64,000 nucleotides of DNA from Butyrivibrio sp. (GTDB taxonomy: Bacteria; Bacillota; Clostridia; Lachnospirales; Lachnospiraceae), in assembly GCA_017535785.1 (NCBI GenBank), contig JAFXTN010000014.1, positions 1-64,000 of the forward strand, written 5' to 3'. Positions within the stretch are counted from its first letter, which is position 1. Each line of letters starts with the position of its first letter. Positions 1-64,000 of this stretch are shown here, piece after piece. Below the pieces are notes generated by a model. The model was not told the origin of the DNA. It made no database searches and saw nothing but the letters and a program-made list of their open reading frames with translations. The translations under genes and the position numbers were made by a program.

Positions 1-20
1 ATTACCCAGTTTATTTTTAA

Positions 21-93
21 GGGGTCTTAGCTCAGCTGGGAGAGCATCTGCCTTACAAGCAGAGGGTCACAGGTTCGAGCCCTGTAGGCCCCA
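21..93 (+). tRNA. tRNA-Val (anticodon TAC)
   Basis: A 73-nt cloverleaf can be folded. The acceptor stem GGGGTCT pairs with AGGCCCC, the anticodon loop CTTACAA gives anticodon TAC, and a standard GGTTCGAGCC T-arm is present. The discriminator base is A and no CCA is encoded. It is followed at once by a hairpin terminator. Confidence 0.96.
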
Positions 94-95
94 TT

Positions 96-128
96 CGCGA
101 TATGTTAGCGCATATCGCGTATTTTTTA
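96..128 (+). terminator. Terminator after tRNA-Val
   Basis: The 9-bp perfect stem CGCGATATG/CATATCGCG (96-104 with 111-119) has a 6-nt loop and is followed by a T-rich tail. It separates tRNA-Val from tRNA-Leu. Confidence 0.85.
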
Positions 129-145
129 TCATCATGATAAAAGAT

Positions 146-231
146 GCCGGCGTGGCGGAACTGGCAGACGCCCGGGACTTAAAATCCCGTGGGTAGTAAT
201 ACCCGTACCGGTTCGATCCCGGTCGCCGGCA
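146..231 (+). tRNA. tRNA-Leu (anticodon TAA)
   Basis: An 86-nt class II tRNA with a long variable arm (GGGTAGTAATACCC). The acceptor stem GCCGGCG pairs with CGCCGGC, and the loop CTTAAAA gives anticodon TAA. No CCA is encoded. Its last 21 nt plus four downstream bases recur exactly at 5501-5525, which marks this gene as a possible integration site. Confidence 0.96.
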
Positions 232-235
232 GTAA
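211..235 (+). repeat. 25-bp direct repeat at tRNA-Leu 3' end (att-like copy 1)
   Basis: The segment from the T-loop of tRNA-Leu through four bases past its 3' end is identical to 5501-5525. The two copies bracket the ktr/kdp operon. Tyrosine-recombinase elements that integrate into tRNA genes leave this arrangement, with the intact tRNA at one end and a displaced 3' fragment at the other. No integrase is visible between the copies. Confidence 0.75.
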
Positions 236-244
236 TTTAATGAG

Positions 245-283
245 TCGCAAATTCAGAGTATATCTGAGTTTGCGATTTTTTTC
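245..283 (+). terminator. Terminator after tRNA-Leu
   Basis: A 13-bp stem with one G-T pair (245-257 with 263-275) and a TATAT-type loop is followed by a run of Ts. It is a strong intrinsic terminator for the tRNA transcript. Confidence 0.9.
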
Positions 284-380
284 TTTATATAATCTTAATG
301 CCATGCCTTAATCCTTAATATCATCTTATTTGTTTGAAATATACAATTATGATGAATAAGGAACAGTTGGAGGTTGTGGC

Positions 381-1718
381 ATGTCTGTCTTTTTCAAGCT
401 CAAGGATAAGCTTTCATCATTTCAGATCATAATATTGGGATTTACAGGTGCCATCATTTTAGGAGGGATTCTCCTAATGCTGCCAATATCAGCGCAGAAT
501 GGACAATTTACTTCTTTTGGAACAGCACTATTTACGGCAACATCGGCAGTATGTGTTACAGGACTTGTTGTAGTGGACACAGCGTCATATTGGTCCTATT
601 TTGGACAGGCTGTAATATTGGCCATGATTCAGGTAGGAGGACTTGGTGTAATTACGGTCGCATCCTCTCTTTATATACTGGCAGGAAGAAAGATAAGCCT
701 GATGCAGAGGCAGACAATGCAAAATGCACTTGCTGCACCGCAGGTTGGAGGAATGGTAAAACTTACCAGATTTATTATTATCACGACTCTTACCATTGAA
801 GGAATTGGAGCATTACTTCTTTTTCCTGTATTTATTCCCAAATATGGGGCAAAAGGCATATGGATGTCTTTATTTCATTCTATATCAGCGTTCTGTAATG
901 CGGGTTTTGATCTGATGGGAAACAAAACAGGACATTTCAGCTCATTAACGGCTTATGCGGATAATGGGTATTTTAATGCTGTGATCTGTATACTTATTGT
1001 CCTTGGTGGAATCGGCTTCATTACCTGGAGTGATATAGCCACAAAAAAGGTTAGATTCAAGGAATACAGGATGCAGACAAAAGTAATAATAGTGACGACT
1101 GCTATTCTGATCATTTTGCCGGCTATATTCTTTTTCCTTAATGATTTCTCCGGTGAAGCATTAGGAAAAAGAGTATGTTTATCCATGTTTCAGTCAATTA
1201 CGCCCAGAACCGCCGGGTTCAATACTGCAGATCTTACTAAAATGTCAGACGCCGGACGAGCCATAACCATGCTTTTGATGCTTATAGGAGGATCTCCGGG
1301 GTCAACTGCAGGAGGAATGAAGACCACAACGATTGCAGTATTGTTTGCCAACACAATAGCAGTCTTTCGCAGAAGGAAGAATGCAAATTATTTTGGCAGA
1401 AGAGTAGATGATTCAATTGTAAAAAATGCATCCACTATTCTTTTTATGTATGTATTTTTTGCAATGCTTGCAGTGATAATCATAAGCATTGTTGAAAAAA
1501 TGCCGACTCAGATATGCATGTTTGAGGCTTTCTCAGCGATAGGAACGGTTGGATTGTCGCTTGGAATCACGCCGGATCTGTCCGTGATTTCCAGGATAAT
1601 TTTGATAATGCTTATGTTTTTTGGGCGAGTAGGTGGACTTACCATCATCTTTGCTGCATTTTCTCAAAAGGATATGAGTACGCTTAAGTATCCAATGGAA
1701 AATATTACAGTAGGATAA
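381..1718 (+). CDS. ktrB: KtrB/TrkH-family potassium transporter subunit
   Basis: This 445-aa polytopic protein is the pore-forming subunit of a Ktr/Trk K+ (or Na+-coupled K+) uptake system. The four P-loop repeats of the superfamily are visible, each with its selectivity-filter glycine: CVTG (58-61), CNAG (172-175), RTAG (276-279) and GTVG (388-391). The GGSPGSTAGGMKT signature lies near 303-315. Length matches KtrB (about 445 aa) rather than the longer TrkH. The ATG has TTGGAGG 7 nt upstream. The next gene, 10 bp on, is the RCK partner ktrA, so the two should form a KtrAB complex at the membrane. It is first in a five-gene operon that also carries a KdpD/KdpE-like two-component system, which suggests local regulation by K+ or osmotic signals (inferred). 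Confidence 0.93.
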   Translation: MSVFFKLKDKLSSFQIIILGFTGAIILGGILLMLPISAQNGQFTSFGTALFTATSAVCVTGLVVVDTASYWSYFGQAVILAMIQVGGLGVITVASSLYILAGRKISLMQRQTMQNALAAPQVGGMVKLTRFIIITTLTIEGIGALLLFPVFIPKYGAKGIWMSLFHSISAFCNAGFDLMGNKTGHFSSLTAYADNGYFNAVICILIVLGGIGFITWSDIATKKVRFKEYRMQTKVIIVTTAILIILPAIFFFLNDFSGEALGKRVCLSMFQSITPRTAGFNTADLTKMSDAGRAITMLLMLIGGSPGSTAGGMKTTTIAVLFANTIAVFRRRKNANYFGRRVDDSIVKNASTILFMYVFFAMLAVIIISIVEKMPTQICMFEAFSAIGTVGLSLGITPDLSVISRIILIMLMFFGRVGGLTIIFAAFSQKDMSTLKYPMENITVG

Positions 1719-1728
1719 GGAGTTAAAA

Positions 1729-2391
1729 ATGAAATCAGTTTTACTAATAGGACTAGGTAATTTTGGAATGTTGATCGCAAAACAGATACATGAACTTGGA
1801 CATCAGGTCATGGCGGTGGATATAGACGAAGAAAGAGTCAACGAGGCTTTGCCCTACGTGACCAATGCACTTATCGGAGACAGCACCAATGCCGGTTTCC
1901 TCGCTTCATTGGGGATTAATAATTTCGATGTCTGTATTGAGACAATCGGAAACAATTTTCAAAGCTCCCTTGAGACCACATCCTTATTAAAAGAATTAGG
2001 TGGAAAAAAGGTTGTATCTCGTGCAAACAGGGAAGTTCAGGCAAAGTTTCTTTTGAGAAACGGCGCAGATGAGGTAGTAAATCCGGAAAAACAGATCGCA
2101 AAATGGACTGCTATCCGCTATACCTCAGACCATATATTGGATTACATAAAACTTGATGATAATCACGCTATTTTCGAGGTTAAGGTACCAAAGGAATGGA
2201 TTGGCAAAAGCGTGCGCGAGGTGGATATCAGGAAAAAGTACGGGATAAATATCATGGCAATAAAAAGGGATGGAGATATGAATATTGCCGTGTCACCTGA
2301 CATGGTCTTTGAAAGAGAATTAACTCTTCTTGTGCTTGGTGAACACAAGGCAATTCAAAAATGTTTTCATATATGGAATGGGGCGATATAA
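1729..2391 (+). CDS. ktrA: KtrA/TrkA-type RCK regulatory subunit
   Basis: This 220-aa cytosolic protein has an N-terminal RCK/TrkA-N Rossmann domain: GLGNFG at residues 8-13, with the acidic end of beta-2 in VDIDEE near 31. A TrkA-C domain follows from about residue 140. In the family, an octameric ring binds ATP/ADP or NAD(H) on the cytosolic face of KtrB and gates K+ flux. AAGGAG precedes the ATG, and the gene starts 10 bp after ktrB, consistent with one transcript and one complex. Its stop codon is followed directly by the ATG of the small membrane protein gene. Confidence 0.93.
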   Translation: MKSVLLIGLGNFGMLIAKQIHELGHQVMAVDIDEERVNEALPYVTNALIGDSTNAGFLASLGINNFDVCIETIGNNFQSSLETTSLLKELGGKKVVSRANREVQAKFLLRNGADEVVNPEKQIAKWTAIRYTSDHILDYIKLDDNHAIFEVKVPKEWIGKSVREVDIRKKYGINIMAIKRDGDMNIAVSPDMVFERELTLLVLGEHKAIQKCFHIWNGAI

Positions 2392-2637
2392 ATGAAAGAT
2401 ATACTATTACTTATAGCTGTTATTTCATTTTTTATATTCGGCTATCACATTATGAATAAAATAGATTTTTTTATTGCAGAAAACAGGGAAAAAAGGTATA
2501 AAGAAACTCAGATAAAAAATCCTTCGTCAGTTAAAATACCGGGTGACATGCCACTTATCGAAATAGATAAAGAAATAGATAAGTTCAGGCAGACACATCC
2601 GAATTTTGAGATTATCCTTAGAGATGAAAGCGATTGA
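2392..2637 (+). CDS. Small single-pass membrane protein of the ktr operon, function unknown
   Basis: The protein has 81 residues: one hydrophobic helix (about residues 3-25, ILLLIAVISFFIFGY region) followed by a charged, lysine- and glutamate-rich tail of about 55 residues. I do not recognise a family. Its ATG abuts the ktrA stop codon and its end lies 16 bp before the kinase start, so it is almost certainly co-translated with ktrAB. A one-helix protein next to a K+ channel complex could be an accessory or assembly subunit, as KdpF is for KdpABC, or a link between transporter and kinase. Both ideas are inference. No strong Shine-Dalgarno is seen, which fits translational coupling. Confidence 0.75.
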   Translation: MKDILLLIAVISFFIFGYHIMNKIDFFIAENREKRYKETQIKNPSSVKIPGDMPLIEIDKEIDKFRQTHPNFEIILRDESD

Positions 2638-2653
2638 TCATGGGAGAAAAGAA

Positions 2654-4636
2654 ATGCACCCAAAAAACATTACTGCAAATGGAATAACAGAACATGTTCT
2701 GGTCTGTCTGTCATCTTCACCGACAAACAGGAAGATCATCGACGAGGCGGCAGACCTTGCCAAGGCTTTTTCTGCTCAGTTTACAGCTCTTTATGTTGCA
2801 CAATCCCAGGAGGATAATCTTCTTCCTGATGACCAGAAAAGACTGCAGAATAATATCAGGCATGCAGAAGACAGGGGAGCAGCGATCACAACAGTTATAG
2901 GCGATAATATATCGGAGCAGATTGCTGAATTTGCAAGAATATCCGGAGTTACCAAGATCGTTATAGGAAGGAGCAATACAAAAAGATATCATTTTTGGGA
3001 GAAACAGACTGTTACAGAACAGCTTATAGCAATTGCTCCAAACATTGATATTTATATTATTCCGGATTCAAAGACTGATATAAAAGAGAGCCGGAGGAAG
3101 AACTTAACAGAGCAGATAATTCCCACTCCGAAAGAGCTTTTGGTCACTGCGGGGATACTTATTGCCATGACTATTTTGGGGCTTTGCTTTAGCCGGCTTG
3201 GGTTTACTGAATCCAATATAATCACAGTATATATTTTGGGAGTTCTTTTGAATGCGATTCTTACCAGAAGTCATTTTTGCAGTCTGATAAGCTCCCTATG
3301 CAGCGTACTCTTTTTCAACTTTATCTTTACGGAACCAAGATTTACTTTTCATGCTTATGAACCGGGATATTCCGTAACCTTTGTCATCATGCTTTTTGCT
3401 GCCCTTATTACAGGTTCTTTGGCGTACAGGCTAAAGGACAGCGCAAGGGAATCTGCACGGGGCGCATACAGGACAAAAGTACTCTTTGACACTAACCAGT
3501 TGCTTCAAAAGAGCAGAACATATGATGATGTATTACAGGTTATGGCCAATCAGGTTATTCTTTTGCTCGATAAGGATGTTATCATTTATTCTGTAAAAAA
3601 TGATAAACTTGGAACAGGCTATGTATATGCAAAAGACGCAGAAGGAAATAATACCCCTTGCCCGGATAAATCAGAAACAGAGGTTGTTGAGTGGGTACTT
3701 GAGAATAAAAAAAGAGCAGGTGCGACAACAAAGGTTTTTCCAAAGGCAAAGTGCCTGTATATGGCAATTCGCATAAGCGGAACTGTTTATGGCATTATGG
3801 GAATCCGTGTTGAAAAGGATACACTCACTTCATTTGAGTATAGTGTACTTATGTCAATCCTTGGAGAGGGCGCATTGGCGCTGGAGAATCTTGATAATGC
3901 GAAAGCTAAGGAAGAGGCAACCATTGTTGCTCAGAAAGAGAAACTGAGAGCAGATCTTCTTCGAACAATATCTCATGATCTAAGGACTCCGTTGACATCT
4001 ATATCCGGAAATGCCAGCAATCTGTGCAACCATCATCAAATGCTCGATGAAGCGACCAAGATGCAGATGTATTCCGATATCTATGATGATTCAGATTGGC
4101 TGATCCAGCTTGTGGAGAATCTTTTATCTGTAACTAGAATAGAAAACGGAGAGATGCAGCTGAATAAAGCTCCGGAAGATTTAGGAGACGTGGTGGATGA
4201 GGCTTTAAAGCATATAGACCGCAACAGCTCAGAACATAATATTGAGGCATGCCATTCAAAAGAACTAATCATAGCAGATATTGATGCCAAGCTGATCACT
4301 CAGGTAATAATAAACATTGTAAATAATGCAATAAAGTACACACAGGCCGGTTCGACTATCAAAATAGAATATGGTAACGAAGGCGAAATGGTCAAGGTAT
4401 TGATTTCAGACAATGGACCCGGAATGGATGAGAAGACCAAAGAACATGCTTTTGACATGTTTTATAGCGGACAGAACAGGATCGCAGATGGCAAAAGAAG
4501 TATGGGAATCGGACTTGCACTTTGCAAATCCGTTATAGAGGCTCATGGAGGAAGTATTTCAATTAGTGATAATGATCCATCCGGATGTATTTTTACTTTT
4601 TATTTGGAAAAAGGAGCTGTAGCAATCAATGAATAA
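2654..4636 (+). CDS. KdpD-like sensor histidine kinase lacking the N-terminal KdpD domain
   Basis: From the ATG at 2654 (GGGAG 7 nt upstream) the product is 660 aa. Order of parts: a universal-stress-protein-like domain (about 10-140), four closely packed membrane helices of the DUF4118/KdpD type (about 160-260), a GAF-like region (290-410), HisKA with SHDLRTP (phospho-acceptor His near 441), and a HATPase_c domain with N-box NIVNNAIKYT, DNGPGMD and GIGLALCK. Canonical KdpD is about 900 aa and starts with a Walker-type KdpD domain (PF02702). That domain is absent here, so the protein keeps only the Usp-to-kinase part. It overlaps the response regulator by 8 bp. A longer reading from 2606 would overlap the upstream gene and lacks a good ribosome binding site. 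Confidence 0.9.
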   Translation: MHPKNITANGITEHVLVCLSSSPTNRKIIDEAADLAKAFSAQFTALYVAQSQEDNLLPDDQKRLQNNIRHAEDRGAAITTVIGDNISEQIAEFARISGVTKIVIGRSNTKRYHFWEKQTVTEQLIAIAPNIDIYIIPDSKTDIKESRRKNLTEQIIPTPKELLVTAGILIAMTILGLCFSRLGFTESNIITVYILGVLLNAILTRSHFCSLISSLCSVLFFNFIFTEPRFTFHAYEPGYSVTFVIMLFAALITGSLAYRLKDSARESARGAYRTKVLFDTNQLLQKSRTYDDVLQVMANQVILLLDKDVIIYSVKNDKLGTGYVYAKDAEGNNTPCPDKSETEVVEWVLENKKRAGATTKVFPKAKCLYMAIRISGTVYGIMGIRVEKDTLTSFEYSVLMSILGEGALALENLDNAKAKEEATIVAQKEKLRADLLRTISHDLRTPLTSISGNASNLCNHHQMLDEATKMQMYSDIYDDSDWLIQLVENLLSVTRIENGEMQLNKAPEDLGDVVDEALKHIDRNSSEHNIEACHSKELIIADIDAKLITQVIINIVNNAIKYTQAGSTIKIEYGNEGEMVKVLISDNGPGMDEKTKEHAFDMFYSGQNRIADGKRSMGIGLALCKSVIEAHGGSISISDNDPSGCIFTFYLEKGAVAINE

Positions 4637-5330
4637 ATGTCAGATACTTGTTGTAGAAGATGATCCGCCTATTCGTAATCTGATAGCAACAACATTAAAA
4701 ACCCATGATTATAAATATCTTTTAGCCAAAAATGGGGAGGAGGCAATCCTGCAGGCATCCACCTATGGTCCGGACGTGGTATTTCTCGATCTGGGACTTC
4801 CTGATATTGAAGGCGTTGAGATAATAAAAAAGATAAGAGAGTGGTCAAATATGCCCATTATTGTCATCAGTGCAAGAAGTGAGGATGAGGATAAAATAGA
4901 AGCGCTGGATGCAGGAGCAGATGATTATCTTACCAAGCCCTTTTCTGTTGAAGAACTTCTGGCAAGGCTGCGTGTTATGCAGCGTAGGATTGCGCTGTTG
5001 CAATCGGATGACGGAGCAGGTGAAACTTGCGTATATACAAATGGAAAACTAAGAATTGATTATGCTGCCGGGTGTGCATATAAGGGAGAAGAAGAATTAA
5101 AGCTGACGCCTATTGAATATAAACTCCTGTGTCTTCTTGCTCAAAATACCGGTAAAGTCCTCACACATAAATACATTACCCAAAAAATCTGGGGGAGTGC
5201 GTGGGATAGTAATGTGGCTTCACTCCGCGTATTCATGGCTACCCTCAGGAAAAAACTTGAAGATGAGGAAGAATCGATATCTTATATCCAGACGCATATA
5301 GGAATAGGATATCGTATGCTCAAGACGTAA
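4629..5330 (+). CDS. KdpE-like OmpR-family response regulator
   Basis: This 233-aa protein has a receiver domain (1-120) with acidic pocket EDD at 10-12, phospho-acceptor Asp54 (VVFLDLGLPD) and conserved Lys103 (LTKPF). A winged-helix Trans_reg_C domain (about 135-232) follows, with the typical LTPIEYKLLCLL helix. It is the cognate partner of the overlapping KdpD-like kinase. In Kdp systems KdpE activates kdpFABC. No kdpFABC is present here, and ktrBA in the same operon is the natural candidate target (inference). AAGGAG lies 12 nt before the ATG, inside the kinase gene. No clear terminator follows before the tRNA fragment at 5501. Confidence 0.92.
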   Translation: MNKCQILVVEDDPPIRNLIATTLKTHDYKYLLAKNGEEAILQASTYGPDVVFLDLGLPDIEGVEIIKKIREWSNMPIIVISARSEDEDKIEALDAGADDYLTKPFSVEELLARLRVMQRRIALLQSDDGAGETCVYTNGKLRIDYAAGCAYKGEEELKLTPIEYKLLCLLAQNTGKVLTHKYITQKIWGSAWDSNVASLRVFMATLRKKLEDEEESISYIQTHIGIGYRMLKT

Positions 5331-5500
5331 AGGATTATTAAAGAAATAGAATCTGGCTATGCTATATTACAGAAACATGATCTTATAGAGGATTGATATG
5401 CACTCATGATGTATATCCATAACTAGGTTCAAAAGTGGGTTCAGAAATTTAAGTGAAACCGCCAGCCTCCTTTCTATCTGTGTTTGCAAGACGCAGGAAA

Positions 5501-5525
5501 GTTCGATCCCGGTCGCCGGCAGTAA
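5501..5525 (+). repeat. 25-bp tRNA-Leu 3'-end fragment (att-like copy 2)
   Basis: Exact copy of 211-235: T-loop, acceptor 3' strand, discriminator A and GTAA. No D-arm or anticodon arm lies upstream (5340-5500 shows nothing recognisable), so it is a fragment and not a tRNA gene. A hairpin terminator follows directly, as expected if this were the displaced native 3' end of the tRNA gene. The interval between the copies is about 5.3 kb. Confidence 0.75.
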
Positions 5526-5556
5526 AAAAGAGAAGCACAGATGCTTCTCTTTTTTT
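5524..5556. terminator. Bidirectional terminator
   Basis: The perfect 9-bp stem AGAGAAGCA/TGCTTCTCT (5529-5537 with 5542-5550) has a 4-nt loop. A-runs on the left and T-runs on the right make it usable from both strands: for transcripts leaving the tRNA fragment and for the reverse-strand hydrolase gene ending at 5564. Confidence 0.85.
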
Positions 5557-5563
5557 ATAAATT

Positions 5564-6544
5564 TTATTCCAGACTATCAAGATGATCTTTTATGATCTTA
5601 GCGCATTCGTCTGCATGATCCATATAGATTGTGTGAGTACCATGCAAAGAAACAAGTTCACAGTTTCCTGCCTTTTCTTCGAATGGAGTCCAATATGCCT
5701 CTTTATCTGCTTGGTTTTCGTCAAAATAATAAGTAGCATCAATAAATAGTTTTGGGATATTGTTCGGTTCTAAACTATCCAGGACAGTTTTTGAATTTGT
5801 GTATCCCATCGCTGCTTCAGATATATTTGCATGTGCACCGATTGTTTTTGTAGTCAAATAGACATTCATATCAAATTCTTTTTTGGACATATAGTCAGCA
5901 AGTTCTCCACCGTATTTTTTCAGTATAATCGGCGCAAGTCCGGTTTTTTCAAGGATACTAAGGTTATAATATAGATTTTTATTACTTTGTCCCCATTCTT
6001 CGTCTGCATAGGTGCAAAGTGTACCATCCATAAATATTACATCTTCAATTTCATCCGGATATTTGTTCTGCCAATAAGTCGTATAAAGTCCGCCGATTGA
6101 GTGTGCAAGCAAAACATAAGGTCCTTCCTCGCCCATATTTTTGAGAACCGTTCTATAATCTTCTACAATCTGTTCTACGGTACGATCAGTTTTTGTATCC
6201 TCACTGAAACCATAGCCCGCTCTATCTATAAATATAAGCTGATTATCTTCTTCAATACTTTTTGTCATATTTCTCCACGAAAAATTCATGGTACTGTCAT
6301 CTAGTCCCGAACAGCATACTATTTTGTGCTTTCCGTTTTCATTTCCGACCTTTAATGCATTTAGTTTATAATCTCCTGCGGATACCAAATTACAATATCC
6401 GTCTTTTTTTAACTGGCTCATTATGTTTTTAACTTTAACCCTGTAGTGAATAGATGTGATCAATAATAGAACTATCACGACTCCAAGAATTATTGCAATA
6501 ACTTTGCCTATTATTTTTAATGCTTTCATAATACGTTTTTTCAT
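5564..6544 (-). CDS. Membrane-anchored alpha/beta hydrolase
   Basis: A 326-aa protein with a basic N-terminus and one hydrophobic helix (about 10-30), then an alpha/beta-hydrolase domain. The nucleophile elbow is AHSIGG with Ser149. An oxyanion-loop region is seen near CCSGLDD (78-83), and a C-terminal histidine lies in LHGTHT. The helix with no signal-peptidase or lipobox motif suggests an N-terminally anchored extracytoplasmic enzyme. Substrate is unknown; family members include esterases, lipases and proline iminopeptidase-like enzymes. AAGGAG directly abuts the ATG at 6544 and lies 15 nt before the ATG of Met6, so the exact start is uncertain. The promoter carries two BlaI/MecI-like boxes and the gene diverges from the lipoprotein gene. 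Confidence 0.8.
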   Translation of the reverse strand: MKKRIMKALKIIGKVIAIILGVVIVLLLITSIHYRVKVKNIMSQLKKDGYCNLVSAGDYKLNALKVGNENGKHKIVCCSGLDDSTMNFSWRNMTKSIEEDNQLIFIDRAGYGFSEDTKTDRTVEQIVEDYRTVLKNMGEEGPYVLLAHSIGGLYTTYWQNKYPDEIEDVIFMDGTLCTYADEEWGQSNKNLYYNLSILEKTGLAPIILKKYGGELADYMSKKEFDMNVYLTTKTIGAHANISEAAMGYTNSKTVLDSLEPNNIPKLFIDATYYFDENQADKEAYWTPFEEKAGNCELVSLHGTHTIYMDHADECAKIIKDHLDSLE

Positions 6545-6564
6545 CTCCTTACTGCATTCATCGT

Positions 6565-6596
6565 ACTACATGTGTCGTAGTACTACACCTATCGTA
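6565..6596. promoter_or_regulatory. Paired operator-like boxes, BlaI/MecI/CopY-like
   Basis: Two copies of ACTACANNTRTCGTA lie 17 bp apart (6565-6579 and 6582-6596), and a third half-site CTACTACG sits at 6602-6609. Each box is an imperfect dyad (ACTACA facing TGTCGTA). It resembles the TACTACA/TGTAGTA operators known for BlaI/MecI repressors and the TACANNTGTA box of CopY. They cover the predicted start site of the hydrolase transcript. No blaI, mecI or copY gene is in the window. Confidence 0.55.
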
Positions 6597-6598
6597 AT

Positions 6599-6627
6599 AT
6601 CCTACTACGGCTTATATGATATGTCAA
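6599..6627 (-). promoter_or_regulatory. Promoter of the hydrolase gene
   Basis: On the reverse strand TTGACA (6622-6627) and TAGGAT (6599-6604) are separated by 17 bp. The start point would fall near 6592, inside the second operator-like box. Confidence 0.5.
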
Positions 6628-6636
6628 TATTTTGTT

Positions 6637-6665
6637 TTGGCTTATGTGACGGTTTGGGATAAAAT
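6637..6665 (+). promoter_or_regulatory. Promoter of the lipoprotein gene
   Basis: TTGGCT (6637-6642), 17-bp spacer, TAAAAT (6660-6665), about 45 bp before the lipoprotein start. Confidence 0.5.
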
Positions 6666-6710
6666 AGATGAGTGATGACAATTTGGGAGGAGTTTTGAAA
6701 GGGAAAGAGT

Positions 6711-7760
6711 ATGAAAGTAAAAATCAAGAGTAAAACGTTGGCAATTGTTGCAATGACAATTATGTGCATAAACTTAATCGGATGTGAAAGATACAATTCC
6801 TTTTATGACAATGCATCTAATGATAAAACATCTGAGAGCGTAACTGCATCTGAAGAAGCGTCAGAAGATAATACAGGAGATCCTATAAAAATTACAAAGG
6901 ACCCTATACTTTATACGCTGGAAGAAAGCGATCCCGACATGGAAGAGATCGAGTTTGAAGCAAAATCAGATAAGGTCGGTTACTTCATGATCCCTGATCC
7001 CGGAAAAGGAAAAGTGAAGGCGGATCTTGACTGTGACGGAAATACTGAAGCTATTGAGTATGATCTCAAGGCGGATAATAACAACTATGCTGAGAAACTT
7101 ACTCTTACAATCAATGGAAAAGAGTATGATGTGCCGGAAATAGGTAGTTATAGTGCCTATTGCAGAATGGAGCTTTTTTGGTTAAATACCGGCGAATCGC
7201 TATACATGTATCTTCAGTGCATGACAGATAATGATTGGACGATATTGGGTGTATATAAAGTCGAGGATAATACAATTCGTTATGTAGGTGAAGAGGGCTT
7301 AGATGTTTCTTTTACCATACAAGATGATAACGGCTCCAATACTGAAATATATATCACGGACCCTGAAGATTTCTTGGTAAAGGGTTATGTATCTATGTTT
7401 GGAACTTGGAACTATACTGAGAGATACAGGGTAGGACAGGATGGAATGCCGGAGAGTATCAACGGGTATAGATATCTCACTTCTAATAATTCATATGAGA
7501 TAACGGCAAAAAAGGATATTCCATGCGTAGTGTGTCAGGATGAAGCTGCGACATCCGGCGAAAACAGCACAATTCCAAGTGGTATGAAGGTTACACCTAT
7601 CGGATGTGATGGAAAAACTTTTGTGGATCTTAAATTAGATGGCAAAGATGGGATCTACAGGATAAATGTACATGAAAAAGATGAGTATCAATGGGGACTG
7701 ACAGACTTAGGTGGAAAAAGTGTAGAGGATTGTTTTGATGGATTACCGTTTTGGGGATGA
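6711..7760 (+). CDS. Secreted lipoprotein, function unknown
   Basis: A 349-aa protein with a type II signal peptide: basic MKVKIKSK, hydrophobic stretch, and lipobox LIGC with the lipidated Cys near residue 25. An acidic, Ser/Thr/Glu-rich linker follows (about 30-70). The body contains one segment like a calcium-binding or FG-GAP-type loop (DLDCDGNTEAIEYDL near 105-120) and is rich in aromatic beta-strand sequence. I cannot assign a family beyond 'extracellular beta-rich lipoprotein'. It is preceded by its own promoter and followed by no clear terminator. It diverges from the anchored hydrolase, so both products act outside the cytoplasm and may be co-regulated (inference). Confidence 0.8.
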   Translation: MKVKIKSKTLAIVAMTIMCINLIGCERYNSFYDNASNDKTSESVTASEEASEDNTGDPIKITKDPILYTLEESDPDMEEIEFEAKSDKVGYFMIPDPGKGKVKADLDCDGNTEAIEYDLKADNNNYAEKLTLTINGKEYDVPEIGSYSAYCRMELFWLNTGESLYMYLQCMTDNDWTILGVYKVEDNTIRYVGEEGLDVSFTIQDDNGSNTEIYITDPEDFLVKGYVSMFGTWNYTERYRVGQDGMPESINGYRYLTSNNSYEITAKKDIPCVVCQDEAATSGENSTIPSGMKVTPIGCDGKTFVDLKLDGKDGIYRINVHEKDEYQWGLTDLGGKSVEDCFDGLPFWG

Positions 7761-7784
7761 TCCAGATCTCCGGGGCAAGAAAAA

Positions 7785-7815
7785 AGTTGACATGAAGTTG
7801 TCAGTCAACTATACT
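7785..7815 (+). promoter_or_regulatory. Strong promoter overlapped by a dyad operator
   Basis: TTGACA (7787-7792), exactly 17 bp, TATACT (7810-7815). An inverted repeat AGTTGAC-N12-GTCAACT (7785-7791 with 7804-7810) covers the -35 and reaches the -10, the classic layout of a repressed promoter. It drives only a 38-codon reading frame before the convergent toxin gene. Confidence 0.6.
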
Positions 7816-7849
7816 TACAACTAATAATTTTCAGAAAGTGGTATGTGCT

Positions 7850-7966
7850 ATGCAATATCTTCGACTCATCAATACAAAGCCATCAAATAATACTAAGCCC
7901 GTGACTAATGAGCAGGGGTTTATTGGCGTTATGTATGATGAGGATAAGATAAAAGGCAGGTCATAG
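7850..7966 (+). CDS. Possible 38-aa small ORF or gene remnant
   Basis: It starts at ATG 7850 and ends at TAG 7964-7966. The product is hydrophilic (starts MQYLRLINTKPSNN, ends DEDKIKGRS) and matches nothing I recognise. The ribosome binding site is weak (AGAAAGTGG). Its only support is the near-consensus promoter 35 bp upstream. It could be the stump of a decayed gene whose promoter and operator survive, or a small regulatory protein. Confidence 0.3.
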   Translation: MQYLRLINTKPSNNTKPVTNEQGFIGVMYDEDKIKGRS

Positions 7967-7993
7967 AAGTGCATATGCCTTAGATAATGGTAA

Positions 7994-8254
7994 TTAAGCC
8001 TCATCAATAAGATAATAGGCTATGTAGTTCTTTACAAGAAAACGTCTAACGTCATTTCTTCTCAGAAATTCGTTTTCTACTTTCTTTCCAGTTTTGGGAC
8101 GCTTGCATATTTTTGCGAGCTGTACTTCTAATTCATCAGCTAGATCTGAAGCTGCATCCGAATTAGCTAAAATATTAGAAATGTAGGAAAAGGCTTCATC
8201 GATGTCAGATTCGGCACTTCGTGTCAAAACATAATTGTATCCTTTAGATGCCAT
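7994..8254 (-). CDS. ParE/RelE-family toxin, C-terminally short
   Basis: An 86-aa basic protein of the ParE/RelE fold: N-terminal helices with SAESDIDEAFSYI, then the RRNDVRRFLVKNYIAYY strand segment. Toxins of this family are normally about 95-105 aa and end with one more strand (usually ...R-x-x-H/Y-G-R-R-D). This one stops at LIDEA. In the +1 frame just after the stop the sequence reads NYHYLRHMHFYD, which could be the missing strand cut off by a one-base change (inference). The gene overlaps its antitoxin by 11 bp. The short form may be inactive, or active with a minimal fold. Confidence 0.75.
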   Translation of the reverse strand: MASKGYNYVLTRSAESDIDEAFSYISNILANSDAASDLADELEVQLAKICKRPKTGKKVENEFLRRNDVRRFLVKNYIAYYLIDEA

Positions 8255-8501
8255 GCTTCTCCCTCAACTTCTTCAAAGATTGTTTACCATCAACAATTCG
8301 GCCGGACTCGTAATCCTCAATGCCCTTGTTTACAAGATGTGCTTCATCTATCTTACGCATTGTACGCTCATAATAATCGATATCCATTACCACAAGTCGT
8401 CCATAGCCATTCTTGGTAACAAATACAGGTTCTCCGGATTCTGAGCACAAGCGTTCAATTTCTACTGTATTTTTTAAATCTCTCATTGGAACTATCTGCA
8501 T
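8244..8501 (-). CDS. Phd/YefM-family antitoxin
   Basis: An 85-aa protein whose N-terminal 50 residues have the Phd/YefM fold (IVPMRDLKN, then PVFVTKNGYGRLVVMDIDYYE). A charged C-terminal tail should wrap the toxin. Gene order is antitoxin then toxin with an 11-bp overlap, as in type II systems, and AAAGGAG stands 8 nt before the ATG. The N-terminal domain normally binds its own promoter, where a dyad is visible at 8523-8544. The likely role is neutralising the ParE-like protein and repressing the operon. Confidence 0.85.
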   Translation of the reverse strand: MQIVPMRDLKNTVEIERLCSESGEPVFVTKNGYGRLVVMDIDYYERTMRKIDEAHLVNKGIEDYESGRIVDGKQSLKKLREKHGI

Positions 8502-8522
8502 ATCATTTACTCCTTTCTGTGG

Positions 8523-8544
8523 CTAAATTATATACTATATTTAG
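8523..8544. promoter_or_regulatory. Dyad operator in the antitoxin promoter
   Basis: CTAAAT at 8523-8528 faces ATTTAG at 8539-8544, with a TATA-rich centre that includes a reverse-strand TATAAT. It lies about 20 bp upstream of the antitoxin start, where autorepression by a Phd/YefM complex would act. Confidence 0.5.
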
Positions 8545-8625
8545 TCACAAATCTTCCAAACGTCGGTTATAATATTATTTAATGGATAATTATATGATTG
8601 CCGGATTTTATTAAGGTGGATAGCT

Positions 8626-9099
8626 ATGAACAATGTGACATTTGATATAGCAAATAAAAGTGATATTTCAGAACTGGTCAGGCTTCGTATCGCATACATG
8701 ATCGATGATCATGGTTCTATCAGTGAAGATGAACGACATGCCATGGAAGAACAGCTGCCGGATTATTATGAGAGAAAGCTGGGTAAAGAGCTTACTGCTT
8801 TTGTCGCAAGAGCAGACGGGCGACCGGTTGCAACGGCATATCTTTTGATCATAGAAAAGCCGGCTAATCCATCTATGCCAAACGGTTTAGTTGGCGAGGT
8901 GTTAAGTGTATTCACCCGGAAGGAATACCGTGGACAAGGTATCAGCACTCGTTTGATGAGTGAAGTGATCAATTATGCTAAGGAGAATGATCTGTGCTTC
9001 ATTGATCTGAAAGCTACGGAGGAAGGCTATTCTCTTTATAAGAAGATTGGCTTTGAAGAAAGAAATCAGAAGTATAAGGATATGCGGTTGAAACTATAA
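8626..9099 (+). CDS. GNAT-family N-acetyltransferase
   Basis: A 157-aa single-domain GNAT. Motif A with the acetyl-CoA pyrophosphate loop is RGQGIS near residues 104-109, after the LSVFTRKEY strand. The C-terminal GYSLYKKIGFEE element is typical of motif B. AAGGTGG precedes the ATG. Substrate is unknown, and small stand-alone GNATs of this kind modify amines of antibiotics, polyamines or peptides. The 57 bp to the RNase J gene contains no terminator, so read-through is possible. Confidence 0.88.
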   Translation: MNNVTFDIANKSDISELVRLRIAYMIDDHGSISEDERHAMEEQLPDYYERKLGKELTAFVARADGRPVATAYLLIIEKPANPSMPNGLVGEVLSVFTRKEYRGQGISTRLMSEVINYAKENDLCFIDLKATEEGYSLYKKIGFEERNQKYKDMRLKL

Positions 9100-9155
9100 T
9101 ATATCCGGAGGCAAACAGCATATAAGTTGAAAAAAAGAGGATAAGGAAAACAGCG

Positions 9156-10808
9156 ATGGATGGAACGATAAAGATAATCCCACTGGGTGGGTTTGACAAA
9201 ATAGGTATGAACATGACTCTTGTTGAGTCTGATGACAGTATCATTGCTATTGATTGCGGAATGTCTTTTCCGCCGGATAATATGCCCGGAGTAACGGCAA
9301 TGATACCGGATGTGACATACATCAAAAGAAATATTGATAAGTTCAAAGGGATAATACTGACACACGGTCATGAAGATCATATAGGGGCGATCCCTTATAT
9401 TTCATCGGAGATAAAGGCACCTATCTACGGAACGCCTTTGACGATCGGTATAGTAGAAAAAAGGATCAAAGATTTCGGGATCAAAGATGTAAAGACGAAG
9501 GCGGTCAAGCAGGGAAACACGATAATAGTTGGCGACTTTAAGATAGAATTTATCAGGGCCAATCACAGTATCCCCGATTCTGTAATGCTGGCGATCTACA
9601 CTCCTTGCGGAACGATCATCCACACGGGAGATTTTAAGATGGATATGTCCCCGGTTGTTGGAACGACGGGAGATATAGCAAGGCTTTCGGTGCTTGGATC
9701 AAAAGGTGTGCTTGCGGTTCTTTCCGACAGTACCAATGCGTTGCAGGAAGGAACTTCAAGTTCTGAGCTGCGCGTTTACGAGCACCTTGGAAGGTTCTTT
9801 AATCTGTACAGCAAGAACAGGCTTATCATTGTGACGTTTGCGACCAATATGGATCGTATCCAGCAGATCATAAATCTCAGTAAGGCCTACGGAAGGAAGG
9901 TTGTTCTCGAAGGAGAGCTGATGCTGGGCGTTTTTGCGATCGCAAGAAAATTGGGATATATAGATGTTGATGATGATATTTTGTTGGATATCAATCTGAT
10001 GAATGAGTATCCTGCAGAAGAACTTGTCATCGTAACTACCGGTAACCCCGGTGAATCTGTTCAATGTATAGCAGGTATCGCGGCAGGTGATCATGAGCTG
10101 ATCAAGATCAATAAGAATGATGTCATTCTTTTCAGTTCCGTAGCGATCCATGGTAATGAGGTAGTATTTAACCGTACCTTGAATAGTCTTGAGGAAAAGG
10201 GTGCGATAGTACAGGTCCAGGATCTACATGCTACCGGTCATGCATGCTCTGAGGAACTGAAGCTGTTGTATAAGATATTGCATCCCAAATTTGTAATTCC
10301 GGCGCATGGCGAATACCGCTCCAGAAGAGAAGCGAAAAAGATAGCATGCGAGGTGGGCGTACCATCTGAAAAAGTCTTGCTGATCAACAATGGTGATGTT
10401 GTTGAAGTGACTGATGAAACATGTAAGGTTTCAGATAGGATCAAGTTAAGTGATATCCTTGTAGACGGATATGAGAAGAGCAGGATTGACACTTCGATAA
10501 TCCATGAAAGACAGAGCTTGTCGGAATCCGGCGCTGTTATCATTGAACTTTGCGTTGAAAAGAAAACCGGAAGATGTGTATCTGACATTCGAATAGAATG
10601 CTGTGGTTTTATGGGCGAAAAGATCCAAAAAGAGCTTTCGGAAAAAATAAAGGCATTGGCACTTAAGGAGTACGCAAGATTCTTGGGACAAGGTGTCAGA
10701 GATGAGCGTGTCATCGAGGGGATCCGCAAGAGCGCTGAAGATAACATCTTTTCAATGTGTGGTAAATCTCCTGTGGTTATTGTTATGATCGCCGAAGTTG
10801 TGTTATAA
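9156..10808 (+). CDS. rnj: Ribonuclease J
   Basis: A 550-aa metallo-beta-lactamase/beta-CASP nuclease with combined endoribonuclease and 5'-3' exoribonuclease activity in RNA decay and maturation. The zinc motif THGHEDHIGAIPY is at 69-81 (His70, His72, Asp74, His75). HTGDFKMD supplies further ligands, HATGHACSEELKL is the beta-CASP HxxGH motif, and PAHGEYR supplies the last histidine. A C-terminal domain of about 100 aa follows, and the length matches RNase J1/J2 (about 555 aa). AAGGA lies upstream of the ATG. The tail of the gene carries the promoter of the downstream leader RNA. Confidence 0.95.
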   Translation: MDGTIKIIPLGGFDKIGMNMTLVESDDSIIAIDCGMSFPPDNMPGVTAMIPDVTYIKRNIDKFKGIILTHGHEDHIGAIPYISSEIKAPIYGTPLTIGIVEKRIKDFGIKDVKTKAVKQGNTIIVGDFKIEFIRANHSIPDSVMLAIYTPCGTIIHTGDFKMDMSPVVGTTGDIARLSVLGSKGVLAVLSDSTNALQEGTSSSELRVYEHLGRFFNLYSKNRLIIVTFATNMDRIQQIINLSKAYGRKVVLEGELMLGVFAIARKLGYIDVDDDILLDINLMNEYPAEELVIVTTGNPGESVQCIAGIAAGDHELIKINKNDVILFSSVAIHGNEVVFNRTLNSLEEKGAIVQVQDLHATGHACSEELKLLYKILHPKFVIPAHGEYRSRREAKKIACEVGVPSEKVLLINNGDVVEVTDETCKVSDRIKLSDILVDGYEKSRIDTSIIHERQSLSESGAVIIELCVEKKTGRCVSDIRIECCGFMGEKIQKELSEKIKALALKEYARFLGQGVRDERVIEGIRKSAEDNIFSMCGKSPVVIVMIAEVVL

Positions 10809-10809
10809 T
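10780..10809 (+). promoter_or_regulatory. Promoter at the 3' end of rnj
   Basis: TTGTTA (10780-10785), 18-bp spacer, TATAAT (10804-10809). The -10 element contains the rnj stop codon. The predicted start is near 10816, giving a ~175-nt RNA up to the terminator at 10990. Confidence 0.6.
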
Positions 10810-10815
10810 ACGAAC

Positions 10816-10990
10816 TTAGAAAAAATGAATTTGTTACACTATACAGCCGTAAGGTAGAGCTTTTATGATATGGACTATGTCGTTTATCTTAAGAACGAGT
10901 AGCCCGGATCGTGAAAAGAGAAGTATATGAGTGGCAGAATACGAGAAATGAGCATTTTTTATGCTCTTCTTTTCGTATTCTGCCTTTTTT
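10816..10990 (+). ncRNA. Unassigned leader RNA or attenuator upstream of the UbiA-family gene
   Basis: About 115 nt of non-coding sequence with small potential stems (e.g. ACGA/TCGT around 10904-10922) is followed by a long terminator: GGCAGAATACGA (10933-10944) pairs with TCGTATTCTGCC (10973-10984), with an inner GAGCAT/ATGCTC stem and a final T6. The UbiA-family ATG lies 18 nt beyond. A promoter-leader-terminator-gene order fits a riboswitch-like attenuator or a free small RNA. I compared it by eye with the common riboswitch classes and see no match. Confidence 0.45.
10933..10990 (+). terminator. Strong intrinsic terminator before the UbiA-family gene
   Basis: A 12-bp perfect outer stem (10933-10944 with 10973-10984) encloses a 6-bp inner stem, and six Ts follow. 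It sits 18 nt upstream of a start codon on the same strand, so it is either conditional or ends a small RNA. Confidence 0.85.
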
Positions 10991-11008
10991 GTTTGTGAGG
11001 AAAATGCT

Positions 11009-11941
11009 ATGAATAAATATCTTAAAATCGCACGTCTTGATCATTGGATAAAGCAGCTGTTTATCCTTCCCGGAATGGTAATAGCTGTTCTGATCACAGA
11101 CGTATCTTATAAAGAGATCGGCTTGGCAGGTTTTGTATTAGGCTTTTTGGGAACCTGCTTTATTGCTAGCGCCAATTATGTGATAAACGAGTGGCTTGAT
11201 GCGCCGTATGATAAGTACCATCCCACCAAGAAGAATCGACCTGTAGTTACAGAGAACATGTCTTTTAAATTAGTTATGGTCGAATACTTTTTGTTTGCGA
11301 TAATAGGGCTTGTATTTTCATGGTTAGTAAATAAGCTGTTCTTTATCACAGCGTTAGTTCTTTTGATCATGGGACTTTTGTATAATGTTAAACCCTTTAG
11401 GACCAAGGACATTCCTTATGTTGATGTGCTTTCGGAATCAATAAATAACATGCTGAGATTGATGATGGGATGGTTCATAGTTACAGGAGATTCAGTTCCG
11501 CCTTCAAGCGTTCTCATTGGTTATTGGATGGCCGGAGCATTCCTTATGGCGACAAAGAGATTTGCGGAATACCGCATGATAGGCGATAAACAGCTTGCAG
11601 GTCTGTACAGGAGATCTTTTGTCATATATACGGAAAAGAAGCTTTTGGCATCTGCGCTGTTCTATGCACTGATCTCGACGTTTTGCATTGGCGTTTTCAT
11701 GATCAAATACAGGATCGAATATATTTTTGTTACCCCTGTAATGTTTTTGATCTATGCATATTATCTGGCAATGTCTCTGGATGATGATTCAGCGGTACAA
11801 AAGCCCGAGAAACTGTACAAAGAAAAAAGGCTTATGTGGCTGGTCCTTTTGTTTATTTTGGCGGTATTGTTCTGCTCGTTTGTAGATATGCCGTTTTTGC
11901 ACAAGCTGACATCAGAGGCACTCATCCACGTGGAGGTTTAG
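11009..11941 (+). CDS. UbiA-family prenyltransferase, DPPR-synthase-like
   Basis: From the ATG at 11009 (GTGAGG 8 nt upstream) the protein has 310 aa and about nine membrane helices. The first Asp-rich motif NEWLDAPYDKYHPTKKNRP (near residues 57-75) closely follows the pattern of decaprenyl-phosphate phosphoribosyltransferases (NDxxDxxxDxxHPxKxxRP). These transfer phosphoribose from PRPP to a polyprenyl phosphate, giving the donor for arabinofuranose or ribofuranose glycosylation. The neighbour, 1 bp downstream, is a GT-C-like polytopic protein that could use such a lipid-linked sugar. The assignment to this subgroup rests on the motif alone. Other UbiA members use quinone or chlorophyll precursors. 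Confidence 0.82.
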   Translation: MNKYLKIARLDHWIKQLFILPGMVIAVLITDVSYKEIGLAGFVLGFLGTCFIASANYVINEWLDAPYDKYHPTKKNRPVVTENMSFKLVMVEYFLFAIIGLVFSWLVNKLFFITALVLLIMGLLYNVKPFRTKDIPYVDVLSESINNMLRLMMGWFIVTGDSVPPSSVLIGYWMAGAFLMATKRFAEYRMIGDKQLAGLYRRSFVIYTEKKLLASALFYALISTFCIGVFMIKYRIEYIFVTPVMFLIYAYYLAMSLDDDSAVQKPEKLYKEKRLMWLVLLFILAVLFCSFVDMPFLHKLTSEALIHVEV

Positions 11942-11942
11942 G

Positions 11943-13427
11943 ATGAAGAAATACACACTTATTGCGTGGAGTTTTATCTGTGCATTTGTCATATTGTTGT
12001 TTACCACAAGGTCGTCAATACTTTTTGTGTGCAATAACTGGGATGATGCCAACAGCTATTTTACGATGGGAAAAGGCATGATGAACGGCCTTGTGATCTA
12101 TAGAGATCTCTATGATCAGAAGGGTCCGTTTCTCTACCTGCTGTACGGGTTTGCGTATCTTATTTCAAAAAAATCCTTCTTTGGCGTTTTTATTTTTGAG
12201 ATCATAGCTGCTACAGTTTTTCTTTATTTTGCGGGAAAGCTTATAGAAAGAAAAAGCAGCAGAAATATGGCATTTGTGTTAGTTCCGATAATCGGTGCAG
12301 CAGCTTATTCTTCATGGAGCTTCTATTGGGGCGGAGCAGCGGAGGAGTTTTGTCTGCCGCTTTTGATGATCTCTTTATACTATCTGGATAAATTATTATG
12401 TGAAGAGATAGAGGAAAAGAGCAGTAACCGGATCTTCGCAGTATCGGGAATATGCGCAGGTGTCGTTGCACAGGTCAAATACACTATGCTCGGATTTTTC
12501 TTTGCATGGTTTATCATTGCCTTTGCTTGTATATGGATGAAAAGAGGATTTGGAACTTCAGTGAAAATGGCGATAAGGTTTGTCATTTTTGCAGTGATCC
12601 CATCCATACCATGGCTGATCTATTTCTTGATCACAAACAGTCTGGATGATTGGTATAGGTGCTATGTTTATAACAATATCTTTTTCTACAGTCAGGCATC
12701 GGATGAAAACTACAGCTTTTTGAAGAAAATATATGAGATAACAAAGAACTTGTATTGGCTTATACGTGATAGCTTTTCTTATTTCATATGGATAATCGCA
12801 GGCATGATCTTGCATTTGTTTGGAGAAAAGGGCATTCTTAGAAGGATCGCTCTGCCTTTCATTTTCGCATGTACTTACTTTGTGATCTTTATTGGCGGAA
12901 ACAAGCTTGCATACTACTCAATACCGCTTATTGTTTTGGCGGTTCCGGGAGTGGCATATCTTGGAAAACTCATAAATTCCGCGCTGCAAAAGCGTGATAA
13001 GACAATTTCAGGTCATATCTATGCTGCTGTTGCGGCTTTAGTACTGGTCATAAGTACTGTCTTTGCGGCAAATAATACCATGAATGCTGAGTATAGAAAG
13101 TATTCCGCAGACGATATGTGGCTTTTAGCGGCGGCAAAAGAGCTGTCGGAGACGGACACTCTTTTGGAAGTAAATTCAATCGACCCGGGATTATATACTG
13201 TAACGGGTATCAAGCCGACGTGTGAGTATTTCCAGACCAACGGTATCGGTCTTGAGAAGATGTTTGAAGAACAGAAGAAGTATATCAAAGAAGGAAGAAC
13301 GGACTTTGTCCTTGCGACAGATTTCGAGCCGGAATTCATTGGCCTTAATTATGATCTCGTTAAAGTCTATGAGTACAAGGAAACCGATCACGAAGAAGAG
13401 TATTATCTCTATAAAAAAAGACAGTAA
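11943..13427 (+). CDS. GT-C-like polytopic membrane glycosyltransferase
   Basis: A 494-aa protein with about 10-12 membrane helices and a soluble C-terminal part of about 100 aa. After the first helix the extracytoplasmic loop reads NWDDANSYF, followed by YRDLYDQKGPFLYLLY. This pairing of an acidic DD site and an amphipathic YxDxxxxKGP segment is typical of GT-C enzymes (ArnT/PMT/arabinosyltransferase type) that use polyprenyl-phosphate sugars. TGGAGG precedes the ATG, one base after the stop of the UbiA-family gene, so the two are translationally linked. I infer that they make and use a lipid-linked pentose. The acceptor is unknown. Confidence 0.75.
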   Translation: MKKYTLIAWSFICAFVILLFTTRSSILFVCNNWDDANSYFTMGKGMMNGLVIYRDLYDQKGPFLYLLYGFAYLISKKSFFGVFIFEIIAATVFLYFAGKLIERKSSRNMAFVLVPIIGAAAYSSWSFYWGGAAEEFCLPLLMISLYYLDKLLCEEIEEKSSNRIFAVSGICAGVVAQVKYTMLGFFFAWFIIAFACIWMKRGFGTSVKMAIRFVIFAVIPSIPWLIYFLITNSLDDWYRCYVYNNIFFYSQASDENYSFLKKIYEITKNLYWLIRDSFSYFIWIIAGMILHLFGEKGILRRIALPFIFACTYFVIFIGGNKLAYYSIPLIVLAVPGVAYLGKLINSALQKRDKTISGHIYAAVAALVLVISTVFAANNTMNAEYRKYSADDMWLLAAAKELSETDTLLEVNSIDPGLYTVTGIKPTCEYFQTNGIGLEKMFEEQKKYIKEGRTDFVLATDFEPEFIGLNYDLVKVYEYKETDHEEEYYLYKKRQ

Positions 13428-13432
13428 AATAT

Positions 13433-13454
13433 TATTTAGATAAATTTCTAAATA
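13433..13454. promoter_or_regulatory. SdpR/ArsR operator, copy 1
   Basis: Dyad TATTTAGA-N6-TCTAAATA immediately upstream of the -35 of the sdpR promoter. An identical dyad stands at 13489-13510. Confidence 0.7.
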
Positions 13455-13458
13455 CCCC

Positions 13459-13487
13459 TTGACGCCTAATGCGCTGAGGGGTATATT
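13459..13487 (+). promoter_or_regulatory. sdpR-sdpI promoter
   Basis: TTGACG (13459-13464), 17-bp spacer, TATATT (13482-13487). It is framed on both sides by the same operator dyad. Confidence 0.7.
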
Positions 13488-13488
13488 T

Positions 13489-13510
13489 TATTTAGATAAA
13501 CATCTAAATA
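13489..13510. promoter_or_regulatory. SdpR/ArsR operator, copy 2
   Basis: Second TATTTAGA-N6-TCTAAATA dyad, 56 bp from the first, covering the predicted transcription start and ending a few bases before the ribosome binding site. Confidence 0.7.
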
Positions 13511-13527
13511 CTGTGGAGGTGCATAGG

Positions 13528-13812
13528 ATGGGCTTTAACGAAACAATGAAAGCGTTGTCCGATCCTACAAGGCGAACTATATTGAACCTGCTAAAGGATA
13601 ATACATTATCCGCAGGGGAGATAGGTGAACATTTTGATATGACCGGAGCGACGATATCACATCATTTGTCGCAGCTTAAGAAGGCGGGACTGATAACGGA
13701 AAGTAAGCAGAAGAACTTTATATATTACAGTCTTAATGCTTCCGTGTTGGAAGAAGTCATGATGTGGATATGCGATCTGAAAGGAGATAGTGAGACCAAT
13801 GAAGGAAAATAA
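13528..13812 (+). CDS. sdpR: ArsR/SdpR-family autorepressor
   Basis: A 94-aa winged-helix protein from the ATG at 13528 (GTGGAGG upstream). MKALSDPTRRTILNLL is the ArsR-family N-terminal helix, and the recognition segment is TGATISHHLSQLKKAGLI. None of the metal-binding cysteine motifs of ArsR/SmtB metal sensors (ELCVCDL) is present. This fits SdpR, which responds to its membrane partner and not to metal. The start of sdpI overlaps its end. In Bacillus subtilis SdpR represses sdpRI and is sequestered by SdpI bound to the SdpC toxin. The twin dyads around its promoter are the likely binding sites here. Confidence 0.88.
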   Translation: MGFNETMKALSDPTRRTILNLLKDNTLSAGEIGEHFDMTGATISHHLSQLKKAGLITESKQKNFIYYSLNASVLEEVMMWICDLKGDSETNEGK

Positions 13813-14440
13813 AAAGACTTTGATAATTACATCGATTGTGTGTCTTATCCCCATAATCGTCGGAATAATACTGTATCCGAGCTTGCCGGATCAGATTACT
13901 ACGCACTGGGATTTTTCGGGAACACCAAACGGATATTCAAGTAAATTTGTGGGGGCTATTGTTTTCCCTGCAGTTTTATTGCTTGTGAATATATTGCTCC
14001 CTCTTTTGATGAGACTTGATCCGAAGTATGAGAACATGAATGACAAGCTTAAAACAGTTGTATTCTGGACCATACCGTTAGTTTCGATCCTGTGTTCAAG
14101 TGCAACTCTAGCATCCGGATTTGAAGTGGATACTTATATTCAGGTGATCACACCGTTATTTGTGGGATTGTTGTTTGTTTTCATCGGTAATTACTTACCG
14201 AAAACAAAGCAGAGTTATATGATGGGAATAAAGCTTCCCTGGACGCTTGAAAGTGAAGATAACTGGAACAAGACGCACAGGCTGGGCGGATTCGTCTGGG
14301 TTATAGGCGGGATCGTAATTATGATAAGCAGTTTCTTTAAATGGGGAATGTATGTGCTGTTTACGACTTTTATGTTGATGTTTCTTATCCCGTCGGTTTA
14401 CTCGTACATGATCTACAAAAGATCAAAAGAAGAAAATTAA
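13799..14440 (+). CDS. sdpI: SdpI-family immunity/sensor membrane protein
   Basis: A 213-aa protein with six predicted helices. The family-typical segments are LPDQITTHWDFSGTPNGYSSK near residue 30 and MGIKLPWTLESEDNWNKTHRLGG near 140-160. SdpI confers immunity to the SdpC killing peptide and signals to SdpR. AAGGAG lies 12 nt before the ATG used here, and a GTG three codons upstream is an alternative start. It overlaps sdpR by 14 bp. No sdpC, sdpA or sdpB is in the window, so this may defend against toxins of other cells (inference). Confidence 0.88.
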   Translation: MKENKKTLIITSIVCLIPIIVGIILYPSLPDQITTHWDFSGTPNGYSSKFVGAIVFPAVLLLVNILLPLLMRLDPKYENMNDKLKTVVFWTIPLVSILCSSATLASGFEVDTYIQVITPLFVGLLFVFIGNYLPKTKQSYMMGIKLPWTLESEDNWNKTHRLGGFVWVIGGIVIMISSFFKWGMYVLFTTFMLMFLIPSVYSYMIYKRSKEEN

Positions 14441-14445
14441 AAAAT

Positions 14446-14480
14446 AAGGCGGCTGCAGTGAATGCAGTCGCCATTATTTA
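14446..14480. terminator. Terminator between convergent sdpI and AraC genes
   Basis: The 10-bp stem GGCGGCTGCA/TGCAGTCGCC (14448-14457 with 14463-14472) has a 5-nt loop. The better T-run is on the reverse strand, but it can serve both converging genes. Confidence 0.75.
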
Positions 14481-15347
14481 TGACTCTTTCAGCTTTGCCA
14501 ATGAAGCAATGCTGTCATTTTGAAGTGTCTTTCTATACTCGGTAGGTGAACTCCCAAAGTGTCTTTTAAATGCCTTTGAGAAAGTGAATGTGTCGGTGTA
14601 GCCGACTCTCATCGAGATCTCATTTATGTTCATGGTTGGATCTTCAAGGAATTTGACCGCCATCTTCATCCTGTAAGTAAGAAGATATTCCTGAAGCGAA
14701 TAGCCCGTGGCTTCTTTGAAAAGGCGAGTTAAATAGCTTCTGTTCAGTCCGAGCGAGATCGCGATCTTATCTATCTTGATGGGCTCCGAATACTTGAGCT
14801 GTATATAGTTGATAACGTTCTTTACATATAAAAGGGTATTGTTCTTTTCTTTTTCCTTCCTCGCAGAGGAGTTCTCGATCATATAATCACAGATCTTATA
14901 GAGGTTACCGACGCAGTAATACTGGCGCTTGTAGTGCTTTAGGATATCCATCGCGAGGTCTTCGATCTGCTTGGAGTGATCAAGCGGCGTATATACCGGA
15001 TTGTCGGCGGTGAGGCCGGCTGCTTTTAATATCTGAGGGATCTTGGGACCTCCGATATGGATCCAGATATATTCCCACGGATCGTCCTTGTCTGCCTGGT
15101 AAAAAGATCTGGTGTTATCGGGAATTAAAAAGATCTGGTGCTCATGGATGTCGTACTGCCAGTCGTTTATGCGCAGTATTCCCTTGCCTTTTATGATGAA
15201 ATGCAGGATGATCCTGTTTCTTACAAAGTGCTCATAAGAATAAAGAGGCTCACACTTGTTTCTTCCTACTTCGTACATGTAGAAATCATCGGAATCCTCA
15301 TAGTTAACGAACTTACAAAAATCACATCCATCCAGTTTTCCGGCCAT
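14478..15347 (-). CDS. AraC-family regulator of the alpha-galactoside locus
   Basis: A 289-aa protein from the ATG at 15347 (AGGAGG 7 nt upstream): an N-terminal cupin-type sugar-sensing domain (about 30-150) and a C-terminal double HTH (about 185-285) with IKIDKIAISLGLNRSYLTRLF and the signature VGYTDTFTFSKAFKRHFGSSPTEYR. It diverges from the alpha-galactosidase gene, the normal layout for MsmR/RafR-type activators. The 182 bp between them contains an aga -10 (TATAAT, 15483-15488) with a poor -35, as expected for an activator-dependent promoter. Confidence 0.9.
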   Translation of the reverse strand: MAGKLDGCDFCKFVNYEDSDDFYMYEVGRNKCEPLYSYEHFVRNRIILHFIIKGKGILRINDWQYDIHEHQIFLIPDNTRSFYQADKDDPWEYIWIHIGGPKIPQILKAAGLTADNPVYTPLDHSKQIEDLAMDILKHYKRQYYCVGNLYKICDYMIENSSARKEKEKNNTLLYVKNVINYIQLKYSEPIKIDKIAISLGLNRSYLTRLFKEATGYSLQEYLLTYRMKMAVKFLEDPTMNINEISMRVGYTDTFTFSKAFKRHFGSSPTEYRKTLQNDSIASLAKLKES

Positions 15348-15529
15348 GGTCAAACCTCCTCTTTTACTAATATATATAATATGTTCATAGAAAAGGCAAG
15401 TCACATTTTGACATCTCTAAATCAAAGTTTGCCATTCAGAAAATAAATCCCGTCAGATATACTTAAAGCACCCTGAACCGATTATAATTGATAGATTCAA
15501 ACGTTAACAATACATGAAAGGTTTTACGA

Positions 15530-17728
15530 ATGGACATAATATGGCATAGCAAATCACAGCAATATCATTTGTATAACGATAAGATCAGCTACATAATGGG
15601 AGTCACTCCTGTGGGCGATCTGGGAAGTATATACTTCGGAAAGCGCATACATGATAAGGAGGATATGTCATACGTTGTAAATCGTTTCGGACTTGCGAAT
15701 GTTGTAATGGATGCGGATACCGAATCCTACTCCATGGAGCTCAACCGTAGAGAATATCCGTCTTTCGGAATGACGGATTTCGGAACACAGGCATTTGAGA
15801 TTGAGATGGAGAACGGCTCCCGCGTAAGCTCTTTTGTCCATAAGGATCATAAGATATACCGCGGCAAGCCGAAGCTTAACGGGCTTCCGGCAACATATGC
15901 GGATGAAGACGAGGCGATGACCTTGGAAGTTTATCTTGAAGATGAAGTTGCCAAGATGACAATGACTCTTTCGTATACCATATTTGAGAAATATCCGGTG
16001 ATAGCAAGACATGCGGTGTTCACGAACAACGGCAGCGAGAAAAAGAAGCTCACAAGAGCACTGAGTGCCTGCATTGATCTGCCGGATCAGGACTACGAGT
16101 GGATGCAGTTTTCCGGAGCGTGGGCAAGAGAAAGGATCCCTGTTACGAGAAAGATCTCGGAAGGCGCCGTATCAATTGAAAGTAAGCGCGGAATATCGAG
16201 TGCCAACCAGAATCCTTTCGTGATAGTAAAAAGACCCGGAACCGACGATTTTGGCGGTGAGGCGATCGGAATGTCATTCGTTTACAGCGGAAATTTCCTT
16301 GCAAAAGCAGAATGCGATACCTTTGGAAGATTAAGGCTTCTTATGGGAATAAATCCCGACAGATTCACGTGGGTGCTCAAGGAAGGCGAATCATTCGAAA
16401 CACCGGAGGTCGTGATCGCAAGGACGAGCGAGGGTCTTAATGATCTTAGCCGTACATACCACGAGCTATATAATAACAACCTCGTAAGAGGAAAATGGAA
16501 GAATACTCCTAGACCTATCCTTATCAACAACTGGGAAGCTACATTCATGGATTTCGATGAAGATAGAATCCTCGAGATCGCAGAAAAGGCTAAAAAAGCC
16601 GGTGTTGAGATGTTCGTTCTGGACGATGGATGGTACGGAGAAAGAAATGACGACTACGCGGGACTCGGCGACTGGATTGAGAATCCCAAGAAGCTTCCGC
16701 AGGGAATGGCGGGACTTTCAAGTAAGATAAATGCGCTTGGAATGAAGTTCGGTTTCTGGATCGAGCCTGAGATGGTCAATCCGGACAGTAATCTTTACAG
16801 AAGGCATCCCGAATGGGTGCTTGCAACACCGGGCAGAAAGGCATCACTTGGAAGACATCAGTGTGTGCTTGATTTCTCGAGAGAGGAAGTAGTCGATTAT
16901 ATCTATGACATGCTTAAAAAGGTCATGGGTAGCGGCCCTATAAGTTATATCAAATGGGATATGAACAGATCTCTTACTGAGGTCTACAATGCGGAATTAC
17001 CCGCAGATGAGCAGGGAATGGTCTATCACAAGTACATTTTGGGCGTATACAGCCTGTATGAGAGACTTAGGAACGACTTCCCCGATATTCTTTTTGAATC
17101 ATGTTCATCGGGCGGAAACAGATTTGATGCGGGAATGCTATACTACGCACCGCAGGCATGGTGCTCGGACAATACCGACGCCATCGACAGGGTAAGGATA
17201 CAATACGGTACTTCTTTTGGCTATCCTATATCCTCGATAGGAGCGCATGTGTCAGCCGTTCCCAATCAGCAGACGGGACGGAGCGCATCGATAGAGACAC
17301 GTGCAAACGTAGCTTACTTTGGAACCTTCGGATATGAGCTTGATCTCAATCACATAACGGACGAGGAGTTTGAGGAAGTAAAGAAGCAGATAAGCTTTAT
17401 GAAAGAGAACAGAGAGCTGCTTCAGTTCGGAACCTTCTACAGACTCAGATCTCCTTTTGAAAAAGATCAGGCGGCATGGATAGTTGTTTCGAAGGATAAG
17501 AAAAAAGCGATACTTGGATTTTATTGCATGAGAGCAAATGTAAATCAGCTTCCGGGATTCCTAAGACTTGCAGGTCTTGACGAAGACAAAGTCTATACGC
17601 TTAGAGGCGAGGAATACTACGGAGATGAGCTTATGAACATGGGAGTTACTTTAAATAAGCTCAATTCAAACTTCCTTACAACGGGACAGGATTTCGTTTC
17701 GTACGTGGAAGTTCTGGAAGCGAAGTAA
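15530..17728 (+). CDS. aga: Alpha-galactosidase, GH36
   Basis: A 732-aa enzyme that removes alpha-1,6-galactose from melibiose, raffinose-type oligosaccharides or galactomannan. The length and catalytic spacing match AgaA/RafA-type tetrameric GH36 enzymes. Nucleophile Asp477 is in YIKWDMNRSL and acid/base Asp547 in CSDNTDAIDR. Active-site motifs LDDGWYG, GLGDWIENPKKLP and FGFWIEPEMVN are intact. No signal peptide is present, so it is cytosolic and acts on imported oligosaccharides. GAAAGG precedes the ATG. It heads the forward operon with the sugar ABC importer and opposes the AraC regulator. Confidence 0.95.
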   Translation: MDIIWHSKSQQYHLYNDKISYIMGVTPVGDLGSIYFGKRIHDKEDMSYVVNRFGLANVVMDADTESYSMELNRREYPSFGMTDFGTQAFEIEMENGSRVSSFVHKDHKIYRGKPKLNGLPATYADEDEAMTLEVYLEDEVAKMTMTLSYTIFEKYPVIARHAVFTNNGSEKKKLTRALSACIDLPDQDYEWMQFSGAWARERIPVTRKISEGAVSIESKRGISSANQNPFVIVKRPGTDDFGGEAIGMSFVYSGNFLAKAECDTFGRLRLLMGINPDRFTWVLKEGESFETPEVVIARTSEGLNDLSRTYHELYNNNLVRGKWKNTPRPILINNWEATFMDFDEDRILEIAEKAKKAGVEMFVLDDGWYGERNDDYAGLGDWIENPKKLPQGMAGLSSKINALGMKFGFWIEPEMVNPDSNLYRRHPEWVLATPGRKASLGRHQCVLDFSREEVVDYIYDMLKKVMGSGPISYIKWDMNRSLTEVYNAELPADEQGMVYHKYILGVYSLYERLRNDFPDILFESCSSGGNRFDAGMLYYAPQAWCSDNTDAIDRVRIQYGTSFGYPISSIGAHVSAVPNQQTGRSASIETRANVAYFGTFGYELDLNHITDEEFEEVKKQISFMKENRELLQFGTFYRLRSPFEKDQAAWIVVSKDKKKAILGFYCMRANVNQLPGFLRLAGLDEDKVYTLRGEEYYGDELMNMGVTLNKLNSNFLTTGQDFVSYVEVLEAK

Positions 17729-17801
17729 AAATGGAATTGTAATCGGGTCAGGGGACACAAAACAGTTACCAAAGAGAAGGTATGAAAAAGGAGGAAGATT
17801 C

Positions 17802-19136
17802 ATGAAAAAGAAGGTAATTGCCATTTTACTGAGCGCTGTTACTGTATTGTCGATGATCGGATGCGGAAGCCAGGCAGCACCTACACAGGATTCTGCAGCA
17901 CCCGCAGCTGAGGAAGCTCCCGCAGCGGAAGCGGCTGCACCTCAGTCAATCGGAAACAGTGTAGAGGGCGAGCTCTCCGTAACTATTTGGGATGAGGGCC
18001 AGAGAGCAGGTCTTCAGCAGATCGTTGATGAGTGGAGCGCACAGTCGGGTGTTAAGGCAACAATCCAGGTAGTTGACTGGAATAACTACTGGACACTTCT
18101 TGAAGCAGGCGCTACAGGCGGAGAACTTCCCGATGTATTCTGGATGCATTCAAACGTTGCACAGAAGTACATGGAGAACGACCTGCTCCTTGATCTTACG
18201 GACAAGATTGCAGCAAGTGACAAGATCGATATGAAGAATTACTACGAAGGTATCGTAAACCTTTACCAGTCAAACGGTAAGCAGTATGCGGTTCCCAAGG
18301 ATATCGATACTATCGCTCTGTGGTACAACAAGACTATCTTTGATGAGATGGGCGTAGCTTATCCCGATGACACATGGACATGGGATGATTTCGCTGCAGC
18401 AGCAAAGAAGCTCACTAACGATGATCATTGGGGATATGCAATTGCTCCCGGTAACAACCAGGAAGGCTATTACAATACCATCTATTCAATGGGCGGCTAT
18501 GTAATAAGCGACGACAAGAAGACATCCGGAATGGATGACCCTAACAGCATAAAGGCAGTTAAGCTCTTTACAGATATGATCGCAGACGGATCATGTCCCG
18601 ACCTTGCAACTGTATCAGAGACAGCTCCCAACGAGCTCCTTTGCACAGGAAAGACAGCTATGTGCATAAGCGGATCATGGATGCTCGCAGGCTATCGTGA
18701 CAACGAGTACGCAGCAGCAAACTGTGACGTGGCAGTTCTTCCTTTCACAAAGTCAGCAGATGATCGTGTATCCATCTACAACGGACTTGGATGGGCAGCA
18801 GCCGCAAACGGCAAGAACATTGATGCAGCTTGGTCACTTATCGAGTACCTCGGATCAAAAGAGGCTCAGATCAAGCAGGCAGAGCTTGGTGTAACAATGT
18901 CAGCTTATATCGGAACATCAGATTCATGGGTTAACAGCGTAAAGGCATTTGATCTTAACGGACACATGAAGATGCTTGATGCAAAGCTTGTATTCAGACC
19001 TTATTCAAGAGATACTACAGTTTGGGAAGACATGATGATCGAGAAGCTTCAGGACGCTTGGACAGGTGAGAAGCCTGTTGAGGATGTCTGCAAGGATATC
19101 GCAGCTCAGATGAATGCTGATCTTGCTGAAGAGTGA
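17802..19136 (+). CDS. Sugar ABC transporter substrate-binding lipoprotein
   Basis: A 444-aa family-1 extracellular solute-binding protein. The signal peptide ends in lipobox MIGC (Cys near 22), followed by an Ala/Pro/Glu-rich linker (about 25-50). The mature part carries typical motifs: WDEGQRAGLQQIVDEW, YAVPKDIDTIALWYNK, and FTDMIADG. AAAGGAGGAAG precedes the ATG. Together with the two permeases downstream it forms a CUT1-type importer, here probably for alpha-galactosides because of the flanking GH36 genes. No ATPase gene is in the operon, so a shared MsmK/MsiK-type ATPase encoded elsewhere is expected. Confidence 0.93.
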   Translation: MKKKVIAILLSAVTVLSMIGCGSQAAPTQDSAAPAAEEAPAAEAAAPQSIGNSVEGELSVTIWDEGQRAGLQQIVDEWSAQSGVKATIQVVDWNNYWTLLEAGATGGELPDVFWMHSNVAQKYMENDLLLDLTDKIAASDKIDMKNYYEGIVNLYQSNGKQYAVPKDIDTIALWYNKTIFDEMGVAYPDDTWTWDDFAAAAKKLTNDDHWGYAIAPGNNQEGYYNTIYSMGGYVISDDKKTSGMDDPNSIKAVKLFTDMIADGSCPDLATVSETAPNELLCTGKTAMCISGSWMLAGYRDNEYAAANCDVAVLPFTKSADDRVSIYNGLGWAAAANGKNIDAAWSLIEYLGSKEAQIKQAELGVTMSAYIGTSDSWVNSVKAFDLNGHMKMLDAKLVFRPYSRDTTVWEDMMIEKLQDAWTGEKPVEDVCKDIAAQMNADLAEE

Positions 19137-19180
19137 TCAGACACTATCAGATAATGAATTAAAAGAGGTATCATAAAGAA

Positions 19181-19215
19181 GGGTGCACTCGGGAAAGCCC
19201 CCGGGTGCACTTTTT
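19181..19215 (+). terminator. Intercistronic hairpin between binding protein and permeases
   Basis: The 11-bp stem GTGCACTCGGG/CCCGGGTGCAC (19183-19193 with 19200-19210, one G-T pair) is followed by T5. Within an ABC operon such hairpins partly terminate transcription or protect the upstream mRNA, giving more binding protein than permease. Confidence 0.85.
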
Positions 19216-19267
19216 CCATAAAAAAGAAAAAGATCTTATGTATCATTCCGATCGAGAGGAGAATCTT

Positions 19268-20167
19268 GTGAGAACTCAGGAAAAGAAAAAAATCTCTTCA
19301 AGACAAAAAAGTGAATTTATATGGGGATGGCTCTTTATTCTTCCCACCATGCTGGGACTTATAGTATTAAACATCTATCCGATGATCGATACGATAAGAC
19401 AGAGCTTTTATAAGACCGGAGATTTCGGAAAAGGCAATGTATTTGTGGGACTTGATAATTACAAAAAAGTCCTTGGAGATGCGGAAGTCTGGCAGGCTCT
19501 GTGGAACACGATCAAGTATGCGATCGTTGAGGTTCCGCTTTCGCTTGTCATAGCTCTTTTGCTTGCTGTAATGCTCAATAAAAAGATAAAAGGACGTGAC
19601 GTTTTCAGAACGATCTTTTTCCTTCCCATGGTTGTTGCACCCGCTGCGATCGCCATGGTATGGAAGTGGCTGTACAACTCCAATTTCGGACTGATAAACA
19701 ACACGTTTCACATAAAGGTTAACTGGATCTCGGATCCGAAGATCGCGATATATTCGATCGCTGTCATCGGTATCTGGTCCGTTATCGGTTACAACATGGT
19801 TCTGTTTTTGGCGGGACTTCAGGAGGTTCCGAGGGACTACTACGAGGCGGCTGCTCTCGACGGAGCGAACGAGTGGCATCAGCTTATAAACATAACTGTA
19901 CCGCTTATTTCCCCCACGATATTTTTTGTCCTGGTAACAAGGATCATCGCAGCTATGCAGGTATTCGACCTTATCTACATGCTGATCGACCTCAACAACC
20001 CCGCTTGGAAAAAGACGGAATCGCTGGTGTTCCTGTTCTACAAGTACTCTTTTGAGCAGAGCAAAAAAGGTTACGGCGCAACTGTTGTCGTAGTTCTTTT
20101 GATGGTTATATTGTTACTTACGGTCGTCCAGCTCATCGGACAAAAGAAATGGGTTCATTACGATTAA
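19268..20167 (+). CDS. Sugar ABC transporter permease (MsmF-type)
   Basis: A 299-aa CUT1 permease with six membrane helices. The EAA loop YYEAAALDGANEWHQLINI (about 205-225), which docks the ATPase, is clear. I place the start at the GTG at 19268 because GAGAGGAG lies 6 nt upstream. An ATG at 19238 has no good ribosome binding site, and any earlier start lies inside the preceding terminator hairpin. It pairs with the MsmG-type permease 13 bp downstream. Confidence 0.92.
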   Translation: MRTQEKKKISSRQKSEFIWGWLFILPTMLGLIVLNIYPMIDTIRQSFYKTGDFGKGNVFVGLDNYKKVLGDAEVWQALWNTIKYAIVEVPLSLVIALLLAVMLNKKIKGRDVFRTIFFLPMVVAPAAIAMVWKWLYNSNFGLINNTFHIKVNWISDPKIAIYSIAVIGIWSVIGYNMVLFLAGLQEVPRDYYEAAALDGANEWHQLINITVPLISPTIFFVLVTRIIAAMQVFDLIYMLIDLNNPAWKKTESLVFLFYKYSFEQSKKGYGATVVVVLLMVILLLTVVQLIGQKKWVHYD

Positions 20168-20180
20168 GGAGGAGACGGCC

Positions 20181-21005
20181 ATGAAGAAGAAAATATCTAC
20201 GATAGTAATGTATGTGGTGCTCGCGGTTGTCTCGTTCACAATGCTTGTTCCGTTTGTGTGGATGTTCCTTACGGCGTTCAAGACAACGGCAGAGACGATG
20301 CAGCTTGATCCGTTTGTTATCGTGCCGAGTGTGTGGCAGACGCAGAACTTTGGCAATGTAATAAAGGCAATGGATTTTGTAAGGCTCTATGCCAATACGC
20401 TTGGAATGATGGCGCTCAGGATCCTGTTTGCGGTGCTTACGGCGACGCTCAGCGGATATGCGTTTGCACGACTTGAGTTTAAGGGTAAAAATATCATGTT
20501 TGCGCTGGTTCTTTTGCAGATGATGATCCCGGTGCAGATATTCATAATCCCTCAGTACGTCATGGTAAGTAAGCTTCACCTTACGAATACGATCTTCGGA
20601 CTTGTATTTCCGGGTATCGTGTCGGCGTTTGGAACATTTCTTTTGCGCCAGGCTTACATGCAGCTTCCAAAGGATCTTGAAGAGGCGGCGAGGCTTGATG
20701 GATGTAATATTCCTAAGACTTTCTTTTACATAATGGCGCCGCTTACCAAGTCGGCGATGGTTGCACTCGGAATTTTCACCGCAGTGTTTGCGTACAAGGA
20801 CCTTATGTGGTCGATGATCGTGTGCCCGGACAACAGGGCGACGACGCTTGCGAGTGCGCTTGCCAAGATGAACGGACAGTATTCGCAGAAGTATCCGGAG
20901 CTTATGATGGCGGCACTTATATCATGTGTTCCGATGATAGTGATCTACATCATATTCCAGAAGCAGTTCATTGAAGGTATCGCTACTTCCGGAGGAAAGC
21001 TCTGA
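20181..21005 (+). CDS. Sugar ABC transporter permease (MsmG-type)
   Basis: A 274-aa second CUT1 permease with six helices and the EAA loop DLEEAARLDGCNIPKTFFYI near residues 172-191. AAGGAGGAGA precedes the ATG, 13 bp after the first permease. It completes the membrane channel of the alpha-galactoside importer. A small hairpin follows before the second GH36 gene. Confidence 0.93.
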   Translation: MKKKISTIVMYVVLAVVSFTMLVPFVWMFLTAFKTTAETMQLDPFVIVPSVWQTQNFGNVIKAMDFVRLYANTLGMMALRILFAVLTATLSGYAFARLEFKGKNIMFALVLLQMMIPVQIFIIPQYVMVSKLHLTNTIFGLVFPGIVSAFGTFLLRQAYMQLPKDLEEAARLDGCNIPKTFFYIMAPLTKSAMVALGIFTAVFAYKDLMWSMIVCPDNRATTLASALAKMNGQYSQKYPELMMAALISCVPMIVIYIIFQKQFIEGIATSGGKL

Positions 21006-21035
21006 TATAATAATAATTGTTTAAATAATGCAGAG

Positions 21036-21058
21036 GGCAGGTGTTTACCTGCCTTTTG
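21036..21058 (+). terminator. Weak terminator or hairpin after the permease genes
   Basis: GGCAGGT/ACCTGCC (21036-21042 with 21047-21053) with a 4-nt loop and TTTT. The short T-run suggests partial termination ahead of the second GH36 gene. Confidence 0.55.
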
Positions 21059-21078
21059 TGGACTACGGGAGATTTTGT

Positions 21079-23160
21079 ATGGATGGTAAAAAACTGATCA
21101 GAGAGCCCATGAACGACATGGAGGCGGTTTACATCATAGAGGAGACGGGAAAGGTGTCTTTTACCCTGCTCCCGGCAGGAGAGGAGGAGCTATTTTGGAA
21201 CAAGATAAAGCCCGATCCCCTTATTCAGATTTCCTGCACGGGAGATGCCACATGCATTGGGTTTGAGGCAGGTGAGACGAGGCACAACAGCGCGATGACC
21301 ATGGCGATGAAGTACTCATCGCAGGTGATCAACGTAACAAGCGAGGGTAAGTCCATAACTACGACAGTTGATTATCCCGGCGGCATGACCGCAAAGCATG
21401 TGTTGCTGGCGACGCGGGATTGCAGAGCGGTGCGGATATACACTGAGATAGAAAATCGGGGAAAAGAGGATGTGACTATCGAAGCTCTTTCGTCGGTGAA
21501 TCTAAGCGCCATCACGCCTTATGTAGAGGATGAGGGCCGCGATAGGCTCGTTCTTCACAGATTTAGGAGCAGATGGAGCGAAGAGGGAAGGCACGAAGCA
21601 AGGACTATTGAGGATCTTTTGCTTGAGCCGTCATGGGCAAATTTCGGAGTTCGCTGCGAGAAATTCGGAGCAATCGGATCCATGCCGGTAAGAGGTTATT
21701 TTCCTTTTGCGGCGCTTGAGGATAAGGAAGCCGGAGTCTTCTGGGCTCTTTCCTTGGCGTGCTCATCTTCTTGGCAGATAGAAGCAGTCAGGATAGATAA
21801 GGGGCTCAATGTCAGCGCGGGGATCGCGGATTATGAGTTCGGGCACTGGAGAAAGACGCTGCGCCCCGGCGAGGAATTCAGAACTCCTGAGGCATATGTG
21901 ACGGCGTGCAGGAGCGATTTCGCGGTGGCTTGCGACAGGCTCTTGGATGTGCAGAGAGCTAAGCTTCTTCCGGAGCAGAGAGTGACTGAGCTTCCGGCTC
22001 TTTTTAATGAGTATTGCACTACGTGGGGTGAGCCCGGAGAAGAGATAATCGGGCGCCTTCTAAATGTGATCAAGGGCGAGGACTTTAAATACTTTGTTAT
22101 CGACGCGGGCTGGTACGCTGATTCAGTCAAAGGTTGGCAGGACAATATGGGAGACTGGATCGTTGCACCGGATCTTTTTCCTAATGGGATCCGAAAGGCC
22201 GTAGAGATGATCGAGAGCGCCGGAATGAAGGCGGGTATCTGGTTCGAGCTCGAAGTCGTGGGCAAGGATTCGGATGTAGTCGATGACACAGCTCATCTTC
22301 TTACAAGGGATGGCAAGGTGATCATTTCCGGAACTCGCAGGTTCTGGGATATGCGAAGTGACTGGGTTAACGAGTACCTCAGCAAGAAGGTTATAGATTT
22401 CCTCAATGAAAACGGATTTAAATATATAAAGATCGATTACAACGATACAATCGGGATCGGCTGCGACGGCGCAGAGAGCGTCGGAGAGGGGCTTAGGGCC
22501 TGCGTAAACGCGACAAAGGATTTCTTTAGGAAGATAAGAGAAGAGGTTCCTGGTATCGCTATCGAGGTGTGCTCTTCGGGCGGACACAGGCTGGAGCCCG
22601 GCTTTATGGAGGTCGCGGACTATCTTTCTTTTTCCGATGCGCATGAAGAAAAGGAGATACCGGTCATCGCGGCGGATCTTCAGAAGCTTGTGCTTGCGCA
22701 AAAGAGCCAGATCTGGGCGGTACTTAGAAAAGATGATGAATATAAGCGCATAGCGTATTCCGTGTGTGCGGGAATGTACGGCGTTCTCTGCATCTCAGGA
22801 GATGTCTTTGATCTGCCGGCAGATAAGTGGGAGTTTGCGCTTCGCGGCGTTTCCTTCTACAAGAAGGCTTCACCCATCATCGTTGATGGCTTTACCGAGC
22901 GCTTCGGACCCTTCCAGAATTCCAACAGAGCACTAAAAGACTACCAAGCTTCTGTCAGGTATGGCAAAGACGGAGGCGCACTCGTCATCGTGCATTCATT
23001 TGAGCACGAAGGTGTGCAGAAAGTGACACTGCCGCTGAAGGGGAAGTTTGAAGTTGTTGATAAATACGAAACCGGCGACCACAAGATCGCGGTCACCGGC
23101 TCGGAACTTATAATGGAATTTTATGAGGCGTTTGATGCTGTAGCGGTGTTGCTTAAATAA
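21079..23160 (+). CDS. Second GH36-type alpha-galactosidase, divergent from the first
   Basis: A 693-aa protein from the ATG at 21079 (GGGAGA upstream; the ATG at 21028 lies in front of a hairpin and is unlikely). Clan-D fold motifs are visible: VIDAGWYAD, MGDWIVAPDLFPNG, AGIWFELEVVG, nucleophile Asp453 in YIKIDYND, EVCSSGGHR, and likely acid/base Asp520 in SFSDAHEEKE. The KIDYN nucleophile context and overall sequence differ strongly from the first enzyme (KWDMNR). It is therefore a different GH36 subgroup and may have another linkage or aglycone preference. No signal peptide is seen. Its 3' end overlaps the convergent fucU gene by 8 bp. Confidence 0.9.
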   Translation: MDGKKLIREPMNDMEAVYIIEETGKVSFTLLPAGEEELFWNKIKPDPLIQISCTGDATCIGFEAGETRHNSAMTMAMKYSSQVINVTSEGKSITTTVDYPGGMTAKHVLLATRDCRAVRIYTEIENRGKEDVTIEALSSVNLSAITPYVEDEGRDRLVLHRFRSRWSEEGRHEARTIEDLLLEPSWANFGVRCEKFGAIGSMPVRGYFPFAALEDKEAGVFWALSLACSSSWQIEAVRIDKGLNVSAGIADYEFGHWRKTLRPGEEFRTPEAYVTACRSDFAVACDRLLDVQRAKLLPEQRVTELPALFNEYCTTWGEPGEEIIGRLLNVIKGEDFKYFVIDAGWYADSVKGWQDNMGDWIVAPDLFPNGIRKAVEMIESAGMKAGIWFELEVVGKDSDVVDDTAHLLTRDGKVIISGTRRFWDMRSDWVNEYLSKKVIDFLNENGFKYIKIDYNDTIGIGCDGAESVGEGLRACVNATKDFFRKIREEVPGIAIEVCSSGGHRLEPGFMEVADYLSFSDAHEEKEIPVIAADLQKLVLAQKSQIWAVLRKDDEYKRIAYSVCAGMYGVLCISGDVFDLPADKWEFALRGVSFYKKASPIIVDGFTERFGPFQNSNRALKDYQASVRYGKDGGALVIVHSFEHEGVQKVTLPLKGKFEVVDKYETGDHKIAVTGSELIMEFYEAFDAVAVLLK

Positions 23161-23590
23161 CAACACCCTTCTGCAGCATGATGTTGGCGTAGAGGGCGGA
23201 TTCGCCGGTGACTACGATGGCGTAGGCTTTGCGGGCTTCTTCGTAGAAGGCAAAGCGCTCGATATGACCGATCATGGCTGTTCCGCGCTCATCGTGCTTT
23301 TGCAGGATCTCGCCGTAGGTGTCCCAGATGGGTGTCTCCACAGGATCGCCCTTCATGACTTCCATGAGGTTTACAGGGTGCTCAACATAGGTATCAAGGG
23401 GAAAAACCTGAAGTATCGCATCGAGGACTTCAGGAACCCCGTGGCCGTCAAGGCGCACCACAACTGAATTCTTTCCGACTGACTCCGCAGGGAAATTGCC
23501 GTCTGAGATAACTATCCTGTCGGCATGTCCCATCTCGCACAGAACTTTCAAAAGCTCCGGCGAGAGTATCTTTGGTATTCCTTTTAGCAT
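23153..23590 (-). CDS. fucU: FucU/RbsD-family sugar mutarotase
   Basis: A 145-aa protein of the RbsD/FucU family, which interconverts sugar anomers (L-fucose for FucU, ribose pyranose/furanose for RbsD). The N-terminal motif MGHADRIVISDGNFPA contains the catalytic His22 and Asp30 environment. VRLDGHGVPEVLDAIL and VEHPVNLMEV are typical of the FucU branch. It is the last gene of the reverse-strand operon with an aldo-keto reductase and a zinc dehydrogenase, so it probably supplies the correct anomer of a sugar to these oxidoreductases. Which sugar cannot be read from the sequence. Confidence 0.88.
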   Translation of the reverse strand: MLKGIPKILSPELLKVLCEMGHADRIVISDGNFPAESVGKNSVVVRLDGHGVPEVLDAILQVFPLDTYVEHPVNLMEVMKGDPVETPIWDTYGEILQKHDERGTAMIGHIERFAFYEEARKAYAIVVTGESALYANIMLQKGVVI

Positions 23591-23651
23591 AATCTACTCC
23601 TTCGAATAAGGTTCTATGGGCTTGCCAAATATTCTTTTGCCAAGATCCCCT

Positions 23652-24632
23652 TTACTCCCACAGCTGCGTCCAGTCCGCGGCGCCGGGCCATAAGAACACC
23701 TGGCCCTTTACCAGACGGCAGTTTCGCTCAGCTTTTGTCAAAAGAGCCATCTCATCATCCGTGAGAGGATCCTCGGTCGTACACCTTAGATTGGATAAAT
23801 ACTGAGACTCTTTTACGGAAAAAGGAATCGTACACATGCCGCGCTGAACCGCCCATTTTATGCAGATAACTGCGGGATGGACGTTATGTCTTTTGGCTAC
23901 TTCCACAACTTCCGGAAGCTCTGTGTCGGCTACATCTGTGCTGCATCTGTCGCGCTCGGGCCTGCTGGGAGAACCGATAGGGCAGAAGCCTATGGGCACG
24001 ATGTCGTGTGAAATCGCATAGTCAAAGAGATCCTGCTGCTGGAAAGAAGGATGGCACTCCATCTCAAGTGCAGCGGGCTTGATCCTGCAAAGAGGCAGGA
24101 CTTTCTCAAGCTTTGACACTGTCATGTTGGACATTCCGATTGCTTTTACAAGGCCTTCGTCGTAGAGCGTTTCAAGCTGCTTCCAAGTATCCATAAACTC
24201 ATCTACGGAAAACGGCTTGGAATCGGGATTTCTGGAATCGCCGTCGCATCCGGGAGCATGGTAGTTCGGGAAAGGCCAGTGCACAAAGTACAGATCGATA
24301 TAGGAAAGGCCAAGGTCGCGAAGACTCTTTTCACAGGCTTTTCTGACCTCGCGGTGCTGATCGTTCCAGACTTTGGATGTAATGAATAAGTCAGCTCTTT
24401 TGACCACGCCTTGGGAAAAGAGGCCTGCCAAAACCTTTCCGATCTGATCTTCGTTCTGATATACGGATGCGCAGTCCAGCATGCGATAGCCCGACTTAAC
24501 CGCGCCGGAGACAGCGTTTGCTATCTGATCCGGAGTGTACTTGTCGGAGCCGAAGGTGCCAAGGCCCACGGCGGGCATAACTGCGCCGGTGTTCAATTTG
24601 TACGTTGGGACGTTTGTTATAAATTCACTCAT
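23652..24632 (-). CDS. Aldo/keto reductase
   Basis: A 326-aa NAD(P)H-dependent oxidoreductase with a (beta/alpha)8 barrel. The catalytic tetrad is complete: Asp53 and Tyr58 (MLDCASVYQNE), Lys87 (ITSKVW) and His118 (DLYFVHWP). The C-terminal cofactor region with IPFSVKESQYLSNL is also intact. It resembles AKR family members acting on aldoses or short aldehydes. It lies 12 bp after the zinc dehydrogenase gene and 61 bp before fucU, which suggests a three-gene sugar oxidation-reduction operon. Confidence 0.92.
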   Translation of the reverse strand: MSEFITNVPTYKLNTGAVMPAVGLGTFGSDKYTPDQIANAVSGAVKSGYRMLDCASVYQNEDQIGKVLAGLFSQGVVKRADLFITSKVWNDQHREVRKACEKSLRDLGLSYIDLYFVHWPFPNYHAPGCDGDSRNPDSKPFSVDEFMDTWKQLETLYDEGLVKAIGMSNMTVSKLEKVLPLCRIKPAALEMECHPSFQQQDLFDYAISHDIVPIGFCPIGSPSRPERDRCSTDVADTELPEVVEVAKRHNVHPAVICIKWAVQRGMCTIPFSVKESQYLSNLRCTTEDPLTDDEMALLTKAERNCRLVKGQVFLWPGAADWTQLWE

Positions 24633-24644
24633 AGATCAGCCCCT

Positions 24645-25718
24645 TTACTTCTCGTCCTGATCGCCGAAAACGACCGCAACCTTGCCGCATTCGCCGGAAG
24701 CCATAAGTGCATAGGCCTCGGGAGCCCGGTCAAGTGTGAACTCGTGCGTGATCAGCTTGTCGGGATGGATGTTCCAACGAACGAGCTTGTCCACGAGCTC
24801 TTCCATGCGCCACAGTGATGTTACCCATGAACCGTAAATGGTCTTCTGGCCGTGGATGATGTCGGGGCTGGGGTTGAAGGTGCAAGTGCCACCTTCACCG
24901 ACGAATGCGATCTTTCCGTATGACTTTGTCGCACGGATGGCCAGCTGTCTGCCGGGATCTGAAGCGGAGCAGTCGATAGCTCTTTCCACACCCTGTCCGT
25001 TTGTGAGTTCGAGGATCTTATTAAGAGTGTCGTCGCCGGGCTTAAAGACATGATCGACAAGTCCAAGCTTCTTGGCGAGGTCTATTCTGTAATCGTTCAT
25101 CTCAACGCCGATGAGCATGTTGGCGCCGAGAGCTTTGCTCAGCATGAGGGCTGCAAGTCCAACAGGGCCGAGGCCTGTTACAAGAACTGCGTCATTGCCG
25201 CTTATGCCGATCTTTTCTATTGCTTCATAAACTGTTCCGAAGCCGCATGCAACCTGGGCTCCGTCCTTGTATGTGAGTTCATCGGGAAGAGCGATAAGGT
25301 CCTTCTCGTCAGCAAGGATGTATTCGCCCATGCCGCCGTTACGCTGCCAGCCGTAAGCTGCACGATACTTGCTGGTGCAGGATATGTAGTAACCCCTTCT
25401 GCAGTTGTTGCAGACGCCGCATCCTGAGATGTGGTAGACGATGACGCGGTCGCCCTTTTTAAAGCGCCTGAGGCCTTCGCCTTCTTCGACAATCAGTCCG
25501 CAGGGCTCGTGTCCTGCGATCATGCCGGGGATGTAACCCTCAGGTCCTTTGCCTGTATGCTCCCTGTAAATGCATCTGATGTCGCTTCCGCAAATAGTTG
25601 TTGCTTTGGTTCGAATGAGGACCTGACCGAATCCGGGCTTCGGAACTTCGAAGTCCTTAAGTTCAACAGTTGAATTGCCGGGCAGGATCGCTCCTTTCAT
25701 TCTCATTTTTACCGCCAT
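24645..25718 (-). CDS. Zinc-dependent medium-chain dehydrogenase (sorbitol/threonine dehydrogenase-like)
   Basis: A 357-aa MDR-family enzyme. Catalytic zinc ligands are Cys43 (CGSD) and the His70-Glu71 pair (GHE). The structural zinc cysteines 100, 103, 106 and 114 (CGVCNNCRRGYYISC) are complete. The NAD(P) Rossmann motif is VLVTGLGPVGLAAL near 177-190. Family members oxidise polyols, L-threonine or sugars. AAAGGAG lies 11 nt before the ATG; Met5 and Met7 are alternative starts. It is first in the reverse-strand operon and diverges from an AraC-family gene that probably controls it. Confidence 0.92.
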   Translation of the reverse strand: MAVKMRMKGAILPGNSTVELKDFEVPKPGFGQVLIRTKATTICGSDIRCIYREHTGKGPEGYIPGMIAGHEPCGLIVEEGEGLRRFKKGDRVIVYHISGCGVCNNCRRGYYISCTSKYRAAYGWQRNGGMGEYILADEKDLIALPDELTYKDGAQVACGFGTVYEAIEKIGISGNDAVLVTGLGPVGLAALMLSKALGANMLIGVEMNDYRIDLAKKLGLVDHVFKPGDDTLNKILELTNGQGVERAIDCSASDPGRQLAIRATKSYGKIAFVGEGGTCTFNPSPDIIHGQKTIYGSWVTSLWRMEELVDKLVRWNIHPDKLITHEFTLDRAPEAYALMASGECGKVAVVFGDQDEK

Positions 25719-25860
25719 AATTCCGAATACTCCTTTCTCGTGAGAGATTGATGATCTTAAGCAAATTATAGGATTTCGGGGTGTGGGGAATAAGAGAATT
25801 TAATGACAGGATCTCGTTCAAGATGTCGTGTTATCGCATATAATATGTTATTATAATCGC

Positions 25861-26751
25861 ATGAAGAATTCTTATGAAAAAGAGGCTCCTAACAGCCCTG
25901 AGAAAATTGCATATCAGGACAGAAATATAGTGTTCATGATGGAAGGCGAGTCCGTGTACGTCGGAAATATCGTCTACGAGCGCTTTCACAGGTCAATCCC
26001 CATGCACGCCCATTCCGACAACAGCTTCGAGATCCATTACATCTCGGCGGGCCACGGCACTGTTGTTGTGGACGGAAAAGAGTATGATACGGGCCCGGGG
26101 ACTCTCTATATCACGGGGCCCAAGGTGAAGCACTCCATGGTTTCGGATCCCAAGGATCCGCTGTCCGAATATTGCGTCTATTTAAAGCTTTCTGAGGATA
26201 GCAGAGGAGAAAAGAGAGCTCTTTCGCCCCTTAAGCTTTTCAGAGCGGAACGCCTGTGGTACGGACGGGATAAGCACGGGATCAATGGCCTTATGAAAGC
26301 TCTTTTTACCGAGCTTGAGGATGAGAACATCGGCTACAGAGCGGTGGTTGAATCGCTGATCAAGCAGATCATCATCTCCTGCGTTCGGAATTATTCGGGC
26401 AAAAGAGGAAACGCAGACCCCAAGGGGCTTAAGTCCGGGGACGATCAGTATCTCACTATCGAGGAGGCTTTCCTCTACGAGTACGCGACCCTGACCCTCA
26501 CGTCGCTGGCGTCGCGCCTCAGTCTCAGCACCCGCCAGACTCAGAGGCTTCTTCTCGAGCACTACGGCATGAACTTCCAGAGCAAAAAGACGGAAGCCAA
26601 GATGAGCGCCGCAGCGCTGATGCTTCGCTCACAGGACATGACCATCACTGCTATCGCGGATGAACTTGGGTATTCGTCCGTCGAGCATTTTTCGTCCGCA
26701 TTCAAGAAATACTACGGTATGAGCGCCAGCAGGTATAGGGATGGGGAATAG
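25861..26751 (+). CDS. AraC-family transcriptional regulator
   Basis: A 296-aa protein with an N-terminal cupin domain (about 30-120: PMHAHSDNSFEIHYI, GTVVVDGKEYDTGPG) and a C-terminal AraC HTH (about 200-293) ending in ELGYSSVEHFSSAFKKYYGMSASRYR. It diverges from the dehydrogenase operon and is the obvious candidate regulator. The ATG at 25861 has no Shine-Dalgarno sequence and stands only about 16 bp after a TATAAT-like -10 (25840-25845). The transcript would therefore be nearly leaderless, or the true start lies downstream (ATG 25936). Confidence 0.85.
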   Translation: MKNSYEKEAPNSPEKIAYQDRNIVFMMEGESVYVGNIVYERFHRSIPMHAHSDNSFEIHYISAGHGTVVVDGKEYDTGPGTLYITGPKVKHSMVSDPKDPLSEYCVYLKLSEDSRGEKRALSPLKLFRAERLWYGRDKHGINGLMKALFTELEDENIGYRAVVESLIKQIIISCVRNYSGKRGNADPKGLKSGDDQYLTIEEAFLYEYATLTLTSLASRLSLSTRQTQRLLLEHYGMNFQSKKTEAKMSAAALMLRSQDMTITAIADELGYSSVEHFSSAFKKYYGMSASRYRDGE

Positions 26752-26816
26752 AGAAAAATAATAGTCGGGCGAATGGTGAATCGTCCGATAATTTATACGA
26801 ACAGACAGGAGGAACA

Positions 26817-27593
26817 ATGGACAACAAGGCATTCGATTCAAGAAGAATAGCAGAAGGCTACGCCAAGAGACCTTGGCTTCACAAGAGCGTCATGGATATG
26901 CTCCGGAAAGATCTTGGTTTAGCGGATGATCATAGATTTAAGAACGGCCTGGATGTGGGCTGTGGAGCGGGACTTTCGACTAAGGCATTAAGACTCATCT
27001 GCGACAAGGTGACAGGAACGGATATCGCCGATGCGATGGTTGAAGTGTGCAAGGAGCAGTACACCGCAGCTGAAGGATATTTTTTCTACGTGTCCGGTGC
27101 TGAAGAGGTCGCGACTCCCACTGAGAAGTACGACATCGTGACGGCAGCAGGCATGGTTAACTGGGTGGATGAAAAGAGATTTCTCGAAGCCATGAAGAGA
27201 GTCACTTCCGACGATGGCCTCGTTGTTATCTACGATTTCGGCATCACGGATAAGATGGTGGGAAACCCTGCCTACACTAAGTGGTACAACGAAGAGTATT
27301 TGAAGCGTTTTCCCAAACCACCGAGAAAAGAGAATAAGTGGGGCGAAGCGGAAATGATCCCGGGCTTTTTCATAGAAAAGCAGACGGATTACGAGATGGA
27401 ATACGCATTCAGCCCGGATGCATTTGTCGATTTCATGATGATCCAGTCCAATGTAAATGCCAAAGTAGAAAGCGGCGAAGTGAACGAATCCGCCGCAAGA
27501 GAGTGGATGAGAAAGTCATTGGAACCGATATTTGGCTCTAATGAGAAGCAGCTTGTTTTCTACGGATACAGCTGGTATATACGGAGGGGTTGA
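26817..27593 (+). CDS. Class I SAM-dependent methyltransferase
   Basis: A 258-aa protein with the SAM-binding motif I GLDVGCGAGLSTKAL (45-59), acidic motif II near VTGTDIADAMVE, and motif IV around YDIVTAAGMVNWVD. It matches the methyltransferase-11 group of small-molecule or lipid methyltransferases. ACAGGAGG precedes the ATG. It is monocistronic with its own terminator and marks the left boundary of the AT-rich polysaccharide cluster. Substrate unknown. Confidence 0.9.
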   Translation: MDNKAFDSRRIAEGYAKRPWLHKSVMDMLRKDLGLADDHRFKNGLDVGCGAGLSTKALRLICDKVTGTDIADAMVEVCKEQYTAAEGYFFYVSGAEEVATPTEKYDIVTAAGMVNWVDEKRFLEAMKRVTSDDGLVVIYDFGITDKMVGNPAYTKWYNEEYLKRFPKPPRKENKWGEAEMIPGFFIEKQTDYEMEYAFSPDAFVDFMMIQSNVNAKVESGEVNESAAREWMRKSLEPIFGSNEKQLVFYGYSWYIRRG

Positions 27594-27613
27594 ACGATAC
27601 AGCCAGCCTATAT

Positions 27614-27650
27614 AAGGGCGTAGATCAACACAAAATCTACGCCCTTTTTC
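27614..27650 (+). terminator. Terminator after the methyltransferase
   Basis: AAGGGCGTAGAT (27614-27625) pairs with ATCTACGCCCTT (27635-27646) over a 9-nt loop, followed by Ts. Confidence 0.88.
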
Positions 27651-27750
27651 TATACCAAATATAGGGATTGTTCAATGACAAATATCAATATGTAGATTAT
27701 AATTAATCTGTATTATTGTACCTTCAGGCTTGATCAACAGAATTAAAAAT

Positions 27751-28647
27751 ATGGATAAAAAAGTATGTGCGGTTGTGGTTACATACAACCGTTTGGAAAA
27801 ATTAAAGAAATGCGTTGAATGCATCCTCAACCAAGAATTGATCAATTGTGATGTTGTGATCGTAGACAACGATAGTAGTGACGGCACCGGTGATTTCATT
27901 TTGTCCGAGTACAAAGGCCAAAATGGAATTCATTATTTTAATACCGGAAAAAATCTTGGAGGTGCCGGTGGATTTGAATTTGGAGTATTTGAAGCTGTAA
28001 AAAAAGGCTATGAGTATGTGTGGATCATGGATGACGATACATGGCCCGAAAAAAACGCATTACAAGAATTGCTAAAAGCAGACGAAGAGCTTGATGGAAA
28101 TTGGGGATTTCTATCCAGTGTTGCATATTGGACGGATCAAACCATATGCAGAATGAATATCCAGAAGAAAGGGATTTTCAGACACATAGGTAAAAAAGAG
28201 TATTTAAGAAATATATCTGAGATCAAGATGTGCTCTTTTGTTTCTTTGCTTGTGAAAAGTAGTGTCGTAAAAGAACTGGGATTACCGATAGGGGATTATT
28301 TTATCTGGACGGATGATTATGAATTTACCGGAAGAATTTCTCGTAAACATCCTTGCTATATGGTTTCCGGGAGCCATGTGATCCATGCTATGGAGAATCA
28401 TACCAGAGTTAATTTCGCAACTGATAGTTCAGACAGAATTGAAAGATACAAATACATATATCGAAACGATGTCCACTGTTACAGACAGTATGGGATTAAG
28501 GGATGGTTGTATCTTGTATTAAAAGATTTATATACAGCAGCCAATATCATCATAAAATCTGAAAATAAGACCAAAAAAATCAAAATATTAGTCAAAGGCT
28601 TTATGGAAGGACTAAAGTATTGCCCAAATATTCAATATGTGGAATAA
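27751..28647 (+). CDS. GT2 glycosyltransferase, galactofuranosyltransferase (GlfT)-like
   Basis: A 298-aa GT-A enzyme: VCAVVVTYNRLEKLKKCV at the start, nucleotide-binding VIVDNDSSDGT, the glycine-rich NLGGAGGFEFGV, and the metal-binding MDDDTWP near residues 93-99. The GGxGG plus MDDD pairing, with a later IWTDDYEFTGRI acceptor-site element, is typical of GlfT1/GlfT2 and rhamnosyltransferase-like enzymes. It is first in the polysaccharide cluster. The ATG at 27751 has no good ribosome binding site, and an in-frame TTG at 27730 is an alternative. The next gene starts 8 bp after its stop. Confidence 0.85.
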   Translation: MDKKVCAVVVTYNRLEKLKKCVECILNQELINCDVVIVDNDSSDGTGDFILSEYKGQNGIHYFNTGKNLGGAGGFEFGVFEAVKKGYEYVWIMDDDTWPEKNALQELLKADEELDGNWGFLSSVAYWTDQTICRMNIQKKGIFRHIGKKEYLRNISEIKMCSFVSLLVKSSVVKELGLPIGDYFIWTDDYEFTGRISRKHPCYMVSGSHVIHAMENHTRVNFATDSSDRIERYKYIYRNDVHCYRQYGIKGWLYLVLKDLYTAANIIIKSENKTKKIKILVKGFMEGLKYCPNIQYVE

Positions 28648-28655
28648 AGGTAGAA

Positions 28656-29810
28656 ATGAGTCTGACAAGAAATTTAGCTAATAAACTTCATCCCGCCGTA
28701 ACGACGTTACCTATAGCTCTTAAACATCTTTTGAGTGATTATAAGAATGTATCCCACTTGTTGGGGAGGGTTAGAAAATATAAGAAATGTACACTAGCTG
28801 ATAATAGTGAATCTAATAAAAGATTTTTTAAGAGCTTAAAGCAGTATTGCTACTTTTTTAATTTTGCAGGAGCTGACAAATATTTGGACAGTTATTTTGA
28901 AAAGTCGGGCCCTGTCATTTTGAAAAAGACATACAACAATGATATTCCGGATGATGAAGTGATATTGATATGTTGTGTTCGTAATGACATTGGAAGGATA
29001 AAGAAGTTATACCAACACCATAAGGACATAGGGATCAAGTACATGATATTTGTTGACAATATGTCTGATGACGGTACAAAAGAATGGCTTCTTGATCAGG
29101 AAGTTGATCTATATCAGATCAGTGAAACTTATCATGCAGGAAGAAAAGCTGCGTGGGTAAGGAAAATTCAAGATATATACGGATACAACAGATGGTATCT
29201 TATTGTTGATTCGGATGAGTTGTTTACTTATGTTGGTTGTGAGAAGCACTCAATAAATGAACTGGCAAAGTATTCAAAAGACAAAGGATATAAAAGAATT
29301 AAAAGTATGCTTCTTGATATGTACTCGGATCATGAAGCATATATCAATAACTGTGATATCTCGGAGTTTGACAAGGAGTATGTTTATTTTGATAGTGACA
29401 CATATTATGAAGCCAGGGATTGCAGAGGTGAGATGGTAAGAGGTGGCGCGAGGCCACGAGTATTCAATTATGGGAAAGGATATGATAATCCGCTCACCAA
29501 ATATCCACTTATCTATGCAGAATATGAAGATGTTTGGGGCGATCACACGCCGGTTCCTTTTGCCAAGAACTTTGGATGTCCGATGATATCGGTCTTAAGA
29601 CATTATAAGTTTATGGCAGGTGACAAGGAAAAATATAAAGAGAATACAGCTAACGGCAATTATTATGGCGGAAGTTTGGAATATAAGTGTTATTTAAAAA
29701 AAGAGGATGATATTACTTTTTATTATCAGGATTCGAAGAAATATGACAGTTCAGAATCACTTATGGAAATAGGATTCATGGAGAGAATCTGGCCGGAGCA
29801 GAATACATAA
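28656..29810 (+). CDS. GT2-like glycosyltransferase (Glyco_tranf_2_4 type)
   Basis: A 384-aa protein with a GT-A core beginning near residue 100: VILICCVRNDIGRIKKLYQHH, FVDNMSDDGTKEWL, and the metal site VDSDELF near 184-190. A C-terminal lobe with HYKFMAGDKEKY follows. This is the 'glycosyltransferase family 2' subgroup that often carries an N-terminal extension and sits in O-antigen or capsule loci. The start at 28656 (AAAGG 5 nt upstream) is preferred to an earlier one overlapping the previous gene. Its stop codon overlaps the next ATG by one base (TAATG). Sugar specificity is unknown. Confidence 0.82.
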   Translation: MSLTRNLANKLHPAVTTLPIALKHLLSDYKNVSHLLGRVRKYKKCTLADNSESNKRFFKSLKQYCYFFNFAGADKYLDSYFEKSGPVILKKTYNNDIPDDEVILICCVRNDIGRIKKLYQHHKDIGIKYMIFVDNMSDDGTKEWLLDQEVDLYQISETYHAGRKAAWVRKIQDIYGYNRWYLIVDSDELFTYVGCEKHSINELAKYSKDKGYKRIKSMLLDMYSDHEAYINNCDISEFDKEYVYFDSDTYYEARDCRGEMVRGGARPRVFNYGKGYDNPLTKYPLIYAEYEDVWGDHTPVPFAKNFGCPMISVLRHYKFMAGDKEKYKENTANGNYYGGSLEYKCYLKKEDDITFYYQDSKKYDSSESLMEIGFMERIWPEQNT

Positions 29811-31084
29811 TGAATATAAAGATTCAGTTAAAAAGATTATTGGGTGAACGTACAACTCATTATTTGAAATGCATACTGCAATATTGCAAGTTTTTTCGCG
29901 GAGTACTAAGCGGAAATTACGGAAAAATAGAGTGTGCATTTGAGCATGATATTTATTCTGTTCCGGGAAAACACGTGTTTTTTGGATACTATGACATACA
30001 GCAGGCTAGTAAGTCTTTGGATAAGTTATTGCTTCACGTTTTGGATAAGGACGCAGTTGCGGGAGAGACACCTGTAGAGATTTTTTGTGTAGATAGAATA
30101 TCCGGAGAGTTTGACAAGATAACAGAAAGTGCAGCATGGTCATGGCAACAAGGTGCCAGATTGAGGTGGAGTAATATAACCCCCAATGCTATATATTTCA
30201 ATAACTACCATGAGTCCCAATATTGCTGTGAGATGTGGGATGTTGACACCAAAAGAATGATCAAAAGATTTCAATTTCCTTTTTATGATATTGCTCCAAA
30301 TGAAGAATTTGGTCTTAGCTTGAATTTTTCAAGGTTACAAAGGCTTAGACCGGGATATGGATATTCCAATGAACCTGATAAAACAACGGATCAGAATTAT
30401 CCCGGAACAGAAGGCATTACATACGTTAATCTTAATACATCGGAATCAAGAGTTCTTTTAACTCTCGAAGAGCTTTCGGAAAAGGTTTGTGCAGATGCTT
30501 ATTACCAAGGGTACATTAACCATATCTCCATTAGTCCCGAAAGCGATAAGTTTATGTTTTTATTTTTATGGACAGAGAAAAGTTATCTTCCGTGGAAAAA
30601 TTGCTTGTGCATATATGATCTGAAAGAGAATGCACTAGTGATTTTGGAAAGAGAAATAATAGCTTCTCATTATTGTTGGATTTCGAACAGTGAACTTATC
30701 ATAACTTCAATAGAAGGTGAATATTATATTTTCGATGTAGATAATAGGACAAAGAGAAAACTTACAAATAAGAATATGGTATGTGATGGCCATCCTTCTT
30801 ACTATTCGGATAAAGAAATCATTACCGACACTTATCCTCAGAAAGATGGATGCCAACGAATCCGCATTGAAGGAATAGAAGATGATTCTAAGAAAGAACT
30901 TGTAAAAGTATTTAGTGATCCAAGAATGTTCGGAGATAAGCGTTGCGATACCCATCCCAGATATGAGAGAAAAAATGGATTACTTACTTTTGATGCAATG
31001 CCAAGAAATAAAGAGCGCATTGTCATAAGTGGCAAACTAGAGGTGATTACTGATGGATCTCAAACTAAGAGAAGCAATAGATGA
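29810..31084 (+). CDS. Beta-propeller-like protein of polysaccharide clusters, function unknown
   Basis: A 424-aa soluble protein. After about 45 residues comes VPGKHVFFGYYDIQ, then repeated W-, D- and G-rich strand units (RLRWSNITPNAIYFNNY, HISISPESDKFMFLFLW, HYCWISNSELIITS, IITDTYPQKDGCQRIRI) reminiscent of TolB/WD40-type beta-propellers. No signal peptide and no GT motif are seen. Such proteins occur in O-antigen and capsule gene clusters without assigned activity. It is sandwiched with overlaps (1 bp before, 32 bp after) between a GT2 gene and a HAD-domain gene, so it is likely part of one functional set. Confidence 0.75.
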   Translation: MNIKIQLKRLLGERTTHYLKCILQYCKFFRGVLSGNYGKIECAFEHDIYSVPGKHVFFGYYDIQQASKSLDKLLLHVLDKDAVAGETPVEIFCVDRISGEFDKITESAAWSWQQGARLRWSNITPNAIYFNNYHESQYCCEMWDVDTKRMIKRFQFPFYDIAPNEEFGLSLNFSRLQRLRPGYGYSNEPDKTTDQNYPGTEGITYVNLNTSESRVLLTLEELSEKVCADAYYQGYINHISISPESDKFMFLFLWTEKSYLPWKNCLCIYDLKENALVILEREIIASHYCWISNSELIITSIEGEYYIFDVDNRTKRKLTNKNMVCDGHPSYYSDKEIITDTYPQKDGCQRIRIEGIEDDSKKELVKVFSDPRMFGDKRCDTHPRYERKNGLLTFDAMPRNKERIVISGKLEVITDGSQTKRSNR

Positions 31085-32975
31085 GCATGAGTATGTATCT
31101 TTTGACATGTTTGACACATTGATAAAAAGAAATGTCGCATGTCCAAGAGATGTATTTGTTTTGGTTCAGCGAAGGTTTGAGGCAGACTATGGTATAGCTA
31201 TTCGGAATTTCTGTGATAAAAGAATTTCTGCAGAAAAGCAAGCTAGAAGTAAAAATGGAAACTGTGAGATAACCATAGATGAAATATATGAAAATATTGA
31301 GATCAATGGTTTATCACGGCAGCAGATAGGCATTATAAGAGATATTGAAGAAGAAACAGAAAAGAGTATTTGTTGCGCTAATATGCCTGAAAAAGAGGTA
31401 TATGAATACTGTGTTGAGAATAATAAAAAAATAATCATAGTTACCGACATGTATCTTTCTTGTGATGTATTGGTATCTATACTGGTTTCGCATGGTTATG
31501 AAAAATATGATAAATTGTATGTTTCTAGTGAGACTAAGCTAAGAAAAAGAACCGGTGAAATGTATGAATTTGTTCTTAGTGATTTGGGTATAAAAGGCAA
31601 GGAACTAATACATATAGGAGATAGTAAAAAAAGCGATTATATCGAATCACGTAGACATGGAATTGATAGCATACTGATAACAGGCCAAAAGACTATCCTT
31701 AGAAAAAATCCTAAAAGTATTGATAGAGGAATAAGCATTGATGATAGTTTTATTAGAGCGTTTGTAAATAACCATCTAAGTGAGAAGGATGATGAATACT
31801 ATCGCTTTGGATACGAGGTTTATGGAAGACTATTGTTGGGATTTTCCAAATGGCTGAAGAGTGAAGTGAAAAAAAGTGGATTAAAAGATATTTTCTTTTT
31901 CTCCCGAGATGGATTGATATTAAAAAAAGCGTATGAATGTATAAACGATACGAATGAAGTAAAAATAAAATATTTTTATGCTTCCAGAAGAGCTCTAAGA
32001 TTGCCCTTCTTGGCGGGGGACATTAAATACGATGAGTATGTGGATGTGCTCCCAAGAAAGAAAAAACTAACAGTAGATGAGTTTTTTTCTAATATGGGCT
32101 TAGATGTTCATTCTTATTCGGAACTTGTTGATACTTATGGAGTTAATGAAAACACTATATGGTCAAGAAATGATTTAAAGAGCAATGTTCTTGCAAAAGA
32201 AATATATGATAAAGTTAAAGCCGATGTTATTGCTATTGCTAAAAAAGAGAGAACTGCGCTGTTAAATTATATCAAACAGGAAGGCTTATTAGGCGAAGTT
32301 GCTGTTGTAGATATAGGTTGGAGAGGTACACTGCAATACCTATTACAAAAAATAGCAGAAGTTGAAGGTTTAGATATCAATACATTTGGATATTATGTAG
32401 GATTGGAACGCGGTGCAAGAAGCGAAATAGAAGCATATGGCTTTTTCAATTCCTGTCTTGATGCTGATCGTGAATGTGAAAATTGGAGATATTACACAGG
32501 TTTAATTGAGAATATTTTCATGTCTCAGGAAGGATCGCTACAAAAGTACAATATAGGTTCTGATGGTGATGTGAAGCTTACTATGTGTGACTATGAATTC
32601 AGTGGAGATAAAACGGCCATCGAACAAGGAGAGAAGATTGCAAAGATCCAGGAAGGCGCCATTGCATTTGTTCAAGATGTCACTAATGAGCATTTGAGTG
32701 AGCTTATGAATATAAGTACTATTGAAGCCTTTTATGACTTAAACCTTGTTGGAAATCATCCGGACAGATCGGATATTGATATGTTTGATTCATTTCTTTT
32801 TTATGATGTTAAGAAAGAGTATCTGATCAAATCAGGAAGAATAAGTAAACTTTTCATTCAACCAAGAGCGTTTATACAGGATTTTAAAGATTCCAGATGG
32901 AAGATTGGTTTTATGAAAAAAGCATTAAAGATTTCTTTGCCATATTATTGGATTCAAAAGCAAATAGGACATTGA
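31053..32975 (+). CDS. Large HAD-superfamily protein (COG5610-like) of the polysaccharide cluster
   Basis: A 640-aa protein. The N-terminal 220 residues are a HAD phosphatase-like domain: FDMFDTLIKR with the presumed nucleophile Asp18, motif II VTDMYLS near 130, and the motif III/IV region ELIHIGDSKKSDYIES near 190. The remaining 400 residues form a second region with FFFSRDGLILKKAYE, YFYASRRALRLP and VAVVDIGWRGTLQYLL, which I recognise only as the usual partner of this HAD type in surface-polysaccharide loci. It overlaps the preceding gene by 32 bp. Possible roles are removal of phosphate from a sugar or transfer of a phospho-group; none is shown. Confidence 0.78.
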   Translation: MDLKLREAIDEHEYVSFDMFDTLIKRNVACPRDVFVLVQRRFEADYGIAIRNFCDKRISAEKQARSKNGNCEITIDEIYENIEINGLSRQQIGIIRDIEEETEKSICCANMPEKEVYEYCVENNKKIIIVTDMYLSCDVLVSILVSHGYEKYDKLYVSSETKLRKRTGEMYEFVLSDLGIKGKELIHIGDSKKSDYIESRRHGIDSILITGQKTILRKNPKSIDRGISIDDSFIRAFVNNHLSEKDDEYYRFGYEVYGRLLLGFSKWLKSEVKKSGLKDIFFFSRDGLILKKAYECINDTNEVKIKYFYASRRALRLPFLAGDIKYDEYVDVLPRKKKLTVDEFFSNMGLDVHSYSELVDTYGVNENTIWSRNDLKSNVLAKEIYDKVKADVIAIAKKERTALLNYIKQEGLLGEVAVVDIGWRGTLQYLLQKIAEVEGLDINTFGYYVGLERGARSEIEAYGFFNSCLDADRECENWRYYTGLIENIFMSQEGSLQKYNIGSDGDVKLTMCDYEFSGDKTAIEQGEKIAKIQEGAIAFVQDVTNEHLSELMNISTIEAFYDLNLVGNHPDRSDIDMFDSFLFYDVKKEYLIKSGRISKLFIQPRAFIQDFKDSRWKIGFMKKALKISLPYYWIQKQIGH

Positions 32976-32985
32976 AGGAGTGTGC

Positions 32986-34026
32986 GTGTTGGAAACACTG
33001 GTATCTGTAATTGTGCCTGTATATAATTCAGAAAAGTATTTGAATGATTGTTTGGAAAGCTTGGTTTGCCAGACTTACCAAACTATTGAGATCATTCTTG
33101 CTGATGACGGATCTGATGATAAAAGTATTGAGATATGCGAGAAATGGGAGCTAAAGGACAGTAGGATACAGTTACTGCGTTTAAAACACGAAGGTGTTTC
33201 AAATGCAAGGAACGCCGGACTCAGTAAAGCTAATGGGAAATGGGTGCTGTTTGTTGATTCTGATGATTATCTTAAACATGACGCTATTGAAGGCATGGTA
33301 GATAGTGCAGAACAATTGAAATTTGATCTGGGCATATTTGATTTTTACCGTGTATTTGAAGAAAAAGAAAAAACTGATAGCTTTTATGTTTATGATGACA
33401 TTCACTTTTTTGATGATGAAGAAAAAAAAGAATTGCTGTCAGATTGTATCAATAATGCTTCTTTTTCGAGCCCCGGACGTAGCGCAAATTCAGGAGTGCC
33501 TTGGGCAAAGTTATATTTAAGGGAGTGCATTGCAAATAAAGGAATACATTTCCCTTATGGAATAAAAAGAATGCAGGATATGCTTTTTAACCTTCAGGTT
33601 ATAGATGAGATGACAAAAATAGCATATGTTCCCAAAAGCGTGTATTGTTACAGATATAATGATGATTCTGCATGTACAAGATATTCACCGGATTTTGGAG
33701 TAACGGTTGAGCAAGTATTGAAATCATTAAAAGATTATATTGAGATAAAAAAGTATTCTTTCTTAGAACAAGACTATCATATAAAATCAATAAAGCTTTT
33801 TTTGGAATGGGTAAGGCTAAGCGTTGTAGCTGCCAATGACAAGAAGGTTAGTGAAAAAATAGCTGAAATAAGTAATAGAGCTGAAGTTGTGCACTTAAGT
33901 GATGACTTTGCTTATATAAACTATGATAAGCTCAACACACCGCAAAAAGTAGGGGCGTTCTTTTCACATATGAAGTGGTGGTGCATTTTGTATTTTTATT
34001 ACTTTGTAGGGAGAGCGATCCGATGA
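32986..34026 (+). CDS. GT2 glycosyltransferase
   Basis: A 346-aa GT-A enzyme: VSVIVPVYNSEKYLNDCLESL at the N-terminus, ADDGSDDKS, GVSNARNAGL, and the metal-binding LFVDSDDYL near residue 87. A C-terminal region without membrane helices follows. It probably adds one sugar to the polyprenyl-linked repeat unit on the cytosolic face. AAGGAG at 32975-32980 makes the GTG at 32986 or the TTG at 32989 the best start. The frame itself opens 6 bp earlier. Confidence 0.88.
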   Translation: MLETLVSVIVPVYNSEKYLNDCLESLVCQTYQTIEIILADDGSDDKSIEICEKWELKDSRIQLLRLKHEGVSNARNAGLSKANGKWVLFVDSDDYLKHDAIEGMVDSAEQLKFDLGIFDFYRVFEEKEKTDSFYVYDDIHFFDDEEKKELLSDCINNASFSSPGRSANSGVPWAKLYLRECIANKGIHFPYGIKRMQDMLFNLQVIDEMTKIAYVPKSVYCYRYNDDSACTRYSPDFGVTVEQVLKSLKDYIEIKKYSFLEQDYHIKSIKLFLEWVRLSVVAANDKKVSEKIAEISNRAEVVHLSDDFAYINYDKLNTPQKVGAFFSHMKWWCILYFYYFVGRAIR

Positions 34027-34057
34027 TCGTTCATGTCGGGGAGATTAAGTAAGAGAT

Positions 34058-35236
34058 ATGACAAAAAGGGAGCAGTTTGGACAAAAGTTTATATATTTCA
34101 TACTGATATTGTGGTTTAGTACAGAAGTGCTATTCAACTCAACTCTGGAAAAGATCATCTTTTGGAAAAAAGATGATTTGAATGCTGTTATGGCATATGC
34201 AGTGTTAGCGCTTTTGTTGCTACAAATTATTTTTTTTCAGGTATATCAAATAAAAGAATTGGTATTGATCGCTTTGGTTACTTTACCAATGGTTTTTGCA
34301 ACTCTTAATTCCGGAAACAATAGAATGATTTCTACGTGGATATTTATTGTTGCTGCAAAATATATAGATTTTGAAATAGTAACTAAAATATCTTATTACG
34401 TAGAATTGGTAATGACACTTCTGGTTATTTATCTATTCATGAGCGGAGTCATATATGAGTATACTTTATACAGAGGGTCAGTACTAAGGCATTCGCTGGG
34501 ATTTACGCATCCTAATCAGCTTGGAATACGTATTTTTCTTTTGGTTGTATGCAGATGCTATATAAGACGAAAGAAATATAATTTTATTGATTGTGGAATA
34601 ACTATAGCAGCTGCATATTTTGTCTATAGGGTAGCTAATTCCAAAACATCTTATTACGCACTTACAATTTTGGCGGTTATCATGATTTTCCATGCCCTTA
34701 TGGGAAAACTTGGCGGAAACTTTGATAAATGGTCTAATTTGTTGATTGCTGCAGCAATAATATCTAATATATCCAGTTTACTATTTTCTTTAAAAGATAT
34801 AAGAAAGATAGGGTTGATCAATAAGTTCGATCGTATTATGTCCAGAAGGTTTTCGCAATGTTATAGAACTTTCAAGTATTATGGGATCAAATTATTTGGT
34901 CAGGACGTTCAACTTATTGTTAACAGGCCGGGAGTGGGAAAACACTACCATTTTTGGCTTGATAATGCCTATATGTCAATTTTGCTTAGGTATGGACCAA
35001 TAGTGTTCATAATGTTCACGGTGTTATATGTGTGTACGATGATCATGCTCAAAAGGATGCAACAGTATGTCCTTGTTGAGATATTGTGTCTGTATGCTAT
35101 CTATGGAATTATGGAGAATAATTTTTATTCTATGTCGCAGAATTTGTTTTTACTGCTTTTATCTTATCCTATTTATAGACATCAGATCCAAACGGAAGCA
35201 GGTGGCCTTTTGCGAAAGATAAGAATTACTTGGTGA
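34058..35236 (+). CDS. O-antigen/capsule polymerase-like membrane protein (Wzy-like)
   Basis: A 392-aa protein with about 10-11 hydrophobic helices and a long loop around residues 260-310 containing RPGVGKHYHFWLDNAYMSILLRYG. Multi-pass proteins with one large loop and little sequence conservation, placed next to GT2 and Wzx genes, are usually the Wzy polymerases that join repeat units outside the membrane. The call rests on topology and context. It overlaps the next gene's frame by 7 bp. Confidence 0.72.
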   Translation: MTKREQFGQKFIYFILILWFSTEVLFNSTLEKIIFWKKDDLNAVMAYAVLALLLLQIIFFQVYQIKELVLIALVTLPMVFATLNSGNNRMISTWIFIVAAKYIDFEIVTKISYYVELVMTLLVIYLFMSGVIYEYTLYRGSVLRHSLGFTHPNQLGIRIFLLVVCRCYIRRKKYNFIDCGITIAAAYFVYRVANSKTSYYALTILAVIMIFHALMGKLGGNFDKWSNLLIAAAIISNISSLLFSLKDIRKIGLINKFDRIMSRRFSQCYRTFKYYGIKLFGQDVQLIVNRPGVGKHYHFWLDNAYMSILLRYGPIVFIMFTVLYVCTMIMLKRMQQYVLVEILCLYAIYGIMENNFYSMSQNLFLLLLSYPIYRHQIQTEAGGLLRKIRITW

Positions 35237-35247
35237 TATGGCATATT

Positions 35248-36429
35248 ATGTTAAATCACAGAAAGAACGAAGGAATGGATATAGCTGAATTTATTAAAAC
35301 TATTGCAGATGACAAAGTAGATGCCTTTTTCGATGCTGAACATGCTGTACCCGGAAATAATGGCGCCTATATGTGCGAGGATACACCTGTGCGAAACACT
35401 GCGCATTGGTGCGTGATCTACAGTTATCTGGCGTTGAATTATTCAGAAAAGAAGTACTATGATCTTTGCAGGGTATTCGGAGATTATATAGTCGATATTC
35501 AAAATAAATCGTTAAGTGGATCAGTTGAATGTATATCAGAAGGCAGCTTTGACAAAATAAACGGCCTAATTGGGCAGGCGTGGGCGATAGAAGGCTTGCT
35601 GGCAGCATATAGGATAATAAAAAGCGAAAAATACTTAGATGCAGCAGAAAAAATCTTCAAGTCACAGATCTTTGATTCGGAATCAGGATATTGGAAACGC
35701 GTGGATATGGATGGCAATGATCTGGGATATGATTTGGTTTTTAATCATCAGATATGGTTTGCAGCCGTTGGAGCTGAACTTACAAAATATAGGAATGATC
35801 CGGAGATTATATTTCAGGTAAGCACTTTTGTGAAATGTTTAGGTGGTCATTTTAAGATATCGCCAAAGGGGAGAATCAAACATTTTGGTGATTTCAGAAA
35901 AAAGAAAACATTAAAGTATGTGATTAAAAGCATAACGGGATGTATACTTCCATACGGAATATGGAGATATAGCCCGGATAAGCTTCGACAAGGCACTTAC
36001 GAGGATTCTTATCAGCTTTTTAATCTTTATGCTTTCGCTATTCTTTATAATAACGGATTTAAAGATAATACTTTTTTTCTCGGAGAAGCTTTTAAAAAAG
36101 CACTAGAATATGGACTTGATTTTGAGAATTTAAATAGAGTCTTTAATGTTAGTAAATATGAGTATTATCGCCCTGATGGAGATGTACAGTGTAGAACTGC
36201 GAAGTTTTCATATGCATACAATTCACCTGCTTTTGAGTATGGATATGTGGTAAAGACGTTTACGAGCATAGATGGAGAAAAGGAGACTCACAGACTATTA
36301 GAAATCCAGAACAATCTTTGTTATGACGAGAGGAAGAGGATGTATAGTCGAAATACTAAAGATGCGAATACATTAACGGCCAGAATTTATGAATTGATAA
36401 GATATCTGGAGATGCAGGAAAATGACTAA
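35248..36429 (+). CDS. Alpha/alpha-toroid protein, AGE- or six-hairpin-glycosidase-like
   Basis: A 393-aa soluble protein built of repeated helical hairpins: NTAHWCVIYSYLALNYSEKKYYDL, INGLIGQAWAIEGLLAAYRI, FNHQIWFAAVGAEL, and YEDSYQLFNLYAFAIL. This pattern fits the (alpha/alpha)6 toroid of N-acylglucosamine 2-epimerases and GH88/GH105/GH127-type glycosidases. No signal peptide is present, so action would be cytosolic. Such a protein between a Wzy-like and a Wzx-like gene is unusual. It might epimerise or trim a precursor (inference). Start choice is uncertain: ATG 35248, TTG 35230, or ATG 35275. Confidence 0.68.
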   Translation: MLNHRKNEGMDIAEFIKTIADDKVDAFFDAEHAVPGNNGAYMCEDTPVRNTAHWCVIYSYLALNYSEKKYYDLCRVFGDYIVDIQNKSLSGSVECISEGSFDKINGLIGQAWAIEGLLAAYRIIKSEKYLDAAEKIFKSQIFDSESGYWKRVDMDGNDLGYDLVFNHQIWFAAVGAELTKYRNDPEIIFQVSTFVKCLGGHFKISPKGRIKHFGDFRKKKTLKYVIKSITGCILPYGIWRYSPDKLRQGTYEDSYQLFNLYAFAILYNNGFKDNTFFLGEAFKKALEYGLDFENLNRVFNVSKYEYYRPDGDVQCRTAKFSYAYNSPAFEYGYVVKTFTSIDGEKETHRLLEIQNNLCYDERKRMYSRNTKDANTLTARIYELIRYLEMQEND

Positions 36430-37825
36430 AAATAAATTAGCCAAGAATACTTTAATACTCGGTTTTAGCACTCTTATAAATAAGGGCCTTATGTTTATTA
36501 TGTTGCCCATTTTTACCAGATGGCTTTCTACCGAGGAATATGGAACATATGATTTGCTGGCAACATATGTTACCTTGTTGATCCCTATAATTACGGTGGC
36601 TTCAAGTAATGCAGTCTTCAGATTGGCTATAGATAAAGATTTTAAGGAACAGAAAAAATACATTGCAAATGGCTTATATTTTGTTTTGGCGAATCTTATA
36701 ATTTCTGTTTTGATTCTTTGGGTCATTAATTATTTTGTGCATTTTCAAGTATTCATACCATTTGTTGTTATGCTTGTTTGTGAGGTGCTTGATAATTACT
36801 TTCAGGGATATCTTCGAGCGGTTAAGAAGCTTTCGATTTTGGGAATATGTAAGACTGCGACATCACTTGCAAATGCCATAATGATTGTAGTGTTTGTAAA
36901 GTTTTTTGACATGGGATTGCCCGGACTTATATATGGGTATTCATGCGGGTTTCTACTTGATATCTTGTTGATTGTTTTTTTGACATCCTATTGGAAATAT
37001 ATATCACAAGTGGAATTTTCAATAGAGAAAATACGGGCGTTGATTTCTTATTCTTGGGCACTTGTTCCGAATGATATATGTTGGTGGATAATCGGAGTTT
37101 CTGATAGACAGATTATTTTCAGATTTATAGGAGCAGCCGCAAATGGAATATATGCGATAGCATATAAAGTACCAAATCTTTGTTCTGCTGTTTTTGGCGT
37201 TTTCAATATTTCATGGCAAGAAGAAGCAACGAGCTCTATTAGTCGCGCGGACAGATTACAACATTATAATAATGTATTGAACAAGATGGTATCGTTACTT
37301 CTCGCTTTGTGCATAGGGATCATTTCTTGTAATTTTATAATATTTGATTATATTTTTGATTCAAGGTTTTCAAGTGCAAGGCTATATTCTCCGCTATTGA
37401 TCTCATCTGTGATTTACAATGTTGTTGCACTATTTTATGGAGGAATACAGATAAGTTTGAAGCGTACTAAGGCTAATGGCTTTTCTACTATCATGGGCGC
37501 AGCAGTGAATCTTATAATACATTTATCACTTGTAAGAGTAATAGGTTTATATGCAGCTGCCATATCTACTGTTGTATCTAATATGGTGGTAATGTACATA
37601 AGGAAAATCATGCTTAGAAATGATTATCGATTTATCATTTTAAAGAGACAATATGTATACGGATTGATTTTTATATATTTTTCAGTGGTTGGTATGATGA
37701 GATTGCCATTATGGATCAATTTGATGAATCTGGTTTTAGCCGGTGTGGTTTTTGCTTTTATAGTTATAGGCACCATAAAGAGAAAGCCGTTCTTCTGTGA
37801 TACTGAGTCGTTGAAAACTGATTGA
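36422..37825 (+). CDS. Polysaccharide repeat-unit flippase (Wzx-like, MATE/MOP superfamily)
   Basis: A 467-aa protein with about 12-14 membrane helices. The N-terminus KNTLILGFSTLINKGLMFIMLPIFTRWLSTEEYGTYDLL is the hallmark of the polysaccharide_synt family of Wzx flippases. It should move the undecaprenyl-linked repeat unit across the membrane to the Wzy polymerase. GCAGGAAA precedes the ATG, and it overlaps the toroid gene by 8 bp. It is the last gene of the AT-rich cluster; a promoter for the next gene begins right at its 3' end. Confidence 0.9.
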   Translation: MTKNKLAKNTLILGFSTLINKGLMFIMLPIFTRWLSTEEYGTYDLLATYVTLLIPIITVASSNAVFRLAIDKDFKEQKKYIANGLYFVLANLIISVLILWVINYFVHFQVFIPFVVMLVCEVLDNYFQGYLRAVKKLSILGICKTATSLANAIMIVVFVKFFDMGLPGLIYGYSCGFLLDILLIVFLTSYWKYISQVEFSIEKIRALISYSWALVPNDICWWIIGVSDRQIIFRFIGAAANGIYAIAYKVPNLCSAVFGVFNISWQEEATSSISRADRLQHYNNVLNKMVSLLLALCIGIISCNFIIFDYIFDSRFSSARLYSPLLISSVIYNVVALFYGGIQISLKRTKANGFSTIMGAAVNLIIHLSLVRVIGLYAAAISTVVSNMVVMYIRKIMLRNDYRFIILKRQYVYGLIFIYFSVVGMMRLPLWINLMNLVLAGVVFAFIVIGTIKRKPFFCDTESLKTD

Positions 37826-37839
37826 CAAAATGATATAAT
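37811..37839 (+). promoter_or_regulatory. Promoter of the AAA/DUF4143 gene
   Basis: TTGAAA (37811-37816), 17-bp spacer, TATAAT (37834-37839). It overlaps the last codons of the flippase gene. Confidence 0.7.
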
Positions 37840-37874
37840 ATGACTAATTCCGAATTAGATTCGGAATTAGTCAT
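37840..37874. promoter_or_regulatory. Perfect 15-bp inverted repeat downstream of the -10
   Basis: Arms 37840-37854 and 37860-37874 are perfectly complementary around a 5-nt loop. The core words are CTAATTCCGAA and TTCGGAATTAG, and the left arm plus loop is itself nearly palindromic. It begins at the base after the -10 box, so it covers the start site. It is either an operator or a stable hairpin at the extreme 5' end of the mRNA. No T-run follows, which argues against a terminator. Confidence 0.75.
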
Positions 37875-37896
37875 AATTCATTTATGAGGATAGATT

Positions 37897-39132
37897 ATGA
37901 AATACATACACAGACATTTGGAGAAAATACTGCAGAAGGCAGAAAAAAACTATAAAGCGATCCTTGTTACGGGGGCGAGACAGACAGGAAAGTCCACGCT
38001 TATTAAGAACGTGTTTCCCGATAGGAAGATGCTGACATTTGACGATCAGTTCCTTGAGGACCAGGCCAATGACGATCCCAACACATTTCTTGCGCTCAAT
38101 GAACCTCCTATTTTCTTGGATGAGGTACAGAGAGTTCCCAATCTTTTCAGATATCTGAAGATGGAGTGCGACAAGGACGATACAAGAGGCAAGTATGTTT
38201 TGTCGGGATCTCAGCCTTTCAGGCTTATGGATCTGGTTTCGGATTCTTTGTCGGGAAGAGTTTCCATCGTTGAGCTTGCGCCTTTATCACTTAGAGAGAT
38301 AATGAAGGATTCTTTTTCCGAGCCTTTTATTCCTACAGAAGAATATGTAAAGGCAAGGAACAAGACAGCGAAGCCTGCAACGAACATTTGGGACAAGATT
38401 CACAGAGGCGGATATCCTGAACTTCAAAATCCCGATATGGATTGGCAGATGTTTTTTGCAAGCTATGTTAAGACATATTTGGAGAGAGATGTGCGAGAAC
38501 TTTCGGCAGTGCAGGATCTTGATGCATTCAGGAGATTTATGATCGCATGTGCTTCAAGAACGGGAGAGATCCTCAATTACTCCAACATTGCTGATGAAGT
38601 TGGCAAAGATGCTGACACGATCAAGAAGTGGATTTCAATCCTCGAGGCTTCCGGAATAATATACATTCTTGAGCCTTACAAAGCTTCCGCACTTAAAAGA
38701 ACCATCAAGACGCCAAAGCTTTATTTCAGAGACACCGGACTTGCTGCATATCTAACCAGATGGCTCACTCCTGAGACACTTGCTAACGGAGCCATGAGTG
38801 GTGCATTTTTTGAGACCTATGTTATCTCAGAAATTTTGAAATCATACTCAAATGCCGGTTTTGATTACAGGTATTATGTATCTTATTATAGAGGCAAGGA
38901 TAAACAGGCGGGCAAAGAGTCCGAGATTGACTTTATCATAGAGCAGAACGGAACATTGTATCCGATCGAGATCAAGAAGAATAGCAAGGTGAATGCTGAG
39001 ATGACAAGCGCATTTACGATCCTTGATAAGGTAGAAGAGAAGAAGCGAGGAATGGGCGCGGTTATATGTTCATGTCCTGCACCGGGCAAGCTAAGAGACA
39101 ATATATGGCAGCTTCCTGTCTGGTTTGTGTGA
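37897..39132 (+). CDS. AAA+ ATPase with DUF4143 domain
   Basis: A 411-aa protein. The N-terminal AAA_14 domain has Walker A GARQTGKST (26-34) and Walker B PIFLDEVQR (near 70-78), and the GSQPFRLM sensor region follows. A winged-helix-like middle (about 190-260) precedes the C-terminal DUF4143 domain with FETYVISEILKSY and ESEIDFIIEQNGTLYPIEIKK. The last motif is reminiscent of PD-(D/E)XK nucleases. These proteins are common in gut Firmicutes and Bacteroides, but their function is unproven. AGGA precedes the ATG. It sits behind its own promoter and a long inverted repeat, at the right edge of the polysaccharide cluster. Confidence 0.9.
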   Translation: MKYIHRHLEKILQKAEKNYKAILVTGARQTGKSTLIKNVFPDRKMLTFDDQFLEDQANDDPNTFLALNEPPIFLDEVQRVPNLFRYLKMECDKDDTRGKYVLSGSQPFRLMDLVSDSLSGRVSIVELAPLSLREIMKDSFSEPFIPTEEYVKARNKTAKPATNIWDKIHRGGYPELQNPDMDWQMFFASYVKTYLERDVRELSAVQDLDAFRRFMIACASRTGEILNYSNIADEVGKDADTIKKWISILEASGIIYILEPYKASALKRTIKTPKLYFRDTGLAAYLTRWLTPETLANGAMSGAFFETYVISEILKSYSNAGFDYRYYVSYYRGKDKQAGKESEIDFIIEQNGTLYPIEIKKNSKVNAEMTSAFTILDKVEEKKRGMGAVICSCPAPGKLRDNIWQLPVWFV

Positions 39133-39163
39133 TTCTTATACAGTAACGGAGAATTCTGAATAT

Positions 39164-40435
39164 ATGGCAAAAACACTTATAAAACGAATAATATTAACAC
39201 TTCTCATCGGAACGGTGCTGGGATATTTGGCGCTGGTGGCGGTGTACGCGCTTCCGACGGGAAGGATAAGAGAAAATGTAAAGAACTCGCTTGGGCAGTA
39301 CGAGGGAATGAGCAGTAATCCTGAGTGGTCGGTGGGGTATCAGTATACGCTGCTTGATGACTACACGGACGTGACGTTTATTCTTGCGAATGCGATTTTT
39401 CCGGGAGAGGGTGATGATGCGAATCCGTTTTTGAATGCGGCGATAGTTCCGCACCATGATTACGTTGGGCAGAACAATGACGCATACCTCGAGCTTACGG
39501 ACTACGACGGCGAGAGCTTCCAGTTTAATTATGTTAGATACTGGCACGGATACCTTGTGCCGCTGAAGCCTCTTTTGCTCCTTATGAGCCTTAACAATGT
39601 CCGCATTTTGAATTTTGTTTTTGAACTGATCATGATGTCACTCGTGCTTCAGCTTGCTCTTAAAAAGACAGGAAACATGCGCCTTGGAGCTGCACTTACG
39701 GCTGCGCTCATTGCGATCAACCCGGTGAGCTGCGCGATGAACTTCCAGTATGCGGCGGTCATGAACGTGACTTTGATAGCGCTACTTGCAGTGCTACTTT
39801 GCTATGACAAGATCGACATCACGAAAGACGCGCCGATCCTTTTCCTCATCATCGGAATGACTGTAGTGTACGTGGACTTTTTGACCTATCCGATCGTATC
39901 GTTTGCGCTGCCTCTTTTGACCTATATGATCCTTAAGAAAAAAGAGCTGTTGTCGGGCGCCAAAAAAGGAATACTTGCGGTCATCTCTTACCTTGTATTC
40001 TGGGGTGTCGGCTATGTCGGAATGTGGGGAATGAAGTGGATCGTCGGAACCGTCATTTCGGGCGGAAAAGAGAATGCGCTTTTGGAAGGTTTCGAGCAGG
40101 TTGTTTATCGCAGCGGAAACGGCGAAGTGCACTACGGCTTTATCGCAACGGTGCTTGAAAACTGCAGGATCTTGTTTGTAAAGCCTGTTCTCCTTGCGGC
40201 TGTCATTGCGATCGTGGCAGCAGTCGTTATCGCGATCAGGAATAAAAAGAACATCAAGATAAATACCGCGGTCGTGCTTCCGATCCTGTTCGTAGGCCTG
40301 ATCCCGTTCATGTGGTATTTCGGAGCGCGCGAGCATTCGATGGATCATGCGTACTTCACTTTCAGAAATCTTGCGGGAACTATCATGGCGGTTGTGCTTG
40401 CGGTATCGGAAACGATAATCCCGACTAAGGAATAA
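39164..40435 (+). CDS. Polytopic membrane protein, possibly GT-C-like
   Basis: A 423-aa protein from the ATG at 39164 (GGAGA 11 nt upstream). The first helix is near 5-28. A long extracytoplasmic loop follows (about 30-130) with an acidic LLDDYTDVTFILANAIF segment and a DYDGESFQFNYVRYWHGYLVPLKPLLLL region, then about 8 helices. A large first external loop with an acidic pair recalls GT-C glycosyltransferases, but I cannot assign a family. Base composition is GC-richer than the preceding cluster and like that of the following genes, so it belongs to the older background. The convergent neighbour is a GT2 gene. Confidence 0.65.
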   Translation: MAKTLIKRIILTLLIGTVLGYLALVAVYALPTGRIRENVKNSLGQYEGMSSNPEWSVGYQYTLLDDYTDVTFILANAIFPGEGDDANPFLNAAIVPHHDYVGQNNDAYLELTDYDGESFQFNYVRYWHGYLVPLKPLLLLMSLNNVRILNFVFELIMMSLVLQLALKKTGNMRLGAALTAALIAINPVSCAMNFQYAAVMNVTLIALLAVLLCYDKIDITKDAPILFLIIGMTVVYVDFLTYPIVSFALPLLTYMILKKKELLSGAKKGILAVISYLVFWGVGYVGMWGMKWIVGTVISGGKENALLEGFEQVVYRSGNGEVHYGFIATVLENCRILFVKPVLLAAVIAIVAAVVIAIRNKKNIKINTAVVLPILFVGLIPFMWYFGAREHSMDHAYFTFRNLAGTIMAVVLAVSETIIPTKE

Positions 40436-40459
40436 AAAAGCGCCCGATGACCGAGCGCT
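40432..40459 (-). terminator. Terminator of the reverse-strand GT2 gene
   Basis: Stem AGCGCCCG/CGAGCGCT (40439-40446 with 40452-40459, one G-T pair). On the reverse strand it is followed by six Ts. Confidence 0.75.
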
Positions 40460-40471
40460 CAAGATATGTAT

Positions 40472-41500
40472 TTAATTAGTTTTTTTGTCGTAGTAGCTTA
40501 TTATGAGCTTTGCTACGCCGAGCATGAATCTGCTCGGGTGCTTTAAGCAAGCGTACAACAATTTATTGGCTTTTGAAGTAATGTCTACATCTGTGGACAT
40601 TACTTTTTTTCTTATATCTTCCTGTAAAAAGATATCGCGTATCATGCCGGCGGTGTCGCGAGAATCCGACCTCAGCGCGTTCTTAAGTGCTACAAGGAGC
40701 ATAAGAACAAATTCTCTGTTGAGCTGAAGCTCGCCGCTTTCGATATTCTTGTCCTTAAAGATAGCTTTGAAGGTGCTATCGTTGAGCTTAAGGTTGTCGA
40801 TAAGCTTAGGACTGAAAGCATGAGCCATCGAACTTCCGACCAGCCTGTAGTGATAAAAATGAGCATCCTCTAAGATGAAGAGCCTTTTGCAGTCGCACAG
40901 GCAAGGGATCATGATGTTGACGTCTTCGCCCATGACGATGTCGGTGTTGCAATATTTGATGTTGGCTTGAATCAGCTCTTTTGATATGAGTTTCATGCAG
41001 CGTGAGAGCGTGACGGGGCGAACCTCGTTGCCAAGAAGGTTGTTCCGTAGCTCAACAAGAGCGTCGCCCTTGTATTCGCCCGGGGCTGCAGCCTGCGTCT
41101 CTTTTCTTCTTTCGCCCGCTTTTTCTACGATGTAATTTCCTGCAATGATCTCAGAGTTTGCAAAAGAACTGTCGGTGTGCGCATAGAGTTTTTCAAGCAT
41201 GTCCGTATCGATCCAGTCGTCGCCGTCTACAAAGCAAAGATAGGGCGCGGTTGAAATATCTACGCCTGCTATCCATGCGCTCATAAGGCCGCCGTTTTCT
41301 TTGTGAAGAACCTTGATGCGGTCGTCTTTTTTCTCGTAATCATCGCAAAGCGCGCCGCTGACGCCGTCGGTTGATCCGTCGTCTACAAGGAGAACTTCGT
41401 AGTCTTTAAAGGTCTGTGACAGCACACTTTTTAGGCATTCGTCCATATATTTGGCGGTATTATATACCGGTATGATCACACTGATCTTTGGCTCTGGCAT
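40472..41500 (-). CDS. GT2 glycosyltransferase
   Basis: A 342-aa GT-A enzyme from the ATG at 41500 (GGAAGGAA 5 nt upstream). Motifs: ISVIIPVYNTAKYMDECLKSVL, VDDGSTDGVS, ENGGLMSAWIAGVD and the metal site CFVDGDDWID near 85-94. It is monocistronic with its own terminator and has the background base composition, unlike the AT-rich cluster 3 kb away. It probably adds a sugar to a cell-envelope glycan. Donor and acceptor are unknown. Confidence 0.88.
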   Translation of the reverse strand: MPEPKISVIIPVYNTAKYMDECLKSVLSQTFKDYEVLLVDDGSTDGVSGALCDDYEKKDDRIKVLHKENGGLMSAWIAGVDISTAPYLCFVDGDDWIDTDMLEKLYAHTDSSFANSEIIAGNYIVEKAGERRKETQAAAPGEYKGDALVELRNNLLGNEVRPVTLSRCMKLISKELIQANIKYCNTDIVMGEDVNIMIPCLCDCKRLFILEDAHFYHYRLVGSSMAHAFSPKLIDNLKLNDSTFKAIFKDKNIESGELQLNREFVLMLLVALKNALRSDSRDTAGMIRDIFLQEDIRKKVMSTDVDITSKANKLLYACLKHPSRFMLGVAKLIISYYDKKTN

Positions 41501-41627
41501 TTTCGTTCCTTCCCTGTGGTGTTGTCCGGTTGATGGCAACACCGGTCTCTTTTTCTTTTCATATTCTATCAATCTTGTTCCTATATTGACAAGTTATTTG
41601 GGAGGAACGAAGGGATCGTACATGTAC

Positions 41628-42119
41628 TTAGAATTTCAATCTCATCTGATACCATGTCACATCGCCGTGGGTTGAATCGGAGATGCCTTCGTTTACAAAA
41701 CCGAACTTCTCATAGTAGTGAAGAAGCTTGTCTTTGCAGGTTAGGACAACGCCCTTGCGGTTTTCCTTTCGAGCGTTTTCTATGAAAGCTTTAAGAGTGG
41801 CTTCTGCATAGCCGTTTCTTTGATAGTCCGGATGTGTGTCCACTCCGAATATCATCTGCCAGGCACCGTTTGGATCGTGCATGCCAGCGTCATCATACAT
41901 TTCATCTTGGAGATCGGGAATATCCGTTACAAGTCCGTTTACCATACTTACAAGCTTTCCTGAAATAAATAAAAGGAAAAAGTAGTCGGGGTATTTATCA
42001 AGACGAGACTTAAATGATTCTTTTTTTGCCGCTTCGGCAGCAGGAAAGCAGATGGCTTCAAGTTCACTTATGCTGTCCAAATCGTTTATGGTTGCTTTTC
42101 TGATACTGTAATTTTCCAT
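41628..42119 (-). CDS. GNAT-family N-acetyltransferase
   Basis: A 163-aa GNAT. It starts with the family-typical IRKATINDLDSISELEAICFP. Motif A is DTHPDYQRNGYAEATLKAFI, where the usual Q/R-x-x-G-x-G/A loop reads QRNGYA. The C-terminal KDKLLHYYEKFGFVNEG element is also seen. It resembles the arylalkylamine/RimI-type subgroup. It is the last gene of the reverse-strand run that starts with cysK, 9 bp after the ABC ATPase gene. Substrate unknown. Confidence 0.88.
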   Translation of the reverse strand: MENYSIRKATINDLDSISELEAICFPAAEAAKKESFKSRLDKYPDYFFLLFISGKLVSMVNGLVTDIPDLQDEMYDDAGMHDPNGAWQMIFGVDTHPDYQRNGYAEATLKAFIENARKENRKGVVLTCKDKLLHYYEKFGFVNEGISDSTHGDVTWYQMRLKF

Positions 42120-42128
42120 GACAATTCC

Positions 42129-42764
42129 TTATATTTCCAATATTCTGTCGGCGTATTCTTTGACGATATCATCATGTGTCGCCACAACGACAGTCTTTCC
42201 GTCGTTCACACGCTCTTTTAGATAATCCATAACTATTCTTGTTGCCTCTTTATCAAGACCGCCCGAGGGCTCATCGACAAGATACAGATCGGGGTCACTT
42301 AAGAACAGTCTGGCAAGCGAAACTCTGCGAAGTTCACCACCTGACAATTCGTGTGGAAATCTGTCCGCGAGATCACCGATACCAAACAGATCCAGAAGCA
42401 AAAGAGCTTTCTCGGAATCTGATGGATCACCCGATATCAAAGATTTTAGCATGACATTTTCTAAAACAGTAAGCTCCGAAACCATCACATTGCTCTGCGG
42501 AAGATAACCTATGCGTTCTGTGTGAAGGTGAGAGAGTTCAGCGTCTTTTTGGGAAGACAGATCTATTCCGTCAAAAAAAGCTTTTCCCTCATCTGCTTTC
42601 AGATAGCCGCCAAGGAGGGCCAAAAGAGTGCTCTTTCCGCTTCCCGAGCGACCGGAAAGAACAAGGAGTTCATTGCGGTTGACCTTGAGATCATAATTTG
42701 AAAAGACCTCAAAGGTTCTGCTTCCGCGTGTATATTTTTTTGATATGTTTTCCAATCCGATCAT
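42129..42764 (-). CDS. ABC transporter ATPase (MacB/LolD-type)
   Basis: A 211-aa ATPase from the ATG at 42764 (GAGGAGG upstream). Walker A GRSGSGKSTLL, signature LSGGELRRVSLARLF, and Walker B LYLVDEPSGGLDKE followed by ATHDD are complete. This type pairs with FtsX/MacB-fold permeases and exports peptides or lipids, or performs mechanotransmission, rather than importing solutes. The partner permease gene ends 1 bp before it. Confidence 0.93.
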   Translation of the reverse strand: MIGLENISKKYTRGSRTFEVFSNYDLKVNRNELLVLSGRSGSGKSTLLALLGGYLKADEGKAFFDGIDLSSQKDAELSHLHTERIGYLPQSNVMVSELTVLENVMLKSLISGDPSDSEKALLLLDLFGIGDLADRFPHELSGGELRRVSLARLFLSDPDLYLVDEPSGGLDKEATRIVMDYLKERVNDGKTVVVATHDDIVKEYADRILEI

Positions 42765-42765
42765 T

Positions 42766-43971
42766 TTATTCCTCCTCGCGAAGAGCGGAGTATTCATCAA
42801 GCTTACATATTCTTGCGATCGGGATTGATGAAGCTAAAATTCCCGAAAGGACCGATGCGGCAAGCCCGAAGAAAAATATCAGAACGGTCTCAAATACTGT
42901 GGGTGTTATATAAGCAAACCGTAAGTTGTTGGCAAGATATCTTCCGAAGGGAAATACTGTTATGGCAGACAAAAAGCCTCCAACAACAAAGCCTGCCAGT
43001 GTTATGAGCAAGCTTTCCTTGATGATCATTCCTATGAGCTGTTTTCTTGACAGGCCGAGCACTCTTAAGAGAGCGTATTCCTTCTTTTGTCCGCTTGATG
43101 AGATATAGAATGCTATGAGCAGTATTAGCTCAACTGCAAGCCACACCGCAAACAGTACAAAGTACGCAACGGAAGCAAGGTGATCGGTGTTTTCGGAAAA
43201 AGATTTTAGTATTGCCTCCGGATACAGGATGTCTACATCAATTTCCTGCGCATGTATGATATCTCGCGCGACGTCACTGTCCGTAACACCGGGCTTAAGT
43301 TTTATGAAAACTGAAGATATGGCATTTCCGTTTTTCTGTGAGTCCAGAAATTCAATACCTTTACTCTGAGCATCTTCAATGAGCTGTGGGACGGTGTCCA
43401 TTGTGAAGTAAGCGGAAGTATCAAGGCTGGTGCCTGTTTCAGCAAGTCTGTAAACGACTGAATATGTGCGTCCGAATATTCTTATGGTGTTGTCTTTTTC
43501 AACCTGGATCTGACTTCCGACAACTGCTTTGTCTTTACCGATCTTGCCTTTTGCCTTTTCTTTTATCCAGGGCTGAATGATAAAGTCAGTCTCGGGATCA
43601 TAGCCCACGATCCCAACTTTGCTTGTACAGCAATCCGCTGACAGGCTGGCAAGGTAAAACTGTTTGGTGAGCTTATCGATACCGTCGATATTTTTGATAT
43701 TGTCTGCAACTGATGCGTCAAAATAAAAATATTCCCGAGAACCCTCCATAAGAAGGCTCTCGGCTGTTTTTTCACACTCGGAGGGAATCACCATAATGTC
43801 TGCTCCCAGACGCTTCTGCATTCCCTTTAATCCGTTGTGCAATACCAATATGAAGAGTGAACCGCCGATCATAACAAAAGAGAGTATAGTGATCAGCAAG
43901 ATCAGGCTTATGTTTTTTTGCTTTTTTCTCTGCAGGCTTTTTAGCAGAAAAGAATCATGTATTGAACTCAT
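42766..43971 (-). CDS. FtsX/MacB-type ABC transporter permease
   Basis: A 401-aa protein with one N-terminal helix (about 20-45), a large extracytoplasmic domain (about 45-260), and three C-terminal helices containing REYALLRVLGLSRKQLIGMI-like sequence (EYALLRVLG near 305). This is the topology and signature of the FtsX domain in MacB-like transporters. It is coupled to the ATPase downstream and to the DUF4418 protein upstream, with which it overlaps by 4 bp. The substrate cannot be read from sequence. Confidence 0.9.
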   Translation of the reverse strand: MSSIHDSFLLKSLQRKKQKNISLILLITILSFVMIGGSLFILVLHNGLKGMQKRLGADIMVIPSECEKTAESLLMEGSREYFYFDASVADNIKNIDGIDKLTKQFYLASLSADCCTSKVGIVGYDPETDFIIQPWIKEKAKGKIGKDKAVVGSQIQVEKDNTIRIFGRTYSVVYRLAETGTSLDTSAYFTMDTVPQLIEDAQSKGIEFLDSQKNGNAISSVFIKLKPGVTDSDVARDIIHAQEIDVDILYPEAILKSFSENTDHLASVAYFVLFAVWLAVELILLIAFYISSSGQKKEYALLRVLGLSRKQLIGMIIKESLLITLAGFVVGGFLSAITVFPFGRYLANNLRFAYITPTVFETVLIFFFGLAASVLSGILASSIPIARICKLDEYSALREEE

Positions 43972-44360
43972 GCTTTTTTAACTTTCAATAAATAAACTGA
44001 ATTGGCTACGGAAACGATTATCGTGAGCACGCCTAAAACCACAAGCAGAGGGCGGGTTGCGGAATGGCAAGTCATCATGTTGCTTCCGCAAACACCTATG
44101 AGCTTTGTGGGTATCGCTATCTCCAGGATACCGATACCTGCAACTGCAATGCTGATGCCGGCTCTTATCTCTTCAGAGAAGAAAAATGCTACTATGCCGA
44201 GTACTGCTATGAGGATTCCTATACCGATCTCAGCTTGCTTGGTATATTGGCAGTGCATCTTCATATCCGCGGGGCAAACCGGGAAGATGACTGTGGGTGC
44301 CAAAAGGATCAAAATTCCTAAAACAACAAATAATATTGAAACAGCTACTTTATTTTTCAT
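43968..44360 (-). CDS. DUF4418-family membrane protein
   Basis: A 130-aa protein from the ATG at 44360 (GGAGG 5 nt upstream). It has four membrane helices with conserved cysteine motifs in the two outside loops: VCPADMKMHCQYT near 28-40 and VCGSNMMTCHSATRP near 88-102. I recognise the DUF4418 pattern (paired C...MxC.....). This family is often found beside MacB-type ABC genes, as here. The four conserved cysteines could bind metal or undergo thiol-disulfide exchange. No function is established. Confidence 0.82.
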   Translation of the reverse strand: MKNKVAVSILFVVLGILILLAPTVIFPVCPADMKMHCQYTKQAEIGIGILIAVLGIVAFFFSEEIRAGISIAVAGIGILEIAIPTKLIGVCGSNMMTCHSATRPLLVVLGVLTIIVSVANSVYLLKVKKA

Positions 44361-44374
44361 TATGTCCTCCAAGT

Positions 44375-45154
44375 TTAAATCATATATTCAGGCTCGGGAT
44401 GGGCATTTGCCAGATCGAACCTATCGAGAAGTGAGCGTCTTAGAGCAAGGAACTCCGCGCCGCCTCTGTTTCTGGGATGTGGTATGTTCACATCGATTAT
44501 TTCACTGATCTTGCCGGGGCGAGGTGTCATGATAACAATGCGATCAGACATGTAGATCGCTTCGTCCACATCGTGAGTGACCAGCAGCATGGTCAGATTC
44601 TTTTCCGCTCTGATCTCGAGGAGCTTGTCCTGTATATCGGCTCGGGTAAAAGAATCCAAGGCACCCATGGGTTCGTCGAGTACCAGAAGTTCAGGCTCGT
44701 TTATGAGCGCTCTGGCGATCGCGACACGCTGTGACATTCCGCCACTTAGTTGGTGTGGGTAGGATTTTTCAAATCCTGTAACTCCGACCAGATCAATGTA
44801 TTTTTGTATCTTATCTTTGTTCTTTTTAAAAACGTGGCGGGCCTTCAAGCCGGCTGCAACGTTCTGCTCAACGGTAAGCCAAGGGAACAGGTTGTGTTGC
44901 TGGAAAATATAACCGCGTTTGTAATTGGGTTCTTTTACGGGTTCTCCGTTGAAGACGATCGAACCGGTATTGATCTTGTCGAGGCCGGCGATAAGCCTAA
45001 GAAGTGTGGTCTTGCCGCAGCCTGAAGCCCCGATGATCGATACGAATTCTCCGCGCTTTAGCTCAAGGTTTACGTCTTTTAACGCTTCTACTTGGCGCTC
45101 TCCGTCGTCATACAATCTATTCACGTTTTCTATGGTTAATACAGATTCACTCAT
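44375..45154 (-). CDS. ABC transporter ATPase (SsuB/TauB/NrtD-type)
   Basis: A 259-aa ATPase with Walker A GASGCGKTTLL, Q-loop YIFQQHNLFPWLTVEQNV, signature LSGGMSQRVAIARAL and Walker B LLVLDEPMGALDS. The H-loop is THDVDEA. The FPWLTV context after the Q-loop is typical of the sulfonate/taurine/nitrate/thiamine-precursor subgroup. It overlaps the permease gene by 4 bp and follows the binding protein, giving an SBP-permease-ATPase importer next to cysK. A sulfur source is the likely substrate (inference). Confidence 0.93.
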   Translation of the reverse strand: MSESVLTIENVNRLYDDGERQVEALKDVNLELKRGEFVSIIGASGCGKTTLLRLIAGLDKINTGSIVFNGEPVKEPNYKRGYIFQQHNLFPWLTVEQNVAAGLKARHVFKKNKDKIQKYIDLVGVTGFEKSYPHQLSGGMSQRVAIARALINEPELLVLDEPMGALDSFTRADIQDKLLEIRAEKNLTMLLVTHDVDEAIYMSDRIVIMTPRPGKISEIIDVNIPHPRNRGGAEFLALRRSLLDRFDLANAHPEPEYMI

Positions 45155-46155
45155 TTAACGATCCCCCTTTGCCAGCGAAGTACGTGATCCTGAAGTCTGC
45201 CTATCAGCTTTAGGATCGCACTGAATAGGATTGCCATTATCAGGATAGCTGCAAATACCTTGTAGTACGCGCTCCAGACTTTTGACAGATTGATGTAATA
45301 TCCAAGTCCACCGGGCTGTCCCAGCATCTCTGCCATGACAAGAGTGGTGAAGGCAAATGCGTTTGCTGTGGATATTCCAGTAAATATCTGTGGCATCGCA
45401 TGTGGTATGGCTACATGGAACAGCTGGTACACCGCGTTTCCGCCGAGTATCCTGGCCGCTTCATATTGAGCTTTCGGAGTGCTCTGTATACCTGCAGCTG
45501 TAAGCGATGCGATGGGGAACCATGCGCATATTACGATAAGGAACACCGCCGATATAAACGGAGTAGGGAAAAGAGTAAGTGCAAATGGCATCCACGCTAC
45601 TGCGGGAATAACTCCTGTGATCTTCAAAACGGGATATACCCAGTAATAAACTCTGTCAAACCATCCGACAAGGATTCCTGTTCCGACTCCTAAAAGAACT
45701 CCGAATAGGAAACCAAAGAAATAGAGCCTCAATGAATAAAATGTATTGGTGAGGATAAAATCAAATTCCTCAAGAAAGGGGCTCAAGATCTCCGCAGGTC
45801 CTGGAAAAAAGGGCTGCGGAAGGACCTTTAGCTTGGTGCCCGTAATATCCAAAAGACCGATGAGCAGACCCATTACAAAGCGAAAGCTTGCTTTGTTTAT
45901 GTAGGCGGCCCTCCTTGCTTCATCGTGATAGTCGATGATCCCAAATACGGCATAGCCTGCAATAAGAGCAAGGAGCACGATCCTAAGAAGTCCGTTTCCG
46001 TCAAGTTCAAAAGCACCGACGTTGTATTTGGCAAAGTTCACGTTTTCACTTATCTGTGGAAAAAGCAGATTTACAAGTATTGCGATTGCAAATCCCAAGC
46101 ACGTGAAAGCAACAGTTAGTATGTATTTTCCTTTTTTACTCTTACCCTTTTTCAT
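45151..46155 (-). CDS. ABC transporter permease (SsuC/TauC-type)
   Basis: A 334-aa protein with an unusually long N-terminal part (two to three helices, about residues 10-110) before a BPD_transp_1 domain of six helices. The EAA loop is YEAARILGGNAVYQLFHVAIP near 232-252. SsuC/TauC proteins are about 260-275 aa, so the roughly 70-residue N-terminal extension is a distinguishing feature. It lies 11 bp after the binding protein gene and overlaps the ATPase by 4 bp. Confidence 0.92.
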   Translation of the reverse strand: MKKGKSKKGKYILTVAFTCLGFAIAILVNLLFPQISENVNFAKYNVGAFELDGNGLLRIVLLALIAGYAVFGIIDYHDEARRAAYINKASFRFVMGLLIGLLDITGTKLKVLPQPFFPGPAEILSPFLEEFDFILTNTFYSLRLYFFGFLFGVLLGVGTGILVGWFDRVYYWVYPVLKITGVIPAVAWMPFALTLFPTPFISAVFLIVICAWFPIASLTAAGIQSTPKAQYEAARILGGNAVYQLFHVAIPHAMPQIFTGISTANAFAFTTLVMAEMLGQPGGLGYYINLSKVWSAYYKVFAAILIMAILFSAILKLIGRLQDHVLRWQRGIVK

Positions 46156-46166
46156 GATTCACCGCC

Positions 46167-47201
46167 TTATTCTTTAGTGAGGTCAACAGCGTAGTAATTC
46201 TTTTCAGTGAATTCGCTTGATCCTGTCTTGAGATATCCGATCTCGTTGAGCGCGGTGGAGAAGTACTTAACATCACCTTCTATGCTGTGTTCTCCGGCAG
46301 CTCTTGATTCTTCGCTCGGATATTCATAGGACTTTATAAGAGAAACAGCGAGATCTTTGTCACTGATCTGCGAGTATTTTCCTTCGATAATGAGATCCAC
46401 GGCTTCCTCAGGGTTCTTGCTTATCCAGTCCTGAGCTTTGTGGTATGCACGAAGGAGGGCTGCGACCTTCTCGGGTTCACTTTCAAGAACCTTGTTTGAC
46501 GCAAACAGGAAGCAGCAGTATTTACCTGCGAAAGCAGGATCGGTAGAAAGATCAAAAAGAACTTTTACCTTGCCTTCTTTTTCTGCTATAGATCCGAGAG
46601 GATCCCACATTGCCGCTACATCAATATCTCCGTTTAAAAGAGCTGCGAGCTCTAGGTTTCCGTCCGAATAGGGAAGGAAGGTCACTTCGCCGTCTTCCTG
46701 AAGCGCAGATATTCCGGCCTGCTCAACCCATACGCTTGCAACCTGATGAGGTGTTCCGCCGATCTCGTCGACACCGATCTTCTTGCCTTTTAGGTCTTCA
46801 GCTTTGGAGATATCGGAATCGGGGCGAACCACAAATTTGATACATCCGTTGTGGAAACCGTCTACGACTTTAACACCGACACCTTCTTCGATAGAAGGGA
46901 AAAACTGGAAGTCACCGTTTACCATGGGGATCGTTCCGTTGTTGAGTCCGATCTTTCTGGTCTCGAAGTCAGCAGAGATAAGCTCTACGTCAAAGCCTTC
47001 TTCGGCAAAAAAGCCTTTTTCATAGGCTACATATGTAGGCGCTCCGCAGAGTGCTCCGTCTTTTCCGGGAAGCTGTATTTTTCCGTATTTATATTGTGTT
47101 TCCGACGCTGCACTTTTTCCGCATCCAATTAAAGCGGATGCTGTCAGCGTTAGAAGTAGGGCAATGCTGAATAATCTTTTTCCGATCAATTTCTTTTTCA
47201 T
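46167..47201 (-). CDS. ABC transporter substrate-binding lipoprotein (SsuA/NMT1-type)
   Basis: A 344-aa protein from the ATG at 47201 (GGGAGAAG upstream). Type II signal peptide with lipobox ALIGC (Cys near 27). The mature domain follows the NMT1/SsuA pattern: YVAYEKGFFAEEGFDVELISAD, VNGDFQFFPSIEEGVGVKVVDG, DLKGKKIGVDEIGGTPHQVASV, and LLNGDIDVAAMWDPLG. Known ligands of the family are aliphatic sulfonates, taurine, nitrate and pyrimidine precursors. Directly after cysK (21 bp), a sulfonate or another organosulfur compound is the best guess. Confidence 0.9.
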   Translation of the reverse strand: MKKKLIGKRLFSIALLLTLTASALIGCGKSAASETQYKYGKIQLPGKDGALCGAPTYVAYEKGFFAEEGFDVELISADFETRKIGLNNGTIPMVNGDFQFFPSIEEGVGVKVVDGFHNGCIKFVVRPDSDISKAEDLKGKKIGVDEIGGTPHQVASVWVEQAGISALQEDGEVTFLPYSDGNLELAALLNGDIDVAAMWDPLGSIAEKEGKVKVLFDLSTDPAFAGKYCCFLFASNKVLESEPEKVAALLRAYHKAQDWISKNPEEAVDLIIEGKYSQISDKDLAVSLIKSYEYPSEESRAAGEHSIEGDVKYFSTALNEIGYLKTGSSEFTEKNYYAVDLTKE

Positions 47202-47221
47202 AAAAATCTTCTCCCTTGAAA

Positions 47222-48205
47222 TCATTGATATAGGTTAGTAGAAAGGTAGCGAAGTCCTGTGTCGGGGAATATTGCTACGATCGTCTTTCCTTTGTTTTCC
47301 GGTCTTCTTGCGATCTGTTCCGCAGCGTAGAGTATCGCTCCCGAAGATGCACCTATAAGGATGCCGTCAGTCTTTGCAACTGCTCTGGCAGCTTCGTATG
47401 CCTGCGCGGTCTCTACGGGGAAACATTCGTCGTAGTAGGCGGGATCGAGATTTGAAGGAACAAACTCTTTTGGTATACCTTCAAAAGGATGTACGCCTGC
47501 AATCTCTTCCGGATGAGGATTTTTTTCCGAAGGGATAGATCCTTCACCGGGCTGCACTGCTATGACCTTGACTTCAGGCTTTTTAGACTTGAGGTACTTG
47601 CCTACACCTGTGATCGTTCCGCCGGTTCCTACGGCAGCTACAACGATGTCAACTTTTCCTTCCGTATCGTTCCAGATCTCCGGGGCGGTAGTCCGGTAAT
47701 GGATATCCGGATTGGCAGGATTGGCGTCCTGATTTACGATGAATATGTTGTCGTCGCCGGCTGATAACTTTTTGTAAAATGCGGCGTATCCTGCGACATA
47801 GTCATTGTGGTTTTCATCCAATGCTTTTTTTACTTCGGGAATATCGCTCATATTTGCGACTTCTGTCCCGAAAGCTTTCATTACTTTAAAACGTTCGATA
47901 CTTACGTTGTCCTGAACATAGATGCGGGATTTATATCCTTTGATAGCTGCAAAAGCCGCAAGTCCTATTCCTGTATTTCCGCTTGTTGCCTCGACTATCG
48001 TTCCTCCGGGCTTTAGACTTCCGTCTTTTTCCGCAGCTTCTATCATGCTAAGTGCAATCCTGTCTTTGATGCTTTGGTTTGGATTGTAGTATTCGATCTT
48101 TCCCAAAATATCAGCAGCTAACTGCTTTTGCTTGATAAAACCGTTCAAGCGTAAGAGAGGTGTGTTTCCTATGAGTTCTGTGATCGATTCGTATATTCGA
48201 CTCAT
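47222..48205 (-). CDS. cysK: Cysteine synthase (O-acetylserine sulfhydrylase)
   Basis: A 327-aa PLP enzyme making L-cysteine from O-acetylserine and sulfide. PLP Lys47 lies in NPNQSIKDRIA; substrate loop EATSGNTGIGLA, phosphate-binding GTGGTITGVGKYL and the C-terminal IGASSGAILYAA are all intact. AAGGAG precedes the ATG. It heads the reverse-strand run of eight genes, in front of an SsuABC-like importer, which links the operon to sulfur assimilation. A terminator-like hairpin lies between promoter region and start codon, suggesting attenuation by cysteine or sulfur status. Confidence 0.95.
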   Translation of the reverse strand: MSRIYESITELIGNTPLLRLNGFIKQKQLAADILGKIEYYNPNQSIKDRIALSMIEAAEKDGSLKPGGTIVEATSGNTGIGLAAFAAIKGYKSRIYVQDNVSIERFKVMKAFGTEVANMSDIPEVKKALDENHNDYVAGYAAFYKKLSAGDDNIFIVNQDANPANPDIHYRTTAPEIWNDTEGKVDIVVAAVGTGGTITGVGKYLKSKKPEVKVIAVQPGEGSIPSEKNPHPEEIAGVHPFEGIPKEFVPSNLDPAYYDECFPVETAQAYEAARAVAKTDGILIGASSGAILYAAEQIARRPENKGKTIVAIFPDTGLRYLSTNLYQ

Positions 48206-48218
48206 ATGTTGCTCCTTT

Positions 48219-48261
48219 CAAAAAAGTAAAAACCAGAGATATTGTTAAATACCTCTGGTTT
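48219..48261 (-). terminator. Terminator-like attenuator hairpin in the cysK leader
   Basis: On the reverse strand AAACCAGAG (48253-48261) pairs with CTCTGGTTT (48230-48238) over a 14-nt loop, followed by TTTACTTTTTT and then the cysK ribosome binding site. Just upstream, CTGG followed by CCAG (around 48258-48270 on the other strand) offers an alternative pairing that could break the terminator. No T-box or SAM-box conserved core is visible. Confidence 0.65.
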
Positions 48262-48450
48262 TCCAGTCAGCTTCTCTGATTCAATTCGCTCAAATGTTAT
48301 CACATAAAATCGGAGTTGCCCATTTCATTAAATTTATCAGCTGCAATAAGATTTTCTTATATCATGCGAGAAAACGTCGGAAGCGGCATAAATAGTACAC
48401 CATTTTGGCTCGTAATGGCGTATAATTAATTATTATTGGAGGGACGGTAT

Positions 48451-48957
48451 ATGGCAAAAGTATTTCATGTAGATCATCAGATAGACAAGAAGAATGTGGA
48501 GGACTCAATAACAGAGTGGACCAGAGTCGTTAAGTATGGCGACATCAATAGCGAGAACAGGCTGTTTGGTGGCAAGCTCATGTCGTGGATCGATGAAGTT
48601 GCGGGGACGGTTGCATTAAGACATTCAGGAAATCCTGTAGCGACAGCTGCTGTAGATAACATGCAGTTCAAGCAGGGAGCTAAGCTCGACGATATCATCG
48701 TTATAATCGGAAAGATCACTTATGTCGGCAAGACTTCTATGGAAGTCAGAGTCGATACATATGTTGAAGATAGACGTAACGGGATGCGGCATGTTCTCAA
48801 CAGGGCATATCTCACAGAGGTGTGTATCGATGATGACGATAGTCCGGTTCTTGTTCCTTACGGCTTGAACATTAAAACTGAATCCGAAAGAGCTGAGTGG
48901 GAAGGCGCCGAAAAGCGCATAGCACTTAGAAAACAGCGCAGGATGGAAGGATTCTAA
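48451..48957 (+). CDS. Acyl-CoA thioesterase, hotdog fold
   Basis: A 168-aa protein from the ATG at 48451 (GGAGGG 7 nt upstream). The YciA/BACH-type hotdog signature is NSENRLFGGKLMSWIDEVAGTVALRH near 34-59, with the catalytic Asp/Glu in the WIDEVAG helix. VDNMQFKQGAKLDDIIVI follows near 71-88. It hydrolyses acyl-CoA thioesters; chain-length preference cannot be read. Its position upstream of ptb-buk is suggestive for acyl-CoA metabolism, but 540 bp with a terminator lie between them, so they are separate transcription units. Confidence 0.9.
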   Translation: MAKVFHVDHQIDKKNVEDSITEWTRVVKYGDINSENRLFGGKLMSWIDEVAGTVALRHSGNPVATAAVDNMQFKQGAKLDDIIVIIGKITYVGKTSMEVRVDTYVEDRRNGMRHVLNRAYLTEVCIDDDDSPVLVPYGLNIKTESERAEWEGAEKRIALRKQRRMEGF

Positions 48958-48990
48958 GGAATTCTTTTTCTGAGATTATATGAAGTGATA

Positions 48991-49030
48991 AACACGGCAG
49001 GTGAGATCTGATTGGCTGCCGTGTTTTTTC
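48991..49030 (+). terminator. Terminator after the thioesterase gene
   Basis: The perfect 10-bp stem AACACGGCAG/CTGCCGTGTT (48991-49000 with 49016-49025) is followed by Ts. Confidence 0.88.
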
Positions 49031-49037
49031 TTCTCTT

Positions 49038-49309
49038 AACAGATAGAAATCTATATTTGCTTGTTTTTATCTGTGTATTTCCCGGGTTTTTCTCTTGGGA
49101 AATTCTTCAAACCACAGATAAGTTGCTTTTTCTCGAGTGTTTTATCTGTGGTTTTTTACTATTCTTCATAAACCATTTCCTTTTTTCTTCAAAAAACCAC
49201 AGACTTATTTAAGCATTTTCTAACTCTTATCTGTGTTCTTATGAAAATCTCCACGAATTGCGTTCAGAAATCACAGATAAACAGAGCTTTTTATGCAATT
49301 TTATCTGTA
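49038..49309. repeat. Array of four 38-bp dyad elements (CACAGATAA-N20-TTATCTGTG)
   Basis: Four units at 49038-49075, 49113-49150, 49198-49235 and 49272-49309. Each has a left arm (C/A)ACAGATAA, exactly 20 variable bases, and a right arm TTATCTGT(G/A). Unit 1 has left arm AACAGATAG, unit 3 CACAGACTT, and unit 4 ends in A. Unit-to-unit steps are 75, 85 and 74 bp; spacers are 37, 47 and 36 bp. Spacers can also pair inside: ATTTCCC/GGGAAAT in the first, and TCTGTGGTTTTTT with AAAAAACCACAGA across the second. A degenerate fifth unit may lie at 49351-49393. The forward strand is T/C-rich. No gene lies in this 540-bp interval. Confidence 0.75.
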
Positions 49310-49494
49310 ATTATCCTGATCCGATTTTTCTCTTTTTCATGGTGCTAGAAAGACAGGTTTTAGATACGCCTGTGTAAGATTAAAGCGTCTGTGATCATAT
49401 CAGTATATTGCATTTATAACATCTGAGTGTTAAAATTTTGACATATGGCTTTGAATATTACATATCATATAAATTATGTGGAGGTTTTTTTATC

Positions 49495-50409
49495 ATGAGT
49501 AAGAACTTTGATGACATTTTGGCTAAGCTTAAGACAGCGACAACCAAGAAGATGTCTGTTGCCGTAGCGCAGGACACACACGTACTTGAGGCTGTTAAGG
49601 TGGCTAAGGAGAGAGGAATCGTTGAACCCATTCTCGTTGGTGACAAGGATGAGATCGCGAAGAAGGCAGCAGAGGTTGGAATGAACCTTGACGATTACGA
49701 GATCATCGATGTTAAGGATACCATCGAGGCTGCTCGTACAGCGGTTTCACTTGTACATGACGGCAAGGCTGACATTTACATGAAGGGTGCTTTGGAGTCC
49801 AAGGATTTCCTTAAGAGCGTTCTTGATAAGGAAGTTGGTCTTCGTACAGGTCGTCCTCTTTCACACGTATGCGTGTTTGAGATTCCCGGAATCGATCGTC
49901 TTCTTTTCCTTACAGACGTTGCATTCATGCCCTATCCGACACTTGAGGATAAAAAAGTCATCATTGAATATACAGTAGATGTAGCAAGAGCTTGCGGCGT
50001 TGATTGCCCTAAGGTTGCTCCGCTTGCAGCAGTTGAGGTTGTTAATCCCAAGATGCCCGTTACAGTTGAGGCTGCTGAGCTTACAAGACTCAACGAGGAA
50101 GGCGAGATCAAGAACTGCATCGTTGACGGACCTCTTTCAATGGATCTTGCTATCGATCCCGAGGCTGCTCAGCACAAGGCAGGAGCTCTTGACAGAAAGA
50201 TCGTCGGCGACGCCGATATCCTTCTTTTCCCTGATATCCACGCAGGTAACCTTACATACAAGACAATCGTAAGACTTGCCAAGGTTAAGAACGGTAACAT
50301 CCTTACAGGAACAAAGGCACCCGTTATCCTTACATCAAGATCTGACAGTGTTGAGGTTAAGGTTAACTCAATCGCATTAGCAGCTGTTGTAGCAGCTGAG
50401 AGAACTTGA
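49495..50409 (+). CDS. ptb: Phosphate butyryltransferase
   Basis: A 304-aa enzyme converting butyryl-CoA plus phosphate to butyryl phosphate and CoA. It belongs to the phosphate acetyl/butyryltransferase family: AQDTHVLEAVKVAKERGIVEPILVGD at the start, YMKGALESKDFLKSVLD, SHVCVFEIPGIDRLLFLTD, and DGPLSMDLAIDPEAA near 220. Length agrees with Ptb (about 300 aa). The ATG at 49495 follows GTGGAGG. With buk 89 bp downstream it forms the classic two-gene terminal butyrate operon. High use of preferred codons suggests strong expression. Confidence 0.93.
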   Translation: MSKNFDDILAKLKTATTKKMSVAVAQDTHVLEAVKVAKERGIVEPILVGDKDEIAKKAAEVGMNLDDYEIIDVKDTIEAARTAVSLVHDGKADIYMKGALESKDFLKSVLDKEVGLRTGRPLSHVCVFEIPGIDRLLFLTDVAFMPYPTLEDKKVIIEYTVDVARACGVDCPKVAPLAAVEVVNPKMPVTVEAAELTRLNEEGEIKNCIVDGPLSMDLAIDPEAAQHKAGALDRKIVGDADILLFPDIHAGNLTYKTIVRLAKVKNGNILTGTKAPVILTSRSDSVEVKVNSIALAAVVAAERT

Positions 50410-50498
50410 TGAGGTTCTTTCGAATCTGGTTCGAACGTCTTCCAGCGAGGGCTTGTCCCGAGAGCGGAAGTTCATTATGAAAAAGAAAGGAAAAGACC

Positions 50499-51563
50499 AT
50501 GATAAAAAGTTTAATTATAAATCCCGGTTCCACATCAACAAAGGTTGGTATCTTCGAGGACGAGACACTTGTTAAAGAGGAGACCTTAAGACATAGCACA
50601 GAGGAGATCAATCAGTACGCTACGATCATCGATCAGAAGGATTTTCGTAAGAACATCATTCTTGATTTCCTTAAAAAAGAAAACATCGACATCAAGTCTT
50701 TTAACGTGATCGTAGGAAGAGGCGGACTTCTTCGTCCCATTCCGGGCGGCACATATGAGTGCACAGACGCTCTTCTTGAGGACCTTAAGAAGGGAGTTCA
50801 GGGACAGCACGCATCTAACCTCGGCGGTATCCTTGCAAGAGAGATCGGCGATGAGATCGGTGTTCCTTCATACATCGTAGATCCCGTTGTTGTTGACGAG
50901 ATGGACGAGGTTGCTCGTATTTCAGGTATTCCTGAGGTTGAGCGTGTATCTATCGACCACCCTCTTAACCAGAAGGCTGTTGCAAGAAGATATGCAAAAG
51001 AGATCGGCAAGAAGTACGAGGACATCAGCGTTATCGTTGTTCACATGGGTGGCGGTACATCAACAGGTGTTCACAAGAACGGCAAGATGGTAGACGTATT
51101 TGCTGCACTTAACGGTGACGGCGCATTCTCACCTGAGAGAGCTAACGGAATCCCTGCTAAGGCACTCGTTGATCTTTGCTTCTCAGGAAAGTTCACATAC
51201 GATGAGATGAAAAAGAAGATCGTAGGTGGCGGCGGACTTAACGCATACCTTGGAACAAACGACATGAGAGAAGTTAACAAGATGTGTGAAGAGGGAGATG
51301 CTAAGGCTAACCTCATCCGTGACGCATTCATCTATCAGATCTGCAAGAACATCGGCGCTTGCGCTACAGTTCTTAAGGGTAAGGTTGATCAGATCATCCT
51401 TACAGGCGGTATCGCTTACGGACAGGTTATCACAGACAAGATCAAGGATCGTGTTGACTGGATCGCACCTGTAACTGTTTATCCCGGAGAGGATGAGCTC
51501 CTTGCACTTGCACAGGGCGCTATCCGTGTAATGAACGGAGAGGAAGAAGCTAAGAAATATTAA
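50499..51563 (+). CDS. buk: Butyrate kinase
   Basis: A 354-aa ASKHA-family kinase (ADP + butyryl phosphate to ATP + butyrate). The N-terminal [15 protein letters not shown] is the phosphate-1 motif, [18 protein letters not shown] near 185-202 the phosphate-2 motif, and LTGGIAYG near 302-309 the adenosine motif. AAAGGAAAA precedes the ATG. This gene with ptb is the best single indicator that the organism ferments to butyrate through butyrate kinase and not only through butyryl-CoA:acetate CoA-transferase. It ends at a strong terminator. Confidence 0.95.
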
Positions 51564-51583
51564 TTTGATCATATGAGCTTAAG

Positions 51584-51626
51584 GAGCTGCAACAGGAAAA
51601 ATATATTCCTGCGGCAGCTCTTTTTT
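51584..51626 (+). terminator. Terminator of the ptb-buk operon
   Basis: The outer stem GAGCTGC/GCAGCTC (51584-51590 with 51614-51620) plus an inner AGGAA/TTCCT stem is followed by T6. Confidence 0.9.
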
Positions 51627-51680
51627 CATGGGAAAAACAGGTAATTATGATAAAATATATATACTTTGATTGGAGATTAT

Positions 51681-52958
51681 ATGAAAAACACTCTGCACAA
51701 GGTTAGATCATCTAAATCACCCAACAAACAGATCAAGGAGAAATACAGCCTCAGCTATTTCTTCTTTTCATTGTGCCTGTGTTTTTTGGTTGGATTCAAC
51801 GTTCTTTTGACTGCCGGATTTATAAACAGATACAGCGATTATCTGCAGGACTATAAGTCGATCAATAATATCATCGGCTCTTATGATGATTCTAAGGCCG
51901 CATTCTTAACTTATTCCCGTTCTCGTAATGAAGATGATCTTTTGGCATTTCAAAACGCAAATGCAAGTATATTCAGTGAACTCGATAATTCCGAGCACAG
52001 CATGAAAGCGGACAGAAACTGCATCATGATGTACAGGATCGTTTATCAGATGCTGGAACACAGGCAGGAGCTTATGCAGGAATACGTCAGTTACGGACGT
52101 GTGAGCATAAGTGAGATCGAAGAGTTAAATTTCCAGATAGAAAGAAACTTAAATCTGCTGACAACATATTACATAGATTATGTCAGTGTCAGATTTTCGC
52201 AGTATGCTACACATATAAAGAGAGTGCTCATAGTTGGAAACATCGTACTCGTGGTCATCACCATCATAGCGTTCATGCTAAATACTACGATATACAGAGA
52301 TTTCATGAGGACCAGACTTGAAAACGAAAAGCAGAAGCGTCACATCGCAGAAGCCAGAATGCATGAGCTTCAGATGCAGATGAATCCGCATTTTCTTTTT
52401 AACACATTGAGTCTTGTGATCAGGAATATACAGATGGGCGAGGGCGACACCGCTATAAGGCTTGTCAAAGCGACCTCGCAGCTACTCAGAAAATCGATCG
52501 CGGTCGGAAATGATACGATCACGATAGACGAGGAACTGGAGCTTCTTGAGAAATATCTTTTTGTCCAAAAGATACATTGCAAGGGCAGGATCAGCATTAA
52601 GCTTGATGTGAGAAAGTCTTACATGGATGACGAGATGAGGATACCGCCGCTTATTATCCAGCCGCTTGTTGAGAATGCGATCCTGCATGGACTTAAGGAC
52701 ACGACGGCGGACGGACAGGTCAACGTATCGATCGAAGAAAAGACCGATATGATCCAAGTACAGGTGCAGGACAACGGCTGCGGAATCCCGGAAGATGTTG
52801 TGAGCAATATCATGGGACATGTTCAGATGGAAAGGATCGGATTAAGTAACTTATATGAGAGGCTCTGCTTTTTTTACCACAGGGAAGATTGCATGAAGAT
52901 AGAGAGCAGTTCGGAAGGAACCATGATTACACTTTATTTGTATAAAGAGGTTGAGTAG
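51681..52958 (+). CDS. YesM/LytS-type sensor histidine kinase
   Basis: A 425-aa protein from the ATG at 51681 (TTGGAG upstream). Two membrane helices (about 24-48 and 183-205) flank an extracellular domain of about 130 aa. The His_kinase domain has MQMNPHFLFNTLSL with phospho-acceptor His near 237. The ATPase domain has PPLIIQPLVENAILHGL and DNGCGIPE. No clear HAMP is seen. It is translationally linked to the AraC-type response regulator (TAGTG overlap). TRAP transporter genes follow, so the sensed ligand may be the imported acid or sugar acid (inference). Confidence 0.92.
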   Translation: MKNTLHKVRSSKSPNKQIKEKYSLSYFFFSLCLCFLVGFNVLLTAGFINRYSDYLQDYKSINNIIGSYDDSKAAFLTYSRSRNEDDLLAFQNANASIFSELDNSEHSMKADRNCIMMYRIVYQMLEHRQELMQEYVSYGRVSISEIEELNFQIERNLNLLTTYYIDYVSVRFSQYATHIKRVLIVGNIVLVVITIIAFMLNTTIYRDFMRTRLENEKQKRHIAEARMHELQMQMNPHFLFNTLSLVIRNIQMGEGDTAIRLVKATSQLLRKSIAVGNDTITIDEELELLEKYLFVQKIHCKGRISIKLDVRKSYMDDEMRIPPLIIQPLVENAILHGLKDTTADGQVNVSIEEKTDMIQVQVQDNGCGIPEDVVSNIMGHVQMERIGLSNLYERLCFFYHREDCMKIESSSEGTMITLYLYKEVE

Positions 52959-54505
52959 TGGCAGTTAGAGTTATTATCGCGGATGATGAGGAATATGAGA
53001 GAGATTACCTAAAAAAGACGCTCTCCGAGAATTACGAGGGCGTGCTTGATGTGGTTTACGTTGCGGCAGACGGGGCGGAAGCGCTTGAGAAGGCAAAAGA
53101 GCTAAGACCCGATATCTGCCTTTTTGACATACGTATGCCCAGGCTCGACGGGCTCGAGGTTACAGAGCAGCTGATCGAGGCGCACCCTGATGTTCAGGTT
53201 GTGATAGTCTCGGCTTATGACGATTTTTCTTATGCCAAACAGGCAATGAGACTTGGGGTAAAAGATTTTTTGGTAAAGCCCTATCTGGACAAAGAACTGT
53301 TTCAGACGATCGACAATATAATCGCGACGATCGGAGGCTTTAATAAGAAATCATCTGCCGACAAGATCATCGATGCGGTCACTGCGGATATAGACAGGGA
53401 TATAGTCTGGGAGCTTGCGCTCAAGCAAAAAGATGGTGCGGAAATGGCCAAGGAGTTGTCTCTTTGGGGGATAGGCGAGGCACAGTGTAAGTGCGTTGCT
53501 TTCTATTATGACGGTATAAAAAGAATTGACGAAAAGGGCTGCGATATCGTAAAGGGGATCTTTCATATCGGCGGAACGCAGACGCTTCTGAGTAAGCTCT
53601 TTGATCTGATGGTTGTGTATGTGTTCGCGGAAGATGAAGACTCTTTTATCGAGCTTAACCAGTGCATCGGCAAGACCAGAAATTACATGAAGGATCTCGG
53701 GAGAGGTACGGTTTACTGCGGTGTCAGCGGAATCTACAATAGCTCGGAGGCGGGCAAAGGATTTGAAGAGGCTGCAGGCTTTATAGGAACTTACGGTGAC
53801 AGGGATGTTCAAAACGGTATTGAAAAAGATATTGCTGATATCAGGAGCATTCTTGAGATCACAGACAAAGCAGGCTTTGCCATGGCGAGCAGAAACAGGG
53901 AACAAGCTCTTTTGTGGCTCTCTAAGCTTAGGATGAGCCTTATGGGAGAGTATTCGGGAAAAGAGCTGTCGGATGCTTACCTTCAGCAGCTCATGGTCAT
54001 CCTGCGCGGACTCAACAGAAGACTTGGTATCAGGATCACCAATGAAGACGTGGACAGGCTTGTTGTCGGTTTTGAGCAAGAGGGCTGCGATATGGATAAG
54101 ATCACGGCGCAGGTCGTGGACGAGCTTATAGAGCGCTCTCCCGATGTTCAGATCAATCACAATGTTATAGTTGTGCGCCGTGCCAAGGATTACATTAAGG
54201 ATCATTATAAGGAGCAGATCAATCTGCAGATCGTTGCGGATGCAAACGGAGTAAGCCCCGGGCATCTTAGCAAGTGCTTTAAGAATATAGAGAAAAAGGG
54301 ATTTTCCGAATATCTTACAAGTGTCAGACTTAATGAGGCAAAAGAGCTGATGAGGAAAGGTGACATGAGTATCCAGGAGATCGCTTACGAAGTCGGTTTT
54401 TCCGATTCCAATTATTTCGGAAAGAGCTTTAAAAAGAACGAAGGTATCACGCCTAAGGAGTACTGTTCCATGATGATCCTCGATTCCGGACAGGCAGGAA
54501 AATAA
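52958..54505 (+). CDS. YesN-type response regulator with AraC HTH output
   Basis: A 515-aa protein that starts with GTG overlapping the kinase stop by one base (GAGG 8 nt upstream). The receiver domain (1-120) has IIADDEEYERDYL, phospho-acceptor Asp57 (PDICLFDIRMPRLDG) and Lys107 (FLVKPYL). A middle region of about 270 aa without a clear motif follows, then two AraC HTHs at the C-terminus (about 405-505), ending in EVGFSDSNYFGKSFKKNEGITPKEY. It is the partner of the upstream YesM-like kinase. The adjacent TRAP operon is the likely target. Confidence 0.93.
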   Translation: MAVRVIIADDEEYERDYLKKTLSENYEGVLDVVYVAADGAEALEKAKELRPDICLFDIRMPRLDGLEVTEQLIEAHPDVQVVIVSAYDDFSYAKQAMRLGVKDFLVKPYLDKELFQTIDNIIATIGGFNKKSSADKIIDAVTADIDRDIVWELALKQKDGAEMAKELSLWGIGEAQCKCVAFYYDGIKRIDEKGCDIVKGIFHIGGTQTLLSKLFDLMVVYVFAEDEDSFIELNQCIGKTRNYMKDLGRGTVYCGVSGIYNSSEAGKGFEEAAGFIGTYGDRDVQNGIEKDIADIRSILEITDKAGFAMASRNREQALLWLSKLRMSLMGEYSGKELSDAYLQQLMVILRGLNRRLGIRITNEDVDRLVVGFEQEGCDMDKITAQVVDELIERSPDVQINHNVIVVRRAKDYIKDHYKEQINLQIVADANGVSPGHLSKCFKNIEKKGFSEYLTSVRLNEAKELMRKGDMSIQEIAYEVGFSDSNYFGKSFKKNEGITPKEYCSMMILDSGQAGK

Positions 54506-54610
54506 TAGCAACCATTTTTTACTCTTTTTAATATTTTATTACCTTTATGAACTATTTGTTCCTTCTTACAATTACGGTGTAACGGACCAAATATTTATGG
54601 AGGTGGTTGT

Positions 54611-55663
54611 ATGAAAAAGAAGATTATAGGAGCTATGTTAATGGCGATGACAATGCTCGTTGTTGCTTGCGGTTCTGCAGGAACAAGTACGGGCGCAGGT
54701 ACAGGTGAGGCAGCACCTGCAAGTGATAAGCCGGCAGCAGGTGGTGATTATACCATTAAGATGTCGACTCAGCTCAGCGAGGGATCGCCTTTTGTTGATG
54801 GATTTAACGCATGGGCAGATGCCGTTAAGGAAAAGACTGACGGACATGTTACTATCGAGGTTTATCCTTCCGCAGCTCTCGGAAGTGATGAGGATGTTAT
54901 AGAGCAGGCTCTTCAGGGAGCTAATGTAGCCGTTCTTACCGACTGCGGAAGAATGGGAAATTACGTTAAAGAGATGGGAATCCTGAACGCAGCTTATTTT
55001 GCTGATAACTATGAAGAGATGCAGAAGTTCATGGATACCGATACATTTAAGGGTTGGACCGATGAGCTTGAATCACAGCACGGCATCAAGATCCTGAACT
55101 TCGGATGGTGTGACGGCTTCAGACATTTCCTTACAAATAAGCCTATTCATTCACCCGAGGATCTTAAGGGCGTTTTGATCCGTACTCCCGGTGCTGATGT
55201 ATGGAGTAAGTCTATTGAGTCTTTGGGAGCAACACCTGTTTCAACAGTAGGCTGGGCAGATGTTTACAATGCGGTTCAGACCAAGACGATCGACGGTGCG
55301 GAAGGACAGACATCTGCTTCTTATCCCGCAGCTCTTTACGAAGTTCTTGATTACATGGATCAGACAGGACACATCCTTCTTATGAACGGCATCATCGTCG
55401 GAGAGAAGTATTGGGAGACAATACCCGAAGAGTACCAGAAGATAATCATCGATGAGTGCGCAGTTGCAGCTGAGAACGCTTCTAAGGTTGTTGCAGATAA
55501 GGCAGCCGAGAATGAAGCTAAGATGGCAGAGGCAGGAATGACTATCATTCCACCTGAAGAAATTGATATTGATGCTTTCAGAAAAGCATCTGAGAAAGCA
55601 TATGAAGAACTTGGATTTACCGAGCTTAGAGCTGAGCTGTACGAGAAGATAGGTAAGAAGTAA
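54611..55663 (+). CDS. dctP: TRAP transporter substrate-binding protein DctP
   Basis: A 350-aa lipoprotein-type DctP: signal peptide with lipobox VVAC (Cys near 20), a Gly/Ser/Thr/Ala linker, then the DctP fold. Visible motifs are KMSTQLSEGSPFVDGFNAWADAV, VEVYPSAALGSDEDVIEQAL-type strands, LKGVLIRTPGADVWSKSIESLGATP (with the ligand-binding Arg in IRTPG) and DVYNAVQTKTIDGAEG. The ligand is normally a carboxylate such as a C4-dicarboxylate, sialic acid or uronate. TGGAGGTGG precedes the ATG, and dctQ and dctM follow directly. Confidence 0.93.
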   Translation: MKKKIIGAMLMAMTMLVVACGSAGTSTGAGTGEAAPASDKPAAGGDYTIKMSTQLSEGSPFVDGFNAWADAVKEKTDGHVTIEVYPSAALGSDEDVIEQALQGANVAVLTDCGRMGNYVKEMGILNAAYFADNYEEMQKFMDTDTFKGWTDELESQHGIKILNFGWCDGFRHFLTNKPIHSPEDLKGVLIRTPGADVWSKSIESLGATPVSTVGWADVYNAVQTKTIDGAEGQTSASYPAALYEVLDYMDQTGHILLMNGIIVGEKYWETIPEEYQKIIIDECAVAAENASKVVADKAAENEAKMAEAGMTIIPPEEIDIDAFRKASEKAYEELGFTELRAELYEKIGKK

Positions 55664-55681
55664 AGCTTAGGAGGTAATTCC

Positions 55682-56182
55682 ATGAGGAAGTTTTATAGTT
55701 GTTTTGTAAAAGCAGAAGAGGTCGTGGCGTGCCTTTTACTCGCCGGGATAGTCGGGCTTATGTTTTTATCGGCTGTTCTTAGGAAGGCGGGAATACCTCT
55801 CAACTGGGCCGGTGATACATCTCTTTTACTCTTTACATGGGCTTGCTTTTTTGGCGCGGATCTCGCGATCAGGGAAAAGAGCATGGTGAACGTGGACATG
55901 CTTCTTGCTAAATTCCCGGTGAAGGTACAGAAGATCATCAGGATAGCATGCCATATTTTGGCGATGGCTCTTTTGATATCATTTGTATATTTCGGAGTTC
56001 CGCTGTGTATAGATTCCGTTGACAGGAAATTCTCGAACATGAACCTCAGTTATTCATGGGCGAGCGCAAGTGTTCCGGCAGGGTGCGTTCTTTTGCTGAT
56101 CACTTCGGTCATCAATCTTGTAAAGATGATAAAGTCCGATAACGGAACATACGGAGTACAAGGAGGTAGTGAAGTATGCTGA
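55682..56182 (+). CDS. dctQ: TRAP transporter small permease DctQ
   Basis: A 166-aa protein with four membrane helices. The DctQ signature WAGDTSLLLFTWACFFGADLAIREKSMVNVDML lies near residues 40-72. GGAGG precedes the ATG. It pairs with DctM, whose gene overlaps it by 7 bp, to form the Na+-coupled TRAP membrane complex. Confidence 0.92.
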   Translation: MRKFYSCFVKAEEVVACLLLAGIVGLMFLSAVLRKAGIPLNWAGDTSLLLFTWACFFGADLAIREKSMVNVDMLLAKFPVKVQKIIRIACHILAMALLISFVYFGVPLCIDSVDRKFSNMNLSYSWASASVPAGCVLLLITSVINLVKMIKSDNGTYGVQGGSEVC

Positions 56183-57453
56183 TAGTAATGATCACTTTTC
56201 TTGTACTGCTTGCCATAGGGATGCCGGTGGCGTTTGCTATAGGTATTGCCGGAGTAACGTTTTTTATAATCAATCCAAGCGTACCCTACAGTATTGCTGT
56301 TCAAAAGGTTGTTTCTTCGACGCAGTCGCTGAATATGTTGTCGATACCGCTGTTTATCTTTGCGGGCAATCTTATGAATGAGACGGGTATCACGAAGAGA
56401 CTTATACAGCTTTCAAATACGCTCGTAGGACATCTTCCGGGGCATCTCGGACAGGTCAGTTGTGTACTTTCAACTCTTATGGGCGGTGTTTCCGGATCGG
56501 CCAATGCTGATGCGGCGATGGAATGCAGAGTGCTTGGATCGGACATGGTAAAGTCGGGATACTCAAGAGGTTGGAGTGCTGCGATAAACGGTGTTTCATC
56601 TTTGATAGTCGCAACGATCCCTCCGAGCATGGGACTTATCATATATGGTTCAGTCGGTGATGTCTCCATCGGTAAGCTGTTCGTTGCAGGACTTATACCG
56701 GGACTGCTTATGTGTGCGGCGCTTATGACAGCCGTTCACGTATCCGCAAAGAGAAGAGGCTACAAGCCCGCAAGGGAAAAGAGATCTTCCTTTGGGGAGA
56801 TAATAAAGGCATTTATCGAAAGCTTATGGGCGCTTATGTTTCCTATCATCCTCATCGTGGGAATCAGAATGGGTATCATGACACCCGCGGAGTCCGGAGC
56901 ATTTGCTGCGGTATATGCATTGTTCATCGGATTCTTTGTATACAAAGAGCTCAATGTAAAAAGACTTGTTAATTGCCTTAAGCGCAGCGTAAGAGATATC
57001 GGCGTTATCATGCTTATAGTCATGATCTCCAATATCTTCGGATACGGCATAACATATGAAAATGTTCCGAGAAAGCTTGCGCAGCTCCTTGTAGGAGTTA
57101 CAAGCAACAAGTTCATCATGCTGACTCTTATCATAATACTTCTTGCTTTTGCGGGAATGTTTGTTGAGACTACGGTTGTAGCTCTTTTGATGACACCGAT
57201 ACTTCTTCCTGTTATTCAGAGTGTCGGTATCGATCCGGTTCACTTCGGAGTGCTCATGATGACGGTTGTTACAGGAGGTATCATGACACCTCCGGTTGGA
57301 ATAGCTCTTTATACCACTTCGGAGATAATGGAGTGTAAACCGCAGGAGACGGCTAAGGAAGCCATACCGTTTTATGTTGCGATATTGGCTGTTATAATGA
57401 TAATAGCTTTTATTCCACAGGTGAGTATGTTCCTGCCTAATCTGTTGTATTGA
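56176..57453 (+). CDS. dctM: TRAP transporter large permease DctM
   Basis: A 425-aa protein with about 12 helices in two repeats. Typical motifs are GMPVAFAIGIAGV near 16-28, SIPLFIFAGNLMNETGIT, LMGGVSGSANADAA, PPSMGLIIYGSV and the C-terminal MTPPVGIALYTTSEI. It is the ion-coupled channel component. The gene ends at a strong terminator, which separates it from the second binding-protein gene. Confidence 0.94.
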   Translation: MLIVMITFLVLLAIGMPVAFAIGIAGVTFFIINPSVPYSIAVQKVVSSTQSLNMLSIPLFIFAGNLMNETGITKRLIQLSNTLVGHLPGHLGQVSCVLSTLMGGVSGSANADAAMECRVLGSDMVKSGYSRGWSAAINGVSSLIVATIPPSMGLIIYGSVGDVSIGKLFVAGLIPGLLMCAALMTAVHVSAKRRGYKPAREKRSSFGEIIKAFIESLWALMFPIILIVGIRMGIMTPAESGAFAAVYALFIGFFVYKELNVKRLVNCLKRSVRDIGVIMLIVMISNIFGYGITYENVPRKLAQLLVGVTSNKFIMLTLIIILLAFAGMFVETTVVALLMTPILLPVIQSVGIDPVHFGVLMMTVVTGGIMTPPVGIALYTTSEIMECKPQETAKEAIPFYVAILAVIMIIAFIPQVSMFLPNLLY

Positions 57454-57468
57454 TGATAGTAGTAGTTG

Positions 57469-57511
57469 AGGCGTAGACGCCGAGCAGCAATGCCCGGCGG
57501 TACGCCTTTTG
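57469..57511 (+). terminator. Terminator between dctM and the second dctP
   Basis: The 7-bp outer stem AGGCGTA/TACGCCT (57469-57475 with 57501-57507) plus an inner CGCCG/CGGCG stem is followed by Ts. Confidence 0.8.
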
Positions 57512-57541
57512 GTGGTTTTTGCACCTAGGGAGTTTTGGGAT

Positions 57542-58564
57542 ATGGCATTTCATAAGATCAAAATTGTATGTGCTGTATTGATGGGAGTGTCGATCACTCT
57601 TTTGTCCGCATGCTCGGGAATTGTGCTCGATCAAGACGCGGGAGCGGAGCCGGAAATAATCATGCGCTATGCTGAGGTAAATCCCTCAGACCATATAATC
57701 ACGCGCACCGGTAAGTATTTTGCCGATTGTGTAAAAGAGATGAGTGACGGCCGGATTGAGATCGAGATATATGACGCGGGTAAATTGGGAAACGATGCCC
57801 AATATTATGAGCAGCTCCGAATAGGTGCGCTAGATATGTACAGAGGAAATGCGATCGCCCTTGAGGGGATATCGGATATGGAAGTAGGCGTTTTGGCTAT
57901 GCCGTATCTTTTCAGGGACAACGATCATTTCTGGAAGGTCTGCGACGGAGAGATAGGAAAAGAAGTCCTTGCAGATATTCAGGAATCGGGTTCAAAGATG
58001 GTGGGCCTGTGTTTTTTGGATGAAGGTGCAAGAAATATCATGACGGTAAATGCACCGGTAAAAGATATATCGGATCTTAGAGGATTGAAGATCCGAAGCA
58101 TGGAAGACGATCTTTTGTGCGATGTTATAAGAGCTACAGGTGCTGAGCCTGTGGTCATGGATTACGCGGACGTTTATTCGGCGCTTCAGTCGGGAGCGGT
58201 TGACGGAGCAGAGAATCCGGTATGCAGTTATTATTCGAATCAGTTTTACAAGGTGGCTCCTTTTTATACGATCGATGCGCACACTCATTCGCCGAGTGTA
58301 ATTCTTATAAGTGAGATCACATGGAAGCATTTGTCGGAAGAGGATAAAAAGATCCTTTACACCGCAGCGGAAAAGGCAAAAGAATTTAATAAAGCCGAGA
58401 TAGAGGAAGCGGAAGCGAAGGCATATGATAAGCTTCGCAAGGAAAACGTGAAGATAATACAGATCGGAGATATGACTAAATGGCAGGATGCAATGGGCCC
58501 CGTTTATGAGGCTTATGCGGGAAATCATCGCCTGCTTATCGATAAGATCAGGAATCTTCGGTGA
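57542..58564 (+). CDS. Second TRAP-type substrate-binding protein DctP
   Basis: A 340-aa lipoprotein from the ATG at 57542. Lipobox LSAC near residue 21, then a DctP domain: MRYAEVNPSDHIITRTGKYFADCV, IEIYDAGKLGNDAQYYEQL, LRGLKIRSMEDDLLCDVIRATGAEP and DVYSALQSGAVDGAENP. It has only the general DctP similarity to the first binding protein 3 kb upstream, so it is not a recent duplicate. No permease genes follow. It either shares DctQM with the first protein or serves as the sensor-side ligand receptor for the YesM-like kinase (inference). Confidence 0.88.
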   Translation: MAFHKIKIVCAVLMGVSITLLSACSGIVLDQDAGAEPEIIMRYAEVNPSDHIITRTGKYFADCVKEMSDGRIEIEIYDAGKLGNDAQYYEQLRIGALDMYRGNAIALEGISDMEVGVLAMPYLFRDNDHFWKVCDGEIGKEVLADIQESGSKMVGLCFLDEGARNIMTVNAPVKDISDLRGLKIRSMEDDLLCDVIRATGAEPVVMDYADVYSALQSGAVDGAENPVCSYYSNQFYKVAPFYTIDAHTHSPSVILISEITWKHLSEEDKKILYTAAEKAKEFNKAEIEEAEAKAYDKLRKENVKIIQIGDMTKWQDAMGPVYEAYAGNHRLLIDKIRNLR

Positions 58565-58610
58565 TGAAATAAATTATAGTCTCCGGGGGTAAATACATTG
58601 GTATGAGAAG

Positions 58611-58639
58611 TTGAATAGTTTTTGCAAATCTGTTACAAT
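58611..58639 (+). promoter_or_regulatory. secA promoter
   Basis: TTGAAT (58611-58616), 17-bp spacer, TACAAT (58634-58639), 58 bp before the secA start. Confidence 0.65.
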
Positions 58640-58697
58640 GTACAACGGACTTTTGCTATAACAGAGGGGATAGTTTACCCTTTTTTAGGAGATATTT

Positions 58698-61262
58698 ATG
58701 AGCATTATACACAAGATTATAGGAACACACAGTGAGAGAGAACTTAAGCGTATTCGCCCTATCGTAGATTCGATAGAAGCGATGAGACCTCAGATGCAGG
58801 CGCTTTCTGATGAAGAACTGAGAGCCAAGACAGAAGAGTTTAAAAAGAGACTTGCGGATGGTGAGACTCTTGACGATATCATGCCGGAGGCTTATGCCGT
58901 AGTTCGTGAGGCCGGCAAACGTGTGCTTGGAATGGAGCACTTCAGAGTTCAGCTTATTGGTGGTATCATCCTTCACCAGGGACGTATCGCCGAGATGAGA
59001 ACAGGTGAAGGTAAGACACTCGTTGCGACACTTCCTTCATACCTCGATGCACTTGCAGGTGAGGGTGTTAACGTCGTTACAGTAAACGATTACCTCGCTA
59101 AGCGTGATGCCGAGTGGATGGGTAAGATCCATGAGTTCCTCGGACTTACGGTTGGTGTCGTTCTTAACAGCATGAATGCGGAAGAGAGAAGAGCAGCATA
59201 TAACTGTGATATCACATACGTAACCAACAACGAACTTGGTTTTGATTATCTTCGTGACAACATGGCTATCTACAAAGAGCAGTGCGTTCTTCGCGGACTT
59301 AACTATGCCATCATCGATGAGGTGGATTCGATCCTTATCGACGAAGCGCGTACACCTCTTATCATTTCAGGTCAGTCGGATAAGTCAACAAAGCTCTATG
59401 AGGCATGCGATATCCTTGCTAAGCAGATGACTCGCGGTGAGGATATGGAAGAGCTCTCCAAGATGGATGCCATCATGGGTGTTGAGAGAGAAGAGACAGG
59501 TGACTTCATCGTCAATGAGAAGGATAAGATCGTCAACCTTACAGAGCAGGGTGTTGCCAAGGTTGAGAGATTCTTCCGTATAGAGAACCTTGCTGATCCC
59601 GAGAACCTTGAGATCCAGCACAACATCATCCTTGCACTTCGTGCAAACAACCTCATGCAGAGAGATCACGACTACATCGTTAAGGATGACGAAGTTCTTA
59701 TCGTCGATGAGTTCACAGGTCGTGTAATGCCCGGACGTCGTTATTCAGACGGTCTTCACCAGGCTATTGAGGCCAAAGAGCATGTTAAGGTTAAGAGAGA
59801 GTCCAAGACACTTGCGACTATCACTTTCCAGAACTTCTTTAATAAATTTGAGAAAAAGTGCGGTATGACAGGTACGGCTCTTACAGAGGAGCGCGAGTTC
59901 CGTGATATCTACGGAATGGACGTTATCGAGATCCCTACCAACGAGCCTGTAATCCGTAAGGATCTTCAGGATGCCGTATACAAGACAAGAAAAGAGAAAC
60001 TTAACGCAATCTGCGATGCTGTAGAGGCTGCACATGAAAAAGGACAGCCTGTACTTGTAGGTACTATCACTATCGAGGCTTCAGAGGAGCTGAGCAAGAT
60101 GCTCAGAAAGAGAGGCATTCAGCACAATGTCCTCAATGCCAAGTTCCATGAGATGGAGGCTGAGATCGTTGCCGAGGCTGGTAAGCACGGCGCTGTTACG
60201 ATCGCGACCAACATGGCCGGCCGTGGTACCGATATCAAGCTTGATGAGGAATCAAGGGCAGCAGGCGGACTTAAGATCATCGGAACTGAGAGACACGAGA
60301 GTAGACGTATCGACAATCAGCTCCGTGGACGTTCAGGACGTCAGGGTGATCCCGGTGAATCCAAGTTCTATCTTTCACTTGAGGATAACCTCATGAGACT
60401 CTTTGGTTCAGAGAGACTCATTGCGATGTTCAATGCACTCAGGATCCCTGAGGGACAGGAGATCGAGCATTCATCTCTTTCCAAGGCTATCGAGACTGCT
60501 CAGAAGAAGATCGAGTCCAACAACTATGGAATCAGAAAGAATCTTCTCGAGTACGACCAGGTTAACAACGAGCAGAGAGAGATCATATACAACGAGCGTA
60601 AGAAAGTTCTTAACGGCGATTCAATGCGTGATTCTATCTACAAGATGATCACTGATATTGTTGAGGCGTCTGTTGAGACTGTAGTAGGTGAAGAGAACGA
60701 TCCCGATAACTGGGATCTTAAGGAACTCAATGAGATCCTTCTTCCTACAGTTCCTCTTAAGAAGATCAACAGAGGACGTATAGATAATCTCACAAAGTCA
60801 GGCCTTATCCAGCAGCTCAAGGAAGAGGCTGTAAAGCTCTATGAGGCAAAAGAGGCAGAGTTCCCCGAGCCTGAGCAGATCCGTGAGATCGAGCGTGTTA
60901 TCCTTCTTAAGGTCATCGACAGAAAGTGGATGGATCATATCGACGATATGGATCAGCTTCGTCAGGGTATCGGACTTCAGTCTTATGCTCAGAGAGATCC
61001 CAAGCTTGAGTACAAGCTTGCAGGTTATGAGATGTTCGATGATATGACCAAAGCTATCAGAGAAGATACAGTAAGACTTCTTTTCCATGTTCATATTGAA
61101 GAGAAGGTTGAAAGAGAGCAGGTTGCCAAGGTTACAGGAACCAATAAGGACGACTCTGCACAGAAGACCCCCGTTAAGAGAGTGGAAGCCAAGGTTTATC
61201 CCAACGATCCATGTCCTTGCGGAAGCGGCAAAAAATATAAGAATTGCTGCGGAAGGGCGTAA
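58698..61262 (+). CDS. secA: Preprotein translocase ATPase SecA
   Basis: An 854-aa ATPase that drives proteins through SecYEG. Walker A RTGEGKT at 101-107, [19 protein letters not shown] near 205-225, the preprotein cross-linking domain after that, NBD2 with [11 protein letters not shown] near 505-515, [24 protein letters not shown], and the C-terminal zinc motif [13 protein letters not shown] (near 838-850). All expected parts are intact. AGGAG precedes the ATG. The gene is followed 17 bp later by prfB, a common secA-prfB neighbourhood in Firmicutes. Confidence 0.98.
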
Positions 61263-61278
61263 TAGGTAGGAGAACACA

Positions 61279-62421
61279 ATGGTTATACTTGATCAAATGA
61301 AGGTGGAGATTCAGAATCTTCGCGGAACTCTTGACGAGGTTACTGCGTCACTTGATCTGAACTCCAAGAAAAAGATAATAGAAGAGCTCTCACGTGAAAT
61401 GGAAGAGCCGGGCTTCTGGGATAACGCAGAGAAAGCCAATAAGAAGACCAAAGACCTCAAGACCATGCAGGATCTTGTTGCAGGTATTGAGAAGCTCAAC
61501 AATCAGTACGGTGATATCATCGATCTTATCGATATGCAGAACGCAGAGGGTGTGGACGATGATGATATGGCTGCAGAGATCAGAGCTGAGCTTGATGATT
61601 TTGAGAATACTCTTGAGAACATCCGTATCAGCAATCTTTTGAACCAGCCTTATGATAAATATGATGTAATCTTAAGACTTAACGCAGGAGCAGGCGGAAC
61701 AGAGGCTTGTGACTGGGCGAACATGCTTTATCGTATGTATACAAGATGGGCAGAGCGCAAGGGATTTACAACAGAGGTTCTCGATCTTCTTGACGGAGAC
61801 GAGGCGGGGATCAAGTCAGTTACTTTCCAGATTTCCGGAACCAATGCTTACGGACTTCTTAAGTCAGAGCACGGTGTTCACAGACTTGTACGTATCAGCC
61901 CTTTCAATGCGCAGGCCAAGAGACAGACATCTTTCGTTTCCTGCGACGTTATGCCTGATATAGAAGAAGACGTTGATATCGAGATCAATCCTGATGATCT
62001 CAGAATTGATACATATCGTTCAAGTGGTGCCGGCGGACAGCACATCAACAAGACATCATCCGCTGTACGTATCACACATATCCCTACCGGTGTAGTTGTA
62101 GCTTGTCAGAATGAGCGTTCACAGTTCCAGAACAAGGACAAGGCTATGCAGATGCTTAAAGCTAAGCTCTTCATCATGAAACAGGAAGAGAACCAGGCTA
62201 AGCTTGACGGTATCCGTGGTGAGGTAAAAGACAATGCGTGGGGCAGCCAGATCCGCTCATATGTACTTCAGCCTTACACAATGGTCAACGATACACGTAC
62301 AGGATTCAAGGCATCCAACGCTGACGGCGTACTTGACGGAGAGCTTGATCCTTTCATCAATGCATATCTTAAGTGGCTTGCTACAGGTGGTAAGCCGGTT
62401 GGAGATACAACTGAAGAATAA
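61279..62421 (+). CDS. prfB: Peptide chain release factor 2, without programmed frameshift
   Basis: A 380-aa release factor that recognises UGA and UAA. The tripeptide anticodon SPF lies in RISPFNAQ (near 207-209) and the catalytic GGQ in SGAGGQHINKT (near 250-254). In most bacteria prfB has an in-frame UGA at about codon 25 that is bypassed by a +1 shift at CTT-TGA. Here the equivalent place reads CTT GAT CTG in a continuous frame, so the autoregulatory frameshift is absent. GGAG lies upstream of the ATG, and the gene is coupled to secA. Confidence 0.96.
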   Translation: MVILDQMKVEIQNLRGTLDEVTASLDLNSKKKIIEELSREMEEPGFWDNAEKANKKTKDLKTMQDLVAGIEKLNNQYGDIIDLIDMQNAEGVDDDDMAAEIRAELDDFENTLENIRISNLLNQPYDKYDVILRLNAGAGGTEACDWANMLYRMYTRWAERKGFTTEVLDLLDGDEAGIKSVTFQISGTNAYGLLKSEHGVHRLVRISPFNAQAKRQTSFVSCDVMPDIEEDVDIEINPDDLRIDTYRSSGAGGQHINKTSSAVRITHIPTGVVVACQNERSQFQNKDKAMQMLKAKLFIMKQEENQAKLDGIRGEVKDNAWGSQIRSYVLQPYTMVNDTRTGFKASNADGVLDGELDPFINAYLKWLATGGKPVGDTTEE

Positions 62422-62427
62422 AATAAA

Positions 62428-62457
62428 AGTCGCTCGATATTCGAGCGACTTTTTTTA
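62428..62457 (+). terminator. Terminator of the secA-prfB unit
   Basis: The perfect 10-bp stem AGTCGCTCGA/TCGAGCGACT (62428-62437 with 62441-62450) with a 3-nt loop is followed by seven Ts. Confidence 0.93.
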
Positions 62458-62502
62458 TGCAATGCGTACGGCTGAAACAAGCGACATGCCGTCTTATCTT
62501 TC

Positions 62503-63585
62503 TTATACAACCACAACGCAGTTACGTCCTGAGTTCTTGGCCTTATATAGCGCGTGATCTACGTTCTGGATAGTCTTTGCGAAGTCTCCCGTGTATTTGG
62601 ATATTCCAACCGAAATAGTGAACGGTACCGGAGTATCTTTTGACACCTCGATATCACGCCTAAACTGCTCCATGCGGGCGCAGGCATTGTTCACATCGCA
62701 GTCCTTTAAGATGATGATGAATTCCTCGCCGCCGAAGCGGATGACGTAGTCATCTTCATGCGTCTGCTTTGAGAGCATCTGTCCCATATAAAGGAGAGTC
62801 AAGTCGCCTGTGTAGTGACCGTGCTCATCGTTGACCTGTTTGAAGAAGTCGATGTCGAGCATCGCGATCGTCACAGGCTCTTTTGCATCTATAAGAGCAT
62901 TCTTCGTTACAATCTTTTCAAGTAAATGTCTGTTATAAACCTGCGTGAGCGGATCCGTTACCATGGCAAGCTCAAGCTTTTGCTGAACTCTGTAGTGATC
63001 GAGGTATACAAGTGTCAGTAGGCAATGTGAGAAGAATACCGCGATCGCGCATGGGATCTGAAGTGAGATTATAATGTCGAGATTTTCGTAGTGATTGAAT
63101 GTGTTTGAGATAAGTATCTCCAAGATGAATGCCACGGATGAAAAAGCTATCTCACGCGGCCTTGATACGAAACCCAAGGTCATGAATATCAGGTTCATGA
63201 TGATAAAGCCTTCACTGGCGTGGACCTTGATATCAAGGTGGTAGATCGACCAGATTGTAGCGATGACAACGGCGTGGCCGAGTATGTAGTCTATAAGGAC
63301 AGTCGTCGTTCTTTCTTTGGTATTGTTGGTCACCACAAGAAAAAGTATGATAAAAAAGATGATCGAAAATCTGGGAATGAGTGTGGGAATAAAACTTCCG
63401 TTAAGAAAGTAATCGGAAATGATATAGAGTAGGGAGCATACAGAACCGGCAATAAGGCTGATCCCAACATAGTCCTGATAGTAGTCGCACTTAGACTGAT
63501 AGAAGTCCTCAAGGTCTTCGTGGGTCATTGTGCGATAATCTTTAAATAATGTCATTAACGATTTGGCGTTCGTAATTATTTTCAT
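62503..63585 (-). CDS. Membrane diguanylate cyclase (GGDEF domain)
   Basis: A 360-aa protein with six or seven N-terminal membrane helices (about 30-190) and a C-terminal GGDEF domain (about 200-358) that makes c-di-GMP from two GTP. The active-site loop is RFGGEEF (GGEEF variant, fully active in known enzymes) near 281-287; the metal Asp lies in AMLDIDFFKQVND. The inhibitory I-site RxxD expected five residues before the loop is not present (it reads QTHED), so product inhibition through that site is unlikely. GGGGGATG upstream of the ATG. It converges on prfB and is monocistronic. Confidence 0.93.
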   Translation of the reverse strand: MKIITNAKSLMTLFKDYRTMTHEDLEDFYQSKCDYYQDYVGISLIAGSVCSLLYIISDYFLNGSFIPTLIPRFSIIFFIILFLVVTNNTKERTTTVLIDYILGHAVVIATIWSIYHLDIKVHASEGFIIMNLIFMTLGFVSRPREIAFSSVAFILEILISNTFNHYENLDIIISLQIPCAIAVFFSHCLLTLVYLDHYRVQQKLELAMVTDPLTQVYNRHLLEKIVTKNALIDAKEPVTIAMLDIDFFKQVNDEHGHYTGDLTLLYMGQMLSKQTHEDDYVIRFGGEEFIIILKDCDVNNACARMEQFRRDIEVSKDTPVPFTISVGISKYTGDFAKTIQNVDHALYKAKNSGRNCVVVV

Positions 63586-63661
63586 TATTGTTCATCCCCC
63601 AATCCTATTTTACTAGCTATAACGTAATTTAGGAAGAGAAATCTAAAAATTTTATAAATAT

Positions 63662-63705
63662 TATAAAGAAAAAAATAAAGCCCCTTCCGGTGCGCCGGAA
63701 AGGGC
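63662..63705 (-). terminator. Terminator of the partial reverse-strand gene
   Basis: GCCCCTTCCGG (63680-63690) pairs with CCGGAAAGGGC (63695-63705) with one mismatch-type pair and a 4-nt loop. On the reverse strand it is followed by TTTATTTTTTTC. Confidence 0.85.
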
Positions 63706-63713
63706 GATTGTCA

Positions 63714-64000
63714 TCAGTAAATTGCTGTTACATCAGTGATATCCTTATCATCAACCTTAAACGACCAGATGGAGTGGCCTTTTATGCGGTGTTCGGTAAG
63801 GAAGAATGTGTCGTCCACATTCGAAATGTAGTAAGGCGTTCCACCGCCTATAAAGTGGTCGGCGTACACATCCGTGTACTTGCCTTTACTAAGGGCTTCG
63901 AGTGAATCTGTCTGAACTATAGTTGCCTTATCCTGTGCGCCTGCCTTATCCGTTGAGATTGTTATAAGAAAGCCCTTGCCGGCTTTTGTGAGCTGGACCA
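63714..64000 (-). CDS. C-terminal 95 codons of an unidentified gene (cut by window edge)
   Basis: An open reverse-strand frame runs from the window end to the stop at 63714-63716. It encodes about 95 residues, beginning VQLTKAGKGFLITIST and ending VDDKDITDVTAIY. A terminator follows 9 bp later, which supports a real gene end. The fragment is beta-strand-rich with many Thr/Asp residues (GGGTPYYISNVDDTFFL) and has no motif I recognise. An extracytoplasmic or lipoprotein C-terminus is possible. Confidence 0.6.
   Translation of the reverse strand, partial: VQLTKAGKGFLITISTDKAGAQDKATIVQTDSLEALSKGKYTDVYADHFIGGGTPYYISNVDDTFFLTEHRIKGHSIWSFKVDDKDITDVTAIY

Follow-up and report, generated by a model that had tools for sequence, protein, structure and literature searches.

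Phased arrays of inverted repeats in Butyrivibrio, one of them upstream of ptb, belong to a dispersed family linked to genes for predicted nucleases

Among described bacterial repeats, those closest to the arrays reported here are the REPINs with their RAYT enzymes. In the parts of the literature cited, RAYTs are described as genes in distinct single copy and REPINs as non-autonomous elements (PMC3116915); the RAYTs (TnpAREP) are members of the HUH superfamily and process REP sequences as single strands (PMC3116915, PMC8266576), these sequences being palindromes tagged with GTAG or CGTC (PMC3733652). The present repeats are likewise extragenic, inverted, dispersed, apparently non-autonomous and, we infer, mobilised. 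So far as the cited accounts go, both systems have a single-copy enzyme gene near its own repeats and variants of the enzyme paired with distinct repeats. The differences lie in the candidate enzyme, which has a PD-(D/E)XK-like core and matches no Pfam family, in the phasing of the dyads, which is that of sites on double-stranded DNA, and in the tags, neither of which was found in the 92 dyads of the CAGATAA arm family, the one family in which they were sought. Because the enzyme that defines the REPIN/RAYT group, an HUH Y1 tyrosine transposase, was not found, the system is not a member of that group.

The BOX, RUP and SPRITE repeats of Streptococcus pneumoniae resemble ours in being small and interspersed and, in the cited part of the account, in having proliferated within one lineage; they differ in that no dedicated cognate enzyme is named there (PMC3049150), and in that chiefly arms and spacing are conserved in the arrays studied here. 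At the protein level, the C-terminal nuclease domain described below is similar to that of the PADLOC families PDC-S68 and HEAT_CxxC_PDDEXK. The PDC-S68 profiles, however, span 1202-1273 positions and match only at their end, and homologues having just this domain lacked an array of at least three dyads in the stretches examined. BOX elements have a modular copy number. The operators of ComK and NrdR show helical-turn spacing, with paired sites on one helix face, a likeness to the arrangement of the dyads, but we know of no operators of this type that disperse as whole arrays or are linked to a nuclease. No description of the protein or of the repeat family was found in the open-licence PMC literature, bioRxiv excluded; an earlier description elsewhere is possible.

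The array from which this analysis started lies in the window, a stretch of 64,000 nucleotides of a Butyrivibrio sp. genome (contig JAFXTN010000014.1; genome G000 among our handles, in which G, C and L stand for genomes, contigs and loci). With up to three mismatches allowed, the pattern CACAGATAA-N20-TTATCTGTG is found four times, at 49038..49075 (AACAGATAG-N20-TTATCTGTG, two mismatches), 49113..49150 (the perfect form, with no mismatch), 49198..49235 (a degenerate left arm, CACAGACTT; three mismatches) and 49272..49309 (CACAGATAA-N20-TTATCTGTA, one mismatch). The number expected by chance is 0.02, and none of 100 dinucleotide shuffles contained four such dyads. The first-pass annotation, made from the letters of the window, had placed the dyads and their steps of 75, 85 and 74 bp correctly, and the random-sequence comparison that it proposed went in its favour. 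The arms, perfect in one dyad only, are conserved across the four but not identical. An exactly constant length of 38 bp, also claimed at that stage, holds in the window and not in the repeat family as a whole, where inner lengths of 19 and 21 are used as well. The additional pairing between spacer segments TCTGTGGTTTTTT and AAAAAACCACAGA is present, and that of ATTTCCC with GGGAAAT can be read in the sequence. Another spacer segment, TATTTCCCGGG at 49077-49086, resembles half of a Noc-binding site, probably by chance. A generic scan of the 64 kb in overlapping 700-bp tiles (at least three dyads of one type) gave no second array.

The window dyads are members of a repeat family, CAGATAA-N19-21-TTATCTG, that is dispersed through the intergenic DNA of Butyrivibrio and occurs in Treponema also. 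The genome of the window has at least four array loci, on contigs C29 (the window), C4 (four dyads), C33 (three) and C22 (three); it holds 15 exact N19-21 dyads altogether, part of them assigned to these loci. A match at C23:59301, considered as a further array, was rejected as a lone dyad-like sequence with no array around it. Among 79 genomes of the genus, the exact N20 form was found in 12 and at least one N19-21 form in 30, while the reversed pattern used as a control for the latter search matched in a single genome. The genomes richest in N19-21 dyads were G023 (54), G049 (35), G005 (17), G000 (15) and G004 (11). Named genomes yielded 71 stretches matching a two-unit pattern, of which 43 carry Butyrivibrio in their title (B. 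hungatei XBD2006 and NK4A153, Butyrivibrio sp. LB2008 and M55, and rumen MAGs). Candidatus Treponema equifaecale carries an array of six dyads with a step of 64, and arrays were also found in the Lachnospiraceae MAGs RGIG3179 and UBA1729, in a Clostridiales MAG and in bacterium SUG1685. Isolated matches in cyanobacteria, Acinetobacter and other such taxa are probably fortuitous. In strain LB2008 (L048), a run of N splits the array into parts at 5816-5928 and 6540-6727, between genes for large secreted-looking proteins.

The inner length, taken over 112 dyads of this family, is 20 in 64, 21 in 42 and 19 in 6. A gap of 36 bp separates successive dyads in 51 of 79 cases, one of 26 in 13 and one of 46-47 in 4, and the steps are mostly 64, 74-75 or 85. 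Position frequencies and covariation were taken from 92 of the 112 dyads, similar copies and one stray being left out. In these 92 CAGATAA dyads the half-sites share an asymmetric motif that extends past the core and includes A-tracts; in 43-48% a C is found ten bases outside. Arrays avoid genes, as only 6 of 58 lie mostly within an ORF of at least 150 aa, compared with 46.6 expected (the 58 are those of 66 array candidates that remain once matches in unrelated taxa are left out). The same arms and spacing thus recur in intergenic arrays of several genomes when this genome and related Lachnospiraceae are searched, as the first-pass annotation had advised. This recurrence supports its suggestion of a new repeat family and, together with steps that amount to whole helical turns (see below), its view that the geometry is under selection.

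The key fact lay out of sight of a reading confined to the window: genes for nuclease-like proteins have arrays of their own. The arrays in L114 (B. hungatei NK4A153), L128, L059 and L119 (Treponema), all with the same arms as the window array, are each adjoined by a gene whose product has about 280 aa, and such a gene lies 1.5 kb from a doubtful array in L111 (Pseudobutyrivibrio). In B. hungatei, Butyrivibrio sp. LB2008 and T. equifaecale the array is found just upstream of the gene. The generality of this linkage was assessed by comparing loci, with a dyad finder (8-bp arms, one mismatch) and an arm similarity measure that were both purpose-made. Within 700 bp upstream of the gene, at least two dyads of one arm type and constant inner length were present at 24 of 30 loci obtained by protein search, the counts for comparison being 3 of 30 on the downstream side, none of 30 in shuffled sequence and one of 58 in ptb segments; a stricter, earlier test had scored 14 of 30 gene loci versus 2 of 29 ptb loci. 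In an enlarged set examined over 800 bp, at least two dyads were found upstream at 38 of 49 loci and on either side at 41, and at least three dyads at 36. These counts become 36, 39 and 34 of 47 on leaving out L119 and L111, both found via their arrays, and at the same settings the controls scored once in 58 ptb sides and not at all in 49 shuffles. Near-identical genes are retained in this set, 34 of the 40 array-bearing ones being below 85% identity. Twelve further loci were fetched, 11 of them new (L294 is L200) and six picked because their genomes had dyads without a matching gene; 9 of the 11 had an array on either side, one of these weak. No array was seen at 8 of the 49 loci and 2 of the 11, and some two-dyad matches are weak, with steps of 159-323. 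At L174, L209, L284, L286 and L291 arrays bracket the gene on both sides, as if they were the ends of a larger unit.

The proteins, of about 260-290 aa, are predicted from sequence to combine a family-specific N-terminal region with a C-terminal PD-(D/E)XK-like nuclease core. No Pfam or NCBIfam model reached its cut-off, none of four proteins matched a Pfam transposase, and no solved-structure match was found. The C-terminal half matches the PADLOC candidate nuclease domains PDC-S68 (E 5e-28) and HEAT_CxxC_PDDEXK (E 3.5e-5), these matches coming from two proteins, and a PHROG Holliday junction resolvase was matched (E 8e-6) by one of the two proteins scanned. Residues R172, K174, E176, E193, D207, F208, E222, H223, G225 and E259 are invariant in 51 of 51 sequences and resemble an active site, with RSK.E, PDF and EH.G as the invariant motifs. 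Relatives of the protein occur in 69 of the 79 genus genomes, with one to nine matches per genome. Among 398 genomes of the phylum the full-length form is present in five, all of the window's own taxonomic family, and the nuclease part only in nine more. Homologues consisting of the nuclease domain only had at least three dyads in 0 of 9 cases and one two-dyad 800-bp tile in 3 of 9, in DNA that mostly lacked the upstream region.

Viral contigs contained neither a stretch with the two-unit pattern nor a relative of the protein. An unannotated 4.2-kb faecal scaffold titled 'Bacteriophage sp.' (L271, MT839528.1) encodes a homologue with 30% identity across 92% of the query, with no upstream array and with two dyads 94 bp apart downstream. 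A phage element was rejected on these grounds, and a plasmid element because the plasmid matches, six records, are to the nuclease domain only. An in-frame TAG in L176-L179 and L181 turned out to be merely the gene end, aligned to residue 279 of 280.

Paralogues differ in the arms that accompany them, with 27 arm families among them. Arm similarity tracks protein identity (Mantel r=0.33; 0 of 5000 permutations, p<1/5000; 34 of 40 loci used). The nearest relative in the set to the Treponema protein, L288 (G046), is 42% identical to it and shares its arms and, approximately, its 64-bp step. Three paralogues in the window's genome (L201, L202 and L203, on contigs 20 and 2) have regular upstream arrays of their own, of 5-6 dyads each, with arms CGCACCGC (step 52), CTGTTGAA (step 54) and CTGCCACT (step 53), none of them CAGATAA.

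Distinct steps in the 27 arm families fall at 51-54, 63-65, 72-76, 84-85, 94-95, 104-107 and 127-128. The period that best accounts for them is 10.59 bp (R=0.873; family-level Rayleigh p ~1.6e-10), and none of 2000 uniform null sets equalled this phasing over periods of 6-20 bp. A spacing of 10.59 bp is the helical repeat of DNA. That the phasing holds across 27 arm families suggests reading of the dyads from one face of duplex DNA.

Spreading of arrays by a gene type would lead one to expect CGGATAA dyads wherever a genome has the CGGATAA-type gene. This prediction was borne out in five of five such genomes (G008, 18 dyads; G009, 12; G030, 2; G052, 7; G067, 28), the counts including the gene-adjacent array, which in G030 is all that was found; CGGATAA dyads were absent from five CAGATAA-rich genomes. 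The G009 gene has a short N-terminus and is 93-98% identical over 218 aa, and no array was found upstream of it. Counting against the prediction, CGGATAA dyads occur with no matching gene found in G007 (16 dyads; three of nine relatives examined), in G038 (4 dyads; none of four examined) and in G077, which has 5 dyads and zero relatives of the protein. L264 and L265 are among the three G007 paralogues examined, none of which is of the CGGATAA type.

A close CAGATAA-type gene is present in G004, G005 and G023, where in all three it is followed by one and the same gene, kinase-like, and preceded by tex or the end of tex (the names tex, sugar kinase and thioesterase were read from translations or taken from the first-pass annotation). 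At the tex-kinase site of the array-rich G049 this gene is cut to its last 74 codons (L204:3050-3271), with degenerate arms alongside. Occupation of the same site in three genomes, with a remnant in a fourth, accords with a single-copy enzyme gene like that of the RAYTs. In G069 and G070, tex and the kinase are present and the gene is not, and G046, which carries an array with 64-bp steps, has a CAGATAA-type gene of its own. Again there are counts in the opposite sense, with no matching gene among the relatives examined in G062 (6 CAGATAA dyads; two of six examined), G050 (5 dyads; two of four) and G069 (4 dyads; one of seven, and no gene at the tex site). Nor was a close cognate gene found in the window's own genome, whose best paralogues are 34-39% identical and have other arms. 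A tex query of this 91%-complete assembly gave no true match, only a short weak one (E 2e-5), so that the cognate gene may sit in an assembly gap or have been lost.

Whole arrays recur at non-orthologous sites, and comparison of such pairs places the edges of the common sequence near the arms. L042 and L043 of B. hungatei XBD2006, which have unrelated neighbours, share 180 bp at 87%, a block that starts 2 bp before the first arm and stops 1 bp after the last. In a second arm family, L253 and L256 of G008 are alike at 74.5%, with edges at -1 to +2. Among the pairs listed, non-orthologous arrays seldom have common sequence that reaches further than some 30 bp past the array; L253/L254, L260/L261 and L096/L099 do have roughly 30 bp more in common beyond the arms, which counts against arm-bounded copying. 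At orthologous sites, arrays may be present in one genome and absent in another. The L016 and L017 arrays of G000 are absent at the corresponding places in G028 and G070, where the surroundings differ too; relative to its relatives, G000 has replaced or extra sequence there and no clean insertion. Inspection by eye of outer array flanks disclosed no target-site duplication. The G000 comparisons gave no clean empty site, and in six genomes queried no contiguous empty site for L043 was found.

The array of the window starts just past a terminator-like hairpin (48992..49029, plus strand) that follows the upstream thioesterase gene; the hairpin, recognised from its sequence, its fold and an alignment with L145, is common to the array-less G049. 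Downstream lie a conserved ptb upstream element (AGTGTTAAAATTTTGACATATGG; 49426..49448, plus strand), similar in relatives without the array, and ptb itself (49495..50409, plus strand), an ORF whose name comes from the first-pass annotation. The hairpin, the element and ptb are neighbours and not parts of the array. A match to the ptb protein is present in 76 of the 79 genus genomes, not all of these being ptb. In the orthologous thioesterase-ptb gap, G049 (L145) and eight other loci read have no array, and the ptb upstream element is kept. These absences speak against a conserved regulatory element of the ptb-buk operon; absence upstream of ptb in close relatives was one of the refuting outcomes named in the first-pass annotation. 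Just past the terminator-like hairpin, L145 has a different palindrome, TTGAATAGGAAATTCCTATTCAA.

Taken together, these comparisons lead us to regard the window array (49038..49309), with its four co-phased dyads, as probably a gene-less, non-autonomous copy of the CAGATAA-type array that a family of nuclease-like proteins would recognise, cut and mobilise, resident at this site with no demonstrated role for ptb. The N-terminal region, which is missing from homologues with the nuclease domain only, would read the arms in double-stranded DNA, and dyads on one face of the helix would be bound together. An array upstream of the gene could then let the protein control expression of its own gene. 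The nuclease may cut at arrays, and repair of the break may copy whole arrays to new intergenic sites, as is thought for RAYTs and REPINs.

Whether this amounts to an undescribed class of element, made up of diversifying PD-(D/E)XK nucleases that each read their own helically phased duplex array, are autoregulated and spread gene-less copies, in the manner of REPINs and RAYTs but with an independent origin and an unrelated enzyme, seems to us an evenly balanced question. If so, it would be a second, independent bacterial system in which an enzyme and its repeats colonise intergenic DNA, present in rumen and gut bacteria that do not lend themselves readily to study, and the approximately 27 matched arm families and nucleases would constitute a ready-made protein-DNA recognition code, with specificity predictable from sequence and directly testable. 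For a protein family without a Pfam or NCBIfam model in the scans made, it offers a first functional lead.

The main rivals to this interpretation are that the protein purely serves an operator regulon and that it is a defence-type nuclease whose dispersed arrays are decoys. In the former, which we consider unlikely though it is the most serious competitor, the protein would be chiefly an autorepressor or DNA-binding regulator and the dispersed arrays operators of scattered genes, spread by ordinary duplication and kept for regulation. Arrays upstream of the protein's own gene (38 of 49 loci), the intergenic location of the dispersed ones (6 of 58 mostly in an ORF, 46.6 expected) and a helical phasing typical of cooperative operators are all as such a regulon would have them. 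Yet no common theme was seen among the neighbour genes of dispersed arrays, in a reading of the ORFs by eye, and some arrays sit directly 3' of gene ends, that of L017 lying 9 bp past a gene. Relatives lack the window array at ptb, and the retention of nuclease-like residues in 51 of 51 sequences suggests that cutting matters.

A defence or addiction nuclease, serving in immunity or acting like a toxin, repressed or sequestered by its array and with dispersed arrays as titrating decoys, is less probable still. The resemblance to PDC-S68 and HEAT_CxxC_PDDEXK, on which this idea draws, is restricted to the nuclease domain, and homologues with that domain only had arrays of at least three dyads in 0 of 9 of the stretches examined. 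A genome with many divergent paralogues is the usual pattern for defence genes, but no partner gene could be seen next to the five loci read.

That the arrays are ordinary MITEs moved by some transposase, with the nuclease as an incidental passenger, we hold to be very improbable. Whole-array recurrence, intergenic location and the finding of arrays without a matching gene in several genomes would all suit MITEs. Terminal inverted repeats are there as well, in that a left arm comes first and a right arm last (by the calling method) and the common sequence of paralogous arrays stops at or near the arms. An incidental passenger, however, would leave it a coincidence that distinct paralogues pair with distinct arms, that the arms track protein similarity and that genomes with a given gene type carry matching dyads.

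Least probable of all is a structured RNA, be it an sRNA or a row of hairpins in the ptb leader. Although the region folds better than shuffles (z -5.3 on the plus strand, 48955-49495; -5.4 on the minus strand, 49030-49320) and two within-dyad positions covary, palindromic DNA folds well by construction, the steps of 27 arm families fit the repeat of B-DNA, the array is missing at ptb in relatives, and Rfam matched two tRNAs only in the window and nothing above threshold at 48950-49500. The covarying positions are 2 of 19 (p=0.0005 and 0.003, uncorrected) and leave room for a hairpin step in the model favoured above. Right arms had also been said to pair with the next left arm; the extra pairing is there, and covariation across the family is slight (2 of 17 positions at p<0.01, uncorrected). 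A CRISPR array was rejected, as the arms alone are conserved and inner and spacer sequences both vary; so, from the sequence, were simple terminators, the stems being AT-rich and the loop about 20.

The sole match in the ptb controls, on the right ptb flank in L158, is a pair of GTGACTAA-N20 dyads 64 bp apart. Its arms are identical to those beside the nuclease genes of L187, L188 and L193, and it is perhaps another dispersed array near ptb.
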